Translations under genes and position numbers: made by a program
Notes under the pieces: model-generated
The model's database searches: none
What the model was told of the DNA's origin: nothing
What the model saw: only the letters and a program-made list of their open reading frames with translations
Part shown: positions 1 through 64,000 of the stretch, one piece after another
Numbering within the stretch: the first letter of the stretch is position 1
Layout of the letters: each line of letters opens with the position of its first letter
NCBI RefSeq assembly: GCF_013911755.1
Contig: NZ_JACESP010000017.1
Coordinates: 27,841 to 91,840 of the forward strand
DNA length: 64,000 bases
Direction: 5' to 3'
Source of the DNA: Sphingosinicella sp.
GTDB lineage: Bacteria > Pseudomonadota > Alphaproteobacteria > Sphingomonadales > Sphingomonadaceae

Positions 1-1524
1 AAGGGGATGCGCCTCGCCTACTCCGAAAAGGACGTGCGGGAGGGCTTCGAGGCGACCAAGCGCGAGGGGCTTTCGAGCTTCGGCGACGACCGCGTCTTCA
101 TCGAGAAGTTCATCGTCGAGCCGCGCCACATCGAGATCCAGGTGCTCGGCGACCAGCACGGCAACGTGCTCTACCTCGGCGAACGCGAATGCTCTATCCA
201 GCGCCGCCACCAGAAGGTGATCGAAGAGGCGCCCTCGCCCTTCGTGACGCCCGAGATGCGCAAGGCGATGGGCGAGCAGGCCGTCGCGCTTTCGAAGGCC
301 GTGGGCTACTATAGCGCCGGCACGGTGGAGCTGATCGTCAGCGGCGCCGACACGACCGGCATGGGCTTCTACTTCCTGGAGATGAACACCCGCCTGCAGG
401 TGGAGCATCCGGTGACGGAGTGCATCACCGGCCTCGACCTCGTCGAGCAGATGATCCGCGTCGCGGCAGGCGAGAAACTGGCCTTCACGCAGGACGACGT
501 GAAGCTCTCGGGCTGGGCGCTTGAAAGCCGAGTCTACGCCGAAGACCCCTACCGCAACTTCCTCCCCTCGATTGGCCGCCTGACACGCTACGCGCCGCCC
601 GAGGAGACGAGCGGCGAGACGACGGTGCGCGTGGATACCGGCGTCGTCGAGGGCAGCGAAATCTCGATGTTCTACGATCCGATGATCGCCAAGCTGATCA
701 CCCACGCGCCGACGCGCGAGGAAGCGGCGGATCTTCAGGTCGCAGCACTCGACCGCTACCGGATCGACGGCATCGGCCACAACATCGACTTCCTCTCCGC
801 CGTGATGCAGCACCAGCGCTTCCGCGACGGCCGCCTCACGACCGGCTTCATCGCCGAAGAATACCCGGACGGCTTCGAGGGCGCGCCCTTCACCGACGAA
901 AAGCGCGACGACCTGATCATCGCCGCCGCGGTCATCAACGCCATCACCGTGCAGCGCGCGCAGTTCATCGAGGGGCAGCTCAACGGCCACGGCGCGCAGT
1001 TCGGCCCGGACTGGGTGATCGAGATCGATCGCAAGCCGTTCAGCGTGCACGCCGAGGAAACGAGCAGCGGCTGGATCGTGACCCACACGTTCGAGGGCGG
1101 TACGCACACGCACAACGTCGCGACGGAATGGGAGCCGGGCGAACCGGTGTTCCTCGCCGACGTCGATGGCCGGGACGTTGCCGTGAAGCTGGCGCTGAAG
1201 CCCGTGGGCTACCGCATGACGGTGAAGGGCTCCGGCCACGACGTCCGCGCGCTCACGCCGCGCGCCAGCGCACTCGCGGGGTACATGATCGAGAAGATCC
1301 CGCCGGACCTTTCGAAGTTCCTGCTCTGCCCGATGCCCGGCCTTGTCGTCTCGGTCTCGGCGGCGGCGGGCGACACGGTGGAGCCGGGCCAGGCGCTCGC
1401 GGTCGTCGAGGCGATGAAGATGGAAAACATCCTCCGCGCGGAGAAGACGGCGGTCGTGAAGTCCGTGAACGCCAAGGCGGGCGACAGCCTCGCCGTGGAC
1501 GCCATCATCATGGAATTCGAATAG
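1..1524 (+). CDS. pccA: Propionyl-CoA carboxylase biotin-containing (alpha) subunit, 5'-truncated
   Basis: Carboxylates biotin with ATP and bicarbonate as the first half-reaction of propionyl-CoA carboxylase (propionyl-CoA to methylmalonyl-CoA). The frame is open to base 1, so the N-terminal biotin-carboxylase lobe lies outside the window; about 507 residues remain of a usual ~660-670. Visible are the biotin-carboxylase core (EMNTRLQVEHPVTE), the C-terminal biotin-carboxylase domain, a BT-type linker region, and a terminal biotinyl domain with the modified lysine in EAMKMEN. The text before that domain (DLSKFLLCPMPG) is typical of PccA rather than of acetyl- or methylcrotonyl-CoA carboxylases. 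The convergent htrA gene ends three bases downstream. Confidence 0.92.
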   Translation, partial: KGMRLAYSEKDVREGFEATKREGLSSFGDDRVFIEKFIVEPRHIEIQVLGDQHGNVLYLGERECSIQRRHQKVIEEAPSPFVTPEMRKAMGEQAVALSKAVGYYSAGTVELIVSGADTTGMGFYFLEMNTRLQVEHPVTECITGLDLVEQMIRVAAGEKLAFTQDDVKLSGWALESRVYAEDPYRNFLPSIGRLTRYAPPEETSGETTVRVDTGVVEGSEISMFYDPMIAKLITHAPTREEAADLQVAALDRYRIDGIGHNIDFLSAVMQHQRFRDGRLTTGFIAEEYPDGFEGAPFTDEKRDDLIIAAAVINAITVQRAQFIEGQLNGHGAQFGPDWVIEIDRKPFSVHAEETSSGWIVTHTFEGGTHTHNVATEWEPGEPVFLADVDGRDVAVKLALKPVGYRMTVKGSGHDVRALTPRASALAGYMIEKIPPDLSKFLLCPMPGLVVSVSAAAGDTVEPGQALAVVEAMKMENILRAEKTAVVKSVNAKAGDSLAVDAIIMEFE

Positions 1525-1527
1525 GGC

Positions 1528-3012
1528 TCAGCCCCGGCATTGCAGCGAGGACGGCGCGCGGAAATAGCATTCGCGCGTGCTTCCGCCCCGGCTCATGCGC
1601 AGCGTCATCTCGGCGGCAGCTGCGTTCGCCTGCGCCTGCAGTCCCTTCGCACTCGCTACGGCGCGGCCGTTCACCGCTTCGAGAATATCGCCGGGCTGAA
1701 CGAGCCCGAAGCGCAGCGCCGGCGCGCGGGGATCGGCACCGATCACCACGACGCCTGCATCGGGCAGCCCGCCGCCAAGCTCGGCGGAGAGTGCCGGCGA
1801 GAGGTTCGCAACCGTGATGCCCGCAAGGATCGAGCGCCCGGCGAGGAGCGTCGTGTCGCGTGCCGGCACTTCGGGCGGCGCGACGAGCTTCAGCGCCACG
1901 TTCTCCGCCTTGCCGCCGCGCAGAAGCGTGAGTTTCACGGTCTCGCCCACCGGCTTGCTGGCAACGAGGTAGCGCAGCGTATCAGGGTCGGAGGCATCCT
2001 TGCCGTCCACGGCGTAGACAATGTCCCCCACCCGCACGCCCGCCCGTTCGGCGGGCGAGCCCTTCGTCACCTCGTTGATGACGACGCCCATCGGCCGGTC
2101 GAGGCCCGAGGCGCGGGCGATCTCGGATGTCACCGGCTGGCCCGCCATGCCGAGCCAGGGCCTTGAAATCTTGCCGGTTTTCGCGCCCGCGATAAACTGG
2201 CGCACCATGTTGGCAGGGATCGCGAAACCGATGCCGTTCGAACCGCCCGAGCGCGAGTAGATCGCAGTGTTGATGCCGACAAGGCGGCCATCCATGCCGA
2301 TGAGCGCGCCGCCCGAGTTGCCGGGGTTGATGGCCGCGTCCGTCTGCACGAAGAACTGGTAGTCGCTGATGCCGACGCCGGTGCGCGCGAGCGCCGAGAC
2401 GATGCCGTGCGTCACGGTCTGGCCGACGCCGAAGGGATTGCCGATGGCGATGACGACATCGCCGACCTCCGCACTGTCGCTGTCGCCGAGCGGCACGACG
2501 GGAAGCGCTGCTCCCCCCGTTTCCACCTTCAGCAGCGCAAGATCGAGCTGCTTGTCGGTAAACATCAGCTTGGCCGGAAACTCGCGGCGGTCTGCGAGCG
2601 CGACCTTGATCTCGTCGGCACCCTCGACAACGTGGTTGTTGGTGACGATGAGGCCGGAACCATCGACGATAACGCCCGAGCCCAGCGACTGCTCGACGCG
2701 CGGCTGCGGCGTCATGCGGCCGCCGCCGAAGAACAGATCCCAGAACGGATCGCGGCGCGTGCGGTTCACACGCGCGGTGTAGACATTGACGACGGCCGGC
2801 ACGCTCGCCTTCACGAGCGGCGCGTAGGAGAGCATCAACTCGGCATTGCTCGTCGGCACGCGGCGCGGCGTTTCGGGCGGCGCGGCGGCCGCGGCAAGTG
2901 CCGCCACCTGCTGCGCCGAAGCCTGCGGCTCGATCTTGTCGATGGCCATGGCGAAGCTCGTGCCCGCGATTGCGCCCGCGGCCAGCAGCCAGAGTGATCG
3001 GTTCGCTGTCAT
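1528..3012 (-). CDS. HtrA/Deg-family periplasmic serine protease with two PDZ domains
   Basis: Trypsin-like quality-control protease of the cell envelope. With the start at MTANRSLW (3012) the protein has 494 residues and begins with a signal or anchor segment (about residues 5-25). An upstream in-frame ATG at 3042 would add ten residues ahead of the hydrophobic segment and is less likely. The catalytic triad is visible as His127 (TNNHVVEG), Asp157 (DLALLK) and Ser233 (NPGNSGGAL). A full PDZ domain follows (GSPAERAGVRVGDIV), then a second, more divergent one (APALRFGLVQPGDIL). Length and two PDZ copies fit DegP/DegQ/MucD; which of these cannot be told from sequence alone. Confidence 0.9.
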   Translation of the reverse strand: MTANRSLWLLAAGAIAGTSFAMAIDKIEPQASAQQVAALAAAAAPPETPRRVPTSNAELMLSYAPLVKASVPAVVNVYTARVNRTRRDPFWDLFFGGGRMTPQPRVEQSLGSGVIVDGSGLIVTNNHVVEGADEIKVALADRREFPAKLMFTDKQLDLALLKVETGGAALPVVPLGDSDSAEVGDVVIAIGNPFGVGQTVTHGIVSALARTGVGISDYQFFVQTDAAINPGNSGGALIGMDGRLVGINTAIYSRSGGSNGIGFAIPANMVRQFIAGAKTGKISRPWLGMAGQPVTSEIARASGLDRPMGVVINEVTKGSPAERAGVRVGDIVYAVDGKDASDPDTLRYLVASKPVGETVKLTLLRGGKAENVALKLVAPPEVPARDTTLLAGRSILAGITVANLSPALSAELGGGLPDAGVVVIGADPRAPALRFGLVQPGDILEAVNGRAVASAKGLQAQANAAAAEMTLRMSRGGSTRECYFRAPSSLQCRG

Positions 3013-3087
3013 CGTCCGTCCCGTGATGTTTCCGGCAATCACATAGGTACGCAGGGCGCCGGCGTTAACCCCCTGGCCCGCGCACGG

Positions 3088-3747
3088 TCAGCCTTGTTTT
3101 CCCGCCATCTCGCGGGTGAATTCGGTGAGCCACGCGCCCCGGCGCTGCCGCCTCAGCCGCTCGGCGTGAACGATCGTGTGAATCTGTTCGAAGCAGTCGT
3201 GCATGTCCTCGTTGACAAGCACATAGTCGTATTCGGGCCAGTGGCTGATTTCCGCGGCGGCGCGCGCCATGCGGCCCTCGATGACCTCTTCGCTGTCGGT
3301 GCGGCGCGCGCGCAGGCGGCGTTCCAGTTCGGCCATCGTCGGCGGCAGCAGGAAGATGGAGACGACATCGTCGCCCATCGACTGGGCGAGTTGCTGTGTA
3401 CCCTGCCAGTCCACGTCGAACAGCACGTCGCGGCCCATGCGGAGCGCGGTTTCCACCGCAGCGCGCGGCGTGCCGTAGCGGTTGCCGAACACGTGCGCCC
3501 ATTCCAGGAACTCGCCCGCCTCGACCATGCGCTCGAACTGCGCCTCGGTGCGGAAGTGATAGTCGATGCCATCGACCTCGCCGGGGCGCTTCGCGCGCGT
3601 GGTCGCCGACACGGAAACCGCCATCTGCGGTTCCGCCGCCAGCAGACGCCGCGCCATCGTGGTTTTGCCCGCGCCCGAAGGGGAAGACAGCACGAAAAGG
3701 ATGCCGCGCCGCTCGATTTTTCCGGCCGTGTCTGTCCGTACGTCCAT
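3088..3747 (-). CDS. gmk: Guanylate kinase
   Basis: Phosphorylates GMP to GDP with ATP in purine nucleotide synthesis. The P-loop SSPSGAGKTT is at residues 21-30, followed by the GMP-binding stretch (SATTRAKRPGEVDGIDYHF) and the typical VDWQGTQQL and lid segments. The open frame extends upstream to 3783, but a start at MDVRTDTAGK (3747) gives the usual length of 219 residues. A promoter-like TTGACC-17-TATGTG pair ends about 10 bases before this ATG, which also favours it and suggests an almost leaderless message. Confidence 0.93.
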   Translation of the reverse strand: MDVRTDTAGKIERRGILFVLSSPSGAGKTTMARRLLAAEPQMAVSVSATTRAKRPGEVDGIDYHFRTEAQFERMVEAGEFLEWAHVFGNRYGTPRAAVETALRMGRDVLFDVDWQGTQQLAQSMGDDVVSIFLLPPTMAELERRLRARRTDSEEVIEGRMARAAAEISHWPEYDYVLVNEDMHDCFEQIHTIVHAERLRRQRRGAWLTEFTREMAGKQG

Positions 3748-3755
3748 GCGCGCCG

Positions 3756-3784
3756 CACATAAAGCAAGGTGCGCCACGGTCAAG
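3756..3784 (-). promoter_or_regulatory. Candidate sigma-70 promoter of gmk
   Basis: On the minus strand TTGACC (3784-3779) and TATGTG (3761-3756) are separated by 17 bases. A start site about seven bases downstream falls two or three bases before the gmk ATG at 3747. Inference from motif only. Confidence 0.45.
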
Positions 3785-3845
3785 ATTGCGCAAAGAAGAA
3801 CGTAATTAGCGAATCGTTATCATCCGCTGCGTTAACCTAAAGCGG

Positions 3846-5597
3846 ATGCATGGTATTTTCGGCATAACCGCTGTGTTCGCACGGCGCGGGCTGCTCCTGC
3901 TTGCGAGCTTGCTTTTCTGTGCGCTCGCCATTTCATCGACCGCGAACGCGCGCGTTACGCTCGATATCGGCGCGAACGCGTGCGTTTTCCCCGATCACAA
4001 GGATCTTAGCCTTGCCGGCGCCATGGCGAGGGCCGCGGGCGGCGACTGCCCGGGCGGGCTCTCCACGGGCGAGATGCGCGACGCCTGGCTGATAAAATCC
4101 GGCCTCGATCTGCGACAGAAGCCCGGCGAGCCCTTGTCCGTTCACCTCAAACAGACGCTTTTTGAAGAGGTTACGCTCTACGTTCGCTATGCCGACGGCA
4201 CCGTCTGGACGATGCGCCACGATGCCGCCTCTGCCGCAAGCCACACCGAACTCGGCGGCATGTTCCGGCTGCGCATCCCCTGGCGGGCGGGAACGATCGA
4301 AACCATTGCGCTGCACGCCCGGAAAGTCGTCGATCCGCGCGGCGCCTTCGTGCGGCCCGCGGTTGAGACTCCCCAGGTGGAGGCCATTGAAACTGAACGG
4401 CAATCGCTGATCTACGGCCTGTTCGGCGGCGTGATCTTCGCCACCCTGTTCTTCAATCTCGTGCTGCTCGTCTGGCTGCGCTACGCCTTCCTTTTCTTCT
4501 ACTGCGGCATGACCGCCGCGACCCTGCTCTACGGCCTTGCCGCGTCCGGCATCATGATGCGGATGCTTCCCGCAGGATTGCCGCCGATGCTCGGCAACGT
4601 CGCCGCAGAGGCCGTCTTGCCCGTGATGCTGTGGTTCGCGGTCGTTTTCACGATCACCCTGCTGGAGCGCGGCACCGTACACATGCGGCTGGCGATCACC
4701 GGCATCATGCTCGCAACCTTGCAGGTCGGCGCAGGCGTCATCGCGCTCATCACGCTGTTCCAGGCGCCGGAGCGGCTTCATGTCCCGCTCGCCGTGGTGA
4801 ACATCCTCGGCGCGGTCACGATGGCGCTGATCTTCCCGATGGCGATCATCGCGTGGCGCCGGGGCAGCCGCATCATCCTCATCTACACGGTGGCCTGGGC
4901 CGTACCGCTCGCCGGGGCCTTCGCCCGCATTCTCGTCGCGCTCGGCTTCATGGAGACGAGTGCGTTCATCGAAGACAGCTATTTCTACGCGATGTGCCTT
5001 GAATGCGTGCTGAGCATGATCGGCATCGCCTACCGCATCTCCAACATTCGCGCCGAGCGCGACGAGGCGCGCGCCCGCGAGATCGAACTGACCTACCTTG
5101 CCGAAACCGACGCGCTGACCGGGCTTCTCAACCGCCGCGCCTTCATCGAATACGGCATCCGCCGCAGTGGCAAGGGCAAGCTGAAGTCGCGCCTGCTGCT
5201 GATCGACATCGATCATTTCAAGACCGTCAACGACGGTTTCGGGCACGAATTCGGCGACCGTGTGCTGCGGGAGGCCGCACGGCTGATCGAGAGCGTCTCC
5301 CCGGCGGGCGCCGTCGTCGGCCGCCTCGGCGGCGAGGAATTCGCGCTCATCGTCCCCCACAGCGAGCGCGACGACACGGCCGGAACGATCCTCCGCGCCT
5401 TCCGCGCGACACCGATGACGGACGGCGTCCGCATCACTGTCAGCATCGGCTCCGCATCGGGCATCATCGCCGACGACCGCACCTGGCGGCAGGTCTACAG
5501 GCGCGCTGATACGGCACTCTACGAGGCCAAGAGGACCGGGCGTGATCGGCACGTGGCCGCCGCCGGACCCGAACCTTCGGTCGCGACGGCGGCTTGA
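3846..5597 (+). CDS. Membrane diguanylate cyclase (7TMR-DISM-like sensor + GGDEF)
   Basis: Likely makes c-di-GMP from two GTP in response to an extracytoplasmic signal. The 583-residue protein starts with a signal peptide (residues ~8-35), has a periplasmic domain of about 140 residues, then around seven hydrophobic helices (residues ~190-395) as in 7TMR-DISM receptors, a short coiled linker, and a C-terminal GGDEF domain. The active-site motif is intact (GRLGGEEF, near residue 497) and DIDHFKTVNDGFGH is present. No RxxD inhibitory site is seen just upstream of the motif. The stop is one base before the start of the next c-di-GMP gene, so the two are probably cotranscribed. Confidence 0.88.
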   Translation: MHGIFGITAVFARRGLLLLASLLFCALAISSTANARVTLDIGANACVFPDHKDLSLAGAMARAAGGDCPGGLSTGEMRDAWLIKSGLDLRQKPGEPLSVHLKQTLFEEVTLYVRYADGTVWTMRHDAASAASHTELGGMFRLRIPWRAGTIETIALHARKVVDPRGAFVRPAVETPQVEAIETERQSLIYGLFGGVIFATLFFNLVLLVWLRYAFLFFYCGMTAATLLYGLAASGIMMRMLPAGLPPMLGNVAAEAVLPVMLWFAVVFTITLLERGTVHMRLAITGIMLATLQVGAGVIALITLFQAPERLHVPLAVVNILGAVTMALIFPMAIIAWRRGSRIILIYTVAWAVPLAGAFARILVALGFMETSAFIEDSYFYAMCLECVLSMIGIAYRISNIRAERDEARAREIELTYLAETDALTGLLNRRAFIEYGIRRSGKGKLKSRLLLIDIDHFKTVNDGFGHEFGDRVLREAARLIESVSPAGAVVGRLGGEEFALIVPHSERDDTAGTILRAFRATPMTDGVRITVSIGSASGIIADDRTWRQVYRRADTALYEAKRTGRDRHVAAAGPEPSVATAA

Positions 5598-5598
5598 G

Positions 5599-8226
5599 AT
5601 GCCCAGCCGCCCCGCCAAACCGATCCGCGAAACCGTGGGCGCCGATTCCGCTGCGCACCTTCGCGAGCCCCGGAACTGGCTGGCCGGCGTCGCGCTGCCG
5701 CGCCTCGGCTCGCGCAGCGAGATTGCCAACACGCACCGGCAGCTGCTTGATCTCCGCCCCACGATTCCGCTGTTTGCGGCGATCGGCGCGCTGATCTGGG
5801 CGGGCGTCACGCTCTGGCACGTACCGCTCACCGCCTCGATCCAGGGCGCGTGGCTCGCGGCGGGCGGCGTGCTGACGACGTTGTTCGCGGTGTTCGGGCT
5901 GCGCGAAGCCCAGCCGAAAGCAGGCGAAGTCGCCGATACGGCGCGCGGTCTCGTGACGCTGAGCGCCGCGGCGGGGCTTCTTTGGAGCACGCTTCCGGTC
6001 ATCAGCGACATACCGTTCGCGCTCGTTCTTTCCATTTCGATGCTCGTGCTCGGCATTGTCGCGCTTTCGCCGATGCCGCTTGCAGCGATGGCCTATATGG
6101 TCGCGTTCGCGGTCACGCTCGTCACCCGTCTCGATGGCTTCGCCTCGTCGGCGGCGGCGGTCGTCGTGCTGTCGGGCGCGCTCACGCTCTACCTCGCCGG
6201 ACGGCGCACGCTCATCGAACGCGCCGAGGGATCGATGCGCGATCTCGGCGAACAGCGCGTGCGCAGGCTCTGCGCGACATTCGAGACCTGCGGCAGCGGC
6301 TGGTTCTGGGAAACCGATATCGACGGCCGCATCACCTATATCTCGCCCTCGTTCGGCGCGGCGCACGGGACCACGAACGAGCTCCTGATCGGGCGTCCGC
6401 TTGGGGACATCATCTCGCTTGAGGTGGAAGACCCGGACGAGGCCGCAACCTCGCTGCGGACGCTGGAATTCCACCTGCAGGGCAAGCTGCCGTTTCACGA
6501 CGTGGTGATTCCCGTGCTGTTCCCGCTCGGCATCCAGTGGTGGTCGCTCGCGGGCACGCCGATCTACAGCCAGCACGGCCACTTCGAGGGCTTCACGGGC
6601 ATCGGCGGCGATCTTACCGACGTGCGCCGTTCGGAAGACCGCGCCATGCGCCTTGCGCGCTTCGATCCGCTCACCGGCCTTGCGAACCGCATCACCATCC
6701 GCGAGACGCTGGAAACCGCGCTCCTCAGCCACGGCGGCGTCGTGCCGCAGCGCTGCGCGCTGCTGCTGCTCGATCTCGACCGCTTCAAATCGGTAAACGA
6801 CACGCTCGGCCATCCAGTGGGCGACAAACTGCTCGAACAGGTTGCCGATCGGCTCGGCACGCTCGTCGGCGCGGATGGCCGGGTCGGGCGGCTCGGCGGC
6901 GACGAGTTCGCGGTCGTCGTGCGCGATGCCGAAACGCTGGCCGGGCTTTCCGCCTTCGCCCAGCGCATCATCGACTATCTCTCCGCGCCCTACACGGTGG
7001 ACGGCCACCGCATCATCATCGGCGCGAGCGTCGGCATCGCCATCGGCCCCGACAACGGCCACAGCGTCGACGCGCTGATGCGGAACGCCGACCTCGCGCT
7101 TTATGCGGCGAAATCGGACGGGCGCGGCAAGCACCGCTTCTACGAGGGCGGGATGCACCGCAATGCCGAGACGCGGCGGCAGATCGAAAACGACCTGCGC
7201 GGGGCGCTCGTCAGCAACGGGCTGTCGCTCAATTTCCAGCCGATCGTCGAAACGGCGAGCGAAACACTCGTCGGCTTCGAAGCGCTGGTGCGCTGGCACC
7301 ATCCGCGCCACGGTGAAATCTCGCCGGCGAGCTTCATTCCGATCGCCGAGGAAACCGGCCTTATCGACGGCATCGGCGAATGGGTGCTGCGGAACGCCTG
7401 CATGGTGGCTGCGAAGTGGCCCGAGCACATCGGTATCGCCGTCAACCTCTCGCCGATCCAGGTGACGAACCCGGAATTGCCGACGCTGGTGATCAACGCG
7501 CTCGCGCAGGCCGGCCTCGCGCCCGAGCGGCTGGAGCTGGAGATCACCGAAAGCGTTTTCCTCGAGGAAAACCCGGCGACACGCGCCACGCTGCAGCGCC
7601 TCGGCGCGATCGGTGTGCGGCTAACGCTCGACGATTTCGGCACCGGCTATTCGGGCTTCTCCTATCTCACCAAGGCGCCCTTCAAGAAGATCAAGATCGA
7701 CCGCTCGTTCGTCTCCGGCGCGGCCGAGCGCGGCGGGCAGAAGGCCGCGATCGTGAAGGCGATCGTCGCGCTCGCCGACAGTCTCGGCATGATCACCACG
7801 GCCGAAGGCGTCGAGACGCACGACGACCTCGATATCATCCGCCGCATCGGATGTACGCAGGTGCAGGGCTTCATCTTCGGCAAGGCCGTGCCCTGGGCCG
7901 AGGCAGGCATCCTTGCGCGCTCCGAAGCGCCGATCGCGCCGAACGGCATGAAATCGAACCGCCCCCGCCGTATCGCCATGCTGCGGCGCGCGACGATCCT
8001 GCACAACGACCGCAGGCGGAGCGCCCGGCTGCGCAACACATCCGATACGGGCGCGATGTTCGAGGCGCGCTGGCTGCCGAGGCCAGGCGACCGGGTCACG
8101 ACCTTCGTGGAAGGCCAGCAGCCCCGCTCCGGCATGGTGCGGTGGGTGGAGGAAGACCGCTTCGGCATCCACTACGACGAGCAGGTCATCGCAGCCGACG
8201 TCGAAAACCACGAACGCGCCGCCTAG
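5599..8226 (+). CDS. PAS-GGDEF-EAL-PilZ multidomain c-di-GMP protein
   Basis: 875 residues counted from MPSRPAKP at 5599, just after the stop of the preceding cyclase; an upstream in-frame ATG at 5542 would overlap that gene by 56 bases. Order: several N-terminal hydrophobic helices (~50-210), a PAS domain (WFWETDIDGRITYISPSF), GGDEF (RLGGDEF near 432), EAL (GFEALVRWHHP near 560), and a C-terminal PilZ-type domain (RRSARLRN followed by NTSDTG). The EAL catalytic set appears complete: E of EAL, N of NLSPIQ, E of EITES, DD of LDDFGTGYSG, K of KIKIDRSF, E of EGVET. It could thus make, break and bind c-di-GMP; net activity cannot be read from the sequence. Confidence 0.9.
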   Translation: MPSRPAKPIRETVGADSAAHLREPRNWLAGVALPRLGSRSEIANTHRQLLDLRPTIPLFAAIGALIWAGVTLWHVPLTASIQGAWLAAGGVLTTLFAVFGLREAQPKAGEVADTARGLVTLSAAAGLLWSTLPVISDIPFALVLSISMLVLGIVALSPMPLAAMAYMVAFAVTLVTRLDGFASSAAAVVVLSGALTLYLAGRRTLIERAEGSMRDLGEQRVRRLCATFETCGSGWFWETDIDGRITYISPSFGAAHGTTNELLIGRPLGDIISLEVEDPDEAATSLRTLEFHLQGKLPFHDVVIPVLFPLGIQWWSLAGTPIYSQHGHFEGFTGIGGDLTDVRRSEDRAMRLARFDPLTGLANRITIRETLETALLSHGGVVPQRCALLLLDLDRFKSVNDTLGHPVGDKLLEQVADRLGTLVGADGRVGRLGGDEFAVVVRDAETLAGLSAFAQRIIDYLSAPYTVDGHRIIIGASVGIAIGPDNGHSVDALMRNADLALYAAKSDGRGKHRFYEGGMHRNAETRRQIENDLRGALVSNGLSLNFQPIVETASETLVGFEALVRWHHPRHGEISPASFIPIAEETGLIDGIGEWVLRNACMVAAKWPEHIGIAVNLSPIQVTNPELPTLVINALAQAGLAPERLELEITESVFLEENPATRATLQRLGAIGVRLTLDDFGTGYSGFSYLTKAPFKKIKIDRSFVSGAAERGGQKAAIVKAIVALADSLGMITTAEGVETHDDLDIIRRIGCTQVQGFIFGKAVPWAEAGILARSEAPIAPNGMKSNRPRRIAMLRRATILHNDRRRSARLRNTSDTGAMFEARWLPRPGDRVTTFVEGQQPRSGMVRWVEEDRFGIHYDEQVIAADVENHERAA

Positions 8227-8233
8227 CGGGCGC

Positions 8234-9625
8234 CTAGCGACCGGGCGCCAGCATCGTTTCAGGGCGGACGAGCGCGCGAAAACGCGTCTCATCGATCAGA
8301 TCGAGCGCTTTTGCCGCTTCCAGCAGCGTCAATCCATGCTTGTGCGCGTGCTTGGCGATCGCCGCGGCATTGTCGTAGCCGATCTCGGGCGCGAGCGCCG
8401 TCACCAGCATCAGCGAGCGCTCGACGAGATCGGCGATGCGCTCGCGGTTCGGTTCGATACCCGCGACGCAGCGGTCCGCGAAGCTCACGGAAGCGTCGGC
8501 GATAAGGCGGATCGACTGGAGCACATTGTAGGCGATCACCGGCTTGAAGACGTTGAGCTCCATGTGCCCCTGCGCGCCGCCCACCGTGACGGTGACGTGA
8601 TTCCCCATCACCTGGGCGGCCACCATCGTCAGCGCTTCGGCCTGTGTCGGGTTGACCTTACCCGGCATGATCGAGCTGCCCGGCTCGTTTTCCGGAAGCG
8701 CAAGCTCGCCGAGCCCGGAGCGCGGCCCGGAACCGAGAAGGCGGATGTCGTTCGCGATCTTGTTGAGACTGACCGCAAGCACGTTGAGCGCACCCGACAG
8801 CTCGACCATCGTGTCGTGCGTGGCGAGCGCCTCGAACTTGTTGGGCGCGGTTTCAAACGGCAGGCCGGAAAGCCGCGCGAGTTCGCTCGCGATGCCCTCG
8901 GCGAAGCCTTCCGGCGCGTTGAGCCCGGTACCGACCGCCGTGCCGCCCTGCGCCAGCCGATAGAGCCGCGGCAGCACCGCCTCCACGCGCGCGATCCCGT
9001 CCGCGAGCTGCTGCGCGTAGCCGGAGAACTCCTGTCCCAGCGTCACTGGCGTCGCGTCCTGCAGGTGCGTGCGGCCGATCTTCACGATGTCCGCGAACGC
9101 CTGCGCCTTCGCCGCAAGTGCCGCGTGCAGATGCCGGAGCGCCGGGATCAGCCGTTCGTTCACCTCGCGCGCCGCCGCGACATGCATCGCGGTCGGGAAC
9201 GTGTCGTTCGAGCTTTGCGAGGCGTTGACGTGATCGTTCGGATGCACCGGGATCTTGCCGCCGCGCGCGCCCGTGAGAATCTCGTTGGCGCGGCCCGCGA
9301 TCACCTCGTTGGTGTTCATGTTGCTCTGCGTGCCCGAACCGGTCTGCCAGACGACGAGCGGGAACTGGTCGTCGCGCTTCCCCGCCGCAACCTCGGCAGC
9401 GGCCTCGATGATCGCGGGTGCGAGATTGTTGTCAAGCACGCCAAGCTCGGCATTCACGAAGGCCGCAGCCTGTTTGATAAGGCCGAGCGCGCGCACAAGC
9501 GGCGCGGGCATACGCTCGCCGCCGATGGGAAAATTGCTGATGGAACGCTGCGTCTGCGCGCCCCAGTAGGCCGAGGCGGGCACTTCGATCGGCCCGAAAC
9601 TGTCAGTCTCGACGCGCGCGCTCAT
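8234..9625 (-). CDS. fumC: Fumarate hydratase class II
   Basis: Interconverts fumarate and malate in the TCA cycle as a cofactor-free homotetramer. The 463-residue length is standard for FumC. The family signature [11 protein letters not shown] is present near residue 315, and so is the substrate-site stretch [14 protein letters not shown]. The start ATG overlaps the stop of sspB upstream by four bases (ATGA), so sspB and fumC are probably translated from one message. Confidence 0.96.
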
Positions 9626-10095
9626 TTCTTCCGAAAGGCGTCGAGCGTCACCACGTTCGAGCCGTCACCGCTTTCGGGCGGCGTGGGCTCGGGCTCGGGC
9701 TCCGGTGCGGGCGGTATGATGCCCTCGGGCGTCGGAAACTGCAGCGCGAACTCCACGGAAGGGTCGTGGAAGCCGGTGATCGCCGCGTAGGGAATCGAAA
9801 GCTTGGTCGGCACCTGATTGAACGAAAGGCCGATCTCGAAGTGCTCGCGATCAACCTTCAGCTCCCAGTAGCGGTGCTGGATGACGATCGTCATTTCGTC
9901 CGGATAGCGCTGGCGCAGGTGCACGGGCATCTCGACGCCGGGCGCGGCGGTCTTGAAGGCGATATAGAAATGGTGGTTGCCGGGCAGGCCGCCATCGGTC
10001 TCCACCCGTTTCAGAACGCCGTACACGACGCCGCGCAGCGCATCCTGCACGATCTCGTCATACGGGATCAGACTTTCCGGAGTTTCGGCGTTCAT
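9622..10095 (-). CDS. sspB: SspB-type ClpXP adaptor protein
   Basis: Binds the tmRNA-encoded degradation tag and tethers tagged proteins to ClpXP. Start chosen at MNAETPES (10095), giving 157 residues; the open frame continues to 10149 without a better start. It has an SspB-like fold region ([18 protein letters not shown], then a beta-rich segment), a Pro/Glu-rich linker, and a short C-terminal motif [11 protein letters not shown] of the kind that docks on ClpX in alphaproteobacterial SspB. It lies immediately downstream of a tmRNA gene on the same strand, so the tag and its adaptor are encoded side by side. Confidence 0.85.
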
Positions 10096-10171
10096 GCGGC
10101 CCTCGTTATCATAAGGCCACTTGGTGGCGCGGCGCCGCGGCGCGGTCAAGTCCGACTCTGGATGAACCGTG

Positions 10172-10530
10172 AAAGTGGGGAGCTTCTGTTGCCCGGCGCT
10201 CCCCGTGCCGCTGGTGTCCGCTTCTGTTGCCCGGTGCGGCCCGAACCGCGCTAAGCTTTGTAACCTATTCCCCGAAGGGCTTTAGTTACGCGGCGATCGC
10301 GAATGCCTCGTTATCGTTGGCATTTGTAGGTTTTGAACGGTTTTACGGCGCATTCAGGCCGGGCAAAGAAAACCGTCTTTCAGCACACGTCGATCCTAGT
10401 TCGGCCCCATGTCCGGACAGGCCGTTTAGCCTGCCCGGTGAAACTGGTGGAGCCGCCGGGTACCGCCCCCGGGTCCGCTGTACCTATTTCACGGCATCAT
10501 TTATCGCCATAGCCGCCCGAAGGCGGCAAC
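10172..10530 (-). ncRNA. ssrA: tmRNA, circularly permuted two-piece form
   Basis: Rescues stalled ribosomes and adds a degradation tag. On the minus strand the acceptor piece comes first (about 10530-10445), ending GGCGGCTCC-ACCA with an encoded CCA. A 36-base intervening loop follows (10444-10409), then the coding piece beginning GGGGCCG at 10408. The two ends pair over seven bases, including a G3-U70 wobble, the alanine identity element. The tag frame (10321-10286) reads ANDNEAFAIAA then TAA. A GCCGCC/GGCGGC hairpin with a TTCG loop (10527-10512) begins the acceptor piece. After the tag come hairpins, including a 7-bp stem (10204-10198 with 10183-10177) and a motif CCGGGCAACAGAAG present twice. 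The T-loop reads GGCGGTA instead of the usual TTCGANN. The 3' end is uncertain by a few tens of bases. Confidence 0.9.
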
Positions 10531-10533
10531 ACC

Positions 10534-10562
10534 CATATAGGGGCTATGCGCGCGCTTTTGAA
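10534..10562 (-). promoter_or_regulatory. Candidate promoter of the tmRNA gene
   Basis: On the minus strand TTCAAA (10562-10557) and TATATG (10539-10534) are 17 bases apart, placing the start near 10528, at the base of the first tmRNA hairpin. The element overlaps the last codons of the glycosyltransferase gene. Confidence 0.5.
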
Positions 10563-11716
10563 GAGTGTCGTGCAACAACGGTGCGATACCGCTGCAACAA
10601 GGCGCCGTTGATCGCATCCCAATCGAAGCGCTTGCTGATCTCGCGGCCCGCTTTTCCGGCCGCCATGCGGCTTTCCGGATCGGCGATATAGGCAGCGAGC
10701 GCATCCGCCGATTCCTGGATGTCGTCGGGCGTCGTCAGCTGTCCGTTGAGGCCCGGTGTCACGAGGCTGAGGCTGCCGGTCGCGCGCGCCGCAACCACGG
10801 GAAGGCCGCTTGCCATCGCCTCGAGCGTCACGTTGCCGAACGTCTCGGTGGACGACGGGTTGAACATCACGTCGGCCGAAGCATAGGCCCGCGCGAGCGC
10901 ATCCCCGGACTGGAAGCCAAGGAAGATGCCCTGCGGCGCCTGCGCCTCGATCCACGCCCTGGCCGGGCCATCGCCCACGAACAGCGCCTTGTAGGGCACG
11001 CCGCGCGCATCCAACTCCGAGAGCGTCGCCGCGAACGTATCAAGGCCTTTCTCGAGCACGAGGCGTCCCACGAACAGGATCACCACGTCCTCGTCGGCGA
11101 TGCCGAGGCTCCGCCGCCACTCCATATCGCGTCGATCCGGGCGATAGAGCTCGCCGTCGATGCCACGGCTCCAGATATGCACGTTGCGGCTCATGCGCTG
11201 GTCGGTGAGCACCGCCGCCATGCTTTCGGAAGGTGCGTAGATTTCCACACAGCGCTTGTAGAGACGGCGCAGCACCGCCTCGATCACGGTCTGCATCCAG
11301 TGCATCCGGTAATAGCGGAAATAGGTCTCGAAGCGCGTATGGACGGACGCCACCGCCGGCTTGCCCCGCGCCCGCGCCCACCCGACGGCACGGTGGCCGA
11401 TGATGTCGGGTGAAGCGATGTGAACGATGTGCGGGTCAAAGGCCTTGAGGTCCGCCTTCACCCCGCCGATGCCGAGCCCGAGCCGGTACTCGCCGCGCCC
11501 CGGGATCGGTACGGACGGGATCGAAACAAGATCGCCCGTCGGCGCGAATGCCGGGTTTTCGATGGTCGGCGAGTAAACGCGAACCGAGACGCCCTGCCGC
11601 AGCAGGTAGCCGACGAGCCGGTTCAGCGCCTGATTGGCACCGTCCTTCACATAATTGTAGTTGCCCGAGAACAGGGCGACCCTGAGATCGCTGCTAGGCA
11701 ATATGTCGCTCCGCAT
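10544..11716 (-). CDS. GT4-family glycosyltransferase, MgtA/PimB-like
   Basis: 390 residues from MRSDILPSSD (11716); the frame is open to 11833 but that part is unlike the family. Two Rossmann-like halves are seen: an N-terminal acceptor half (VALFSGNYNYVKDGANQALNRL) and a C-terminal nucleotide-sugar half with FVGRLVLEKGLDTF and the E-x7-E element NPSSTETFGNVTLEAMASG. The closest recognisable group is the mannosyltransferase-type lipid glycosyltransferases that act on diacylglycerol or glucuronosyl-diacylglycerol at the cytoplasmic face of the membrane. The sugar donor and acceptor are not determined. Its last codons carry the likely promoter of the tmRNA gene. Confidence 0.8.
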   Translation of the reverse strand: MRSDILPSSDLRVALFSGNYNYVKDGANQALNRLVGYLLRQGVSVRVYSPTIENPAFAPTGDLVSIPSVPIPGRGEYRLGLGIGGVKADLKAFDPHIVHIASPDIIGHRAVGWARARGKPAVASVHTRFETYFRYYRMHWMQTVIEAVLRRLYKRCVEIYAPSESMAAVLTDQRMSRNVHIWSRGIDGELYRPDRRDMEWRRSLGIADEDVVILFVGRLVLEKGLDTFAATLSELDARGVPYKALFVGDGPARAWIEAQAPQGIFLGFQSGDALARAYASADVMFNPSSTETFGNVTLEAMASGLPVVAARATGSLSLVTPGLNGQLTTPDDIQESADALAAYIADPESRMAAGKAGREISKRFDWDAINGALLQRYRTVVARHSSKARA

Positions 11717-11915
11717 CGTGAAAGCGCCGGACGTTAGTCGATCTGCGGAGCAAATTCCAACAGGGGTGCATGAACTTCGACAGGCTCCGGCGACGGTGGC
11801 CCCGCCTTTCGGGCCTCGCCGCCTCCGATGCAACCCCGAAAGTCATGTGCGGGCCCCACCGATGCCGCAACCCTCCCTCGGTGAGGGATGTGCGCAACAG
11901 CGGCTGCGTTCAGCG

Positions 11916-12053
11916 CTACCGCTCGCCCTCGTCCTTGTCAGCGGCCTCGTCGCCGAAATCCATTCGGCTGAGCGTACGGCGGCCCGGTGCCGGCGGCGCC
12001 AGCAGCGCAGCAAGGAGCAATGCACCAACCACACCCGTGACCCACCAGAGCAT
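11916..12053 (-). CDS. Small single-pass membrane protein (45 aa), unknown function
   Basis: Reads MLWWVTGVVGALLLAALL then a short basic stretch and an acidic tail ending DEAADKDEGER: one N-terminal membrane helix (residues 2-19) and a charged cytoplasmic tail. A strong Shine-Dalgarno AGGAGG lies eight bases before the ATG. The longer open frame up to 12350 runs into rpoC and crosses its terminator, so the short start is preferred. It sits between rpoC and the glycosyltransferase. A palindrome GCACG-GAT-CGTGC (12092-12104) precedes it. No family is recognised. Confidence 0.55.
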   Translation of the reverse strand: MLWWVTGVVGALLLAALLAPPAPGRRTLSRMDFGDEAADKDEGER

Positions 12054-12090
12054 CGCCCCCGCCTCCTGTCCCCCTGTCCCGGGATGGGAC

Positions 12091-12106
12091 AAGCACGGAT
12101 CGTGCC
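12091..12106 (-). promoter_or_regulatory. Sigma-54-like promoter or palindromic operator before the small membrane protein
   Basis: On the minus strand TGGCACGATCCGTGCT fits the sigma-54 pattern TGGCACG-N4-TTGCW at all but one fixed position. It would start RNA about 26 bases before the ATG at 12053. The same bases form the palindrome GCACG-GAT-CGTGC, which offers a simpler reading as a hairpin or operator. Confidence 0.35.
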
Positions 12107-12203
12107 ATCCTGACATGAAGACGGAAATGCGACCTTTCGGCCGTGCGTACGGTGCGACTCCTGACACCGGTGTAAAGAGCGCCGACGCTGGCACCCGAAA
12201 CGA

Positions 12204-12236
12204 AAGAGGCCCCGCCGGTTTCCCGGCGAGGCCCTT
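12204..12236 (-). terminator. Rho-independent terminator of rpoBC
   Basis: On the minus strand an 11-base arm GGCCTCGCCGG (12233-12223), loop GAAA, and matching arm CCGGCGGGGCC (12218-12208) are followed by TCTTTC. It starts about 20 bases after the rpoC stop. Confidence 0.8.
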
Positions 12237-12255
12237 TTCATCGTGACGCGGAGCT

Positions 12256-16515
<4,260 letters not shown>

Positions 16516-16519
16516 TCAT

Positions 16520-20665
<4,146 letters not shown>

Positions 20666-20711
20666 GCTGTTTGTCGCCCTTGCTCTTCAAAATTCGTCAG
20701 GCGCTGACGCG

Positions 20712-20752
20712 AAAAAAGCCGCAGGCTCCCCCGCATCCGGGAGAACCGCAGC
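20712..20752 (-). terminator. Terminator-like hairpin inside the rpoB leader (candidate attenuator)
   Basis: Minus strand: GCTGCGGTTCTCCC (20752-20739), loop GGATGC, then GGGGGAGCCTGCGGC (20732-20718) pair over 14 positions (including G-U pairs) with one bulged C, followed at once by six T (20717-20712). It lies about 46 bases before the rpoB ATG and downstream of the rpoB promoter, where no other minus-strand gene could use it as an end. Confidence 0.75.
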
Positions 20753-20760
20753 TTTCCGCA

Positions 20761-20811
20761 TCAAACCGCAGCCGATCCATTCGTGCGATGCGCTGCGCGA
20801 AGGCACATCAT
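20761..20811 (-). other. Possible 16-residue leader peptide ORF ahead of rpoB
   Basis: Minus-strand ATG at 20811 opens MMCLRAAHRTNGSAAV then TGA. It lies between the promoter and the leader hairpin, ending about eight bases before the stem begins. No clear Shine-Dalgarno is seen (GGGAA only), so translation is speculative. Confidence 0.2.
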
Positions 20812-20838
20812 TTCCCGAAAGGCTGTGGAAGGAAGCGG

Positions 20839-20867
20839 GATATAGGAGCCGCAGGCGGCGCTGTCAA
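20839..20867 (-). promoter_or_regulatory. Sigma-70 promoter of rpoBC
   Basis: Minus-strand consensus TTGACA (20867-20862), spacer of exactly 17 bases, and TATATC (20844-20839). Predicted start near 20832, giving a leader of about 165 bases before rpoB. Confidence 0.8.
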
Positions 20868-20930
20868 ACCCCCTGTCGCAAGAGTCGCTTTCGATCTGCC
20901 CCTCGCTCCCCTAACAGATACGGCATCGTT

Positions 20931-20940
20931 GGGGGGGGGG
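20931..20940 (+). repeat. Homopolymer of ten G upstream of the MFS gene
   Basis: Ten consecutive G followed by AG, ending 13 bases before the ATG at 20954, at or next to the ribosome-binding region. Such runs are prone to slippage in replication and in sequencing. Confidence 0.9.
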
Positions 20941-20953
20941 AGATCACAGCCGC

Positions 20954-22246
20954 ATGACCGATCCGAAGGCCGCAGACAGCCGCCACCGCCTGAAATCCAT
21001 CATCGGCGGCGCCACCGGCAACCTCGTCGAATGGTACGATTGGTACGTCTACGCCGCCTTCGCGCTCTATTTCGCGCCGCACTTCTTTCCTGAAGGCGAC
21101 CGCACCGCGCAGCTGATGAACAGCGCCGCCGTGTTCGCGGTCGGTTTCCTGATGCGGCCGATCGGCGCCTGGATCATGGGTATCTATGCCGACCGGCACG
21201 GCCGCAAGGCGGGGCTCACCCTCTCCGTCACGCTGATGTGCGCGGGCTCGCTGCTGATCGCCATAACGCCCGACTATGAGGCGATCGGCGTGTTCGCCCC
21301 CGGCCTTCTCGTCCTCGCCCGCATGATGCAGGGGCTTTCCGTGGGCGGTGAGTACGGCGCGAGCGCGACCTATCTTTCTGAAATGGCGGGTAAGCAGCGC
21401 CGCGGGTTCTTCTCCAGCTTTCAGTACGTGACGCTGATTTCCGGGCAACTCCTCGCCATCTGCGTGCTTCTGGTGCTTCAGAACGTGATGCCGGAATCCG
21501 CGCTCGATGACTGGGGCTGGCGCATCCCCTTCGCGATCGGCGGCGTGCTCGCCATCGTCGTTTTCTACATCCGGCGCGGCCTCGCCGAGACGGAGAGCTT
21601 CACGAACGCCAAGCGCGAAGGCATCGCCGTTTCGGGCCTCGGCGAGCTATTCCTTCGACACCCGCGCGAGGCGGCGGTGGTGATGCTGCTCACCGCCGGC
21701 GGCACGCTCGCCTTCTATGCGTACTCGATCTACATGCAGAAGTTCCTAGTCAACACGTCGGGTTTCAGCCGCGAAGTCGCCTCGCAGATCAACGCGGGGA
21801 CGCTCTTTGTATTCATGCTGCTGCAGCCGCTCGCGGGCGCATTGTCGGACCGGATCGGGCGCAAGCCGCTGATGGTCGGCTTCGGGATCGCGGGCGTGCT
21901 CTTCACCTATCCGATCTTCTCGGCGCTGGAGACGACGCGCGACCCGGTTGTCGCCTTCGCGCTCGTGCTCGGCGCGCTCATCATCGTCACCGGCTACACA
22001 TCGATCAACGCGGTGGTAAAGGCGGAGCTGTTTCCAGCGCACGTCCGCGCGCTCGGCGTCGCCTTGCCCTATGCGCTCGCCAACACGATCTTCGGGGGCA
22101 CCGCCGAATATGTCGCGCTCTGGTTCAAGGCGGAGGGTATGGAACAGGGCTTCTACTGGTACGTCACCGTGATGATCGGCCTTTCGCTGATCGTGTACCT
22201 GCGGATGCGCGACACGCGCACGCACAGCCGTATCCTGGAAGACTGA
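20954..22246 (+). CDS. MFS transporter, metabolite:H+ symporter (MHS) family
   Basis: 430 residues with about twelve membrane helices. The N-terminal GNLVEWYDWYVYAAFALYF and the loop motif YADRHGRKAG are typical of the MHS subfamily (KgtP, ProP, ShiA, CitA relatives) that import carboxylates, betaines or similar solutes with protons. The specific substrate cannot be assigned. The gene is on the plus strand inside an otherwise minus-strand ribosomal/polymerase region. A run of ten G sits in the ribosome-binding region. It ends four bases from the convergent AI-2E gene. Confidence 0.88.
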   Translation: MTDPKAADSRHRLKSIIGGATGNLVEWYDWYVYAAFALYFAPHFFPEGDRTAQLMNSAAVFAVGFLMRPIGAWIMGIYADRHGRKAGLTLSVTLMCAGSLLIAITPDYEAIGVFAPGLLVLARMMQGLSVGGEYGASATYLSEMAGKQRRGFFSSFQYVTLISGQLLAICVLLVLQNVMPESALDDWGWRIPFAIGGVLAIVVFYIRRGLAETESFTNAKREGIAVSGLGELFLRHPREAAVVMLLTAGGTLAFYAYSIYMQKFLVNTSGFSREVASQINAGTLFVFMLLQPLAGALSDRIGRKPLMVGFGIAGVLFTYPIFSALETTRDPVVAFALVLGALIIVTGYTSINAVVKAELFPAHVRALGVALPYALANTIFGGTAEYVALWFKAEGMEQGFYWYVTVMIGLSLIVYLRMRDTRTHSRILED

Positions 22247-22250
22247 GCCG

Positions 22251-23309
22251 TCAGGCGGTGGTCCAGCCGGACCGGCGGCCCGCCGCGACGATTTCCCACA
22301 CCGCCATGAACAGCGCCGCGATGACGGGTCCGATGACGATGCCGTTCAGCCCGAACAGCTCGATGCCGCCGAGCGTGGAGACGAGCACGATATAGTCGGG
22401 CATCCGGGCGTCGCGGCCGACGAGGATCGGACGGAGGATGTTGTCGATAAGCCCGATAACGAAGACGCCGCAGAACACGAGCACCACGCCCTGCCAGATG
22501 GCGCCCGTGACCAGCAGATAGACGGCGACCGGCACCCATATAAGTCCCGTGCCCACGGCCGGCAGCAGCGACAGGAAACCCATCAGCACCCCCCACAGCA
22601 GCGCGCCGTGGATGCCGAGGCTCCAGAACACGACACCGCCGACGGCGCCCTGCAGGATGGCGACGACGATGCTGCCCTTCACCGTCGCACGGATGACGGT
22701 GACGAACTTCGCCATGAGCGCGTTGCGCTGCGCGGGATGCAGGGGGATCGAAGCGCGCAGTTTTTCGACGAGTGCGTCGCCATCGCGCAGGAAGAAGAAG
22801 ATGAGGTACAGCATCACGCCGAGCCCGATGAGGAACCCGAACGTGCGCTGCCCGATCACGACGGTCTGGGCGGCGAGCACTTGAAAGCTGTCGGCGATGC
22901 CGTCCGCGATCTTCTCGCGGATCGCGCTGATGTTGCCGAGCCCGAGTCGGCGCAGCATCGAGATTGCCCAGTCCGGCAGCAACGCCTGCACCTGCCGGAA
23001 ATAGCCGCCGACGTCGATCTGCCCTCCCTCGATGCGGGCATAGATCGCGGTCGCTTCCTGCAGCAGGAATATGCCGAGGGTGATCGCAGGCAGAATCACC
23101 ATCGCAACGATGACCAGCAGCGTCACGAGCGCGGCGGTGTTCGGATGCCCCGGAAACTTCGCGAGCAGCCGCCGGTTGAGCGGCTCGAAGAGGATGCCCG
23201 CGATCAGCGCCCACAGGATTGCACCGAAGAACGGCAGCAGCACCCACGCGAACGCCAATGACACGACGACGATAAGCGCGAGAAAGGTTCTGTCTTCGAT
23301 CTTCCGCAT
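22251..23309 (-). CDS. AI-2E family (PerM/TqsA-like) membrane protein
   Basis: 352 residues with about seven or eight hydrophobic helices in the AI-2E/UPF0118 pattern: two N-terminal helices, a long amphipathic middle part (LPDWAISMLRRLGLGNISAI), then the conserved C-terminal GVLMGFLSLLPAVGTGLIWVP and LVGRDARMPDYIVLVSTLGGI. Family members are linked to AI-2 export or Na+/H+ exchange; the substrate here is unknown. It lies between rplL and rpoB, downstream of the rplL terminator's side of the cluster, and converges with the MFS gene. Confidence 0.85.
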   Translation of the reverse strand: MRKIEDRTFLALIVVVSLAFAWVLLPFFGAILWALIAGILFEPLNRRLLAKFPGHPNTAALVTLLVIVAMVILPAITLGIFLLQEATAIYARIEGGQIDVGGYFRQVQALLPDWAISMLRRLGLGNISAIREKIADGIADSFQVLAAQTVVIGQRTFGFLIGLGVMLYLIFFFLRDGDALVEKLRASIPLHPAQRNALMAKFVTVIRATVKGSIVVAILQGAVGGVVFWSLGIHGALLWGVLMGFLSLLPAVGTGLIWVPVAVYLLVTGAIWQGVVLVFCGVFVIGLIDNILRPILVGRDARMPDYIVLVSTLGGIELFGLNGIVIGPVIAALFMAVWEIVAAGRRSGWTTA

Positions 23310-23384
23310 AAGCGCCGCCCGGTCCCTGGCCTCGTAGCATACATCAAACGCACGGCTTTGGAATCAGCCGCTTATACGCGCATG

Positions 23385-23414
23385 AAAAAAGGGCGGCCCC
23401 TTTCGGAACCGCCC
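23385..23414 (-). terminator. Rho-independent terminator after rplL
   Basis: Minus strand: GGGCGGTTCC (23414-23405), loop GAAA, GGGGCCGCCC (23400-23391), then six T (23390-23385). The ten-pair stem ends the rplJL message before it could reach rpoB. Confidence 0.85.
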
Positions 23415-23437
23415 CTTCGTTCGATAAGCCGTGAAGC

Positions 23438-23818
23438 TTACTTGATCTCGACGGTCGCGCCGGCTTCTTCAAGCTGCTTCTTGATCTTCTCGGCTTCTTC
23501 CTTGTTCACGCCTTCCTTCACCGGCTTCGGAGCGCCTTCGACGAGCGCCTTGGCTTCGCCGAGGCCGAGGTTGGTGATGGCGCGGACTTCCTTGATGACG
23601 TTGATCTTCTTGCCACCGTCGCCGGTGAGGATCACGTCGAACTCGGTCTTCTCTTCCACGGCCGGGCCGGCGTCACCGCCGCCACCCGGAGCCGCCGCAA
23701 CCGCGACAGCAGCGGCGGCCGAAACGCCCCACTTCTCTTCGAGGAGCTTCGAGAGCTCAGCCGCTTCGAGAACGGTAAGAGCCGAAAGGTCGTCAACAAT
23801 CTTCTGAAGGTCTGCCAT
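23438..23818 (-). CDS. rplL: 50S ribosomal protein L7/L12
   Basis: Stalk protein that recruits translation factors. 126 residues: an N-terminal dimerisation domain ([19 protein letters not shown]), an Ala/Gly-rich hinge, and the C-terminal domain with [20 protein letters not shown]. It follows rplJ in the usual order, but is then separated from rpoB by a strong terminator and two unrelated genes. Confidence 0.98.
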
Positions 23819-23891
23819 TTTAAGTCTCCATGCGGGCCACGCGGCCCAATCAATGTTTCAATATCGGTCGTGAACAGTTGTCCGGACTGGC

Positions 23892-24407
23892 TTACGCGGC
23901 GTCCTTGGCGGCGTAAGCACCCATGACACGCGCAAGCTGGGCGGCAGGCGCCTGGACGATCTGAACCACCTTGGTCGCCGGCGCATTGATGAGGCCGACG
24001 ATCTTGGCGCGCAGTTCGTCAAGCGACGGCAGCGATGCCAGTTGCTTGATGCCATTTGCATCGAGGACGGTATCCCCCATGGCGCCGCCGACGATTTCCA
24101 ACTTTTCGTTGGTCTTCGCGAAATCGACGGCCGCCTTGGCAGCGGCAACGGGATCACTCGACGTTGCCAGCGCCGTCGGACCGACCAGCATGTCGCTGAT
24201 CCCCGTGTACGGCGTACCTTCCAGTGCGATCCGGGCGAGCTTGTTCTTCGCGACTTTATAGCCCGCGCCCGCCTCGCGCATCTTTCCGCGGAGAGCCGTC
24301 ACCTGGGCGACGGTAAGGCCGTGGTTGCGCGTGATGACGACAACCCCGGTCTCCGAGAAGACGCGGTTGAGCGATGCGACGAGCGCCTTTTTTTCAGCGC
24401 GATCCAT
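23892..24407 (-). CDS. rplJ: 50S ribosomal protein L10
   Basis: Anchors L7/L12 dimers to 23S rRNA and, in studied bacteria, represses its own operon by binding the mRNA leader. 171 residues, start [14 protein letters not shown] with AGGAG six bases upstream. The C-terminal helix that carries L7/L12 is present ([16 protein letters not shown]). It is preceded by a 280-base leader rich in inverted repeats. Confidence 0.97.
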
Positions 24408-24687
24408 GCTTCACTCCTGGTTTGTCCCTTGGGCGATCACTCGCCTTCGGGACGGTTGAGCCGAAATCCCGGACCATTCCGGGGGTCTCGGCCCGTCCGC
24501 GGGGTCGTCGTCTGCGTGCGGGCGAAAGGAGCCCTTCGGCAGACCCGGTTCGCCATCGCACGGCTGAAACCGGTAAAACTTGTCCCCGTCTCATGCAGGC
24601 TGGCGTTTTGAGTTTCCTGTCGGAAACGCCTGCAATCTCGGACGGTATCTTGGGGCGGCCCGTTTCCGGCCCGCCCCGCGATGCTGT
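24408..24687 (-). promoter_or_regulatory. rplJL leader/intergenic region with several hairpins
   Basis: Between rplA and rplJ on the minus strand. It contains a GC-rich hairpin just after rplA (GGGGCGG ... CCGCCCC), a hairpin GTTTCC-GACA-GGAAAC (about 24629-24614), and a segment GGTTTCAGCCGTGCGATGGCGAACC (that is, GGTTTCAGCC then GTGCGATGGCGAACC) that could form a kink-turn-like L10 site. Position and length fit an autoregulated L10 leader, but I cannot fold it reliably. No clear promoter is seen. Confidence 0.4.
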
Positions 24688-25389
24688 TTAGGCGGCCGCG
24701 CCTGCGGTCGCCGTATCGATTTTCACGCCCGGCCCCATCGTGGAGCTGATGGCGATCTTGCGAACGTACTTGCCTTTGGCGCCCGACGGCTTCGCCTTGA
24801 CGATGGCGTCGACGAAAGCGTCGAAGTTCGCCTTCAGCGCCGCATCGTCGAAGCTCACCTTGCCTATGCCGCTGTGGATGATGCCGGCCTTCTCGACGCG
24901 GAACTCCACCTGGCCGCCCTTGGCCGCTTCCACGGCTTCGGCGACGTTCGGCGTGACGGTGCCGAGCTTCGGGTTCGGCATCAGGCCCTTGGGACCAAGC
25001 ACCTTGCCGAGACGGCCGACGATGCCCATCATGTCGGGCGTCGCGATCACGCGATTGAAATCGCTGCGGCCGCCCTGGATTTCTTCCATCAGGTCTTCAG
25101 CGCCGACAACCTCGGCGCCCGCCTTGCGGGCATCTTCGGCCTTGTCGCCGCGCGCGAACACCGCGACGCGAACGTCCTTGCCCGTGCCGCTCGGCAGGCG
25201 GACAACGCCGCGCACCATCTGATCGGCATGGCGGGGATCGACACCAAGGTTCAGCGCGACCTCGACGGTCTCGTCGAACTTGGAGCTTGCGAGGCTCTTC
25301 ACGAGCGCAATGGCTTCGTCGATACCGTAGAGCTTCTCACGGTCGACCTTGCCGGCCAGCGCCTTGGCCTTCTTCGTCAGCTTGGCCAT
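24688..25389 (-). CDS. rplA: 50S ribosomal protein L1
   Basis: Large-subunit protein at the E-site stalk and translational repressor of the L11 operon. 233 residues, normal length, with the signature [16 protein letters not shown]. It follows rplK by two bases and is probably translationally coupled to it. Confidence 0.98.
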
Positions 25390-25391
25390 GT

Positions 25392-25823
25392 TCAGCCCTC
25401 CACCACTTCGAGGCCCATCGAGCGCGCGGAGCCCTCGATGATCTTCATTGCCGCGTCGATGTCGTTTGCCGACAGATCGACCATCTTCGCCTGCGCGATC
25501 TCACGAACGGCGGAACGCTTGATCGTTCCGGCGCTCGCCTTGCCCGGCGTCTTGGAGCCGGACTTGAGGTTCGCGGCCTTCTTCAGAAGGAAGGTGGCGG
25601 GCGGCGTCTTGGTGACGAAGGAGAAGCTGCGGTCGGCATAGACGGTGATCACCGTCGGCACCGGGGCGCCCTTTTCCATTTCCTGCGTCTGGGCGTTGAA
25701 CGCCTTGCAGAATTCCATGATGTTGACGCCGCGCTGACCGAGCGCCGGCCCGAGGGGCGGCGACGGGGTGGCGGCGGCAGCCGGCACCTGCAGCTTGATA
25801 TAGCCGGTAATCTTCTTGGCCAT
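25392..25823 (-). CDS. rplK: 50S ribosomal protein L11
   Basis: Part of the GTPase-associated centre, needed for factor binding and the stringent response. 143 residues from [21 protein letters not shown] possible in-frame start at 25832 would only add three residues. The proline-rich linker [19 protein letters not shown] and the C-terminal domain are intact. Confidence 0.97.
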
Positions 25824-25920
25824 TGGTCTCACTCTCTTTCAAGTTTAGCGGTCCAGACGGCCACCCGAAGGCAGCCTCCCGCAGGCAACGCCCCTCCCCT
25901 TAACGGCGAGGGGTAAAAAA

Positions 25921-26460
25921 CTACTTCGTACGCTCGACCTGCTCGAAGTCGAGCTCGACAGGCGTCGCGCGCCCGAAGATCGACACCGAGACCTTCACGC
26001 GGGCGCGATCGTAATCGATCTCTTCCACGAGGCCGTTGAAGCTGGCGAACGGACCGTCGAGGACGCGAACCTCGTCGCCGATCTCGAAGTTCACCTTCAT
26101 CTTCGCCTTCGGCGCCTCGATGTGGTGACCCTTGGTCGAAAGGATGCGCGCGGCTTCCGCCTCGCTGATCGGCGAGGGCTTGCCGCTCGCGCCGAGGAAA
26201 CCCGTCACCTTCGGCGTATTCTTCACGAGGTGGAACACGTCGTCGGTCATGTGCAGCTTCGCCAGCACATAGCCCGGGAAATACTTCCGCTCGGCCTGCA
26301 CCTTCTTGCCGCGGCGGATTTCCGTCACGGTCTCGGTCGGCACCTCGACCTGCTCGACAAGCGCTTCAAGACCCAGGCGCTTCGCCTCGTCGAGGATCGA
26401 ATCGCGGACCTTGTTCTCGAAGTTCGAGTAGGCGTGAATGATGTACCAGCGCGCGGCCAT
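25921..26460 (-). CDS. nusG: Transcription termination/antitermination factor NusG
   Basis: Binds RNA polymerase, suppresses pausing and links it to Rho or ribosomes. 179 residues: NGN domain (RWYIIHAYSNFENKVRDSI), YFPGYVLAKL, and a KOW domain (EIGDEVRVLDGPFASFNGLV). It lies directly downstream of secE and upstream of rplK, the standard order. Confidence 0.97.
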   Translation of the reverse strand: MAARWYIIHAYSNFENKVRDSILDEAKRLGLEALVEQVEVPTETVTEIRRGKKVQAERKYFPGYVLAKLHMTDDVFHLVKNTPKVTGFLGASGKPSPISEAEAARILSTKGHHIEAPKAKMKVNFEIGDEVRVLDGPFASFNGLVEEIDYDRARVKVSVSIFGRATPVELDFEQVERTK

Positions 26461-26480
26461 GCCTGTTTCGAACCTTCCCG

Positions 26481-26681
26481 TTATTTCGCGATGTCGAGCA
26501 GGAACTGAACGATTCGGCCCAGCACCTGGTCGACGCCCAGGAAGAACAGCGACAGGATGGTGGTCATGATGAGCACCATGATCGTCGTCACGATCGTCTC
26601 GCGACGCGTCGGCCAGGATACCTTCGCGGTCTCCTGACGTACCTGCCGCACGAACGTGCCCGGATTGGTCATCTTAGCCAT
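26481..26681 (-). CDS. secE: Preprotein translocase subunit SecE
   Basis: Essential small subunit of the SecYEG channel. 66 residues with a short amphipathic N-terminus (PGTFVRQVRQETAKVSWPTR) and one membrane helix, the short single-helix form usual outside enterics. Located between tRNA-Trp and nusG. Confidence 0.95.
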   Translation of the reverse strand: MAKMTNPGTFVRQVRQETAKVSWPTRRETIVTTIMVLIMTTILSLFFLGVDQVLGRIVQFLLDIAK

Positions 26682-26807
26682 CTAACGCGCTCAATTCCCA
26701 AACAAAAACAGCCGACCGGCCGCGCCCTTTTCTTCCGGGCGGCGCCGGTTGACTGGTGAACCTCTACTCGCTCCCGAGCCCCCAAATCTGCCCTTTTCAG
26801 GAGAGAG

Positions 26808-26883
26808 TGGCAGGAGTGGAGGGACTCGAACCCACGGCCCTCGGTTTTGGAGACCGATGCTCTACCAACTGAGCTACACTCCT
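26808..26883 (-). tRNA. tRNA-Trp (anticodon CCA)
   Basis: 76 bases on the minus strand with an encoded CCA. Acceptor stem AGGAGTG/CACTCCT, D-arm AGCTCAGTTGGTAGAGC, anticodon loop CTCCAAA giving CCA, T-arm GTGGGTTCGAGTCCCTC (split as GTGGG TTCGAGT CCCTC with one mismatch). The position before secE-nusG is the usual one. Confidence 0.97.
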
Positions 26884-26900
26884 AGAGCCCGGGAGCCGCG

Positions 26901-26929
26901 TCTATAATCGGGGGCATTCCCGGGCGCAA
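26901..26929 (-). promoter_or_regulatory. Candidate promoter of tRNA-Trp-secE-nusG
   Basis: Minus strand TTGCGC (26929-26924), 17-base spacer, TATAGA (26906-26901); the predicted start lies about ten bases before the tRNA 5' end. Confidence 0.55.
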
Positions 26930-27031
26930 GTCCTGTCGTTTGATGTGCATGCGGGGTTGATCCGGCGGGCGCGCTGCGCCCACAATGGAGGAACCGAAGG
27001 CAGCCGAGGAACGTTCTTCATCGCGCATCAC

Positions 27032-27799
27032 ATGGGCATCGATTCTTCCACAGAGACCTCCCCAGCCGGCGCGCAGATGCTGCCGCCGCCCCCCCCGCCC
27101 GGAATGATCGAGCGCCTGTCGGTCTTCCTCGATTTCGATGGCACGCTTGTCGAACTTGCACATGCCCCCGATGCGATCCGGATCGCGCCGGGGCTGATAG
27201 ACATGCTCGAAAACGCAGCTGCAGCCCTCGAGGGGCGGCTCGCGGTCGTCAGCGGCCGCGCGCTGGCGGACCTCGACCGCCATCTCGGCACGCGCCGCCT
27301 GACCCTCTCCGGCTCGCACGGCGGCGAACTGCGCCTCGCCGCCGCAAGCGCGAACGCGCCTCCAGGCTCGGCATTCCCGGAGCAAGCCCATCTGGAAGCG
27401 AGCGCGTTTGCCGCCGCGCACGGGCTTCTGCTGGAAACCAAGCCGCTCGGCTTCGCCTTTCACTATCGGCAGACGCCGACCGCCGGCGCAACCGTGGAGG
27501 CCTTCGCGCGGCAGCTCGGCACGCGCTACGGACTTGCGATGAAGGCCGGAAAGATGGTCGCCGAACTCATGCCTCCTGGCATCGACAAGGGCGGCATCGT
27601 CGCGTCGCTGATGGCAACGCCCGGCTTCCGGGGGAGCACGCCCGTCTTTATCGGCGACGACCTGACCGACGAGGACGGCTTCCGGGCGGCCGCGGCACAC
27701 GGCGGTTTCGGGATTCTCGTCGGCACGCGCGCCGCGACCACCGCGACGGCGCGCCTTGGCGATGTGAATGCCGTTCACACTTGGTTGGGGCACCTGTGA
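27032..27799 (+). CDS. otsB: Trehalose-6-phosphate phosphatase
   Basis: HAD-superfamily phosphatase that converts trehalose 6-phosphate to trehalose. From MGIDSSTETSP (27032) it has 255 residues, close to known OtsB; an ATG at 26945 would add 29 atypical residues, so the start is uncertain. The nucleophile motif LDFDGTLVEL is near residues 31-40 and the acidic metal-binding motif FIGDDLTDEDGF near 206. The stop overlaps the start of the GH15 gene (GTGA), so the two are translationally coupled. Confidence 0.93.
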   Translation: MGIDSSTETSPAGAQMLPPPPPPGMIERLSVFLDFDGTLVELAHAPDAIRIAPGLIDMLENAAAALEGRLAVVSGRALADLDRHLGTRRLTLSGSHGGELRLAAASANAPPGSAFPEQAHLEASAFAAAHGLLLETKPLGFAFHYRQTPTAGATVEAFARQLGTRYGLAMKAGKMVAELMPPGIDKGGIVASLMATPGFRGSTPVFIGDDLTDEDGFRAAAAHGGFGILVGTRAATTATARLGDVNAVHTWLGHL

Positions 27800-29580
27800 G
27801 CAGCCTCGATCTCTGGCCCGTGGGCAATTGCCAGGTGAGCGGGCTCATCGACACCGCCGGACGTCTCGTCTGGGGCTGCGTACCGCGCGTCGACGGCGAC
27901 CCCACGTTTTGCGCGCTCCTGAACAATGATCCCGGCGACCACACGAACGGCGCCTGGGCGATCTCGCTCGAAGGGCAGGTTTCTGCGCGGCAGTCGTATC
28001 GGCGCAACGCCCCCATTCTGGTGACGCGGCTCGAGGACGAGATCGGCGGCGCCGTCGACCTCATCGATTTCTGTCCGCGTTTCGAGCGCTCGGGACGCAT
28101 GTACCGGCCGATCGCCTGGGTACGGGTCGTGCGGCCGGTCGCGGGATCGCCGCGCCTCAGGATCCATCTTGCGCCGATGCGCGGATACGGGCGAGAGCTC
28201 GCGCCGCGCACCAGCGGCACCAACCATGTCCGGTACCTGCTCGGCGACCAGACCCTGCGCCTGACAACCGATGCACCGGTCGGCTACGTTCTCGATAGCC
28301 GCCCGTTCCGGCTCGAACGCCCCCTGCACTTCTTCCTCGGCCCCGACGAACCCTTCACCGGCAATGTCGCCTACGAGGTACAGGCGATGCTTGACCGCAC
28401 CGAGTCCTACTGGATGCAGTGGGTCCGGGGGCTCGCGACGCCGCTCGAATGGCAGGATCATGTGATCCGGGCCGCGATCACGCTCAAGCTCTGCCAGCAC
28501 GAAGAAACCGGCGCGATCGTCGCCGCACTGACCACATCCATCCCCGAGGCATCAGGCTCGGGGCGGAACTGGGACTACCGCTACTGCTGGATCCGCGACG
28601 CCTATTACACGGTGCAGGCACTGAATCGGCTCGGCGCACTCGACGTTCTCGAAAAATACCTCGCCTATCTCCGCAACATCGTCGACGCCGCCGACGGCCA
28701 GCTTCAACCGCTTTACGGCGTGTCCGGCGAGCGCACACTGGACGAGACGATCGCGGGCAGCCTCGCCGGCTATCGCGGCATGGGCCCCGTGCGGATCGGC
28801 AACGCCGCCTACACGCAGGTCCAGCACGACGTGTACGGCCAGATCGTGCTGCCCAACATCCAGGCATTCGTCGATCGGCGATTGCTGAGGATGGGCAACC
28901 TCGACGACTTTCATAGCCTGGAGCACGTCGGCGAAATGGCGTGGCTGCGGCACGACACGCCCGACGCCGGCCTGTGGGAATTCCGCACGCGCACCGCCGT
29001 CCACACCTACAGCGCGGTGATGAGCTGGGCGGCTTGCGACCGGTTGGAGAATGCTGCGCGCATTTTCGGCCTTGAAGAGCGCGAACGCCACTGGCGCGGT
29101 CGTGCCGCCGCGATCCGCGACACCATCGAGACGCGCGCGTGGTCGGAAAGCGCGGGGCACTTCGGTGCCTCCTTCGGCGGCAGCGAACTCGACGCGAGCC
29201 TGCTCCAGCTGGTCGACCTGCGCTTCCTCCCGGCGGACGACCCCCGCATGGCCGCCACCTTCGCGGCCGCTGAAAAGGCACTGCGCCGCGGCGAGCACAT
29301 GCTGCGCTACGACACGGAGGACGATTTCGGCAAACCGGAAACCGCGTTCAATTTCTGCACGTTCTGGCTGATCGAAGCGCTCCAGCTGAGCGGGCGCGGC
29401 GAAGAGGCGCGCGCGCTCTTCCAGCGAATGCTCGAACACACGACGGACGCGGGGCTGCTTTCGGAAGACATGGATTTCGAAACCGGCGAGCTGTGGGGGA
29501 ACTATCCGCAAACCTATTCGCTGGTTGGCATCATCAATTGCGCAGGATTGCTGTCGAAACCCTGGAGTACCATCCGATGA
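27796..29580 (+). CDS. Glycoside hydrolase family 15 protein (glucoamylase or trehalase type)
   Basis: 594 residues from a GTG start at 27796 that overlaps the otsB stop; a TTG at 27781 is a weaker alternative. It has an N-terminal beta-sandwich region and an (alpha/alpha)6 barrel with the GH15 landmarks NWDYRYCWIRDAYYTVQAL, DAGLWEFR (candidate catalytic Glu near 390) and LSEDMDFETGELWGNYPQTY (second acid near 557). Family members hydrolyse terminal alpha-glucosides; some actinobacterial ones are trehalases. Placement between otsB and otsA with overlaps on both sides suggests a role in trehalose turnover, which is an inference. Confidence 0.85.
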   Translation: MSSLDLWPVGNCQVSGLIDTAGRLVWGCVPRVDGDPTFCALLNNDPGDHTNGAWAISLEGQVSARQSYRRNAPILVTRLEDEIGGAVDLIDFCPRFERSGRMYRPIAWVRVVRPVAGSPRLRIHLAPMRGYGRELAPRTSGTNHVRYLLGDQTLRLTTDAPVGYVLDSRPFRLERPLHFFLGPDEPFTGNVAYEVQAMLDRTESYWMQWVRGLATPLEWQDHVIRAAITLKLCQHEETGAIVAALTTSIPEASGSGRNWDYRYCWIRDAYYTVQALNRLGALDVLEKYLAYLRNIVDAADGQLQPLYGVSGERTLDETIAGSLAGYRGMGPVRIGNAAYTQVQHDVYGQIVLPNIQAFVDRRLLRMGNLDDFHSLEHVGEMAWLRHDTPDAGLWEFRTRTAVHTYSAVMSWAACDRLENAARIFGLEERERHWRGRAAAIRDTIETRAWSESAGHFGASFGGSELDASLLQLVDLRFLPADDPRMAATFAAAEKALRRGEHMLRYDTEDDFGKPETAFNFCTFWLIEALQLSGRGEEARALFQRMLEHTTDAGLLSEDMDFETGELWGNYPQTYSLVGIINCAGLLSKPWSTIR

Positions 29581-30986
29581 ACCGCCTTATCGTCGTTTCG
29601 AACCGCGTTTCCGTGCCCAAAGGGGCCGATTCGAATGGTGCTCAGGGAGGCCTCGCCGTAGCGCTCGGCGCCGCGCTCCGCGAACACCGCGGCATCTGGT
29701 TCGGCTGGTCGGGGAATGAAACCGAAACGTTCACCGGCCATCTCGACATGCAGCGCCAGCACGGCGTGACGACCGCCACGATCGACCTCGAACATCAGGA
29801 TATCGATGAATATTACAACGGTTACGCGAACCGGACGCTTTGGCCGCTGTTCCACTACCGCGTCGATCTTACCGAATATGAACGCAGCTTTGGCGCGGGT
29901 TATGAACGGGTAAACCAGCGCTTCGCCGACAGCGTAACGCCCCTGGTGGAACCGGACGACCTCGTCTGGATCCACGACTATCACCTCCTGCCGCTCGGCA
30001 AGTTCCTCCGCGACCGGGGGATGCGCAACCGGATCGGACTGTTCCTGCACATCCCATGGCCGCCGACGCGCCTGTTCGTTTCGTTGCCTTTCCACGAGCG
30101 CCTGGTCGAGCACATGCTCCACTACGACGTGATCGGCTTCCAGTCGCAGGAGTGGCTCGAATCCTTCAATCATTACGTCGAAAAGGAGCTAGGCGGGACG
30201 GTTTCGGACGATGGCACGATCGAATGGCAGGGCCGCCGTGTGGTGGCGCGCGCCTTCCCCATCGGCATCGATTACACCGAGTTCATGGCGGCTACCAAAA
30301 GCGACATCGCCCGACGCGCGTACGAACGGCTGAAATCAAGCGCCGACGGGAAGAAGGTCATCATCGGAGTTGACCGGCTCGACTATTCCAAGGGCCTCGT
30401 CGAGCGCTTCGAATCTTACCACCGCTTCCTGACCGAACATCCGGAGGCGGCAAAAGACGTCGTACTGCTCCAGATCGCACCCCCCTCCCGCGAGGACGTG
30501 CATACCTATCAGGATATCCGCAACACGCTGGAGCAGTCGGCCGGCCATATCAACGGCGCCCATGCAGACGTCGATTGGGTGCCGATCCGCTACGTGAACC
30601 AGGGCTATTCGCGGGCCGAACTGGCGGGCTTCTACCGCGCTTCCCGTGTGGGCCTCGTAACGCCGCTTCGCGACGGCATGAACCTCGTCGCCAAGGAATA
30701 TGTCGCGGCGCAGGACCCGGAGGATCCCGGTGTTCTCATTCTCTCGCGTTTTGCGGGCGCCGCGCCGCAGCTCGCCGACGCACTGCTCGTCAACCCGCAC
30801 AGCAGCGAAGAGGTGGGCGATGCGATCAACACCGCGCTTTCCATGCCGCGCGATGAGCGCATCCGGCGCTGGCAGAGCATGATGCAAAGCGTTCGCGACG
30901 AGGACGTGATCGTCTGGCGCGACGACTTTGTCACCGCGCTGAAAGGCCCGTCCGCGAATGCCAACCCGCACCAGGCGGCCGCATAA
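29577..30986 (+). CDS. otsA: Trehalose-6-phosphate synthase
   Basis: Transfers glucose from UDP-glucose to glucose 6-phosphate (GT20). 469 residues from MNRLIVVSNRV, with its ATG overlapping the GH15 stop (ATGA). Landmarks: substrate loop near the N-terminus (GAQGGLAVAL), WIHDYHLLPL, LFLHIPWPP, GVDRLDYSKGL near residue 264, and TPLRDGMNLVAKEYVAAQ. The third gene of the otsB-GH15-otsA operon; a bidirectional terminator follows. Confidence 0.97.
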   Translation: MNRLIVVSNRVSVPKGADSNGAQGGLAVALGAALREHRGIWFGWSGNETETFTGHLDMQRQHGVTTATIDLEHQDIDEYYNGYANRTLWPLFHYRVDLTEYERSFGAGYERVNQRFADSVTPLVEPDDLVWIHDYHLLPLGKFLRDRGMRNRIGLFLHIPWPPTRLFVSLPFHERLVEHMLHYDVIGFQSQEWLESFNHYVEKELGGTVSDDGTIEWQGRRVVARAFPIGIDYTEFMAATKSDIARRAYERLKSSADGKKVIIGVDRLDYSKGLVERFESYHRFLTEHPEAAKDVVLLQIAPPSREDVHTYQDIRNTLEQSAGHINGAHADVDWVPIRYVNQGYSRAELAGFYRASRVGLVTPLRDGMNLVAKEYVAAQDPEDPGVLILSRFAGAAPQLADALLVNPHSSEEVGDAINTALSMPRDERIRRWQSMMQSVRDEDVIVWRDDFVTALKGPSANANPHQAAA

Positions 30987-30987
30987 C

Positions 30988-31028
30988 AACAAAAGGGCCG
31001 GAGACGTTCGCCCCCGGCCCTTCTTATT
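30988..31028. terminator. Bidirectional terminator between otsA and hsp20
   Basis: GGGCCGG (30995-31001) and CCGGCCC (31014-31020) form the stem; TTCTTATT follows on the plus side and AAAA precedes it, so it can serve the convergent genes on both sides. Confidence 0.75.
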
Positions 31029-31042
31029 GCACCTCAACAGGT

Positions 31043-31507
31043 TCAGGCGGCTTCGCGCTTGCCCTCGATCACCTGCGGACCGCTCTGCCCCCCGATGACG
31101 ACCTTGCGCGGCTTCTTCTCCTCAGGGATCTCGCGGACGAGATCGATGTTGAGAAGGCCGTGCTCGTAGTTCGCGCCCGTCACCTTGATGACGTCGGCGA
31201 GCTGGAAACGTCGCTCGAAGGCGCGCTTGGCGATGCCGCGGTGCAGGAACTGGCGGTCGCCGTTCTCCGTCTCGGCGGTCTTGCCGGTCACGATCAGCGT
31301 GTTTTCCTGAACGGTGATGTCGAGTTCGCTCTCCGCGAAGCCCGCCACCGCCATCTGGATACGGTAGGCGTTATCGCCGGTTTTCTCGATGTTATAGGGG
31401 GGGTATCCGCCGCCTTCATCGCCGCGCGCGGCGAATTCCGCGAGCCGGCTGAGGTTTTCGAAGCCGATCGACGAGCGAAGCAGCGGGGTCAGATCGAATG
31501 TACGCAT
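31043..31507 (-). CDS. Small heat-shock protein (Hsp20/IbpA family)
   Basis: ATP-independent chaperone that holds unfolding proteins. 154 residues starting MRTFDLTPLLRSSIGFENL, the alphaproteobacterial IbpA-like N-terminus, followed by the alpha-crystallin domain (YPPYNIEKTGDNAYRIQMAV ... FERRFQLAD) and the C-terminal IPEEKKPR tail. The start at 31507 is chosen because AGGA lies seven bases upstream; the ATG at 31513 is only one base from it. The ribosome-binding site is buried in a ROSE-like hairpin. Confidence 0.93.
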   Translation of the reverse strand: MRTFDLTPLLRSSIGFENLSRLAEFAARGDEGGGYPPYNIEKTGDNAYRIQMAVAGFAESELDITVQENTLIVTGKTAETENGDRQFLHRGIAKRAFERRFQLADVIKVTGANYEHGLLNIDLVREIPEEKKPRKVVIGGQSGPQVIEGKREAA

Positions 31508-31605
31508 GTCCATATCCTTTCAATTCAAAGCAATATGCGGTCCTTCAGCCCACCATATGGCTGGGCCTTGCCGGACGCTCGGACCCCATTTCGGGCATCC
31601 CTTCG
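31508..31605 (-). promoter_or_regulatory. ROSE-like RNA thermometer in the hsp20 5' UTR
   Basis: The last hairpin (minus strand 31537-31511) pairs CATATTGCTTT with AAAGGATATG around a GAATTG loop. All positions pair except one bulged G, so the TTGCT motif lies opposite the Shine-Dalgarno AGGA, the hallmark of ROSE elements upstream of rhizobial and other small heat-shock genes. A second hairpin GCCCA-G-CC-ATAT-GG-TGGGC lies just upstream (31566-31548). Farther up, CTTG-17-GGCATCT (31672-31645) is a weak match to an RpoH promoter. Confidence 0.75.
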
Positions 31606-31694
31606 CCGGCGCTGGTGAGGTGGTTGTTAACCCCTTTTGTTTCAAGATGCCCGTTGACCCGGGAACGACAAGGCGCGATTCACTCGCGGCAACG

Positions 31695-32153
31695 ATGATG
31701 AACGAACACACGCCGATCACAGCGAAGCTGGTGGCCGCCCTTTATACGGAGGCGATGCTGCTTGCCGACGAGGCACGCGGCTACTTCGATTCCGAAGGCC
31801 AGTTGGAGCGCGCCGCGCTCGACCCTGTGCTGCGCGTCGCTTACTCGTGCGAATCGCTGCGCGTGACGACACGGCTGATGCACGTCGTTTCGTGGCTGCT
31901 CGTCCGCAAGGCCGTGGCGGCTGGCGAAATGACCGAGGCAGAGGGCGAAGCGCCCGAACGTCGCCTCGGCCGTGCCGGCGATACCGAGCTCGACTCCACG
32001 CGCCTCGGCCAACTTCCCCCGCGCGCCCGCGAGATCATCGAGGCGAGTCGCGACCTCTACGAGCGCGTGAAGCGCCTCGACGACCAGTTCGCCACCGAAG
32101 TGCCGCTCTCCCCGGCACGCGCGCTGCTCGGGCGGCTGGAGCGCTCCTTCTAG
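31695..32153 (+). CDS. DUF1465 family protein, RcdA-like
   Basis: 152 residues, starting at one of two adjacent ATGs (31695 or 31698). Mostly helical. It contains LDPVLRVAYSCESLRVTTRLMHVVSWLLVRKAVAAGEM (read as LDPVLRVAYSCESLRVTTRL plus a following helix) and PPRAREIIEASRDLYERVKRLD. This family includes Caulobacter RcdA, which helps ClpXP degrade the cell-cycle regulator CtrA. The role here is inferred from family only. The upstream open frame to 31506 overlaps the hsp20 leader and is not used. Confidence 0.65.
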   Translation: MMNEHTPITAKLVAALYTEAMLLADEARGYFDSEGQLERAALDPVLRVAYSCESLRVTTRLMHVVSWLLVRKAVAAGEMTEAEGEAPERRLGRAGDTELDSTRLGQLPPRAREIIEASRDLYERVKRLDDQFATEVPLSPARALLGRLERSF

Positions 32154-32202
32154 GGCCTTCTAGGCCTTGCGTGCCCGGCAGGGGCTTGCCACTGTCGCGC
32201 CC

Positions 32203-32619
32203 ATGACCCTTCAGCCGTTCCATCTGGCCTTTCCCGTCGATGATCTTGCCGCCGCCCGCCGCTTCTACGGCGATCTGATGGGCTGTCCCGAGGGGCGCTC
32301 GTCCGACAGCTGGGTGGATTTCGACTTCTTCGGCCACCAGATCGTTGCGCATCTCGCCCCGGCGGGCAGCATCCACCGCAATCCCGTGGATGGCGACCAG
32401 GTGCCCGTGCCGCATTTCGGTATCGTGCTCGACTGGGCTGCCTTTCACGCGCTTGCCGATCGACTTCGCGCCGCGGAGGTGCGCTTCGAGATCGCGCCTC
32501 ACATCCGCTTCGCGGGCGAGGTCGGCGAGCAGGCGACGATGTTCTTCTTTGATCCCAGCGGCAATGCGCTCGAATTCAAGGCGATGCGCACGCCCCAAAA
32601 CCTGTTCGCGAAGGACTGA
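32203..32619 (+). CDS. VOC/glyoxalase superfamily protein
   Basis: 138 residues from [15 protein letters not shown]. Paired beta-alpha-beta-beta-beta modules are visible: [19 protein letters not shown] at the start and [15 protein letters not shown] at the end, with His and Glu residues in metal-site positions. Similar to small stand-alone dioxygenase/lyase-fold proteins; substrate unknown. The next gene starts two bases after its stop. Confidence 0.8.
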
Positions 32620-32621
32620 GC

Positions 32622-33326
32622 ATGGCGGCAAACGGCAACGAGCGCAGCCCCAACATCGCGCTCCTCATCGATGCCGATCAGGGCGGGCAGAAGTATCTGG
32701 ATGCGGTCCTGACCGTGCTTGCCGAGCTGGGTACCGTGAACATCCGCCGCGCTTACGGCAACTGGTCGAAGCCCGAACTCGGCACGTGGGAGCCCGTGTT
32801 CCACGCCTATGCGATCATGCCGATGCAGCAGTTCGACATCGCCAAGCGCAAGAACGCAACCGACATGGCGATGGCGATCGATGCGATGGACCTGCTCTAT
32901 TCGGGCCGGGTCGACGGCTTCGGCCTGATGTCGTCAGACAGCGACTTCATGCCGCTCGCGATGCGCATCCGGCAGAACGGGCTGCCCGTCTACGGCTTCG
33001 GCCGCGCCAGCACGCCCGAATCCTTCCGGCAGGCCTGCACGCGCTTCATTGATGTCGATGCGCTGATGCCGGTTGCCGACAAGGCGCCCAAGGGCGAGGT
33101 CGACGACCAGCTCATCGACCTGTTGATTGATGCCTACAACGCCGTGAAGCGCGACGAGCAGGGCTATGCGCGCCTCGCCGAGGTCGGCAAGATCGCCGGC
33201 AATCGATCCTCCTTCGACGTGCGCAACTACGGCTTCAAGCGGCTCTCGGAACTGGTCGAGGCCGTTCCGAACTTCGTCACCGAGCGCCGCGAGGACGGCA
33301 CCGTCTTCATCAAGCGCGTGCGCTGA
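32622..33326 (+). CDS. NYN-domain (DUF88/LabA-like) protein with OST-HTH/LOTUS C-terminus
   Basis: 234 residues. The N-terminal NYN domain has the PIN-like acidic residues expected of an RNase fold: LLIDADQGGQKY, KNATDMAMAIDAMDLLY and LMSSDSDFMPLA. The C-terminal part (DDQLIDLLIDAYNAVKRDEQGYARLAEVGKIAG..FDVRNYGFKRLSELV) matches an OST-HTH/LOTUS RNA-binding domain. Probably an RNA-processing or RNA-binding protein. It ends with its stop directly abutting the convergent rlmB stop. Confidence 0.82.
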   Translation: MAANGNERSPNIALLIDADQGGQKYLDAVLTVLAELGTVNIRRAYGNWSKPELGTWEPVFHAYAIMPMQQFDIAKRKNATDMAMAIDAMDLLYSGRVDGFGLMSSDSDFMPLAMRIRQNGLPVYGFGRASTPESFRQACTRFIDVDALMPVADKAPKGEVDDQLIDLLIDAYNAVKRDEQGYARLAEVGKIAGNRSSFDVRNYGFKRLSELVEAVPNFVTERREDGTVFIKRVR

Positions 33327-34067
33327 TCAGCGCGACGTCACCGCATAAAGCGCCACGGCCGCCGCGTTCGAGACGTTGAGGCTCTCGACGCGCTTCGAAA
33401 TCGGCAGTTTCGCGAGCACATCGCAGTGCGCGCCGACATTCTGGCGCATTCCCGGGCCTTCGGCGCCGAGCACGAGCACGATCGGCATGTCGGCGAGCGT
33501 ATCCACGAGCACCTTGTCCGCATCGCCGGTGAGCCCGATCCGCCAGTAGCCTGCCTTCGCCAGCTCCTCGAGCGCCCGTGACAGGTTCGTCACCCGCACC
33601 CAGGGGACCACTTCCAGCGCACCGGACGCCGCCTTCGCCAAAGCGCCCGATTCAGGCGGCGCATGGCGGTCCTGCGTCACCACCGCCGCCGCCCCGAACG
33701 CCGCCGCAGAGCGCAGTATGGCGCCTACATTGTGCGGGTCCGTCACCTGATCCAGCACAAGAATCGGCCCATCAAGCCCGACTACATCCTCTATATGAAG
33801 ATCGTCGAGCGGCTCCACCTCCAGCACCAGCCCCTGATGCGGCGCATCGGCCGGCACAAGCCGCGCCAGGTCCGCCGCCTGCCCGATCTCCACCGGAAGG
33901 CCCTCAGGCAGGTGGAACTTCTGCGCGATGTCGCTCGTCACCCAAAGCTTGCGCGGGACACGGTCCGGGTTGCCGAGCGCCGCCTCGACCGCGTGCTTTC
34001 CATAGAGGCGCGGGTACTTGAACGCGCCGCCGCCCTTCGCCTTGCCGGATTTACCCCGTCTACCCAT
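33327..34067 (-). CDS. rlmB: 23S rRNA 2'-O-methyltransferase, SpoU/TrmH family
   Basis: Likely methylates the ribose of a 23S rRNA guanosine (RlmB, G2251 in E. coli numbering). 246 residues: an N-terminal substrate-binding domain (YGKHAVEAALGNPDRVPRKL) and a SPOUT domain with VLDQVTDPHNVGAILRSAAAF, VLGAEGPGMRQN and SLNVSNAAAVALY, which are the three SpoU motifs. A Lys/Gly-rich N-terminus precedes the first domain. RlmB versus the mitochondrial-like Mrm1 group cannot be separated by eye. Confidence 0.88.
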   Translation of the reverse strand: MGRRGKSGKAKGGGAFKYPRLYGKHAVEAALGNPDRVPRKLWVTSDIAQKFHLPEGLPVEIGQAADLARLVPADAPHQGLVLEVEPLDDLHIEDVVGLDGPILVLDQVTDPHNVGAILRSAAAFGAAAVVTQDRHAPPESGALAKAASGALEVVPWVRVTNLSRALEELAKAGYWRIGLTGDADKVLVDTLADMPIVLVLGAEGPGMRQNVGAHCDVLAKLPISKRVESLNVSNAAAVALYAVTSR

Positions 34068-34202
34068 CGCCGTCTTCCCGTTTCGCCGCGACGCTGCGCG
34101 CGTCCTTGCGGCTCCTTAGCCCGCGCGTCTCCCCACTCCAACCCTCTGTTCGGTGTCGGTGGACTAGGGTATGAACGGTGCGTCAACCGGAAGGGGGCTT
34201 CC

Positions 34203-34940
34203 ATGGCAACACTGGCACAACGGCGCCCGGCAGCCTCTGCCGACCGCTGGTTCTTCACATCGACGGCGCTGCTGATGCTCGCGCTCGTCTTCATCGGTTT
34301 TGCGCCAAGCTACTATCTTTCGGGGATCTTGAAGCCGCCGCCGGGCCTGAAGCCTGCAACGACGCTTGTTCACGTCCATGCCTTCCTCTTTTCCGCTTGG
34401 ATGCTGCTGTTCGTGCTGCAGACGCAGCTTGTGGCATGGCGGCGCACCGATCTGCATCGCCTGCTCGGCACGATTGGCTTCCTGATTTTGCCGGTGATGA
34501 TCGTAATCGCGACGGTTTCCGCGCTCCATGGCGTCCACAGGGCATCCGGCCCCCCTATGATCCCGCCGCTCACCTTCCTTGCCGTGCCGCTGCTCGACGT
34601 TCCGGTGTTCGCGTTGCTGATCGGCGGAGCGCTCGCCAACCGCCGCACGCCCCAGATGCACAAGCGGCTGATGTTAATCGCGATGATCGGCATGATGAGC
34701 CCGGCGATCGGGCGAATGCCTCTGCCCCCGCCCTTCGTGGGCCCGGTGGCGATCTTCGTGCTGCCGGACCTCTTTCTGTTCGCGCTCGTGCTGTTCGACC
34801 TGATGGCCATGGGCCGTGTCCACCGCGCGACCGTCTGGGGCGGACTGCTGCTCGTCGGCTCGCAGGTTCTGCGCGTTCTCGTCTGGGAAACCGAGGGCTG
34901 GCTGGCCTTCGCGCGCTGGGCGTCGGGGCTCGTTGCGTGA
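34203..34940 (+). CDS. Conserved membrane protein, about seven helices, unknown function
   Basis: 245 residues from MATLAQRRPAASADRW, with a GGAAGGGGG ribosome-binding stretch just upstream. Around seven hydrophobic segments. Conserved-looking histidines sit in HVHAFLFSAWMLLFVLQ, DLHRLLG and QMHKRLML, a pattern that could suit haem or metal binding, but this is not established. The open frame continues upstream to 33663 as an antisense shadow of rlmB and is not included. It is followed by tRNA-Tyr. Confidence 0.75.
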   Translation: MATLAQRRPAASADRWFFTSTALLMLALVFIGFAPSYYLSGILKPPPGLKPATTLVHVHAFLFSAWMLLFVLQTQLVAWRRTDLHRLLGTIGFLILPVMIVIATVSALHGVHRASGPPMIPPLTFLAVPLLDVPVFALLIGGALANRRTPQMHKRLMLIAMIGMMSPAIGRMPLPPPFVGPVAIFVLPDLFLFALVLFDLMAMGRVHRATVWGGLLLVGSQVLRVLVWETEGWLAFARWASGLVA

Positions 34941-34956
34941 AGCTGCACATCACGCG

Positions 34957-34985
34957 TTGACATCGCCGCGGCCATTCGCCATCTA
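34957..34985 (+). promoter_or_regulatory. Candidate promoter of tRNA-Tyr
   Basis: Consensus TTGACA (34957-34962), 17-base spacer, weak -10 CATCTA (34980-34985); about 45 bases before the tRNA. Confidence 0.5.
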
Positions 34986-35030
34986 GCCCGCCTTGCCGCG
35001 CCCGGCTCACTGCCGGGCCGCCCGCCCTGT

Positions 35031-35115
35031 GGAGGGGTGGCCGAGTGGTTAAAGGCAGCAGACTGTAAATCTGCCCGCATAGCGTACGCTGGTTCGAATC
35101 CAGCCCCCTCCACCA
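35031..35115 (+). tRNA. tRNA-Tyr (anticodon GTA)
   Basis: 85 bases with an encoded CCA. Acceptor stem GGAGGGG/CCCCTCC, anticodon loop CTGTAAA giving GTA, a long variable arm (type II), and T-arm GCTGG-TTCGAAT-CCAGC. It marks the left edge of the accessory gene cluster, but I found no repeated copy of its 3' end within the window. Confidence 0.97.
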
Positions 35116-35152
35116 TCACACCCTCCGGCGCACAAGAGGCATAGCCCGCCGC

Positions 35153-37780
35153 TCAGGGTAAATCGGCATGTTTCTTCCAGGCCTCCACGGCCTGTTGCCG
35201 GGTGTGGACATGCAGCTTGTGGTAGATTCGCTTCAGATGATGCCGGACCGTCTCATACGAAAGGTTGAGATGCCGGGCGGCGACCTTTGTGGGATGCCCG
35301 AGACACAGTTCGGCCATTACCTCCTGCTCGCGCGGGCTTAGGAGCCTAGCGACGCCGCGATCCGCGTCGTGGGCAATGTGCGCGGAAAAGTGGTGCAGGA
35401 TTGCGTCCCCCGCCCCCGACCGTTCATCCCGCGATATCTCTTGAAGAACAGCCTGAACGTCTTGATCTGCATCGAGGAAAAGACGCACTGCGCCGGTGCC
35501 CTCCACCTGCTTCATGGCTTGACGTATAGCAGTATCGGCCTTGCCGCGATGTCCGCCGGCCAACGCCGCAGCCGCTGCATCCAGAAGTCCACCGGCGCCC
35601 ATCAGAAGACGTCCGCTTTGCGCGGCACGAATGGCAAATTCGTGCGCGAGATTATAGGCGCGCTCGGCGTCGCCCGCATGCAGCCAATAGCGGGAAAACA
35701 GCCGTACCAGCGCTTCCGTCTCAAGCCAGGGACGGACAAACCATGTCCGGTGCTGATCAAGCACGGCATCAAGCTTCGCAGACCGAATCAGTTGTTCGCA
35801 TCCACTCCTGTCCCCCGCCGTCAGCCTCAGCTCGGCACCAACCGCCGGCGCGATGACCGACATATGCGGCAAGGCTTCTTCGAGCGCGTACTGATAATCA
35901 TCGTCGAGATCCGACAGCGCCTGCTCGATCTCGCCGCCAAGGAACAGGCACCGCACCCTCGTGCAGACGGCGTACACCTGCGTACTCAGCAGCGAATAGG
36001 CTATCTGCCTCGGCACGGCATCGAAATGCGCCAGCGCCACATCGAGCATGTTCTGCTCGAAAAAGCTCTGGCCGAGAATGGCGGTGCAATGCCGCCGCAT
36101 GAAGGTGTTGCGCATCTCTCCGGTGTCCGCGAGGCGTTCGAGAACGACGCGGGAGTAGTGCTCGGCATCGCGCGAATGGCCTTTGGTGATGGCGAGGAAA
36201 GATAGGTGATTGGTGATCCACACAGTGTTGGGCGCATAACGTTCGGTTTCGAACAGCGCCTGCAACTCCTGCGTCCGCCGTTCGGCGAGACTGACCGATC
36301 CATAGTCACATAGCGGAATCTGCTCTGCCGGCAGGCAGATACCAAGGTAACGCGGCTCTTCATATCGCAGCGCGAGGGATTTTTCCCGTAGCTTCGCGAT
36401 CTCTGCCCAGGGCGCGCTCAGCATGGCGTAACGTGTCTCGGAGCAATTGCGGATTGCCCTTATGAGATCCGTGGTGAACTGATACGTCTCGTCGCCGGAA
36501 TTCGCGTGCGTGTTACTGCAAAGATAGTCCAGCCGCTCGAAATCGCCCAACCAGTCCGAGGATATGCCCTCCATCGCTTGCTGTATCACCCGCAGCTGTC
36601 GCAGCTTGGGTCGGGCCGTCACGACGCTCGCCGGAAGCGTGGCGAGAAACGCTCCGGCAGCAGCGACGCCTTCGCTGATCACGAGAAGTGCGCCGCCTGC
36701 TTCCTCGAGAATGTCTACAGTCAGATCATTCTGGCCCGACAGACTCGCGTGGTGAACGGCCTTGTGCAGGTCGTTCAACGCGGCAAAGTGCTTCGCGGCC
36801 CTTCCGTGCAGCGCATTGGGCGCAGACGGCATTCTTACGGCAAGTTCCTGACGCAGAAAATCGCGAAGTAGAGGATGTAGTCGCAGGGTTAGTGGTTCTT
36901 CGGCAATCGTGGTGACGATCGGGCTGAGGTTGAGCGCCGCGCGCAGCAGCCTTTCCGAGGCGTCGCTTTGTGTGACGGCCCGGGAGGAGGCTACATCGAC
37001 ATCCGATAGGATCGAGATCTGCAGCAGAAACTCCTGCAACTCCTGCTCCTGCCGCGCCAGCACCTGCTCTGCGATGTAGTTGAAGATGCTGACCCGGTGC
37101 TGGCCCCTCGTGGGCGGAAATCCCGTCTTCTGCAGCGCTTGGCCTTCAAGACGCAGCAGTTGCAGGATGACCGGCCAGCCATCGCACTGTTCCAGCAGAT
37201 CGCCATAGTAATCCGCATCCCCCATGTCGGCCATGAGGCGCTTCGTTTCCGCCGGGTTGAACTGCAGCTCATTGGCCTTCACCAGTCGCGTTCGCGCGTC
37301 GACCAGCAGCTTGGAGAGGCTGATCTTCGGAAGTTCGCGGGTCGCCACGAACAGCTTGCAGTTCGAAGGCAAAATGCGAATGAAGAATTCGAGGAAGCTG
37401 TCCGTCTCGTCCGAACTCGCGCACTCATACTCATCGATGAATATCGAGACGGGGCCACATTCGGAAAGCGACGACGCGATATCGCTGAGGCCGAATTCCG
37501 GCATGGACGGAAACATGCCTGCCCGCTGGAAACTCGCCGCCAGATCGACGAGGAACGCCGCGGGCTGGACGTGATCGACCGTACAGTTGAGCCACGCGGA
37601 GCGGAAGCCCAGAAGCTCCAGCGCGTCCCTGATCTGCACGAGCAGCGTCGTCTTGCCGTATCCTGCTGGTGCCGTGATGATCGTGGAGCCTGCGGCCGCC
37701 GGTGCACCCCGCAGCGCGAGCTCGATCAGCCGCTCTCTTTCAACCGCATCCGAAGCAGTTCCGAGCGGCAGGAATTTCAT
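35153..37780 (-). CDS. Large ATP-binding LuxR-type (LAL/MalT-like) transcription regulator
   Basis: 875 residues. N-terminal STAND-type ATPase with Walker A (TAPAGYGKTTLL, residues ~38-50) and Walker B (VSIFIDEYE), a long helical repeat middle, and a C-terminal LuxR/GerE helix-turn-helix (LLSPREQEVMAELCLGHPTK ... SYETVRHHLKRIYHKLHVHTR). Such proteins activate catabolic genes when bound to ATP and an inducer. Its ribosome-binding site overlaps the stop of the lrp-type gene upstream, so the two regulators form an operon. The likely targets are the neighbouring catabolic units, which is inference from position. Confidence 0.9.
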   Translation of the reverse strand: MKFLPLGTASDAVERERLIELALRGAPAAAGSTIITAPAGYGKTTLLVQIRDALELLGFRSAWLNCTVDHVQPAAFLVDLAASFQRAGMFPSMPEFGLSDIASSLSECGPVSIFIDEYECASSDETDSFLEFFIRILPSNCKLFVATRELPKISLSKLLVDARTRLVKANELQFNPAETKRLMADMGDADYYGDLLEQCDGWPVILQLLRLEGQALQKTGFPPTRGQHRVSIFNYIAEQVLARQEQELQEFLLQISILSDVDVASSRAVTQSDASERLLRAALNLSPIVTTIAEEPLTLRLHPLLRDFLRQELAVRMPSAPNALHGRAAKHFAALNDLHKAVHHASLSGQNDLTVDILEEAGGALLVISEGVAAAGAFLATLPASVVTARPKLRQLRVIQQAMEGISSDWLGDFERLDYLCSNTHANSGDETYQFTTDLIRAIRNCSETRYAMLSAPWAEIAKLREKSLALRYEEPRYLGICLPAEQIPLCDYGSVSLAERRTQELQALFETERYAPNTVWITNHLSFLAITKGHSRDAEHYSRVVLERLADTGEMRNTFMRRHCTAILGQSFFEQNMLDVALAHFDAVPRQIAYSLLSTQVYAVCTRVRCLFLGGEIEQALSDLDDDYQYALEEALPHMSVIAPAVGAELRLTAGDRSGCEQLIRSAKLDAVLDQHRTWFVRPWLETEALVRLFSRYWLHAGDAERAYNLAHEFAIRAAQSGRLLMGAGGLLDAAAAALAGGHRGKADTAIRQAMKQVEGTGAVRLFLDADQDVQAVLQEISRDERSGAGDAILHHFSAHIAHDADRGVARLLSPREQEVMAELCLGHPTKVAARHLNLSYETVRHHLKRIYHKLHVHTRQQAVEAWKKHADLP

Positions 37781-37793
37781 GCAGCTGCGCTCC

Positions 37794-38273
37794 TCAGAAA
37801 AGATCCGATCGCGAAGCGGCCCGTTTGATCGGCCGCATCACGATGCTCGACGTGATGCTCCGCACGCTCGGCAGCTTCAGCAACGTATCCATTGTCAGCT
37901 GCGCCATGTCTGCCATGTCGCGGACCACCGCCCTGATCAGTATGTCGTGGTTTCCCGTCAGCGCAACGCATTCGACAATGCGGTCGTCGCGGGCGATCCT
38001 GTCGAAGAATATCCTGGCGTCGGTTTCGATGCGCTGATCGAGATCGATCATGATGTAGAGCGAAATACTCGGCCCGAGTGCCGCCGGATCGACGACGGCA
38101 ACATAGGCGCTGATGATCCCCGCCTCTTCGAGTGCGCGTGTGCGGCGCAGGCACGTGGACGGAGACATGCCGACGCGCGCAGCAAGGTCGATGTTGCTGA
38201 GCCGCGCATTCCGCTGCAGCTCCCGCAGAATTTTCCGGTCACCTGCATCGAGCGTTATGGTCATTTTCGTCAT
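37794..38273 (-). CDS. Lrp/AsnC-family transcription regulator
   Basis: 159 residues: N-terminal winged helix (LDAGDRKILRELQRNARLSN, then IDLAARVGMSPSTCLRRTRA) and a C-terminal RAM ligand-binding domain (DILIRAVVRDMADMAQ). Members usually sense amino acids or related small nitrogen compounds. An ATG at 38264 is an alternative start; neither has a clear ribosome-binding site. It is divergent from the P450 gene, with a 13-bp palindrome between them, and is cotranscribed with the LAL regulator. Confidence 0.93.
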   Translation of the reverse strand: MTKMTITLDAGDRKILRELQRNARLSNIDLAARVGMSPSTCLRRTRALEEAGIISAYVAVVDPAALGPSISLYIMIDLDQRIETDARIFFDRIARDDRIVECVALTGNHDILIRAVVRDMADMAQLTMDTLLKLPSVRSITSSIVMRPIKRAASRSDLF

Positions 38274-38299
38274 TTATGAGACTTATTTGATCCAAACCA

Positions 38300-38312
38300 T
38301 CCGAAATTCGGA
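38300..38312. promoter_or_regulatory. Palindrome between the lrp-type gene and the P450 gene
   Basis: TCCGAAATTCGGA is a perfect 13-base dyad about 27 bases from the regulator start. AT-centred dyads of this size suit an Lrp-family operator; assignment is by position only. Confidence 0.4.
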
Positions 38313-38395
38313 AAAATCATGGCATATCTGGCGAGACTCTTCAATCCATGCCTCCTAATCTCACGGAAACAACGGGATAAGGACCCCACGCCGCC

Positions 38396-39583
38396 ATGAC
38401 GCACGATCGAACCCCCTGCCTTGAGATCACGGCGGAAGCGTTGGATCGCGACCCATATCCAACCTTCCGGGCGCTGCAGTCGGGGTCGTCCGTGGGCTGG
38501 GTGCCGGATCTCGGCATGTGGCTCGTCGCCGGTTACCGGGACGTGGAGACCATACTTCGCAACACCGACGATTTCGTGACCGGAACGCCGGATTCGCTGA
38601 TTTTCGACACGTTCGGCGAACACATGCTGACTGCCGAAGGGGAGCAGCATGAACGATTCAAATCCCGGTTCCGCGGGGCGTTCAGCCCGGCTCGCATCCG
38701 TGCTTCCATGGAGGAGAGGACGGATGCGTGTTCGCGTAGGCTCATCGACGGCTTCGTGAACGACGGCAAAGCCGAGTTTCGTGCCGCCTACGCAAGCCGG
38801 CTGCCCGTGCTCTCGATCCTTTCGCTGTTCGACATCCCACTTGAGGAGGAAGCGAAACTGCGCCTCTGGTATGATGGCTTCGAACGGGCACTTTCGAATT
38901 TCGCGTGGCGCGAGGACGTTCGGGCGCGGGCGCAGGGTTACGTCGGCGCGTTCCATGCGCTCATCCGGCACCACATCGCGCGGGTGCGGGCAGCGCCCGA
39001 CGACAGCCTGCTCAGCCAGGTCGTCAACGACCCGAGCGACGACCGGCTGGATGACGCCGAGATTTGCAGGAACGCGTCCATCATCTTCTTCGGCGGTATC
39101 TCGACAGTGGAGGCCGTTGTCCTCAATTGCCTCTATGCCCTGTGCACGCATCCCGATGCGCTCGCCAGCGTGCGCCGAGACCCGGCCCTCGTCCCGCAGG
39201 CCATCGAGGAAACGCTGCGCTGGCTTTCGCCGGTGCAATCCGCCACGCGCCACGTCGTTCGGGATTTCACGCTCGGCGAAACCAATTTTCGCGCAGGCGA
39301 CATCGTCAACTGTATGCTCGGCGCGGCCAATCACGACCCGCGCGTTTTCGATGAGCCCGCCGCCTTCCGACTGGACCGGACGAACGTGCGGAAGCATCTG
39401 GGCTTCGCGCTCGGCCCGCATTTCTGCCTGGGATCGAATCTCGCGCGCCTCGAAGCCATCACCGCCATCCGGCATATCCTCGAACGCTGCCCGGATATGC
39501 GCCTTTCGGCCGATCACCCCGCGGAAATTCGCGGCTTCGAATTCCGGCAGCCGACGGCGCTGCATCTTGTATGGCGGGTATAG
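38396..39583 (+). CDS. Cytochrome P450
   Basis: Bacterial soluble class-I type P450 of 395 residues, without membrane anchor or reductase fusion. Haem-binding signature FALGPHFCLG at 337-346 with Cys344, ExxR as EETLRW, and I-helix FFGGISTVE, where the usual acid/Thr pair is Ser-Thr flanked by Gly. No ferredoxin or ferredoxin reductase gene is nearby, so electron partners must be encoded elsewhere. It is a single-gene unit, converging with the cyclodeaminase-like gene 18 bases downstream. The substrate is unknown; the context suggests oxidation of a nitrogenous compound. Confidence 0.92.
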   Translation: MTHDRTPCLEITAEALDRDPYPTFRALQSGSSVGWVPDLGMWLVAGYRDVETILRNTDDFVTGTPDSLIFDTFGEHMLTAEGEQHERFKSRFRGAFSPARIRASMEERTDACSRRLIDGFVNDGKAEFRAAYASRLPVLSILSLFDIPLEEEAKLRLWYDGFERALSNFAWREDVRARAQGYVGAFHALIRHHIARVRAAPDDSLLSQVVNDPSDDRLDDAEICRNASIIFFGGISTVEAVVLNCLYALCTHPDALASVRRDPALVPQAIEETLRWLSPVQSATRHVVRDFTLGETNFRAGDIVNCMLGAANHDPRVFDEPAAFRLDRTNVRKHLGFALGPHFCLGSNLARLEAITAIRHILERCPDMRLSADHPAEIRGFEFRQPTALHLVWRV

Positions 39584-39601
39584 GCGCCTTCGCATCAGCC
39601 T

Positions 39602-40591
39602 TCAGAGACGGACGCTTCGAAGCGCCGCCCCGCTCGACAGATCAACGAGAGTGCGTGCCGCCGCGAGATCCTGAACGATGTGGCCGAGCGAGCGGTACAG
39701 CGTGATATCGTCATCACATATTCTGCCTGCCGTGCGCCCCGAATAGACGTCGCCGATCTCGGCAACAATGTGGGCGTCCGTCACCACGCCGTTTTGGAGC
39801 AGCGAACGGAATTCGCCGGCTTCGGCGAAAACAGACGCGCGGCTATCGGCGATATAGCGCGCGCGGAGCACAAGATCGGCATCAATCTCCGCCGCATCGC
39901 TTCCAGCAAAGCCGACGACATTGATGTGGGTTCCGGGGGCGATCCAGCGACCGTAGAGGATGGGTTCGACCGCCGCTGTCGTCGTGCACACGATGTCGGC
40001 GTCGGAAACGGCATGTGCGACGTCTGTCGCAGCAGTGCACGGAACTGCGCACGCCGCCGCGATACGATCAGCAAAGCGCGCGCAGCGTTCCGGATCACGC
40101 CCCCACACGCGGACGCGCTCGATCGAACGCACGGTGAGGATCGCGCAGATATGCGTCTCGGCCTGCTCGCCGTATCCCAGCACTGCAAGCGTTCGGACAT
40201 CGGGCCGGGCGAGGGCATCGGTTGCGGCGGCGCTCGCCGAAGCCGTCCTGATCGCGGTGAGCGCCGCAGCGTCGATGACGCTGCGGAGGCTGCCATCCGC
40301 AGGATCGAACACCGCGACGAGGCCAAGGTGCGAAGGCTTGCCATGCCTGACGTTGCCGGGAAACAGGCTGATCAGCTTGGCGCCGAACATGTCGCCTTCG
40401 CCAAGGCTGCCCGCCATGGCGCCAAACATGTTGCCGCCCGCAAGATCCAGAAACGCCCGCGGGACACTCGGCGCACGTCCTTCTGAGAACGCCACCATGG
40501 CATCGCGCATCGCAGCGATACAGGCTTCGTACGAAAGATGTGCCCACACATCGCCCGCACCGAAAATGCGGACGTCCCGGCCCTCATGCAT
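39602..40591 (-). CDS. Ornithine cyclodeaminase / mu-crystallin family protein
   Basis: 329 residues from MHEGRDVRIFGAGDVW (40591). A Rossmann NAD(P)-binding motif (LAVLGYGEQAETH) and substrate-side residues (MAGSLGEGDMFGAKLISLFPGN) are present. The family includes ornithine cyclodeaminase, alanine dehydrogenase, and ketimine (delta1-pyrroline/piperideine carboxylate) reductases, so cyclic imine or amino-acid redox chemistry is the likely theme rather than ornithine specifically. It lies 84 bases downstream of the TonB receptor on the same strand, with a hairpin in the gap. Confidence 0.85.
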   Translation of the reverse strand: MHEGRDVRIFGAGDVWAHLSYEACIAAMRDAMVAFSEGRAPSVPRAFLDLAGGNMFGAMAGSLGEGDMFGAKLISLFPGNVRHGKPSHLGLVAVFDPADGSLRSVIDAAALTAIRTASASAAATDALARPDVRTLAVLGYGEQAETHICAILTVRSIERVRVWGRDPERCARFADRIAAACAVPCTAATDVAHAVSDADIVCTTTAAVEPILYGRWIAPGTHINVVGFAGSDAAEIDADLVLRARYIADSRASVFAEAGEFRSLLQNGVVTDAHIVAEIGDVYSGRTAGRICDDDITLYRSLGHIVQDLAAARTLVDLSSGAALRSVRL

Positions 40592-40626
40592 GGTCAAGGA
40601 ACCCTCCGCATCCGGTGGAAACGAAT

Positions 40627-40658
40627 GGTGCCTCCGCCACGCTTGCGGCGAAGGCACC
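40627..40658 (-). repeat. Hairpin between the TonB receptor and cyclodeaminase-like genes
   Basis: GGTGCCTCCGCC (40627-40638) and GGCGAAGGCACC (40647-40658) pair with a single mismatch. No T-run follows on the minus strand (ATTCGTTTCC), so it may be a partial terminator or an mRNA-stabilising structure. Confidence 0.5.
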
Positions 40659-40675
40659 ATGATCAGACCTGAAAA

Positions 40676-42757
40676 TCAGAACTTGTAGGAACCCTGAACA
40701 CCGAACTGCCGCTTCGGGCTCGGAATGCGCGAATGCAAGCCGTCTCCGAAGGAATTGGCGAGCGCCTGCGTCGGATAGCGTGCGTTCGTAAGGTTATCGA
40801 CGTAAGCACCGATCGAAAACCCGCCTCGTTCGACGAACAAACGGGCGTTGATGAGGTTCTTCGCGGGCGTCCGCAGCGTGTTGGCGGCATCCCACATGAT
40901 CGAGCCGCGCCGCACGAAGCTGCCGTTGAAGCGAACGTCGAATTCGTCCGCCAGCGGGATCACGTAATCCATGCTGAGGCTTGCCGTGTACGCGGGGCTC
41001 TGCGGAGCGCGGTTGTCCTTGTAAAGCGCGGGCGCGGCATCGCTGAACCGCTTGATCGTCGCATCCGAAAGGCCAAAGCCCGCGTTGATGGTGAGCTGCG
41101 ACGTCGGGCGGGCGGCCAGCTCAACTTCAAGGCCGGAAATATCCACCTTGCCGATGTTCACGACGTTCTGCGACGGCGGACTGACCGTGATGAAGAAGAA
41201 CTGCTGATTGTCGAACTTGATGTGGAATGCCGATGCCGACAATGTCAGGCGGCGGTCCAGGAAATCGCCCTTCATGCCGATTTCGAAGCTGTCCGACGTT
41301 TCCTTGCTGAACTGCCGATCTGCGCCAGCGGCAAAGAACGCGTTAAAGCCACCGGACCGGAAGCCGCGTCCGTAGCTCGCGAAGACGTTGAGATCGTCGG
41401 CGATCTTGTATTTCAGCTGCAGCTTGGGCTGAACGGCCTCGAACGTATCGCCCGCCTCCGAGGCTGCGCCGATCGCCGTATCCACGGACCGGCGCTTGTC
41501 GCGGTCGTAGCGCATACCAAGCGTCAGTTCGAGGTCATCGGAGACGTCGGCGCTCACCGAACCGAACGCCGCAATCGACTTGCTCGTGCCCGCATCGAAG
41601 CTCTGGATGGCGAAGGTGCCGTTCGATTGGCCCGTGCCATCGTCGAAGGGAATGAGCAGGAAGTTGTCGGTGTCGCGCTTCTGGTAATAGAGGCCGACAA
41701 GCCACCGCAGCCAGCCATCACCCTGCGAGGACAGCCGCAGCTCCTGCGTGAACGCCTTCACGGTCAGATCGAGATCCTGGAGCAGGAACGGTGTCGGCGA
41801 GAAATCCGCATCGCCAAACAGATGCGCGTCGCTGCGGCTGTAGCCGGTGATCCATGTGAGCATCGCGGCGCCGAAATCATAATCGGCCTTCAGCGAGAGG
41901 TCGTAGATCTCGCGCTTGTCGAACGTCAGGACATTGCGATTGATCAGCGACGTATCGTAATCGTCGAAATTGGCATTTCCGACGATCTCGAGCGATGGGG
42001 CGCCGGCGCGCTGATGCAAATAATTGCCCCTGAGGTTGATCTCCAGCCGGTCAGTCGGCGTGAAGATGAGGCCGGCCTTCACCAGGTAGTTCTCGTCGTA
42101 ATCCGCCTTGCGGTCACCATCGCGCGCGGTCTGATCGCGCAACTGCCCTTCGTAGTCGCGCATCGAAGCGGCGAGGCGGAACAGCAGCTTGTCCTTGACG
42201 AGCGGACCCGAGATGGCACCGCCGACGCGGATATCGTTACCGCTGGCGTAGGAAGCGCGGACCATGCCTTCGAGTTCGTTGGTCGGGCGCCGCGTCGTGA
42301 TATTGAGCGCGCCGCCGATGGCATTGCGGCCGTAGAGCGAGCCCTGCGGGCCGCGCAGCACCTCGATCTGCTCGATATCCAGCAGTTCCTGGTTGACGAA
42401 GGTGGGATGCGAGACCTGCACGCCGTCGATCACGACCGCGACCGGGGCCTCTCCCCCCTGCGCCGTCGGGATACCGCGGATCGTCATCTGCATTTCCGCC
42501 GGCCTGAAGGTCGGCGTGAAGAACATGTTGGGCGTGAGATTGGCGAAGTCCGTGACGTCGTTGATGCCGGCGTTCTCGATGGTCTGCGCCGTGAACACGG
42601 TGACGGCGTCGGGAACCTCGATCTGGCTTTCCGCGCGCTTGCGCGCCGTGATGACAATTTCGCTCTGCTCGGGCTCGGCAGCGACGGCCGGTGCGGCGGC
42701 GACAAGCAGGCCGGCCACCGAAACGGCAGCCAGAATCCGCGTTCGAACGGTATCCAT
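40676..42757 (-). CDS. TonB-dependent outer-membrane receptor
   Basis: 693 residues: signal peptide (LAAVSVAGLLVAAAPAVAAE), a plug domain beginning IVITARKRAESQIEVPDAVTVF, and a 22-strand barrel ending with a terminal aromatic residue (GSYKF). The plug sequence belongs to the large group of sphingomonad receptors used for organic substrates rather than siderophores. Of two adjacent ATGs (42760, 42757) the second is better spaced from GGGGG. It diverges from the hyuA-type gene across a 250-base region rich in dyads. Confidence 0.93.
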   Translation of the reverse strand: MDTVRTRILAAVSVAGLLVAAAPAVAAEPEQSEIVITARKRAESQIEVPDAVTVFTAQTIENAGINDVTDFANLTPNMFFTPTFRPAEMQMTIRGIPTAQGGEAPVAVVIDGVQVSHPTFVNQELLDIEQIEVLRGPQGSLYGRNAIGGALNITTRRPTNELEGMVRASYASGNDIRVGGAISGPLVKDKLLFRLAASMRDYEGQLRDQTARDGDRKADYDENYLVKAGLIFTPTDRLEINLRGNYLHQRAGAPSLEIVGNANFDDYDTSLINRNVLTFDKREIYDLSLKADYDFGAAMLTWITGYSRSDAHLFGDADFSPTPFLLQDLDLTVKAFTQELRLSSQGDGWLRWLVGLYYQKRDTDNFLLIPFDDGTGQSNGTFAIQSFDAGTSKSIAAFGSVSADVSDDLELTLGMRYDRDKRRSVDTAIGAASEAGDTFEAVQPKLQLKYKIADDLNVFASYGRGFRSGGFNAFFAAGADRQFSKETSDSFEIGMKGDFLDRRLTLSASAFHIKFDNQQFFFITVSPPSQNVVNIGKVDISGLEVELAARPTSQLTINAGFGLSDATIKRFSDAAPALYKDNRAPQSPAYTASLSMDYVIPLADEFDVRFNGSFVRRGSIMWDAANTLRTPAKNLINARLFVERGGFSIGAYVDNLTNARYPTQALANSFGDGLHSRIPSPKRQFGVQGSYKF

Positions 42758-42760
42758 CAT

Positions 42761-43010
42761 ATTCCCCCTTTTATGTGCAACCGATACTTGCGAACGAGTA
42801 TCCGCGAACAATAGTCGGGGCGATCGGCCGCCGGTCCAAGCCAAATGTTGGGTGATCCCCCATAGTCGAACCCCACGCCGGAACGGCTTTGGGTTATCCC
42901 CCATGAGCAACCTTGCAATGAGGCCCGCACCCCGCTTCCCTCGATGGACTGAGTTCATCGTTCGCAAGTCCGGCCGGGCCTTGCGAACACATTATCGAGA
43001 GCGGGAGCGC
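42761..43010. promoter_or_regulatory. Divergent control region between the TonB receptor and hyuA-type genes
   Basis: Contains three sets of repeats. (1) Direct repeats TTGGGTGATCCCCCAT (42848-42863) and TTGGGTTATCCCCCAT (42889-42904), offset by 41 bases, about four helical turns. (2) Dyad GATACT-TGCGAACG-AGTATC (42783-42802). (3) Perfect inverted repeat GTTCGCAAG (42960-42968) and CTTGCGAAC (42980-42988); a further CTTGCGAAC lies inside dyad 2 (42787-42795). These look like operators for the regulators of the cluster. No convincing -35/-10 pair was identified. Confidence 0.6.
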
Positions 43011-45059
43011 ATGACACAGGATCGCTACAGGGTCGCCGTGGACGTAGGCGGCACATTCATGGACTTCGTCTTGATGGACGAGGCTACCGGCGCTGCCCGC
43101 GTGGAAAAGATTCCCTCGATTCCGGACAGGCTGCACGAGCAGTTCCTCAAGGGCATCGAAAGCCTCGACGTCGAGATCGACAGCATCCAGCAAATCTTCC
43201 ACGGCATGACCGTCGGCGTGAATGCGCTGGTTCAGGAAAAGGGCGCGAAAGTCGGCCTGCTGACCACCAAAGGCTTCCGCGACGTTCTGGAGATGGGTCG
43301 CGGCGGCCGGAAGCCTGTTTACAACTTCCTGCACCAGTCTGCGCCGCCGCTCGTCGAACGCTTCCTTCGCCTTGAAATTCCAGAGCGCATGACCTTCGAC
43401 GGCGAGGTGCTGACGCCGATCGATCTTGAAGCGGTCGACACGCAGGTCGACCTGCTGCTGGCGCGCGGCGCGGAGGCCATCGCGATCTGCTTCCTGCACG
43501 CCTATGCCCAGCCCGCGCATGAAATTGCCGCGCGTCAGCGCATCCTCGCGCGCCACCCGCATCTGCCGATCTCCGTGTCGCACGAGATCGCATCCGAATG
43601 GCGCGAATATGAGCGGACGTCGACGACGGTGCTCAACGCCTTCATTCAGCCCACGGTGCAGACCTATCTCACCAATCTCGAAACGAAGCTGAAGGACGCG
43701 AATTACACGCGCTCGCTTGCCATCATGCAATCGAGCGGCGGGGTCGTGGATGCGAAGACGGCCGGACGGAAGCCGATCCGTACGCTGATGTCCGGCCCCG
43801 CGGGCGGCGTGATCGGCGCCAAGTTCCTCTGCGACCGCCTCGGCTACGCGAACGTCATCTGCACCGACGTCGGCGGCACCACCTATGATGTCGCGATCAT
43901 CGAGGAGGGGCGCGTCCTCGAACGCAGCCAGGCCGAGATCGCGCAGCGGCCGATCCTCGGTTCGCTGATCGACGTCATCTCGATCGGCGCGGGCGGCGGC
44001 TCCATCGCATGGCTCGACCACCGCGGCGGCCTGCAGGTCGGGCCGCAAAGCGCCGGCGCCTCGCCGGGGCCCGTCTGTTTCGGACGCGGCGGCACCGAGC
44101 CGACCGTCACCGACGCGCACCTGACGCTCGGCCGCCTCGATCCCGCCTATTTCCTCGGCGGCCGGATGCAGCTCGATACCGAAGGCGCGCGGGCGGCCAT
44201 CGAAAAGAAGATCGCCGCGCCGCTGGGGCTCGACCTTCAGTCGGCCGCGCAGGGCATCGTTTCAATCGCCGAAACGAACATGGCGAATGCCATTCGCAGC
44301 AAGACGGTCGAGCGCGGCCTCGATCCCCGCGAGTTCGTGCTGCTCGCCTACGGCGGCGGCGGCGGGCTGTTCGCCTGCTCGGTGGCGGAGGAGCTGGAGG
44401 TGCCCAAGGTGATCGTGCCGAATGCGCCGGCGAACTTCTCGGCGTGGGGCATCCTCACCACCGATTACATGGAGGACGAGGTCCGCACCAAGGTCATGCC
44501 GTTCGACGCCGCGCACATCGCCGGAGCGCTGGCGACGATGAACGAGCTGGAAACGCGGGCGGCGAACGGCATCGGCCAGTATGGCTTCGCCGCCGGCGAT
44601 ATCGAGCGCGTGAAGCGCTTCGACCTTCGGTTCGAGAATCAGGAATACACGATCACGATCGACCTGGAGGACGCATGGCGGGATGCCGCGTCCATTCTGG
44701 AAGGCGCGCGCCAGCGCTTCGTCGAATCGCATATCCGGCTCTATGGCCACGGCGAACCGGACGCACCGCTGGAGCTGGTCTCCATCCGCTGCCGCGCGAT
44801 CGGGCGTGTCCGCGCGCCGGAGATCGCCCCGATGCCCGAAAGGCCGCAGGGCGCGGCGATGCGGCAGCTGGATGTCTATTTCCCGCGCACCGGCAAAGCG
44901 GTGCCGACCGATGTGTTCGACCGAGAGACGCTCTCGGCGGGGCAGATCGTCACCGGCCCTGCGATCATCAACGAATGGACCATGACGACGATCGTTCCGC
45001 CCGGGTGGCAATCCACCTGCGACACCTTCGGCAATCTCGTTCTCGAACCCACTCTCTAA
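43011..45059 (+). CDS. Hydantoinase/oxoprolinase family subunit A (HyuA-like)
   Basis: ATP-dependent ring- or amide-opening enzyme subunit of 682 residues from MTQDRYRVAVDVGG. Both actin-like ATPase phosphate motifs are visible: VDVGGTFMDF near residue 10 and CTDVGGTTYDVAI near 288, plus SIGAGGGSIAW. Relatives include N-methylhydantoinase, 5-oxoprolinase, acetone/acetophenone carboxylase and caprolactamase. Subunit B follows after 17 bases, as in all two-subunit members. GGGAG three bases before the ATG decides the start; an upstream ATG at 42903 lies inside the operator region and is not used. Confidence 0.9.
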   Translation: MTQDRYRVAVDVGGTFMDFVLMDEATGAARVEKIPSIPDRLHEQFLKGIESLDVEIDSIQQIFHGMTVGVNALVQEKGAKVGLLTTKGFRDVLEMGRGGRKPVYNFLHQSAPPLVERFLRLEIPERMTFDGEVLTPIDLEAVDTQVDLLLARGAEAIAICFLHAYAQPAHEIAARQRILARHPHLPISVSHEIASEWREYERTSTTVLNAFIQPTVQTYLTNLETKLKDANYTRSLAIMQSSGGVVDAKTAGRKPIRTLMSGPAGGVIGAKFLCDRLGYANVICTDVGGTTYDVAIIEEGRVLERSQAEIAQRPILGSLIDVISIGAGGGSIAWLDHRGGLQVGPQSAGASPGPVCFGRGGTEPTVTDAHLTLGRLDPAYFLGGRMQLDTEGARAAIEKKIAAPLGLDLQSAAQGIVSIAETNMANAIRSKTVERGLDPREFVLLAYGGGGGLFACSVAEELEVPKVIVPNAPANFSAWGILTTDYMEDEVRTKVMPFDAAHIAGALATMNELETRAANGIGQYGFAAGDIERVKRFDLRFENQEYTITIDLEDAWRDAASILEGARQRFVESHIRLYGHGEPDAPLELVSIRCRAIGRVRAPEIAPMPERPQGAAMRQLDVYFPRTGKAVPTDVFDRETLSAGQIVTGPAIINEWTMTTIVPPGWQSTCDTFGNLVLEPTL

Positions 45060-45076
45060 AGGCGGGAAGACACACC

Positions 45077-46813
45077 ATGCGCAAAGTAGACGTCGTTCTG
45101 ACGGAGATCATCCGCAACCGCCTCGTCGCCGCCACCGAGGAAATGGCGAAGACCATGATCCGCACGGCCTTCAATCCGCTGCTCTATGAAGTCCAGGACT
45201 TCAGCGTCACCATCATGTCGGCGACCGGTGACATGTGGGCGGAAACGCCGGGCGTGATCGTGTTCAGCCAGGCCTTCCCGGAAGCCGTGCGCGCCGGAAT
45301 AGCGCGGTGGAAGGGCAATTTCGCGGAAGGCGATGTCCTTATCGTCAACGATCCGTTCGAAACCGGAACGCACATTTCCGATACCAACGTCTACATGCCG
45401 GTGTTCTTCGAAGGCGAACTCGTCGCCTTCTGCGGAACCGCCGCGCACTGGGCGGACGTCGGCGGCAAAAATCCCGGCGGCTGGTGCCCGGACACGACGG
45501 ACACGTTTCAGGAAGGCCTCTGCTTCCGGCACCAGAAGATCGTGGAACGCGGCGTCAAGAACCAGGGACTCTGGGATCTGATCGACTGCAATGTTCGCGT
45601 GCCGGAAATCGTGAAGGGCGACCTTGAGGCGCAGATCGCCTCGTGCCGGCAGGGCTGCGAGCGTATCCAGTCGCTGTGCGCCAAATACGGCACGAAGACG
45701 ATCCGCGAGGCGATGGACTATGTGATCGACCAGACCGACCGATCGATGCGCGCGACGATCGCGGCATTGCCGGACGGCGAATACGGCACCTCGATCCGTC
45801 TCGACAGCGACGGCGTGCAGGAAGACGGCGAATTCCTCGTCTGCCTGAAGGTCACGATCCAGGGCGACCGCGTGCACTTCTCGCTGAACGGTTCAAGCCC
45901 CACGGCGCGTGGGCCGATCAACCTTCCCGCGCCCTGCACCAAAGGCATCCTCGCATCGTCGCTGAAGGGCATCCTGCTGCCGTTCGATCCCTGCAACGCC
46001 GGCCACACCAAATGCCTGGATTTCGAGCTGCCGCCGGAATCGATCGTCAACCCGGTGTGGCCCGCGCCGACCGATTCTTACGGCTATGTCATCGAATGCC
46101 TGATGGACATGATGTTCCGGTGCTTCCTGAACATCGTGCCGGACAAGTGCCCGGCGGGCGGCTACCAGCTGACCGGCGCGTTCTTCTCGCGCAGCCAATC
46201 GCGCCACGGCAAGCCGTTCGTGATGATGGACCCGATGCACGGCGGCAACGGCGCGCTGATCGACCGAGACGGTGCGACCAACCAGCTGACCGGCAACGGC
46301 GACCTGCCCAATACGCCGATCGAGATCACCGAGACGCGTCATCCGTTCCGCGTCGAGCTGTTCGAGTTCGCACCCGAAGTCGCCGGCGTCGGCAAGTTCC
46401 GGGGTGGCATGGGCGTCCGCAAGGACTACCGGTGCCTCACCGACGGCGTCTACGCGTCCTTCGTCATCGAAAATACTGCGGACACCACGGCCGCGGGCTT
46501 CAAGGACGGCACGGACGGCGATCACGGCAGCCTCACCGTGATGCCGGTGGAGGGCGAACGCATTGTCTATAACAAGCGTGTCGGTTCCATCGGCCCGTTC
46601 GGCGAGGGCACGCTGTTCCGTGTCATCACCGGTGGCGGCGGAGCGTGGGGCAAGGCCAGCGAACGCGATCCCGAGCTTGTGCTCAGAGATGTGCGCAACG
46701 AATTCCTCACCGCCGAGGACGCCCGCACCCGTTACGGTGTCGTCGTCGAGGAACGCGGCGGAGCCTGGTCGCTCGACCTGCAGAAGACGCAGGAGTTGCG
46801 GGCCGCTTCATGA
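45077..46813 (+). CDS. Hydantoinase/oxoprolinase family subunit B (HyuB-like)
   Basis: 578 residues from MRKVDVVLTEIIRNRL. It carries the family's catalytic-subunit landmarks: DFSVTIMSATGDMWAETPG, NDPFETGTHISDTNVYMPVF, GGWCPDTTDTFQEGLCF and a C-terminal GGMGVRKDYRCLTDG. It partners with the HyuA-like subunit to hydrolyse or carboxylate a cyclic amide, imide or ketone at the cost of ATP. The stop overlaps the start of the FAD oxidoreductase gene by four bases. Confidence 0.9.
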   Translation: MRKVDVVLTEIIRNRLVAATEEMAKTMIRTAFNPLLYEVQDFSVTIMSATGDMWAETPGVIVFSQAFPEAVRAGIARWKGNFAEGDVLIVNDPFETGTHISDTNVYMPVFFEGELVAFCGTAAHWADVGGKNPGGWCPDTTDTFQEGLCFRHQKIVERGVKNQGLWDLIDCNVRVPEIVKGDLEAQIASCRQGCERIQSLCAKYGTKTIREAMDYVIDQTDRSMRATIAALPDGEYGTSIRLDSDGVQEDGEFLVCLKVTIQGDRVHFSLNGSSPTARGPINLPAPCTKGILASSLKGILLPFDPCNAGHTKCLDFELPPESIVNPVWPAPTDSYGYVIECLMDMMFRCFLNIVPDKCPAGGYQLTGAFFSRSQSRHGKPFVMMDPMHGGNGALIDRDGATNQLTGNGDLPNTPIEITETRHPFRVELFEFAPEVAGVGKFRGGMGVRKDYRCLTDGVYASFVIENTADTTAAGFKDGTDGDHGSLTVMPVEGERIVYNKRVGSIGPFGEGTLFRVITGGGGAWGKASERDPELVLRDVRNEFLTAEDARTRYGVVVEERGGAWSLDLQKTQELRAAS

Positions 46814-47961
46814 CCACGGTTCCCGAGGCAGTATTCGACATTGCCGTGATCGGCGCCGGCATGGCCGGCGCCTCAATCGCAAGCGCACTGTCCTCCACCC
46901 ACAGGGTCTTGCTCCTCGAGCAGGAAGATCAACCGGGCTATCACGCGACGGGGCGATCCGCTGCGGTCTTCACGGCCATCTACGGCAATGAAACCGTTCG
47001 CGCCCTGTCGCGCGCCAGCCGGGAATTTCTCGCCGCGCCGCCCGAGGGCTTCGCCGACCACGCGCTGACTTCACCGCTCGGCAACATGTTTGTCGCCCGC
47101 GCGGACCAGCTCGGCCGCCTGGAGGCTTTCTTCGCGCGGCCGGATATCGCGCCCCTTACCACGTGGCTGGATGCTTCCGCCACGCGGCGCCTCTGCCCGC
47201 TCCTCGCCGAGCCGTATGTTGCGGCTTCGGTTTATGAACCCGGCGCGCTCGCGATCGATGTCGACGCCCTGCACCAGGGTTATCTCCGTGCATTCCGGCG
47301 GAACGGCGGCGCTCTGGTGACGCGGTCCGGGCTCGAAGGTCTCGACCACGACGAAGGCCGCTGGATACTGCGCACGGCAACGGGCGCTTTCGCCAGCGCG
47401 GTCGTGGTGAACGCAGCCGGCGCATGGGCGGACAATGTCGCCGCCATGGCCGGATCGAGAACAGGCTACGTAAAGCCTTTTCGGCGCACCGCCGTCCTAG
47501 TGGATCCGCCCGCGGACATGGAGATCGCGCGCTGGCCGTTCGTGATGGATATCGACGAAGACTTCTACTTCAAGCCGGACGCGGGCGCGCTTCTGCTTTC
47601 GCCCGCGGACGAAACGGCCTGCGAGCCATGCGACGCGCAGCCGGACGAATGGGACATCGCCGTCGCGGTCGACAGGGTCTGCACGGCAACGACGCTTCAG
47701 GTTCGGCGTATCCGCCACAGCTGGGCCGGTCTCCGCACGTTCTCGCGGGACCGGTTGCCGATCGCCGGGCCGGACCTGGATCTGCCGGGCTTTTACTGGC
47801 TGGCCGGCCAGGGCGGTTACGGCATCCAGACGGCCCCTGCGCTCGCCCAACTGCTTGCGGCGCGCATTCGGGACGAGGACTGCCCGGAGGCGCTGCGCGC
47901 CGAAGGCATTGCCTACGCGGACATGGGCACTGAACGCTTTCATTTGCAGCCCGCGGCCTAA
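46810..47961 (+). CDS. FAD-dependent oxidoreductase, DAO/glycine oxidase-like
   Basis: 383 residues. N-terminal FAD motif FDIAVIGAGMAGASIASAL, followed by YHATGRSAAVF, and a C-terminal FAD-closing segment LAGQGGYGIQTAPALAQLLA. This is the D-amino-acid oxidase/glycine-sarcosine oxidase superfamily, which dehydrogenates secondary or primary amines of amino acids. Third gene of the hyuA-hyuB operon, coupled by ATGA. It probably acts on the ring-opened amino acid or amine; inference from order. Confidence 0.88.
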   Translation: MTTVPEAVFDIAVIGAGMAGASIASALSSTHRVLLLEQEDQPGYHATGRSAAVFTAIYGNETVRALSRASREFLAAPPEGFADHALTSPLGNMFVARADQLGRLEAFFARPDIAPLTTWLDASATRRLCPLLAEPYVAASVYEPGALAIDVDALHQGYLRAFRRNGGALVTRSGLEGLDHDEGRWILRTATGAFASAVVVNAAGAWADNVAAMAGSRTGYVKPFRRTAVLVDPPADMEIARWPFVMDIDEDFYFKPDAGALLLSPADETACEPCDAQPDEWDIAVAVDRVCTATTLQVRRIRHSWAGLRTFSRDRLPIAGPDLDLPGFYWLAGQGGYGIQTAPALAQLLAARIRDEDCPEALRAEGIAYADMGTERFHLQPAA

Positions 47962-48012
47962 GCAAGTCGGCAGCAACAGCGGCTCTTTCGTATCGCGGAG
48001 AACCGGGCAGCC

Positions 48013-48040
48013 TTTGCAGAGCGGCAGCAGGCCCTTATAT
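48013..48040 (+). promoter_or_regulatory. Candidate RpoH-type promoter of hspQ
   Basis: TTTG (48013-48016), 17 bases, CTTATAT (48034-48040). The second part fits the alphaproteobacterial heat-shock -10 (CYTATNT) exactly, and the first matches three of four bases of CTTG. The predicted start falls on the hspQ ATG. Confidence 0.4.
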
Positions 48041-48047
48041 TCTCTCC

Positions 48048-48446
48048 ATGCGTACCGCGAAGTCCATCACCGCTCCCTCCGCTGCTCCCACGCCGCGTCT
48101 GCTGCCGTCCTTCGGCGAGCCCGTCACCACCGCCAGCTTCGGCATCGGCGAAGTGGTACGGCACCGCTTTTTCCCGTTTCGCGGCATTATTTTCGATGTC
48201 GATCCGGAGTTCGCCAACACCGAGGAGTGGTGGGCAGCGATTCCCGAGGACATCCGCCCGGCGAAGGATCAGCCCTTCTACCATCTGCTCGCCGAGAACG
48301 ACGACCAGACGTACGTGGCCTATGTCAGCCAGCAGAACCTGCTGCCGGACGAGAGCCGCGCGCCTGTGCTGCACCCTGCGGTTTCCGAGATGTTCGAGCG
48401 AATGCCGGACGGCAGCTATCGGCTGAAATCACGGCATTGCCACTGA
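48048..48446 (+). CDS. hspQ: Heat-shock protein HspQ (YccV-like)
   Basis: 132 residues. The core FGIGEVVRHRFFPFRGIIFDVDPEF and QPFYHLLAENDDQTYVAYVSQQNL are the HspQ/hemimethylated-DNA-binding signature. In enterics HspQ is heat-induced and modulates Lon and DnaA stability. An N-terminal extension of about 27 residues precedes the domain. No ribosome-binding site is visible before the ATG, and a heat-shock-type promoter ends just upstream, so the message may be leaderless. Confidence 0.88.
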   Translation: MRTAKSITAPSAAPTPRLLPSFGEPVTTASFGIGEVVRHRFFPFRGIIFDVDPEFANTEEWWAAIPEDIRPAKDQPFYHLLAENDDQTYVAYVSQQNLLPDESRAPVLHPAVSEMFERMPDGSYRLKSRHCH

Positions 48447-48469
48447 TGGCGAAAGCTGTGCTGAATCGG

Positions 48470-48498
48470 TTGACATTCGCGCCCACGGCCAGTAGCTA
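48470..48498 (+). promoter_or_regulatory. Promoter of rplU-rpmA
   Basis: Consensus TTGACA (48470-48475), 17-base spacer, TAGCTA (48493-48498), giving a leader of about 75 bases before rplU. Confidence 0.6.
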
Positions 48499-48580
48499 GC
48501 TGCGCTTTCCGCAGGCATCGGCGTGTTTCCACGCGCGGGTGCTTGTTGTTCAATTTCTGGGCCTAAGGTAGCCAAAAGCC

Positions 48581-49009
48581 ATGTTCGCAGTCGTGCGCAC
48601 GGGCGGCAAGCAGTATCGCGTAGCCGCCGAGCAGAAGATCACCGTTGACCGCCTGAAGGGCGAGGTCGGCGAAACCGTCCAGTTGGGCGACATCCTTGCC
48701 ATTGGCGAGGGCGGCGAACTCAAGGACGTCGCCGGTCAGGTCGTGTCGGCCGAGATCGTGGCGCAGCCCAAGGGCGACAAGGTCATTGTCTTCAAGAAGA
48801 AGCGCCGTCACGGCTATCGCCGCCGCAACGGTCACCGCCAGCTTCTGACGGTGCTGAAGATCACCGCGATCGGCAAGGCCGCCGCGAAGGCGCCGAAGGC
48901 CGCGAAGGCGGAAGCCGCGCCGGCCGTGGAAGCGGCCGCCGAGCCGGCTGAAAAGCCCGCGAAGAAGGCCCCGGCCAAGAAGGCCGCTGCCAAGACCGAC
49001 GCCGAGTAA
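48581..49009 (+). CDS. rplU: 50S ribosomal protein L21 with an Ala/Lys-rich tail
   Basis: 142 residues. The first ~102 are a standard L21 ([20 protein letters not shown] ... [23 protein letters not shown]). A low-complexity C-terminal extension rich in Ala, Lys and Pro follows ([13 protein letters not shown]), seen in many alphaproteobacterial L21 proteins. Cotranscribed with rpmA 15 bases downstream. Confidence 0.97.
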
Positions 49010-49024
49010 AGAGGAGTTTGAACC

Positions 49025-49294
49025 ATGGCACATAAGAAAGCTGGCGGTTCGTCGCGTAACGGTCGCGATTCGGCAGGCAAGCGTCTTGGCGTGAAGCGCT
49101 TCGGCGGGCAGGACGTACTCGCTGGCAACATTCTCGTTCGTCAACGCGGAACCAAGTTCTACCCGGGCCGTAATGTCGGCATCGGCAAGGACCATACGCT
49201 GTTCGCGCTCGTCGAGGGCCGCGTAGCGTTCCACGACGGCAAGCTTGGACGCAAATTCGTCAGCGTCGATCCGATGCCGATGGCAGCGGAATAG
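49025..49294 (+). CDS. rpmA: 50S ribosomal protein L27
   Basis: 89 residues starting [20 protein letters not shown], the standard form whose N-terminus reaches the peptidyl-transferase centre. Preceded by AGAGGAG and followed by a strong terminator. Confidence 0.98.
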
Positions 49295-49361
49295 CGAGGC
49301 GGCCCGCTTGATATACGGCCGCCGGGTAGGCGGCCCCTGAATCTGGTGCATAGGCACAGGG

Positions 49362-49392
49362 AAAGGGAGATGGGTCGCCATCTCCCTTTTTT
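49362..49392 (+). terminator. Rho-independent terminator of rplU-rpmA
   Basis: AAAGGGAGATGG (49362-49373), loop GTCG, CCATCTCCCTTT (49378-49389), then further T to 49392. A perfect 12-bp stem. Confidence 0.9.
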
Positions 49393-49428
49393 CGTCTCTC
49401 CCCTTCCCGATCGGGCATGGAGCGAGAG

Positions 49429-52143
<2,715 letters not shown>

Positions 52144-52147
<4 letters not shown>

Positions 52148-53400
52148 GTGAGATCGAAGCCCGTATCGCCGAGATGGCCACCGCTGCCCGCGCCGCATCC
52201 CGCACGCTCGCAGCGACGCCGACCGCGCGCAAGGCTGCCGCACTGAAGGCCGCCGCAGAGGCGATCCGCGCTGCCGCTCCCACGATCCTGGCCGCCAATG
52301 CCGAAGACATGAAGGCTGCAGAGGCGCGCGGCACCTCGGGCGCGATGCTCGACCGGCTGCGGCTCGACGATGCCCGCCTCGAAGGCATCGCGGCGGGTGT
52401 GGAAGCCGTGGCGGGCCTTCCCGATCCCGTCGGCGCGCCGATCAAGGGTTGGACGCAGCCCAATGGCCTCAAGTTCGAACAGGTGCGCGTACCGCTCGGC
52501 GTCATCGGCATCATCTACGAAAGCCGCCCGAACGTCACCGTGGACGCGGGCGCGCTGTGCCTGATGTCGGGCAATGCCTGCATCCTGCGCGGCGGATCGG
52601 AAGCGCTCGCCACATCGAAGGCACTGCACGCCGCGTTTATCGCGGGCATCTCCAGCGAAGGGCTTCCCGCCGATGCGGTGCAACTGGTGGACACGCCCGA
52701 CCGCGCCGCCGTCGGCGCGATGCTGGGCGCGGCGGGCCTTATCGACATCATCATCCCGCGCGGCGGCAAGGGGCTTGTCGCGCGCGTGCAATCCGAAGCG
52801 CGCGTGCCCGTGCTCGCGCACCTCGACGGCATCTGCCACGTCTACATCGACCGCGACGCGGACGCGGACAAGGCCGAAGCCATCGCGCTCAACGCCAAGC
52901 TGCGCCGCACCGGCATCTGCGGCGCGGCCGAAACACTGCTGATCGACGAGGGCGCGCAGGCGACCGGCGCGCGGGTCGTGAAAGCGCTGCTCGACGCCGG
53001 CTGCGAGGTGCGCGGCGACAACGCCGTGCAGGCCATCGACCCGCGCGTCGTCCCCGCGGACGAGGCCGACTGGGGCACCGAATATCTCGACGCGATCATC
53101 TCCGCCAGGATGGTGGACGGGGTGAGCGGCGCGGCGGAGCACATCGCCCGCCACGGCAGCGCGCACACCGAGAGTATCGTCACCGAAAACGCCGAGACCG
53201 CGAACCGCTTCCTCGCGGGCGTGGACAGCGCCATCGTCATCCACAACGCCTCGACACAGTTCGCGGACGGCGGCGAGTTCGGCTTCGGCGCGGAGATCGG
53301 CATCGCCACGGGCCGCCTGCACGCGCGCGGCCCGGTCGCGCTCGAAGGGCTCACCACCTACAAGACCGTGGTACGCGGCAACGGGCAGGTTCGCCCCTGA
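52144..53400 (+). CDS. proA: Gamma-glutamyl phosphate reductase
   Basis: Second step of proline synthesis: reduces glutamyl 5-phosphate to the semialdehyde with NADPH. 418 residues of the aldehyde-dehydrogenase fold, with [20 protein letters not shown], catalytic Cys in [13 protein letters not shown], and the C-terminal [20 protein letters not shown]. The start overlaps the proB stop. Confidence 0.97.
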
Positions 53401-53407
53401 TGGCAGC

Positions 53408-54385
53408 ATGATCCCGCTTTCGATCCTCGACCTCTCGCCCGTCACCGAAGGCGGCAGCGTCCGGCAGTCCTTCGCCAATTCCGTGGCGCTCGCGCAAACG
53501 GGCGAACGGCTCGGATACCGCCGCCTCTGGCTCGCCGAGCATCACGGCATGGCCGGCATCGCCAGCGCCGCGACCTCGGTGCTGATCGGCCATATCGCGG
53601 GCGCGACCTCCACGATTCGCGTCGGCGCGGGCGGCATCATGCTGCCGAACCATGCGCCGCTGCTGATCGCCGAGCAGTTCGGGACACTCGACGCGCTCTA
53701 CCCCGGCCGCATCGACCTCGGCCTCGGCCGCGCGCCCGGCTCCGATCAGATGGTCTCGCAGGCGATCCGCCGCGATCTCCACGCCGCCTCGGAGCGCTTC
53801 CCGCAGGACGTGCAGGAGGTGATGGCCTATTTCCGGGACGAAGGCCCGGTGCTTGCCGTGCCGGGGGGCGGCGCGAACGTGGATGTGTGGATTCTCGGCT
53901 CCAGCCTGTTCGGCGCGAGCCTCGCCGCGCACCTCGGCCTGCCCTACGCCTTCGCCTCGCACTTCGCGCCGCAGGCACTCAGCCAGGCGATCGAGGTGTA
54001 CCGCAACCACTTCAAGCCATCCGCCCGCCTCGACAAGCCGTACCTGATGCTCGGCTACAACGTCATCGCTGCCGATACGGACGAGGAGGCCGCCGTGCTC
54101 GCGACGTCTCAGCAGCAAGCCTTCGTGCGCATGGTCACGGGCCAGCGCGGGCAGCTGCCGCCGCCGATCCCCGGCTACCGCGAATCGCTCCCGCCTGAGC
54201 TTCAGGCGCATCTCGCACGTACCCTCTCCTGCTCGGCCGTGGGCAGCGCGGAGACCGTGGCGCGGCAGATGCAGGCGTTCGCAGCCGAAACCGGCGCCGA
54301 CGAACTGATGGTGACGGGCATGATCTTCGACCAGGCAGCCCGGCTCCGCTCCTACGAAATCGCCGCGCAGGCGGCGGGGCTGTAG
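53408..54385 (+). CDS. LLM-class flavin-dependent oxidoreductase (luciferase-like)
   Basis: 325 residues of the bacterial-luciferase-like fold of the LLM class, MsnO8/YhbW-like subgroup: [55 protein letters not shown] and [13 protein letters not shown]. It probably uses FMNH2; the substrate is unknown. Odd position between proA and nadD, with its stop overlapping the GTG start of nadD by one base, so it is expressed within this housekeeping train. Confidence 0.87.
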
Positions 54386-54990
54386 TGGCGCGCATCGGCC
54401 TTATCGGCGGGTCGTTCAACCCGGCGCATCAGGGCCACCGGCATATCAGTATCGAGGCGCTGCGGCGGCTCGCGCTAGACGAGGTCTGGTGGCTGGTCAG
54501 TCCGCAGAACCCCTTGAAAGACAAGTCGGGCATGGCGCCGCTCGCCGTGCGCATGGAATCCGCCCGCAGCGTCGCGCGCCATCCGCGCATCCGGCCCACA
54601 GACATCGAAGCGGCGCTGGGCACCACCTACACGGTCGACACGATCGCCGCACTGCGGCGCACGTTCCCGCAGCACCGCTTCATATGGATCATGGGCGCGG
54701 ACAATCTGTTGCAGTTCAGCCGCTGGAAACGCTGGCGCGACATCGCCCGCGAAGTGCCGATTGCCGTAATGGCGCGGGGAGACTACATTGGGCGGGCACG
54801 CCGGGCTCCGGCCATGGCGTGGCTTCGGCGGCATATCCGCGGCGAAGCGCGTGCCAAACTCTGGGCTGAATGGGAGTTGCCGGCGATAGTGATCCTTTCG
54901 ATCCCGCTCGATCCCACCTCCGCCACAGCGATCCGCACGCGCGATCCGGGATGGGCGAGCCGAATTGGTGCAACGAACCCGAAGGGATAA
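54385..54990 (+). CDS. nadD: Nicotinate-nucleotide adenylyltransferase
   Basis: Makes deamido-NAD from nicotinate mononucleotide and ATP. 201 residues from a GTG start (ARIGLIGGSFNPAHQGHRHI); the HxGH nucleotide-binding motif is HQGH, and SSTAIR-type closure appears as TSATAIRTRD. It precedes rsfS, the standard order in many bacteria. Confidence 0.94.
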   Translation: MARIGLIGGSFNPAHQGHRHISIEALRRLALDEVWWLVSPQNPLKDKSGMAPLAVRMESARSVARHPRIRPTDIEAALGTTYTVDTIAALRRTFPQHRFIWIMGADNLLQFSRWKRWRDIAREVPIAVMARGDYIGRARRAPAMAWLRRHIRGEARAKLWAEWELPAIVILSIPLDPTSATAIRTRDPGWASRIGATNPKG

Positions 54991-54993
54991 GGA

Positions 54994-55389
54994 TTGTCTC
55001 CCAATAGCGCCGCGGCAACGCCCGGCGACCATGACGGCGGAAGCTCCGAAGAGCTGCACGCCCTCATCCTGAAGTCGCTCGACGACGATCAGGCCGTCGA
55101 TGTCATCGACATTCCGCTCAGCGGAAAAACGCAAATCGCCGATCACATGATCATCGCCAGCGGCCGCTCCACGCGGCAGGTGGCATCCATGGCGCAGAAG
55201 CTCGCCGAAAAGATCAAGGCGGACCTTGGTCGTGTCGTGCGGATCGAGGGGCTGCCGACCGCCGATTGGGTGCTGATCGATGCAGACGACGTGATCGTTC
55301 ACCTGTTCCGCCCGGAAGTCCGCAGCTTCTACAACCTCGAGAAGATGTGGGCCTTCGACAAGACGCCGGCGGCGGCCGCAACCGCCTGA
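54994..55389 (+). CDS. rsfS: Ribosomal silencing factor RsfS
   Basis: Binds L14 and blocks subunit joining when nutrients are low. 131 residues, apparently from a TTG start (54994) with AAGG just upstream. Core: LDDDQAVDVIDIPLSGKTQI, ADHMIIASGRSTRQV and EGLPTADWVLIDADDVIVHL. The rlmH start follows one base after the stop. Confidence 0.93.
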   Translation: MSPNSAAATPGDHDGGSSEELHALILKSLDDDQAVDVIDIPLSGKTQIADHMIIASGRSTRQVASMAQKLAEKIKADLGRVVRIEGLPTADWVLIDADDVIVHLFRPEVRSFYNLEKMWAFDKTPAAAATA

Positions 55390-55390
55390 G

Positions 55391-55813
55391 GTGCTCCTGC
55401 ATGTCATCGCGCGCGGACGCATCGGGCGCGGCCCGGAAGCCGATCTCGTCGAACGCTACCGCGCGCGGATGAACTGGCCGTTCCGCATCACCGAGCTTCC
55501 CGACAAAGGCGGCCGCGTGCCGCAGCCGACCGGCGATTGCCGCACCGTGGCGCTCGACGAGCGTGGTGAAAGCCTTGCCTCCACTGCGCTTGCCGAACGC
55601 CTCGGCCGCTGGCGCGATGATGGCGTGCGTGAAACCCGCTTCCTGATCGGTGCCGCCGACGGCCACGACACCGACACGCGAGAAGGCGCCGACCTTCTCA
55701 TCAGCTTCGGCAAGGCGACATGGCCCCACCTGATGGTGCGCGCGATGCTTGCCGAGCAGCTTTACCGGGCGACGTCGATCCTCGCCGGTCATCCCTACCA
55801 CCGCGAGGGCTGA
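55391..55813 (+). CDS. rlmH: 23S rRNA pseudouridine-1915 N3-methyltransferase
   Basis: 140 residues from a GTG start (MLLHVIARGRIGRGPEAD). SPOUT fold with LDERGESLAS, FLIGAADGHD and the C-terminal LMVRAMLAEQLYRATSILAGHPYHREG (knot, read in two parts: LMVRAMLAEQLYRA and TSILAGHPYHRE). Its stop overlaps the envC-like start (TGATG). Confidence 0.95.
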   Translation: MLLHVIARGRIGRGPEADLVERYRARMNWPFRITELPDKGGRVPQPTGDCRTVALDERGESLASTALAERLGRWRDDGVRETRFLIGAADGHDTDTREGADLLISFGKATWPHLMVRAMLAEQLYRATSILAGHPYHREG

Positions 55814-56925
55814 TGCGCGCCGCGGCCCTCGCCTTCCTGCTCCTCGCCGCGGCAGCGCCCGCGGACAAGGCTGAGCAGGATGCGCTGAAGGCCGACTCCC
55901 GCGCCGCTGCACTGCGCCGCGATGCCGACGCCGCCGACGACAGGGCGCGCGCGGCGCGGCAGACCGCGATCGCGCTTGCGCGGCGCATCCAGAACGGCGA
56001 AGCGCGCGTGAGTGCCATCGAGGCTGGAACCGCCCGGCTCGAACGGCTCCGACGCCAGCAGCGCGCCCGTCTCGCCGCGCAGCATGGCGAGATCAGCCGG
56101 CTGCTCGCTGTGCTCCAGACCCTGAGCCGCAGGCCTGCGGGGCTCGTGCTCCTCGAACCCTCCTCCGCCGTCACGACCGCCCGTGTCAGCGCGCTTCTGG
56201 AAGCCGTTCAACCAGCGCTTCGAACCCGCACCGCCGAATACAGGCGCGCGCTTGTCGACTCCCGCGCCGTGCAGGCCCGGCTCGTCTCGTCGAAGCGGCA
56301 ACTGCTCGCCGCCAACACCGAACTTGCGCAGGCGATTCGCCAACTCGATGGCATGCAGGCCGACCTCCGCGCCGAACGCGACTCGCTCGATCGCGAAGCC
56401 GATGAGGAGCGGGCGCGGGCGCGCACGCTGGCCGCAAAGGCCATGGATCTGCGCGGTCTTGCGGGCGCGTTCGATGACAGCGCGGGCACGAACGCACGGC
56501 GGCTGGCACCGCCCCGGCCCACCCGCGCCGCCGCCGCACCGCTCCCCTTCCCCTATCTGCAGCCCGCGGCGGGCAGCATCGTGGAGGGTTTCGCGGACAT
56601 GAGCCACGTCGGCGTTCGCGCGCGCGGCATCACGCTCGCAACGCGCAAGGGCGCGCAGGTCGTCGCCCCCGCGAAGGGCCGGATCGCCTACGCCGGCCCC
56701 TTCCGCACCTACGGCGATATCGTCATCGTCCAGCATCCCGGACATTTGCTCAGCATGATGTCAGGCCTCGAACGCGTCGATGTGCTTGTCGGCGAGACGG
56801 TATCAGCCGGGACGCCGATCGGCCGCATGGGATCGCTGGAGCCCGAGCTTTACCTCGAACTCCGGCAGGGCGGCCGGCCGATCGATCCCGCGCCGCATGT
56901 CCGCAAAACCGGTCGCGATGGCTGA
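55813..56925 (+). CDS. Murein hydrolase activator EnvC-like (degenerate M23/LytM)
   Basis: 370 residues: short signal peptide (LAFLLLAAAAPADK), a long alternating coiled-coil region (residues ~18-225, rich in Ala, Arg, Glu), and a C-terminal LytM domain (GITLATRKGAQVVAPAKGRI ... GDIVIVQHPGHLLSMMSGLE). The zinc ligands of active M23 peptidases are not all in place, as in EnvC, which activates amidases at the septum rather than cutting murein itself. It is coupled to rlmH and followed by ctpA. Confidence 0.85.
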   Translation: MRAAALAFLLLAAAAPADKAEQDALKADSRAAALRRDADAADDRARAARQTAIALARRIQNGEARVSAIEAGTARLERLRRQQRARLAAQHGEISRLLAVLQTLSRRPAGLVLLEPSSAVTTARVSALLEAVQPALRTRTAEYRRALVDSRAVQARLVSSKRQLLAANTELAQAIRQLDGMQADLRAERDSLDREADEERARARTLAAKAMDLRGLAGAFDDSAGTNARRLAPPRPTRAAAAPLPFPYLQPAAGSIVEGFADMSHVGVRARGITLATRKGAQVVAPAKGRIAYAGPFRTYGDIVIVQHPGHLLSMMSGLERVDVLVGETVSAGTPIGRMGSLEPELYLELRQGGRPIDPAPHVRKTGRDG

Positions 56926-57018
56926 AATCCGTTACTCGCCAATTCATCGACGCGCGGCTATGATGGTGCCGACGCGCTGGGAGAGGGCCGCATCGCCGGC
57001 CACGACAAGGAAGAAGTG

Positions 57019-58338
57019 ATGTCTCGTAAGCTTTTGCACACGCTGATCCCCGCCGTGGCGATCGCGCTCATTCCATCGACGACGGCCGTGCAGGCGGCGA
57101 ATCCGGCGAGCACATATCGTCAGCTCGACCAGCTGATGGACGTGTTCGAGCGGGTGCGCGCCGAATACGTCGACGAAGTGACCGACGAGAAGCTGATCGA
57201 GGGTGCGATCAACGGAATGCTCTCCAGCCTCGATCCGCATTCCAGCTTCCTCAACATGCGCAATTTCGAGCGGATGCGGACGCAGACCGAGGGGGAGTAC
57301 GGCGGGCTTGGGCTTACCGTCAGCCAGGAAGACGGCGTGGTGAAGGTGATCGCGCCGACGGACGATACGCCCGCCGCGCGCGCGGGCATCAAGGCAGGCG
57401 ACTACATCACGCATATCGACGGGGAACTGATCTACGGCCTGTCGCTCGACGACGCGGTCGACAAGATGAAGGGCGTGCCCGGCACCACCGTGAAGATCAG
57501 CGTTGTGCGCACCGGCCAGCAAAAGCCGATGGATCTGACGCTGAAGCGCGAGATCATCTCGCTGAAGCCGGTGAAGTCCGAAGTGAAGAACAACATCGGC
57601 ATTCTGCGCATCTCCGCGTTCAACAAGCAGACCGGCGAAGCGACGCGGCAGGCGATCGCGGCAATGGAAAAGCAGGCGGGCGGCAAGCTGCTCGGCTTCG
57701 TGATCGACCTGCGCTCCAACCCCGGCGGGCTCCTCGACCAGGCGATCGAGGTTTCGGACGCGTTCCTGGAGCGCGGCGAGATCGTTTCGCAGCGCGGGCG
57801 CCGCAAGGGCGACGTGCAGCGCTACTACGCGCGCGAGGGCGACGATACGAATGGCAAGCCCATCGTCGTGCTCGTCGATGAAGGCTCGGCGTCCGCCGCC
57901 GAGATCGTCGCGGGTGCGCTTCAGGATCACCGCCGCGCGCTCGTCCTCGGCCAGCGCAGCTTCGGCAAGGGCTCCGTGCAGACGCTGATCCCGATGACGC
58001 AGGACACGGCGCTCAGGCTCACCACCGCGCGCTATTACACGCCGTCCGGCCGTTCCGTGCAGGAAGCGGGCATCGAGCCCGACATCACCGTGCCGCAGCT
58101 TTCGGACGCCGATTACAAGGAACGCCGCGTGATCCGCGAGGCAGACCTTCGCCAGCACCTGCGCAACGACGCGGTGAAGGACAACAAGATCATCGAGGAA
58201 GACGACAAGGAAAATCCGCGCTTCACGCGGACTGCCGCCGATCTCGAAAAGGCGGGCGTGAAGGACTACCAGCTCGACTACGCGATGAAAATCATCGGCC
58301 GACTGGGGCCGGTGCAGACCGCAGAGGTGTCCCGCTGA
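57019..58338 (+). CDS. ctpA: Carboxyl-terminal processing protease (S41 family)
   Basis: Periplasmic tail-specific protease of 439 residues. Signal peptide (LLHTLIPAVAIALIPSTTAV), PDZ domain (GLGLTVSQEDGVVKVIAPTD ... ARAGIKAGDYITHI), and the catalytic Ser-Lys pair in DEGSASAAEIVAGAL (near residue 290) and RSFGKGSVQ (near 316). ATG at 57019 is preferred over the GTG at 57016, with AAGGA eight bases upstream. Often next to envC-like genes, and likely to act on cell-envelope enzymes. Confidence 0.95.
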   Translation: MSRKLLHTLIPAVAIALIPSTTAVQAANPASTYRQLDQLMDVFERVRAEYVDEVTDEKLIEGAINGMLSSLDPHSSFLNMRNFERMRTQTEGEYGGLGLTVSQEDGVVKVIAPTDDTPAARAGIKAGDYITHIDGELIYGLSLDDAVDKMKGVPGTTVKISVVRTGQQKPMDLTLKREIISLKPVKSEVKNNIGILRISAFNKQTGEATRQAIAAMEKQAGGKLLGFVIDLRSNPGGLLDQAIEVSDAFLERGEIVSQRGRRKGDVQRYYAREGDDTNGKPIVVLVDEGSASAAEIVAGALQDHRRALVLGQRSFGKGSVQTLIPMTQDTALRLTTARYYTPSGRSVQEAGIEPDITVPQLSDADYKERRVIREADLRQHLRNDAVKDNKIIEEDDKENPRFTRTAADLEKAGVKDYQLDYAMKIIGRLGPVQTAEVSR

Positions 58339-59351
58339 GCGAAGACATCGCCCCCCGTCGGGGCCGGGGACTGCTGCTCGCGCTTGGCGGCGCCGTGCTG
58401 TTCATCGGCCTTGCGACCGTGTTCGTCGAGCTGCTGCGGCCGCTCGCGCCGAGCCATGCCGCAGCGCAAACCGGCGATCAGCCGCGCCGCGCGCTGCCGC
58501 CGGAAGCCAAGGTGAAGGCGAAGGACGCTGCGACGGCAGGCACGCTGCGCCCGCCGATCGCGCAGGTTCCCGTCACCGATGTCGACACGCCGGAGATCGA
58601 CGAGGCGCGGCTTGCGGCGGGTGAAACACCGCCTGTGCGGCCCGCCACGCCGGCAGCGCCGATCCCGGCGGGGCCGATCGTCGCCATCGTGCTCACGGAG
58701 CTTGGCCCGAATGCCCCCGCCGCGAGGGCCGCGATCGACCGGCTGCCCGCCGCCGTGAGCCTCGCCTTCTCGCCTTACGCCGACGCCTCGCGCGACCTCG
58801 CCAAGGCCGCGAAGGCGGGCGGACATGAGGTGTGGCTCTCCGTGCCGATGCAGCCGAAGTCTTACCCGCGTGTCAATCCGGGGCAGAATGTGCTGCTGAC
58901 GGGCGAAGCGCCTGCCGAGAACGTGCGGCGGCTGAACTGGGCGCTTTCGCGCGTGGACGGCCCGGTGGGCGTTACCAACATGATGGGCAGCGCCTTTACC
59001 GAAAACGCCGCCGCGATGCGTCCCGTCCTCGACGCGGTGAAGGCGAAGCAGCTTTTCTACGTGGACGCGCGCTCCTCCGGGCGCTCCGTGGGTGAAAAGG
59101 AAGCACGCGCCATCGGCCTCGCCTCGGCCACCAACGACCGTTTTCTCGACGAGCCGGAAACCGCCGCGAACATCCGCAGCAATCTCGATGCCCTCGTCGC
59201 CACGGCGAAACGCCGCGGCTACGCGATAGGCTATGCCCGTCCCGTCTCGACGACGATCAGCGAGATCGAGCGCTGGTCGGCGGCGCTGGAAGCGGAGGGC
59301 GTGACGCTTGTGGGCGCCAGCCTCGTCGCACGAAAGGCCAGCAATGGCTGA
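58335..59351 (+). CDS. Divergent polysaccharide deacetylase family protein
   Basis: Membrane-anchored, YibQ-like protein of about 338 residues: short cytoplasmic basic stretch, one N-terminal helix (GLLLALGGAVLFIGLATVF), a proline/alanine-rich linker, and a deacetylase-like barrel (IVAIVLTELGPNAPAARAAI, LSVPMQPKSYPRVNPG, MGSAFTENAAAM). No ATG, GTG or TTG occurs in frame before the helix except the GTG at 58395, which would cut the helix. A CTG at 58335 overlapping the ctpA stop (CTGA) gives SEDIAPRRGRG ahead of the helix and is the likelier start. Catalytic activity is uncertain for this family. Confidence 0.78.
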   Translation: MSEDIAPRRGRGLLLALGGAVLFIGLATVFVELLRPLAPSHAAAQTGDQPRRALPPEAKVKAKDAATAGTLRPPIAQVPVTDVDTPEIDEARLAAGETPPVRPATPAAPIPAGPIVAIVLTELGPNAPAARAAIDRLPAAVSLAFSPYADASRDLAKAAKAGGHEVWLSVPMQPKSYPRVNPGQNVLLTGEAPAENVRRLNWALSRVDGPVGVTNMMGSAFTENAAAMRPVLDAVKAKQLFYVDARSSGRSVGEKEARAIGLASATNDRFLDEPETAANIRSNLDALVATAKRRGYAIGYARPVSTTISEIERWSAALEAEGVTLVGASLVARKASNG

Positions 59352-59808
59352 CCGGCTGCGCGGCGCGCATCTGCTTCTTCTGCTCGGGCCGGCCGCGCTG
59401 CTCGGCGGCGCGTTCGCATTCCAGCATATCGGCGGGCTTCATCCGTGCGAGATGTGCATCTGGCAGCGCTGGCCGCACGCCGCCGCGCTCGTCCTCGCCA
59501 GCCTGGCGCTGTTCGTGCCGGGCGCAGGCAAGCGTGCATTGCTCCTGCTCGCAGCGCTCGCGGAACTGGTTACGGCGGGCATCGGCGTGTTCCATGCGGG
59601 CGTCGAGCAGCGCTGGTGGCAGGGCCCGAGCGCGTGCAGCGCCACCGACCTTGGTTCGGGGGACTTCTTCTCGAACGTGATGGCGACGCCGGTCGTGCAG
59701 TGCGACCAGATCGCGTGGTCGCTGGCGGGTATTTCGATGGCCGGGTACAATGCCATTTTCTCCGGGCTGATCGCGGGAGTCGCGCTGTGGCTGATCCTGA
59801 AACGCTGA
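59344..59808 (+). CDS. dsbB: Disulfide bond formation protein DsbB
   Basis: Inner-membrane quinone reductase that reoxidises DsbA. 154 residues with four membrane helices; first Cys pair in HPCEMCIWQRW (Cys-x-x-Cys, as usual), second pair in the periplasmic loop (PSACSATDL ... VVQCDQIAW). The start lies inside the preceding gene, and the coq7 GTG start lies inside its 3' end. Confidence 0.9.
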   Translation: MADRLRGAHLLLLLGPAALLGGAFAFQHIGGLHPCEMCIWQRWPHAAALVLASLALFVPGAGKRALLLLAALAELVTAGIGVFHAGVEQRWWQGPSACSATDLGSGDFFSNVMATPVVQCDQIAWSLAGISMAGYNAIFSGLIAGVALWLILKR

Positions 59809-60341
59809 AACACCTGCTTCCGGGAGACCGTGGCGCGGACACGGCTTCGATGCTGCGCGTCGATCAGGCGGGCGAATATGGCGCGGCGCGCATCTATGCG
59901 GGGCAGCTCGCGGTGATGGGAAACCGCCACCCCGACAGCACCGAGATCGCGCGGATGCGCGCGCAGGAACAGCACCACCTCGACGTGTTCAACCGCATGG
60001 TGGTGGAACGCGGTGTGCGGCCGACGGCGCTGGCGCCCTTCTGGCACGTGGCCGGATATGCGCTCGGCGCGGCGACCGCGCTGATGGGGCCGCGCGCGGC
60101 GATGGCCTGCACCGCCGCCGTCGAGACCGAGATCGACCGCCACTATGCCGAGCAGGCCGAAGCGCTCGGCGACAGCGATCCCGAGCTCAAGGCGCGCATC
60201 GAGGAGTTCGCCGAGGAAGAGCGCGAGCACCGCGACACGGCGATTGCGCACGGCGCCGAGCAGGCCCCCGCCTATCCGCTGCTCTCCGCCGCAATCCGCG
60301 CAGGGTGCCGGGCGGCGATCGCGATTTCCAAACGGGTTTAG
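59787..60341 (+). CDS. coq7: Demethoxyubiquinone hydroxylase Coq7
   Basis: Diiron hydroxylase for the penultimate hydroxylation of ubiquinone. 184 residues if the GTG at 59787 is used (ADPETLKHLLPGDRGADTAS then MLRVDQAGEYGAARIYAG); the only downstream ATG (59850) would remove the N-terminal helix. Diiron ligands: E in GEYGA, ExxH in EQQHHLD, and EEREHRD. A 22-base overlap with dsbB. The presence of Coq7 rather than UbiF fits Alphaproteobacteria. Confidence 0.92.
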   Translation: MADPETLKHLLPGDRGADTASMLRVDQAGEYGAARIYAGQLAVMGNRHPDSTEIARMRAQEQHHLDVFNRMVVERGVRPTALAPFWHVAGYALGAATALMGPRAAMACTAAVETEIDRHYAEQAEALGDSDPELKARIEEFAEEEREHRDTAIAHGAEQAPAYPLLSAAIRAGCRAAIAISKRV

Positions 60342-60823
60342 TTCGCCGGTTCCAGCCTGTCGTTGACGAGGCGGCCGCCGCGCGTGAGCTGCGCGACGAC
60401 GACCATCGGCTCGCGGCGCAGCATGTCCTCAAGCTTGGGCGCGCTCGTCTCGGACACGAAGATGCGGCTTGAGAAGTCCGGCACCTGACCGGGTGCGACG
60501 TTCAACCGCCTGATGTTGCTGCCGTTCACATCGATATAGGCGGCACAGACCGTGCCGGGCGCCACCATCGTCGCCACGATCTCTCCCGCCTGTTCGGACA
60601 GGCAAAGACCACAGGCCGTGCCCGTGCAGACGGCGGGATCGCCAGCCACGCGCCAGTCATAGCGGAACTGGATGAAGCGGCCGCGGATGGGATCGCGCGG
60701 ATCGAAGCCGGCGATCGGAATGCGCCATTCGGACGCGCCGGAGAGGCCCGCTTCGCGCGCGGCGATGCTGAGCAGGAGGCCGACGAGCGGGAGCAGCAGG
60801 GCAAGGGCAAGCCAACGCTTCAT
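60338..60823 (-). CDS. GDYXXLXY-type membrane-anchored protein
   Basis: 161 residues: one N-terminal helix (LALALLLPLVGLLLSIAA) and an exported domain with the family core DPRDPIRGRFIQFRYDW, where the usual GDY reads GRF. Two Cys pairs are close together (VCTGTACGLCLSE). It is the regular partner of DUF2157 membrane proteins; the ATG overlaps the stop of that gene (ATGA). Function unknown. Confidence 0.78.
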   Translation of the reverse strand: MKRWLALALLLPLVGLLLSIAAREAGLSGASEWRIPIAGFDPRDPIRGRFIQFRYDWRVAGDPAVCTGTACGLCLSEQAGEIVATMVAPGTVCAAYIDVNGSNIRRLNVAPGQVPDFSSRIFVSETSAPKLEDMLRREPMVVVAQLTRGGRLVNDRLEPAN

Positions 60824-61941
60824 GCGCGCTTCCTCCCAACAAGCGCGAACACGCGCCGCCAGCCGAAGGCGAGCGCGATGAGGAGAACGCCGCCGATGAT
60901 GAGCCCGGCGCCGGTCGTCGCCAGTGAGCCGAACAGCTCGAAATAGATGATGAAAATGCGGATGCCGACCGCTGCGATGGCGACGCCGAACAGCGCGCGC
61001 CAGCCAGAGACGATCGCGGCGCGGGCGATGACGCCCCACATCGCCATGTAGATGAACGCGCCGGCGAGGCGCGCGGGCCAGCCGTCCGCATGCGGAACGA
61101 CCGTTGCCAGCAGCAGCGCCGCCATCGGCGCGGCAACGGCCGGCAGCAGCATCACCTGCGGGATCATTCGCCAGCGGCGACCCGCCCAGACCGCCGCGGC
61201 TGCGATGACCACCGGAACGACAAGGCGCACGGCCATCTCACCGGCTTCGGTAGAGGTTACCGTACCAGCCCACACGAAATGCGCGAAGCTCACCCCGCCG
61301 AGCCAGATGAGCACGCCCACCTCGCGCAGCCCGTCCGCGAAGCTGAGGCGGCTGCGCCACGGCAGCAGCGAAAGGCCGATGAGGATCACGGGCCCGGCGA
61401 TCGCCAGGCCGTGAACGAAATACCAGAGCCCAGCGGCGTGCTCGTTTTCCAGCGCCAGCGACGCCAGCGTCCAGAGCAGCATTCCCGCCCAGCCATAGGC
61501 GACGAGCCGCGTGCTGCCGGCGACCAGCATCGCGGGCGTCATCAGAATGAGCCAAGGAACGAGCGCCTGCCACATCGGGCCGGTGAGCTGATAGACCTGC
61601 GAGTGCAGCGCGATGCCCGCGAGGACGAGCGCCGCGAGCAGGAACAGAGCGCCTTCCTTCAGCCAGCGATTGCCGCGCACGGCACCGATCCAGACGGCGG
61701 CAGCCGCAGCGGCGGTCAGCGCCAGATGGACGCCGAGTTTCAGCCAGTCGGCAATGACGTCCCAGTTCGCGGCGACGATGAGCGCGAGGCCGAGCGCGAG
61801 GGCGAACAGGCCGAGACCGACGATGGCCCAGAGCACATAGGGGCGATCATTCGCCTCCTCGTGGGTGCGGATACGCGCGGCGGCATCGGCATCGATGAGA
61901 CCGGCGGCGACCCACGCCTCGAGCTTGCTCTCCAGCGACAT
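60820..61941 (-). CDS. DUF2157 domain polytopic membrane protein
   Basis: 373 residues with a soluble N-terminus (LEAWVAAGLIDADAAARIRTHE, typical of DUF2157) and around ten hydrophobic helices. Coupled to the GDYXXLXY gene by a four-base overlap, a pairing seen widely in bacteria. No enzymatic motif is recognised. Confidence 0.85.
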   Translation of the reverse strand: MSLESKLEAWVAAGLIDADAAARIRTHEEANDRPYVLWAIVGLGLFALALGLALIVAANWDVIADWLKLGVHLALTAAAAAAVWIGAVRGNRWLKEGALFLLAALVLAGIALHSQVYQLTGPMWQALVPWLILMTPAMLVAGSTRLVAYGWAGMLLWTLASLALENEHAAGLWYFVHGLAIAGPVILIGLSLLPWRSRLSFADGLREVGVLIWLGGVSFAHFVWAGTVTSTEAGEMAVRLVVPVVIAAAAVWAGRRWRMIPQVMLLPAVAAPMAALLLATVVPHADGWPARLAGAFIYMAMWGVIARAAIVSGWRALFGVAIAAVGIRIFIIYFELFGSLATTGAGLIIGGVLLIALAFGWRRVFALVGRKRA

Positions 61942-61974
61942 GGCGCGGACTGTGGCGGAGTCGGGGCGCCCTGT

Positions 61975-62616
61975 CTAGGCGGCGAGAAATGCCGTCTCCT
62001 CGACAATCGGCGCCGCGAACGACGGCCGCGACAGGATCGTCGGCAGCCATGCGCCGAGGCGCGGATGCTTCGCGCAATCGACATCGACCGCGCAGTGCGA
62101 GAGGTTCACGAACGGGCTCGCCACAGCGATATCGGCAAGGCTGAGCGCACCGCCGACGAGGAAGTCGCCGGGTTCCGGCACGACACCTTCGAGATAGTCG
62201 AACAGGCGGGGCAGTTCGGCGATCCCCTGCTGCACCATGTCCTCGTTTCCGGACTGCTTCAGGAAGCGCGGCGCGACGACGCGGTTGAAGAACACCTTGC
62301 CAGCGGAGGCGGTGACGATGGTGTCGCCGAACTCGTCGTACCAAACCGCGCGGCCGAGATCTTCGGGCGTCTGCGGGATGAGACGCGGTTCGGGATACTT
62401 GGCATCGAGATAGTGAACGATGGCGGAGGAATCGGAGATGGCGAAATCGCCGTCGCGAAACCCCGGCATCTTCCCGAACGGGGAGACCGAGAGGAAATCG
62501 GGGCTGTGCGCCTGCAGGCCCGCGGGAATCAATTCGTAGTCCAGCCCCTTTTCGGCGAGCACCACGACAACCTTGCGAACGAACGGCGACAGCGTCGATC
62601 CGTAAACCTTGATCAT
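61975..62616 (-). CDS. Glutathione S-transferase family protein
   Basis: 213 residues from MIKVYGSTLSPFVRKVVVVL. Thioredoxin-like N-terminal domain with the glutathione-site segment DGDFAISDSSAIVHYLD (Asp-Ser pair) and an all-helical C-terminal domain. Substrate unknown. It lies 19 bases downstream of dnaJ on the same strand. Confidence 0.88.
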   Translation of the reverse strand: MIKVYGSTLSPFVRKVVVVLAEKGLDYELIPAGLQAHSPDFLSVSPFGKMPGFRDGDFAISDSSAIVHYLDAKYPEPRLIPQTPEDLGRAVWYDEFGDTIVTASAGKVFFNRVVAPRFLKQSGNEDMVQQGIAELPRLFDYLEGVVPEPGDFLVGGALSLADIAVASPFVNLSHCAVDVDCAKHPRLGAWLPTILSRPSFAAPIVEETAFLAA

Positions 62617-62635
62617 CGCACTCTCCTCGGCCTGG

Positions 62636-63769
62636 CTATTCGGTGAGTTCATCCCATTTGGCGCGAATCTTCGCAAAGAAGCCGTGGCTTTCCGGACAGC
62701 TTCCGGCCTCCGGCTCCAGCGCCTGGAACTCTTCGAGGAGCTCGCGCTGGCGCTTGGAAAGCCGCGTCGGCGTTTCCACCTCGACCTCAATGATAAGGTC
62801 GCCGCGCCCGCCGCCGTTCAGCGGCGGCATACCGTGCCCGCGCCGCGAAAACTGCTTGCCGCTCTGCGTGCCGCCGGGGATCTTCAGCTCCACCGCTTCC
62901 CGATCGATCGAGGGCACCTCGATCGTGCCGCCGAGCGCCGCGAGCGTCATCGGCACGGGCACCTTCACATAAAGATTGGTGCCGTCGCGCTCGAAGATGT
63001 CGTGCGGTTCGAGGTGCACGAAGATGTAGAGATCGCCCGGAGGGCCGCCGCGCGCGCCGGCCTCGCCCTCGCCCGAGAGGCGGATGCGCGTGCCGTCGTC
63101 GACGCCTGCGGGGATGCGCACGTCGAGCGACTTGTGCTTGTCGACGCGGCCAGCGCCGTGACATTCCTTGCAAGGATCGGAGATGACGCGGCCCGCGCCG
63201 TGGCAGTTCGGGCAGGTGCGTTCCATGAGGAACATGCCCTGCTGCACGCGCACCTTGCCATGACCGCCGCAGGTGCCGCAGGTGTTGGCGGTGGCGCCCG
63301 GCGCGGCGCCGGAGCCATTGCAGGGCTCGCATGCCGTCGCGACGTCGATCTCGATGGTGCGGGTGTTGCCCGCGAAGGCTTCCTCGAGGCTGAGCTTCAG
63401 GTCGAAGCGAAGGTCCGCGCCGCGCATCGCGCTGCTGCGCTGGCGCTGGCGCCCGCCGCCCATGAATTCGCCGAAAATGCCTTCGAAAATGTCGGCGAAA
63501 TCGCCGAAGCCGGCGCCGCCCGCGCCGTTGCCGGGGCCGCCGTTCTGGAACGCCGCCTTGCCGTAGCGATCATATGCGGCGCGCTTCTGATCGTCCTTCA
63601 GGCAATCATAGGCTTCGTTGATCGCCTTGAACTTCGCTTCGGCGTCTGTGCAGCCGCCGTTCTTGTCCGGGTGGTACTGCATCGCGAGCCGCCGGTAGGC
63701 CGACTTGATCGTCGCACCGTCGGCGTTTCTATCGACACCAAGGAGTTCGTAGTAATCGGCTTCAACCAT
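62636..63769 (-). CDS. dnaJ: Chaperone DnaJ
   Basis: Hsp40 co-chaperone that stimulates DnaK. 377 residues: J-domain with HPD (MQYHPDKN, residues ~30-37), Gly/Phe-rich linker, four zinc-binding CxxCxGxG repeats ([32 protein letters not shown]) and the C-terminal substrate domains. It follows dnaK by 63 bases. Confidence 0.98.
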
Positions 63770-63832
63770 ACGCCCGGACCGCCCCCGCTGGCACGGCGGC
63801 CACCCGTCTCCGGATGACCGCCGTTCCTGACT

Positions 63833-64000
63833 TTACGCCTTCTTGTCTTCGTCGACTTCCGAGAACTCGGCATCGACGACGTCCTCGTCCGTGGAGGACG
63901 TGGAGGCCTGTGCATCACCTTCCGGTGACGCAGCGGCGGCTTCCGCCTTGTAGATCGCTTCGCCGAGCTTCATCGCTTCCTGCGCGAGCGCCTGCGTCTT
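63833..64000 (-). CDS. dnaK: Chaperone DnaK, C-terminal end only
   Basis: The last 55 codons of a minus-strand gene cut by the window edge. The residues ([14 protein letters not shown], then an Asp/Glu-rich tail [16 protein letters not shown]) are the characteristic DnaK C-terminus, and dnaJ follows. Confidence 0.93.

Follow-up and report, generated by a model that had tools for sequence, protein, structure and literature searches.

Which compound is handled by eight adjoining genes at positions 35153-47961 of the window (the whole stretch of 64,000 nucleotides of Sphingosinicella sp. DNA analysed here), and whether all eight belong to one pathway, are the questions raised by this locus. In a sequence-only reading it was proposed that a TonB-dependent receptor imports a lactam, imide or hydantoin-like molecule, which is oxidised by a cytochrome P450, opened by HyuAB and passed to an ornithine cyclodeaminase (OCD)-like enzyme and an FAD oxidoreductase, with regulators of the Lrp and LuxR (LAL) types alongside. 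Every family named there was found by Pfam/NCBIfam profiles, and the genes lie in divergent units as described. The answer favoured here, to which we give an even chance of being right, is an uptake module controlled by LAL: HyuAB would open a cyclic amide, perhaps derived from a peptide, and a DauA-like enzyme together with the OCD-family protein would invert the D-amino acid released.

The block is not a chance cluster, since its full gene order is preserved in Sphingosinicella microcystinivorans DSM 19791 (L037; L084 of genome G004) and in L036, where LAL is truncated by the contig end; as extracted, the ends of both L036 and L037 cut LAL. The receptor (40676-42760, reverse strand; Pfam), HyuAB and LAL (35153-37780, reverse strand; MalT-like ATPase, TPR and GerE by Pfam/NCBIfam) are found together in six genomes, spread over three genera, out of 148 relatives. 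HyuB orthologues (at least 63%) and LAL relatives (at least 44%; that of G003 is cut by a contig end) were found in identical sets of genomes, and among the 148 there is one further LAL relative, at 27%. The receptor adjoins HyuAB/LAL in all six, with identities of 96-97% in L036/L037, 77-79% in G061 and 58-59% in G097/G103. The OCD-family protein and the FAD enzyme are both present in four of the six and neither was seen in the other two, G097 and G103, whose 18-kb stretches hold HyuAB, LAL and the receptor and no OCD or DauA relatives. Hence, the core can do without the handling of D-amino acids.

The Lrp/AsnC regulator (37794-38273, reverse strand; Pfam), 13 bp from LAL, and the P450 (38396-39583, forward strand; Pfam) are separable neighbours. 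The variable site in which they lie has tRNA-Tyr (35031-35115, forward strand; ARAGORN) at its left edge, and in G001, a genome of the same genus, spoU, tRNA-Tyr, lrp, P450 and yccV are consecutive there, without LAL, OCD, receptor, HyuAB or FAD enzyme. Lrp and the P450 can thus be separated from the module. Both are also present without it in G002, beside other genes, and the same tRNA-Tyr adjoins an integrase/IS21 insert in that genome. P450 matches at E 1e-70 or better were found in six of the 148 genomes (G000, which is the window's own, to G004, and G061); the relative in G061 lies on a different contig from the block, and G097 and G103 gave no match at this threshold. A single eight-gene pathway was therefore rejected: the receptor, the ATP-dependent amidohydrolase, the amino-acid enzymes and the conserved synteny stood, but the oxidising step given to the P450 and the place of Lrp in the pathway were dropped. 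Co-conservation likewise holds for LAL, receptor and HyuAB and not for P450 and Lrp, and it follows from the latter pair that a contiguous block can combine separable parts.

HyuA (43011-45059, forward strand) is the predicted ATP-binding subunit and HyuB (45077-46813, forward strand) the predicted metal-site subunit of an ATP-dependent amidohydrolase (Pfam/NCBIfam/PDB). HyuA scored 474.4 bits with N-methylhydantoinase, 399.1 with caprolactamase, 338.3 with acetophenone carboxylase and 263.9 with acetone carboxylase; HyuB scored 240 and 187.7 bits with the first two, against 91.9 and 53.9 with the acetophenone and acetone carboxylases. Judged by these scores, HyuAB is nearer to hydantoinase and caprolactamase than to the carboxylases, and the grouping with acetone carboxylase that the sequence-only reading had allowed for was not found. 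Residues were compared with the ATP and metal residues of CapA/CapB, as given in a passage of PMC8453981. The metal residues D41, H99, D102 and H124 are present in all six HyuB orthologues, and in HyuA the first Asp of both phosphate motifs and the GxxPGP motif are conserved. The first ATP motif reads DVGGTFMD, with Met replacing Thr; this change from DxGGTxTD is seen in five HyuA rows other than that of G097, which lacks the motif because its ORF was called with a late start, the DNA just upstream encoding it. The ATP motifs and the Asp-His-Asp-His site thus argue for membership of the ATP-dependent lactamase (hydantoinase/oxoprolinase) family. Tyr136, near the metal, has been suggested as the acid/base of CapB (passage in PMC8453981), and its position is Trp in all six HyuB orthologues. 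HyuAB differs from caprolactamase proper in this residue, and both subunits fall far under the NCBIfam equivalog cut-offs (HyuA, best with the alpha model, 528.4 of 1000; HyuB 235.9 of 1000).

The same HyuA/HyuB architecture, with the ATP and metal residues, is found in CapAB of Pseudomonas jessenii and in the N-methylhydantoinase of PDB 7hk5; unlike these, HyuAB of the window is linked to a receptor, LAL and D-amino-acid genes. Genes for HyuA/HyuB are widespread, with five PF02538 matches in the window's genome, yet few have a tested substrate. According to a passage of PMC6061476, only four oxoprolinases have both a sequence and a confirmed activity, and it is suggested there that many oxoprolinase-type genes may encode lactamases or cyclic dipeptide hydrolases.

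The FAD enzyme (46810-47961, forward strand), whose gene in the window shares its first 4 bp with the end of hyuB, has the DauA entries PDB 3nyc and 6p9d as its only strong solved relatives (303.6 and 301.8 bits), in a full-length alignment (303 bits over residues 10-374). PaDADH numbering was placed on chain 3nyc_A (chain number minus 6), and all seven named residues match its letters. R222, R305, E246, Y249 and Y53 of DauA are preserved; the carboxylate-binding R222 and R305 correspond to R226 and R309 and are kept in every covering row. E87 and H48 are replaced by N and V, and no row listed has E at the first of these places or H at the second. Both lie in the active site of DauA, where E87 contacts the guanidinium group (passage in PMC11193025). 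A strict D-arginine dehydrogenase was rejected on account of these two replacements. Described earlier as an amine or amino-acid oxidoreductase, the protein was kept as an amino-acid enzyme and narrowed, from its kinship and the residues preserved, to the DauA-type D-amino-acid dehydrogenase family; in the tree, the block forms a clade without a resolved sister.

The OCD/mu-crystallin-family protein (39602-40591, reverse strand; alternative longer start at 40660) matches PF02423 with 227.1 bits and has the conserved Arg, Lys and Arg at R45, K72 and R115. Its best solved relative is pyrroline-2-carboxylate reductase (PDB 6t3e), which refines the earlier OCD/ketimine-reductase-like assignment within the family, and it is probably an imine reductase. 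The catalytic Asp of a true ornithine cyclodeaminase is D228, after the VGG motif; at the place that may be equivalent, the window protein has Ala and none of 27 rows has Asp. The DauA-DauB system of arginine inversion in Pseudomonas aeruginosa likewise joins an FAD D-amino-acid dehydrogenase to what is presumably an OCD-family partner, DauB. DauA followed by DauB is a known D-to-L route in Pseudomonas (passage in PMC5619798). The locus of the window differs in adding HyuAB, receptor and LAL and in the residues at E87 and H48. A DauA-like enzyme beside a pyrroline-2-carboxylate-reductase-like one points to a D-amino-acid product. The two families alone are not diagnostic, since DauA-family matches occur in 132 of the 148 relatives and second copies of both genes are present on contig C45 of the window's genome.

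The receptor heads the receptor-OCD unit, and hyuA opens the other. Between them, the divergent promoter region (42761-43010) holds two 16-bp TTGGGTnATCCCCCAT repeats (42848-42863 and 42889-42904), 41 bp apart. The pair is kept in G004 and in G003 (where the second copy differs by one base), and a 14-bp core in G061. With up to three mismatches allowed, the pattern matched twice, each time exactly, where 0.84 matches were expected, and at least two were also obtained in 18 of 100 shuffles. From their position and conservation the repeats are candidate LAL operators, and LAL is the probable cognate regulator of the module.

These observations are consistent with a catabolic module (LAL, OCD, TonB receptor, HyuA, HyuB and the DauA-like enzyme) that may have been gained at, or lost from, a tRNA-Tyr/lrp-P450/yccV site able to exist without it. 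The receptor would import a scarce or bulky amide compound, of which a cyclic amide, as the whole compound or a fragment, would reach the cytoplasm, to be activated by HyuA with ATP and opened at the metal site of HyuB. The ring-opened product would contain or yield a D-amino acid whose side chain is not that of arginine and is probably nonpolar. This would be converted to the imino acid by the DauA-like enzyme, and the OCD-family enzyme would form the L-amino acid by reducing the imine (or aminating the keto acid), for a net D-to-L inversion. LAL may sense an intermediate and activate the divergent receptor-OCD and hyuAB-dauA units via the paired GGGGGAT repeats.

Three other explanations were weighed. 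It is unlikely that the receptor-HyuAB-LAL core acts on a simple achiral lactam, with OCD and DauA as passengers serving general D-amino acids. Such a core would agree with the stretches of G097 and G103 and with caprolactamase alpha as the best NCBIfam model of HyuA, but OCD and DauA come and go together among the six block genomes, dauA overlaps hyuB, the two pair independently with M81 proteins in seven loci (see below), and a TonB receptor would be unexpected for a small lactam. The lactam, imide or hydantoin pathway first proposed, with oxidation of the ring by the P450, opening by HyuAB, processing by OCD and the FAD enzyme, and sensing by Lrp, is very doubtful, given the distribution of lrp and P450 in G001, G002, G061, G097 and G103. 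In its favour, the eight genes form an unbroken run in the window, in G004 and, up to the contig end, in G003, and the best NCBIfam model of the P450 is a cyclodipeptide-synthase-associated subfamily, though at 161.9 against a cut-off of 500, far under it. It is highly improbable that HyuAB works as a ketone carboxylase like those for acetone or acetophenone: the superfamily is the same and an acetophenone carboxylase subunit scores 338.3 bits with HyuA, but hydantoinase and caprolactamase outscore the carboxylases with both subunits, on which ground this identity was rejected, and the scan of neighbouring ORFs revealed no additional subunit of a carboxylase.

For the favoured module, the substrate class preferred is a peptide-derived cyclic amide containing a D-residue. 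Hydantoins appear less likely than first proposed, as no N-carbamoyl amidohydrolase was recognised among the ORFs scanned (about 29 to 54 kb of the window) and ring-opening of a hydantoin would leave a blocked amine. Among 26 DauA-relative loci without hyuAB, seven carry an OCD relative, and each of these seven encodes an MlrC-like M81 protein as well; OCD/DauA relatives in Caulobacteraceae and the Pararhodobacter group adjoin such proteins. Microcystin degradation by mlr genes (MlrB serine hydrolase, MlrC M81 peptidase, MlrD MFS) is also found in sphingomonads; in the block, HyuAB occupies the place held by M81 in those other OCD/DauA loci. M81 (PF07171) had no match in the window's genome and matches in three of nine genomes (G003, G004 and G061), away from the block. 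A link with M81/mlr-type genes of S. microcystinivorans was considered; the G004 matches, one at C1:793262 and the others on C2, C5 and C9, are not by the block, which lies at about C1:454000-467000. It is conceivable, though distinctly unlikely, that HyuAB uses ATP to open cyclic peptides containing D-residues, such as diketopiperazines or peptide-terminal lactams, replacing the MlrC-type M81 of sister clusters and feeding the DauA/OCD inversion. If so, the locus would provide a route by which peptide natural products of D-configuration are taken up and converted to L-amino acids; the degradation of cyclic dipeptides is described as little known in the abstract of PMC3852281.

The gene set was the topic of no paper among the matches listed (titles and abstract starts), and hydantoinase appeared in none of the listed papers naming at least three of hydantoinase, ornithine cyclodeaminase, TonB-dependent receptor and LuxR family. 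In this module, one HyuAB is accompanied by a likely regulator, by a receptor and, downstream, by a pair of D-amino-acid enzymes; as the genus has a type strain in culture, S. microcystinivorans DSM 19791, deletion and induction studies offer a way to look for the HyuAB substrate.

A lasso-peptide link was suggested by an Asn-synthase-like gene lying upstream of the G103 receptor and was rejected, the gene scoring 17.8 against a lasso-cyclase cut-off of 525; the genes beyond it resemble, by eye, queC/queE and further genes of the housekeeping kind. Against the favoured module, the Sphingosinicella block showed no recognisable inner-membrane transporter. In its favour, the module of G061 also includes an MFS protein and a prolidase-like amidohydrolase (3feq, 339.7 bits), and the contig beyond it carries an M55 D-aminopeptidase, a beta-lactamase-fold hydrolase and an S15 peptidase. 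When the block was compared with the tRNA end for att repeats, none of the matches listed exceeded 9 bp. The GC content is 60.9% in LAL, 61.6% in lrp-P450, 64.3% from OCD to DauA and 64.4 and 67.9% in the flanks, and the cargo genes are not distinguishable from lrp-P450 by base composition.

The gene families named in the sequence-only reading (LAL-LuxR, Lrp/AsnC, P450, OCD/mu-crystallin, TonB receptor, HyuA, HyuB and DAO-fold FAD enzyme) were all confirmed with Pfam and NCBIfam in the block at 35153-47961, on contig C9 of a 3.63-Mb assembly. The lrp-LAL and receptor-OCD units lie on the minus strand, and the P450 and hyuA-hyuB-dauA units on the plus strand; hyuB and dauA, the FAD-enzyme gene, overlap by 4 bp. 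The stop codon of LAL is found 37 bp past the end of the tRNA-Tyr gene. Among relatives that carry a name, Sphingosinicella is closest. That reading had joined all these genes into one uptake-and-degradation pathway for a lactam-, imide- or hydantoin-like compound. LAL, receptor and HyuAB are kept together, with OCD and DauA beside them in four of six genomes, whereas Lrp and P450 occur apart from the rest at the corresponding sites of two genomes of the genus, G001 and G002. The pathway should therefore be re-read as LAL, receptor, HyuAB, OCD and DauA, in which HyuAB would open a cyclic amide and DauA and OCD would carry out a D-to-L inversion.

HyuB orthologues (at least 63%) were found in G000 (the window's own genome), G003, G004 (S. 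microcystinivorans DSM 19791), G061, G097 and G103 when 148 relatives were searched, all other HyuB matches listed being at or below 35%. LAL relatives (at least 44%) occur in the same six genomes, that of G003 as a contig-end piece, with one further match of 27% in G144. The receptor adjoins HyuAB/LAL in 6/6, and conserved synteny of LAL, receptor and HyuAB is thus borne out in the same six of 148 genomes; these belong to three genera only and are therefore not six independent events. OCD and DauA travel together, both being in the block in four of the six and neither being seen there in two. In wider even samples, matches at E 1e-130 or better were obtained in 3/396 genomes of the order and in 1/398 of the phylum, the latter being the window's own genome, and hence the module is rare. 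HyuB-family genes in general are not rare (34/148 relatives at E 1e-60; PF02538 is matched five times in the window's own genome).

In S. microcystinivorans (L037; L084 of G004) the entire gene order of the block is maintained, as it is in L036 of G003, where a contig end cuts LAL. The site of G001 (same genus, 99% complete) consists of spoU, tRNA-Tyr, lrp (88%), P450 (77%) and yccV, and blastn gave no counterpart of window 35120-37820 and 39576-48006 in this stretch. G002 also retains lrp and P450. Here tRNA-Tyr and lrp are separated by a phage-type integrase together with a primase-like gene and an IS21-type pair, and the stretch from P450 to yccV holds genes of acyl-CoA-dehydrogenase-like and MarR type, another P450, a TonB receptor and an unscanned ORF. 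As lrp and P450 are present in both without the module, they are separable from the rest. P450 matches (E 1e-70) were found in G000-G004 and G061, the last on a different contig, and neither lrp nor P450 was seen on the G061 module contig. A P450 relative was not found in the G005 genome (78% complete), whose contig ends at yccV and so stays outside the site comparison. Membership of Lrp and P450 in the pathway is therefore not upheld. The tRNA-Tyr/lrp-P450/yccV region (window 35031-35115 and 39584-48006; L082 of G001, L083/L142 of G002) seems to act as an exchange site within this genus. It is empty in G001, holds the integrase, IS21 genes and another receptor/P450 set in G002, and carries the HyuAB module in G000, G003 and G004. 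The GC content (LAL 60.9%, lrp-P450 61.6%, OCD-to-DauA 64.3%, flanks 64.4 and 67.9%) settles neither cargo loss in G001 nor gain in the others. Conservation across window 39602-47961 is uneven against L036/L037, with 96-98% identity for receptor and HyuAB and 80-90% for OCD, P450 and DauA.

The best solved relatives of HyuAB are N-methylhydantoinase and caprolactamase, with carboxylases ranking below; a grouping with acetone carboxylase, which would have spoken against the pathway, was not observed. Both HyuA phosphate motifs keep their first Asp, and HyuB keeps D41, H99, D102 and H124; according to an excerpt of the caprolactamase study, mutating the equivalent residues abolishes or nearly abolishes activity (PMC8453981). 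The same excerpt suggests Tyr136 as the acid/base (PMC8453981), whereas Trp is found there in 6/6 block HyuB orthologues. HyuAB is probably an ATP-dependent cyclic-amide hydrolase with a substrate other than caprolactam.

Among solved structures, the FAD enzyme has strong relatives only in the DauA entries (303.6 and 301.8 bits), the next structure scoring 44.3. R222, R305, E246, Y249 and Y53 are kept, as are T50 and Q336, which we take to be DauA active-site numbers, while H48 is replaced by V and E87 by N. Glu is present at the E87 place in no aligned relative row, and the replacement therefore characterises the entire set of relatives rather than just the block. The G004 enzyme has Asp at the E246 place. 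DauA-family matches (E 1e-40) occur in 132/148 relatives, and another such gene of the window's genome lies on C45. In the tree, the block enzymes form a clade of their own without a resolved sister, the nearest by path being the Phenylobacterium enzyme of L038. For the OCD-family enzyme, the best solved relatives are pyrroline-2-carboxylate reductase and mu-crystallins, and Arg45 is kept in 26/27 rows, Lys72 in 27/27 and Arg115 in 27/27; the enzyme is more likely to be a reductase or dehydrogenase than a cyclodeaminase. DauB is presumably an OCD-family protein too. In Pseudomonas, the imine or keto acid made by DauA is converted to L-arginine by DauB, as described in part of PMC5619798.

The gap between receptor and hyuA (42761-43010) contains two 16-bp repeats (42848-42863 and 42889-42904), 41 bp apart, and the pair is present with equal spacing in G003, where the second copy is one base off, and in G004. 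The G061 gap has a 14-bp core in common, which was reached by 0/2000 order-1 Markov samples; common descent of the gaps could be an alternative source of this core. Only 10 bp are in common with the G103 gap, and the lrp-P450 gap has no such site. The GGGGGAT of the repeats resembles what we take to be the MalT box, which would fit a LAL regulator. Since 18/100 window shuffles gave at least two matches with 3 mismatches allowed, the repeats alone prove little.

In G061, a prolidase-like amidohydrolase (best solved relatives 3feq and 3mkv) adjoins hyuB and is followed by an MFS protein and a DauA fragment that breaks off where the contig stops. Past LAL (L070 596-8714), this contig encodes an M55 D-aminopeptidase, a receptor, a beta-lactamase-fold hydrolase and an S15 peptidase, and further genes resemble, by eye only, a dipeptide ABC transporter. 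G097 and G103 have hyuAB, LAL and receptor, the ORF adjoining hyuAB being MFS in G103; no OCD or DauA relatives were seen in the 18-kb stretches read of both. Relatives have D-aminopeptidase, prolidase-like and MlrC-like M81 genes around them, which suggests D-residue-containing peptides as the probable substrate class, and the TonB receptor suggests a compound that is bulky or scarce. A simple lactam is another possible substrate. In G103 (L066), sarcosine-oxidase-type genes and purU adjoin hyuAB, and an Asn-synthase-like gene is located upstream of the receptor.

Among 29 DauA-relative loci, three have hyuAB (L036, L037, L061). Of the other 26, all counted though some are short, nine have an M81 relative, seven of these also an OCD relative; an OCD relative without M81 was found in none of the 26. 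As L044-L048, five of these seven, are closely related to each other, the seven amount to about two independent instances. In the mlr pathway, as given in part of PMC12474180, MlrB is a serine hydrolase, MlrC an M81 peptidase and MlrD an MFS transporter; the L038 locus combines M81 and MFS genes with two beta-lactamase-fold hydrolases, OCD and DauA. DauA-like, OCD-family and MlrC-like M81 genes share one locus in L038, L039 and L044-L048, with MFS (L038) or TRAP (L044) transporters, and this arrangement may be a catabolic cluster in its own right, for D-peptides or D-amino-acid amides.
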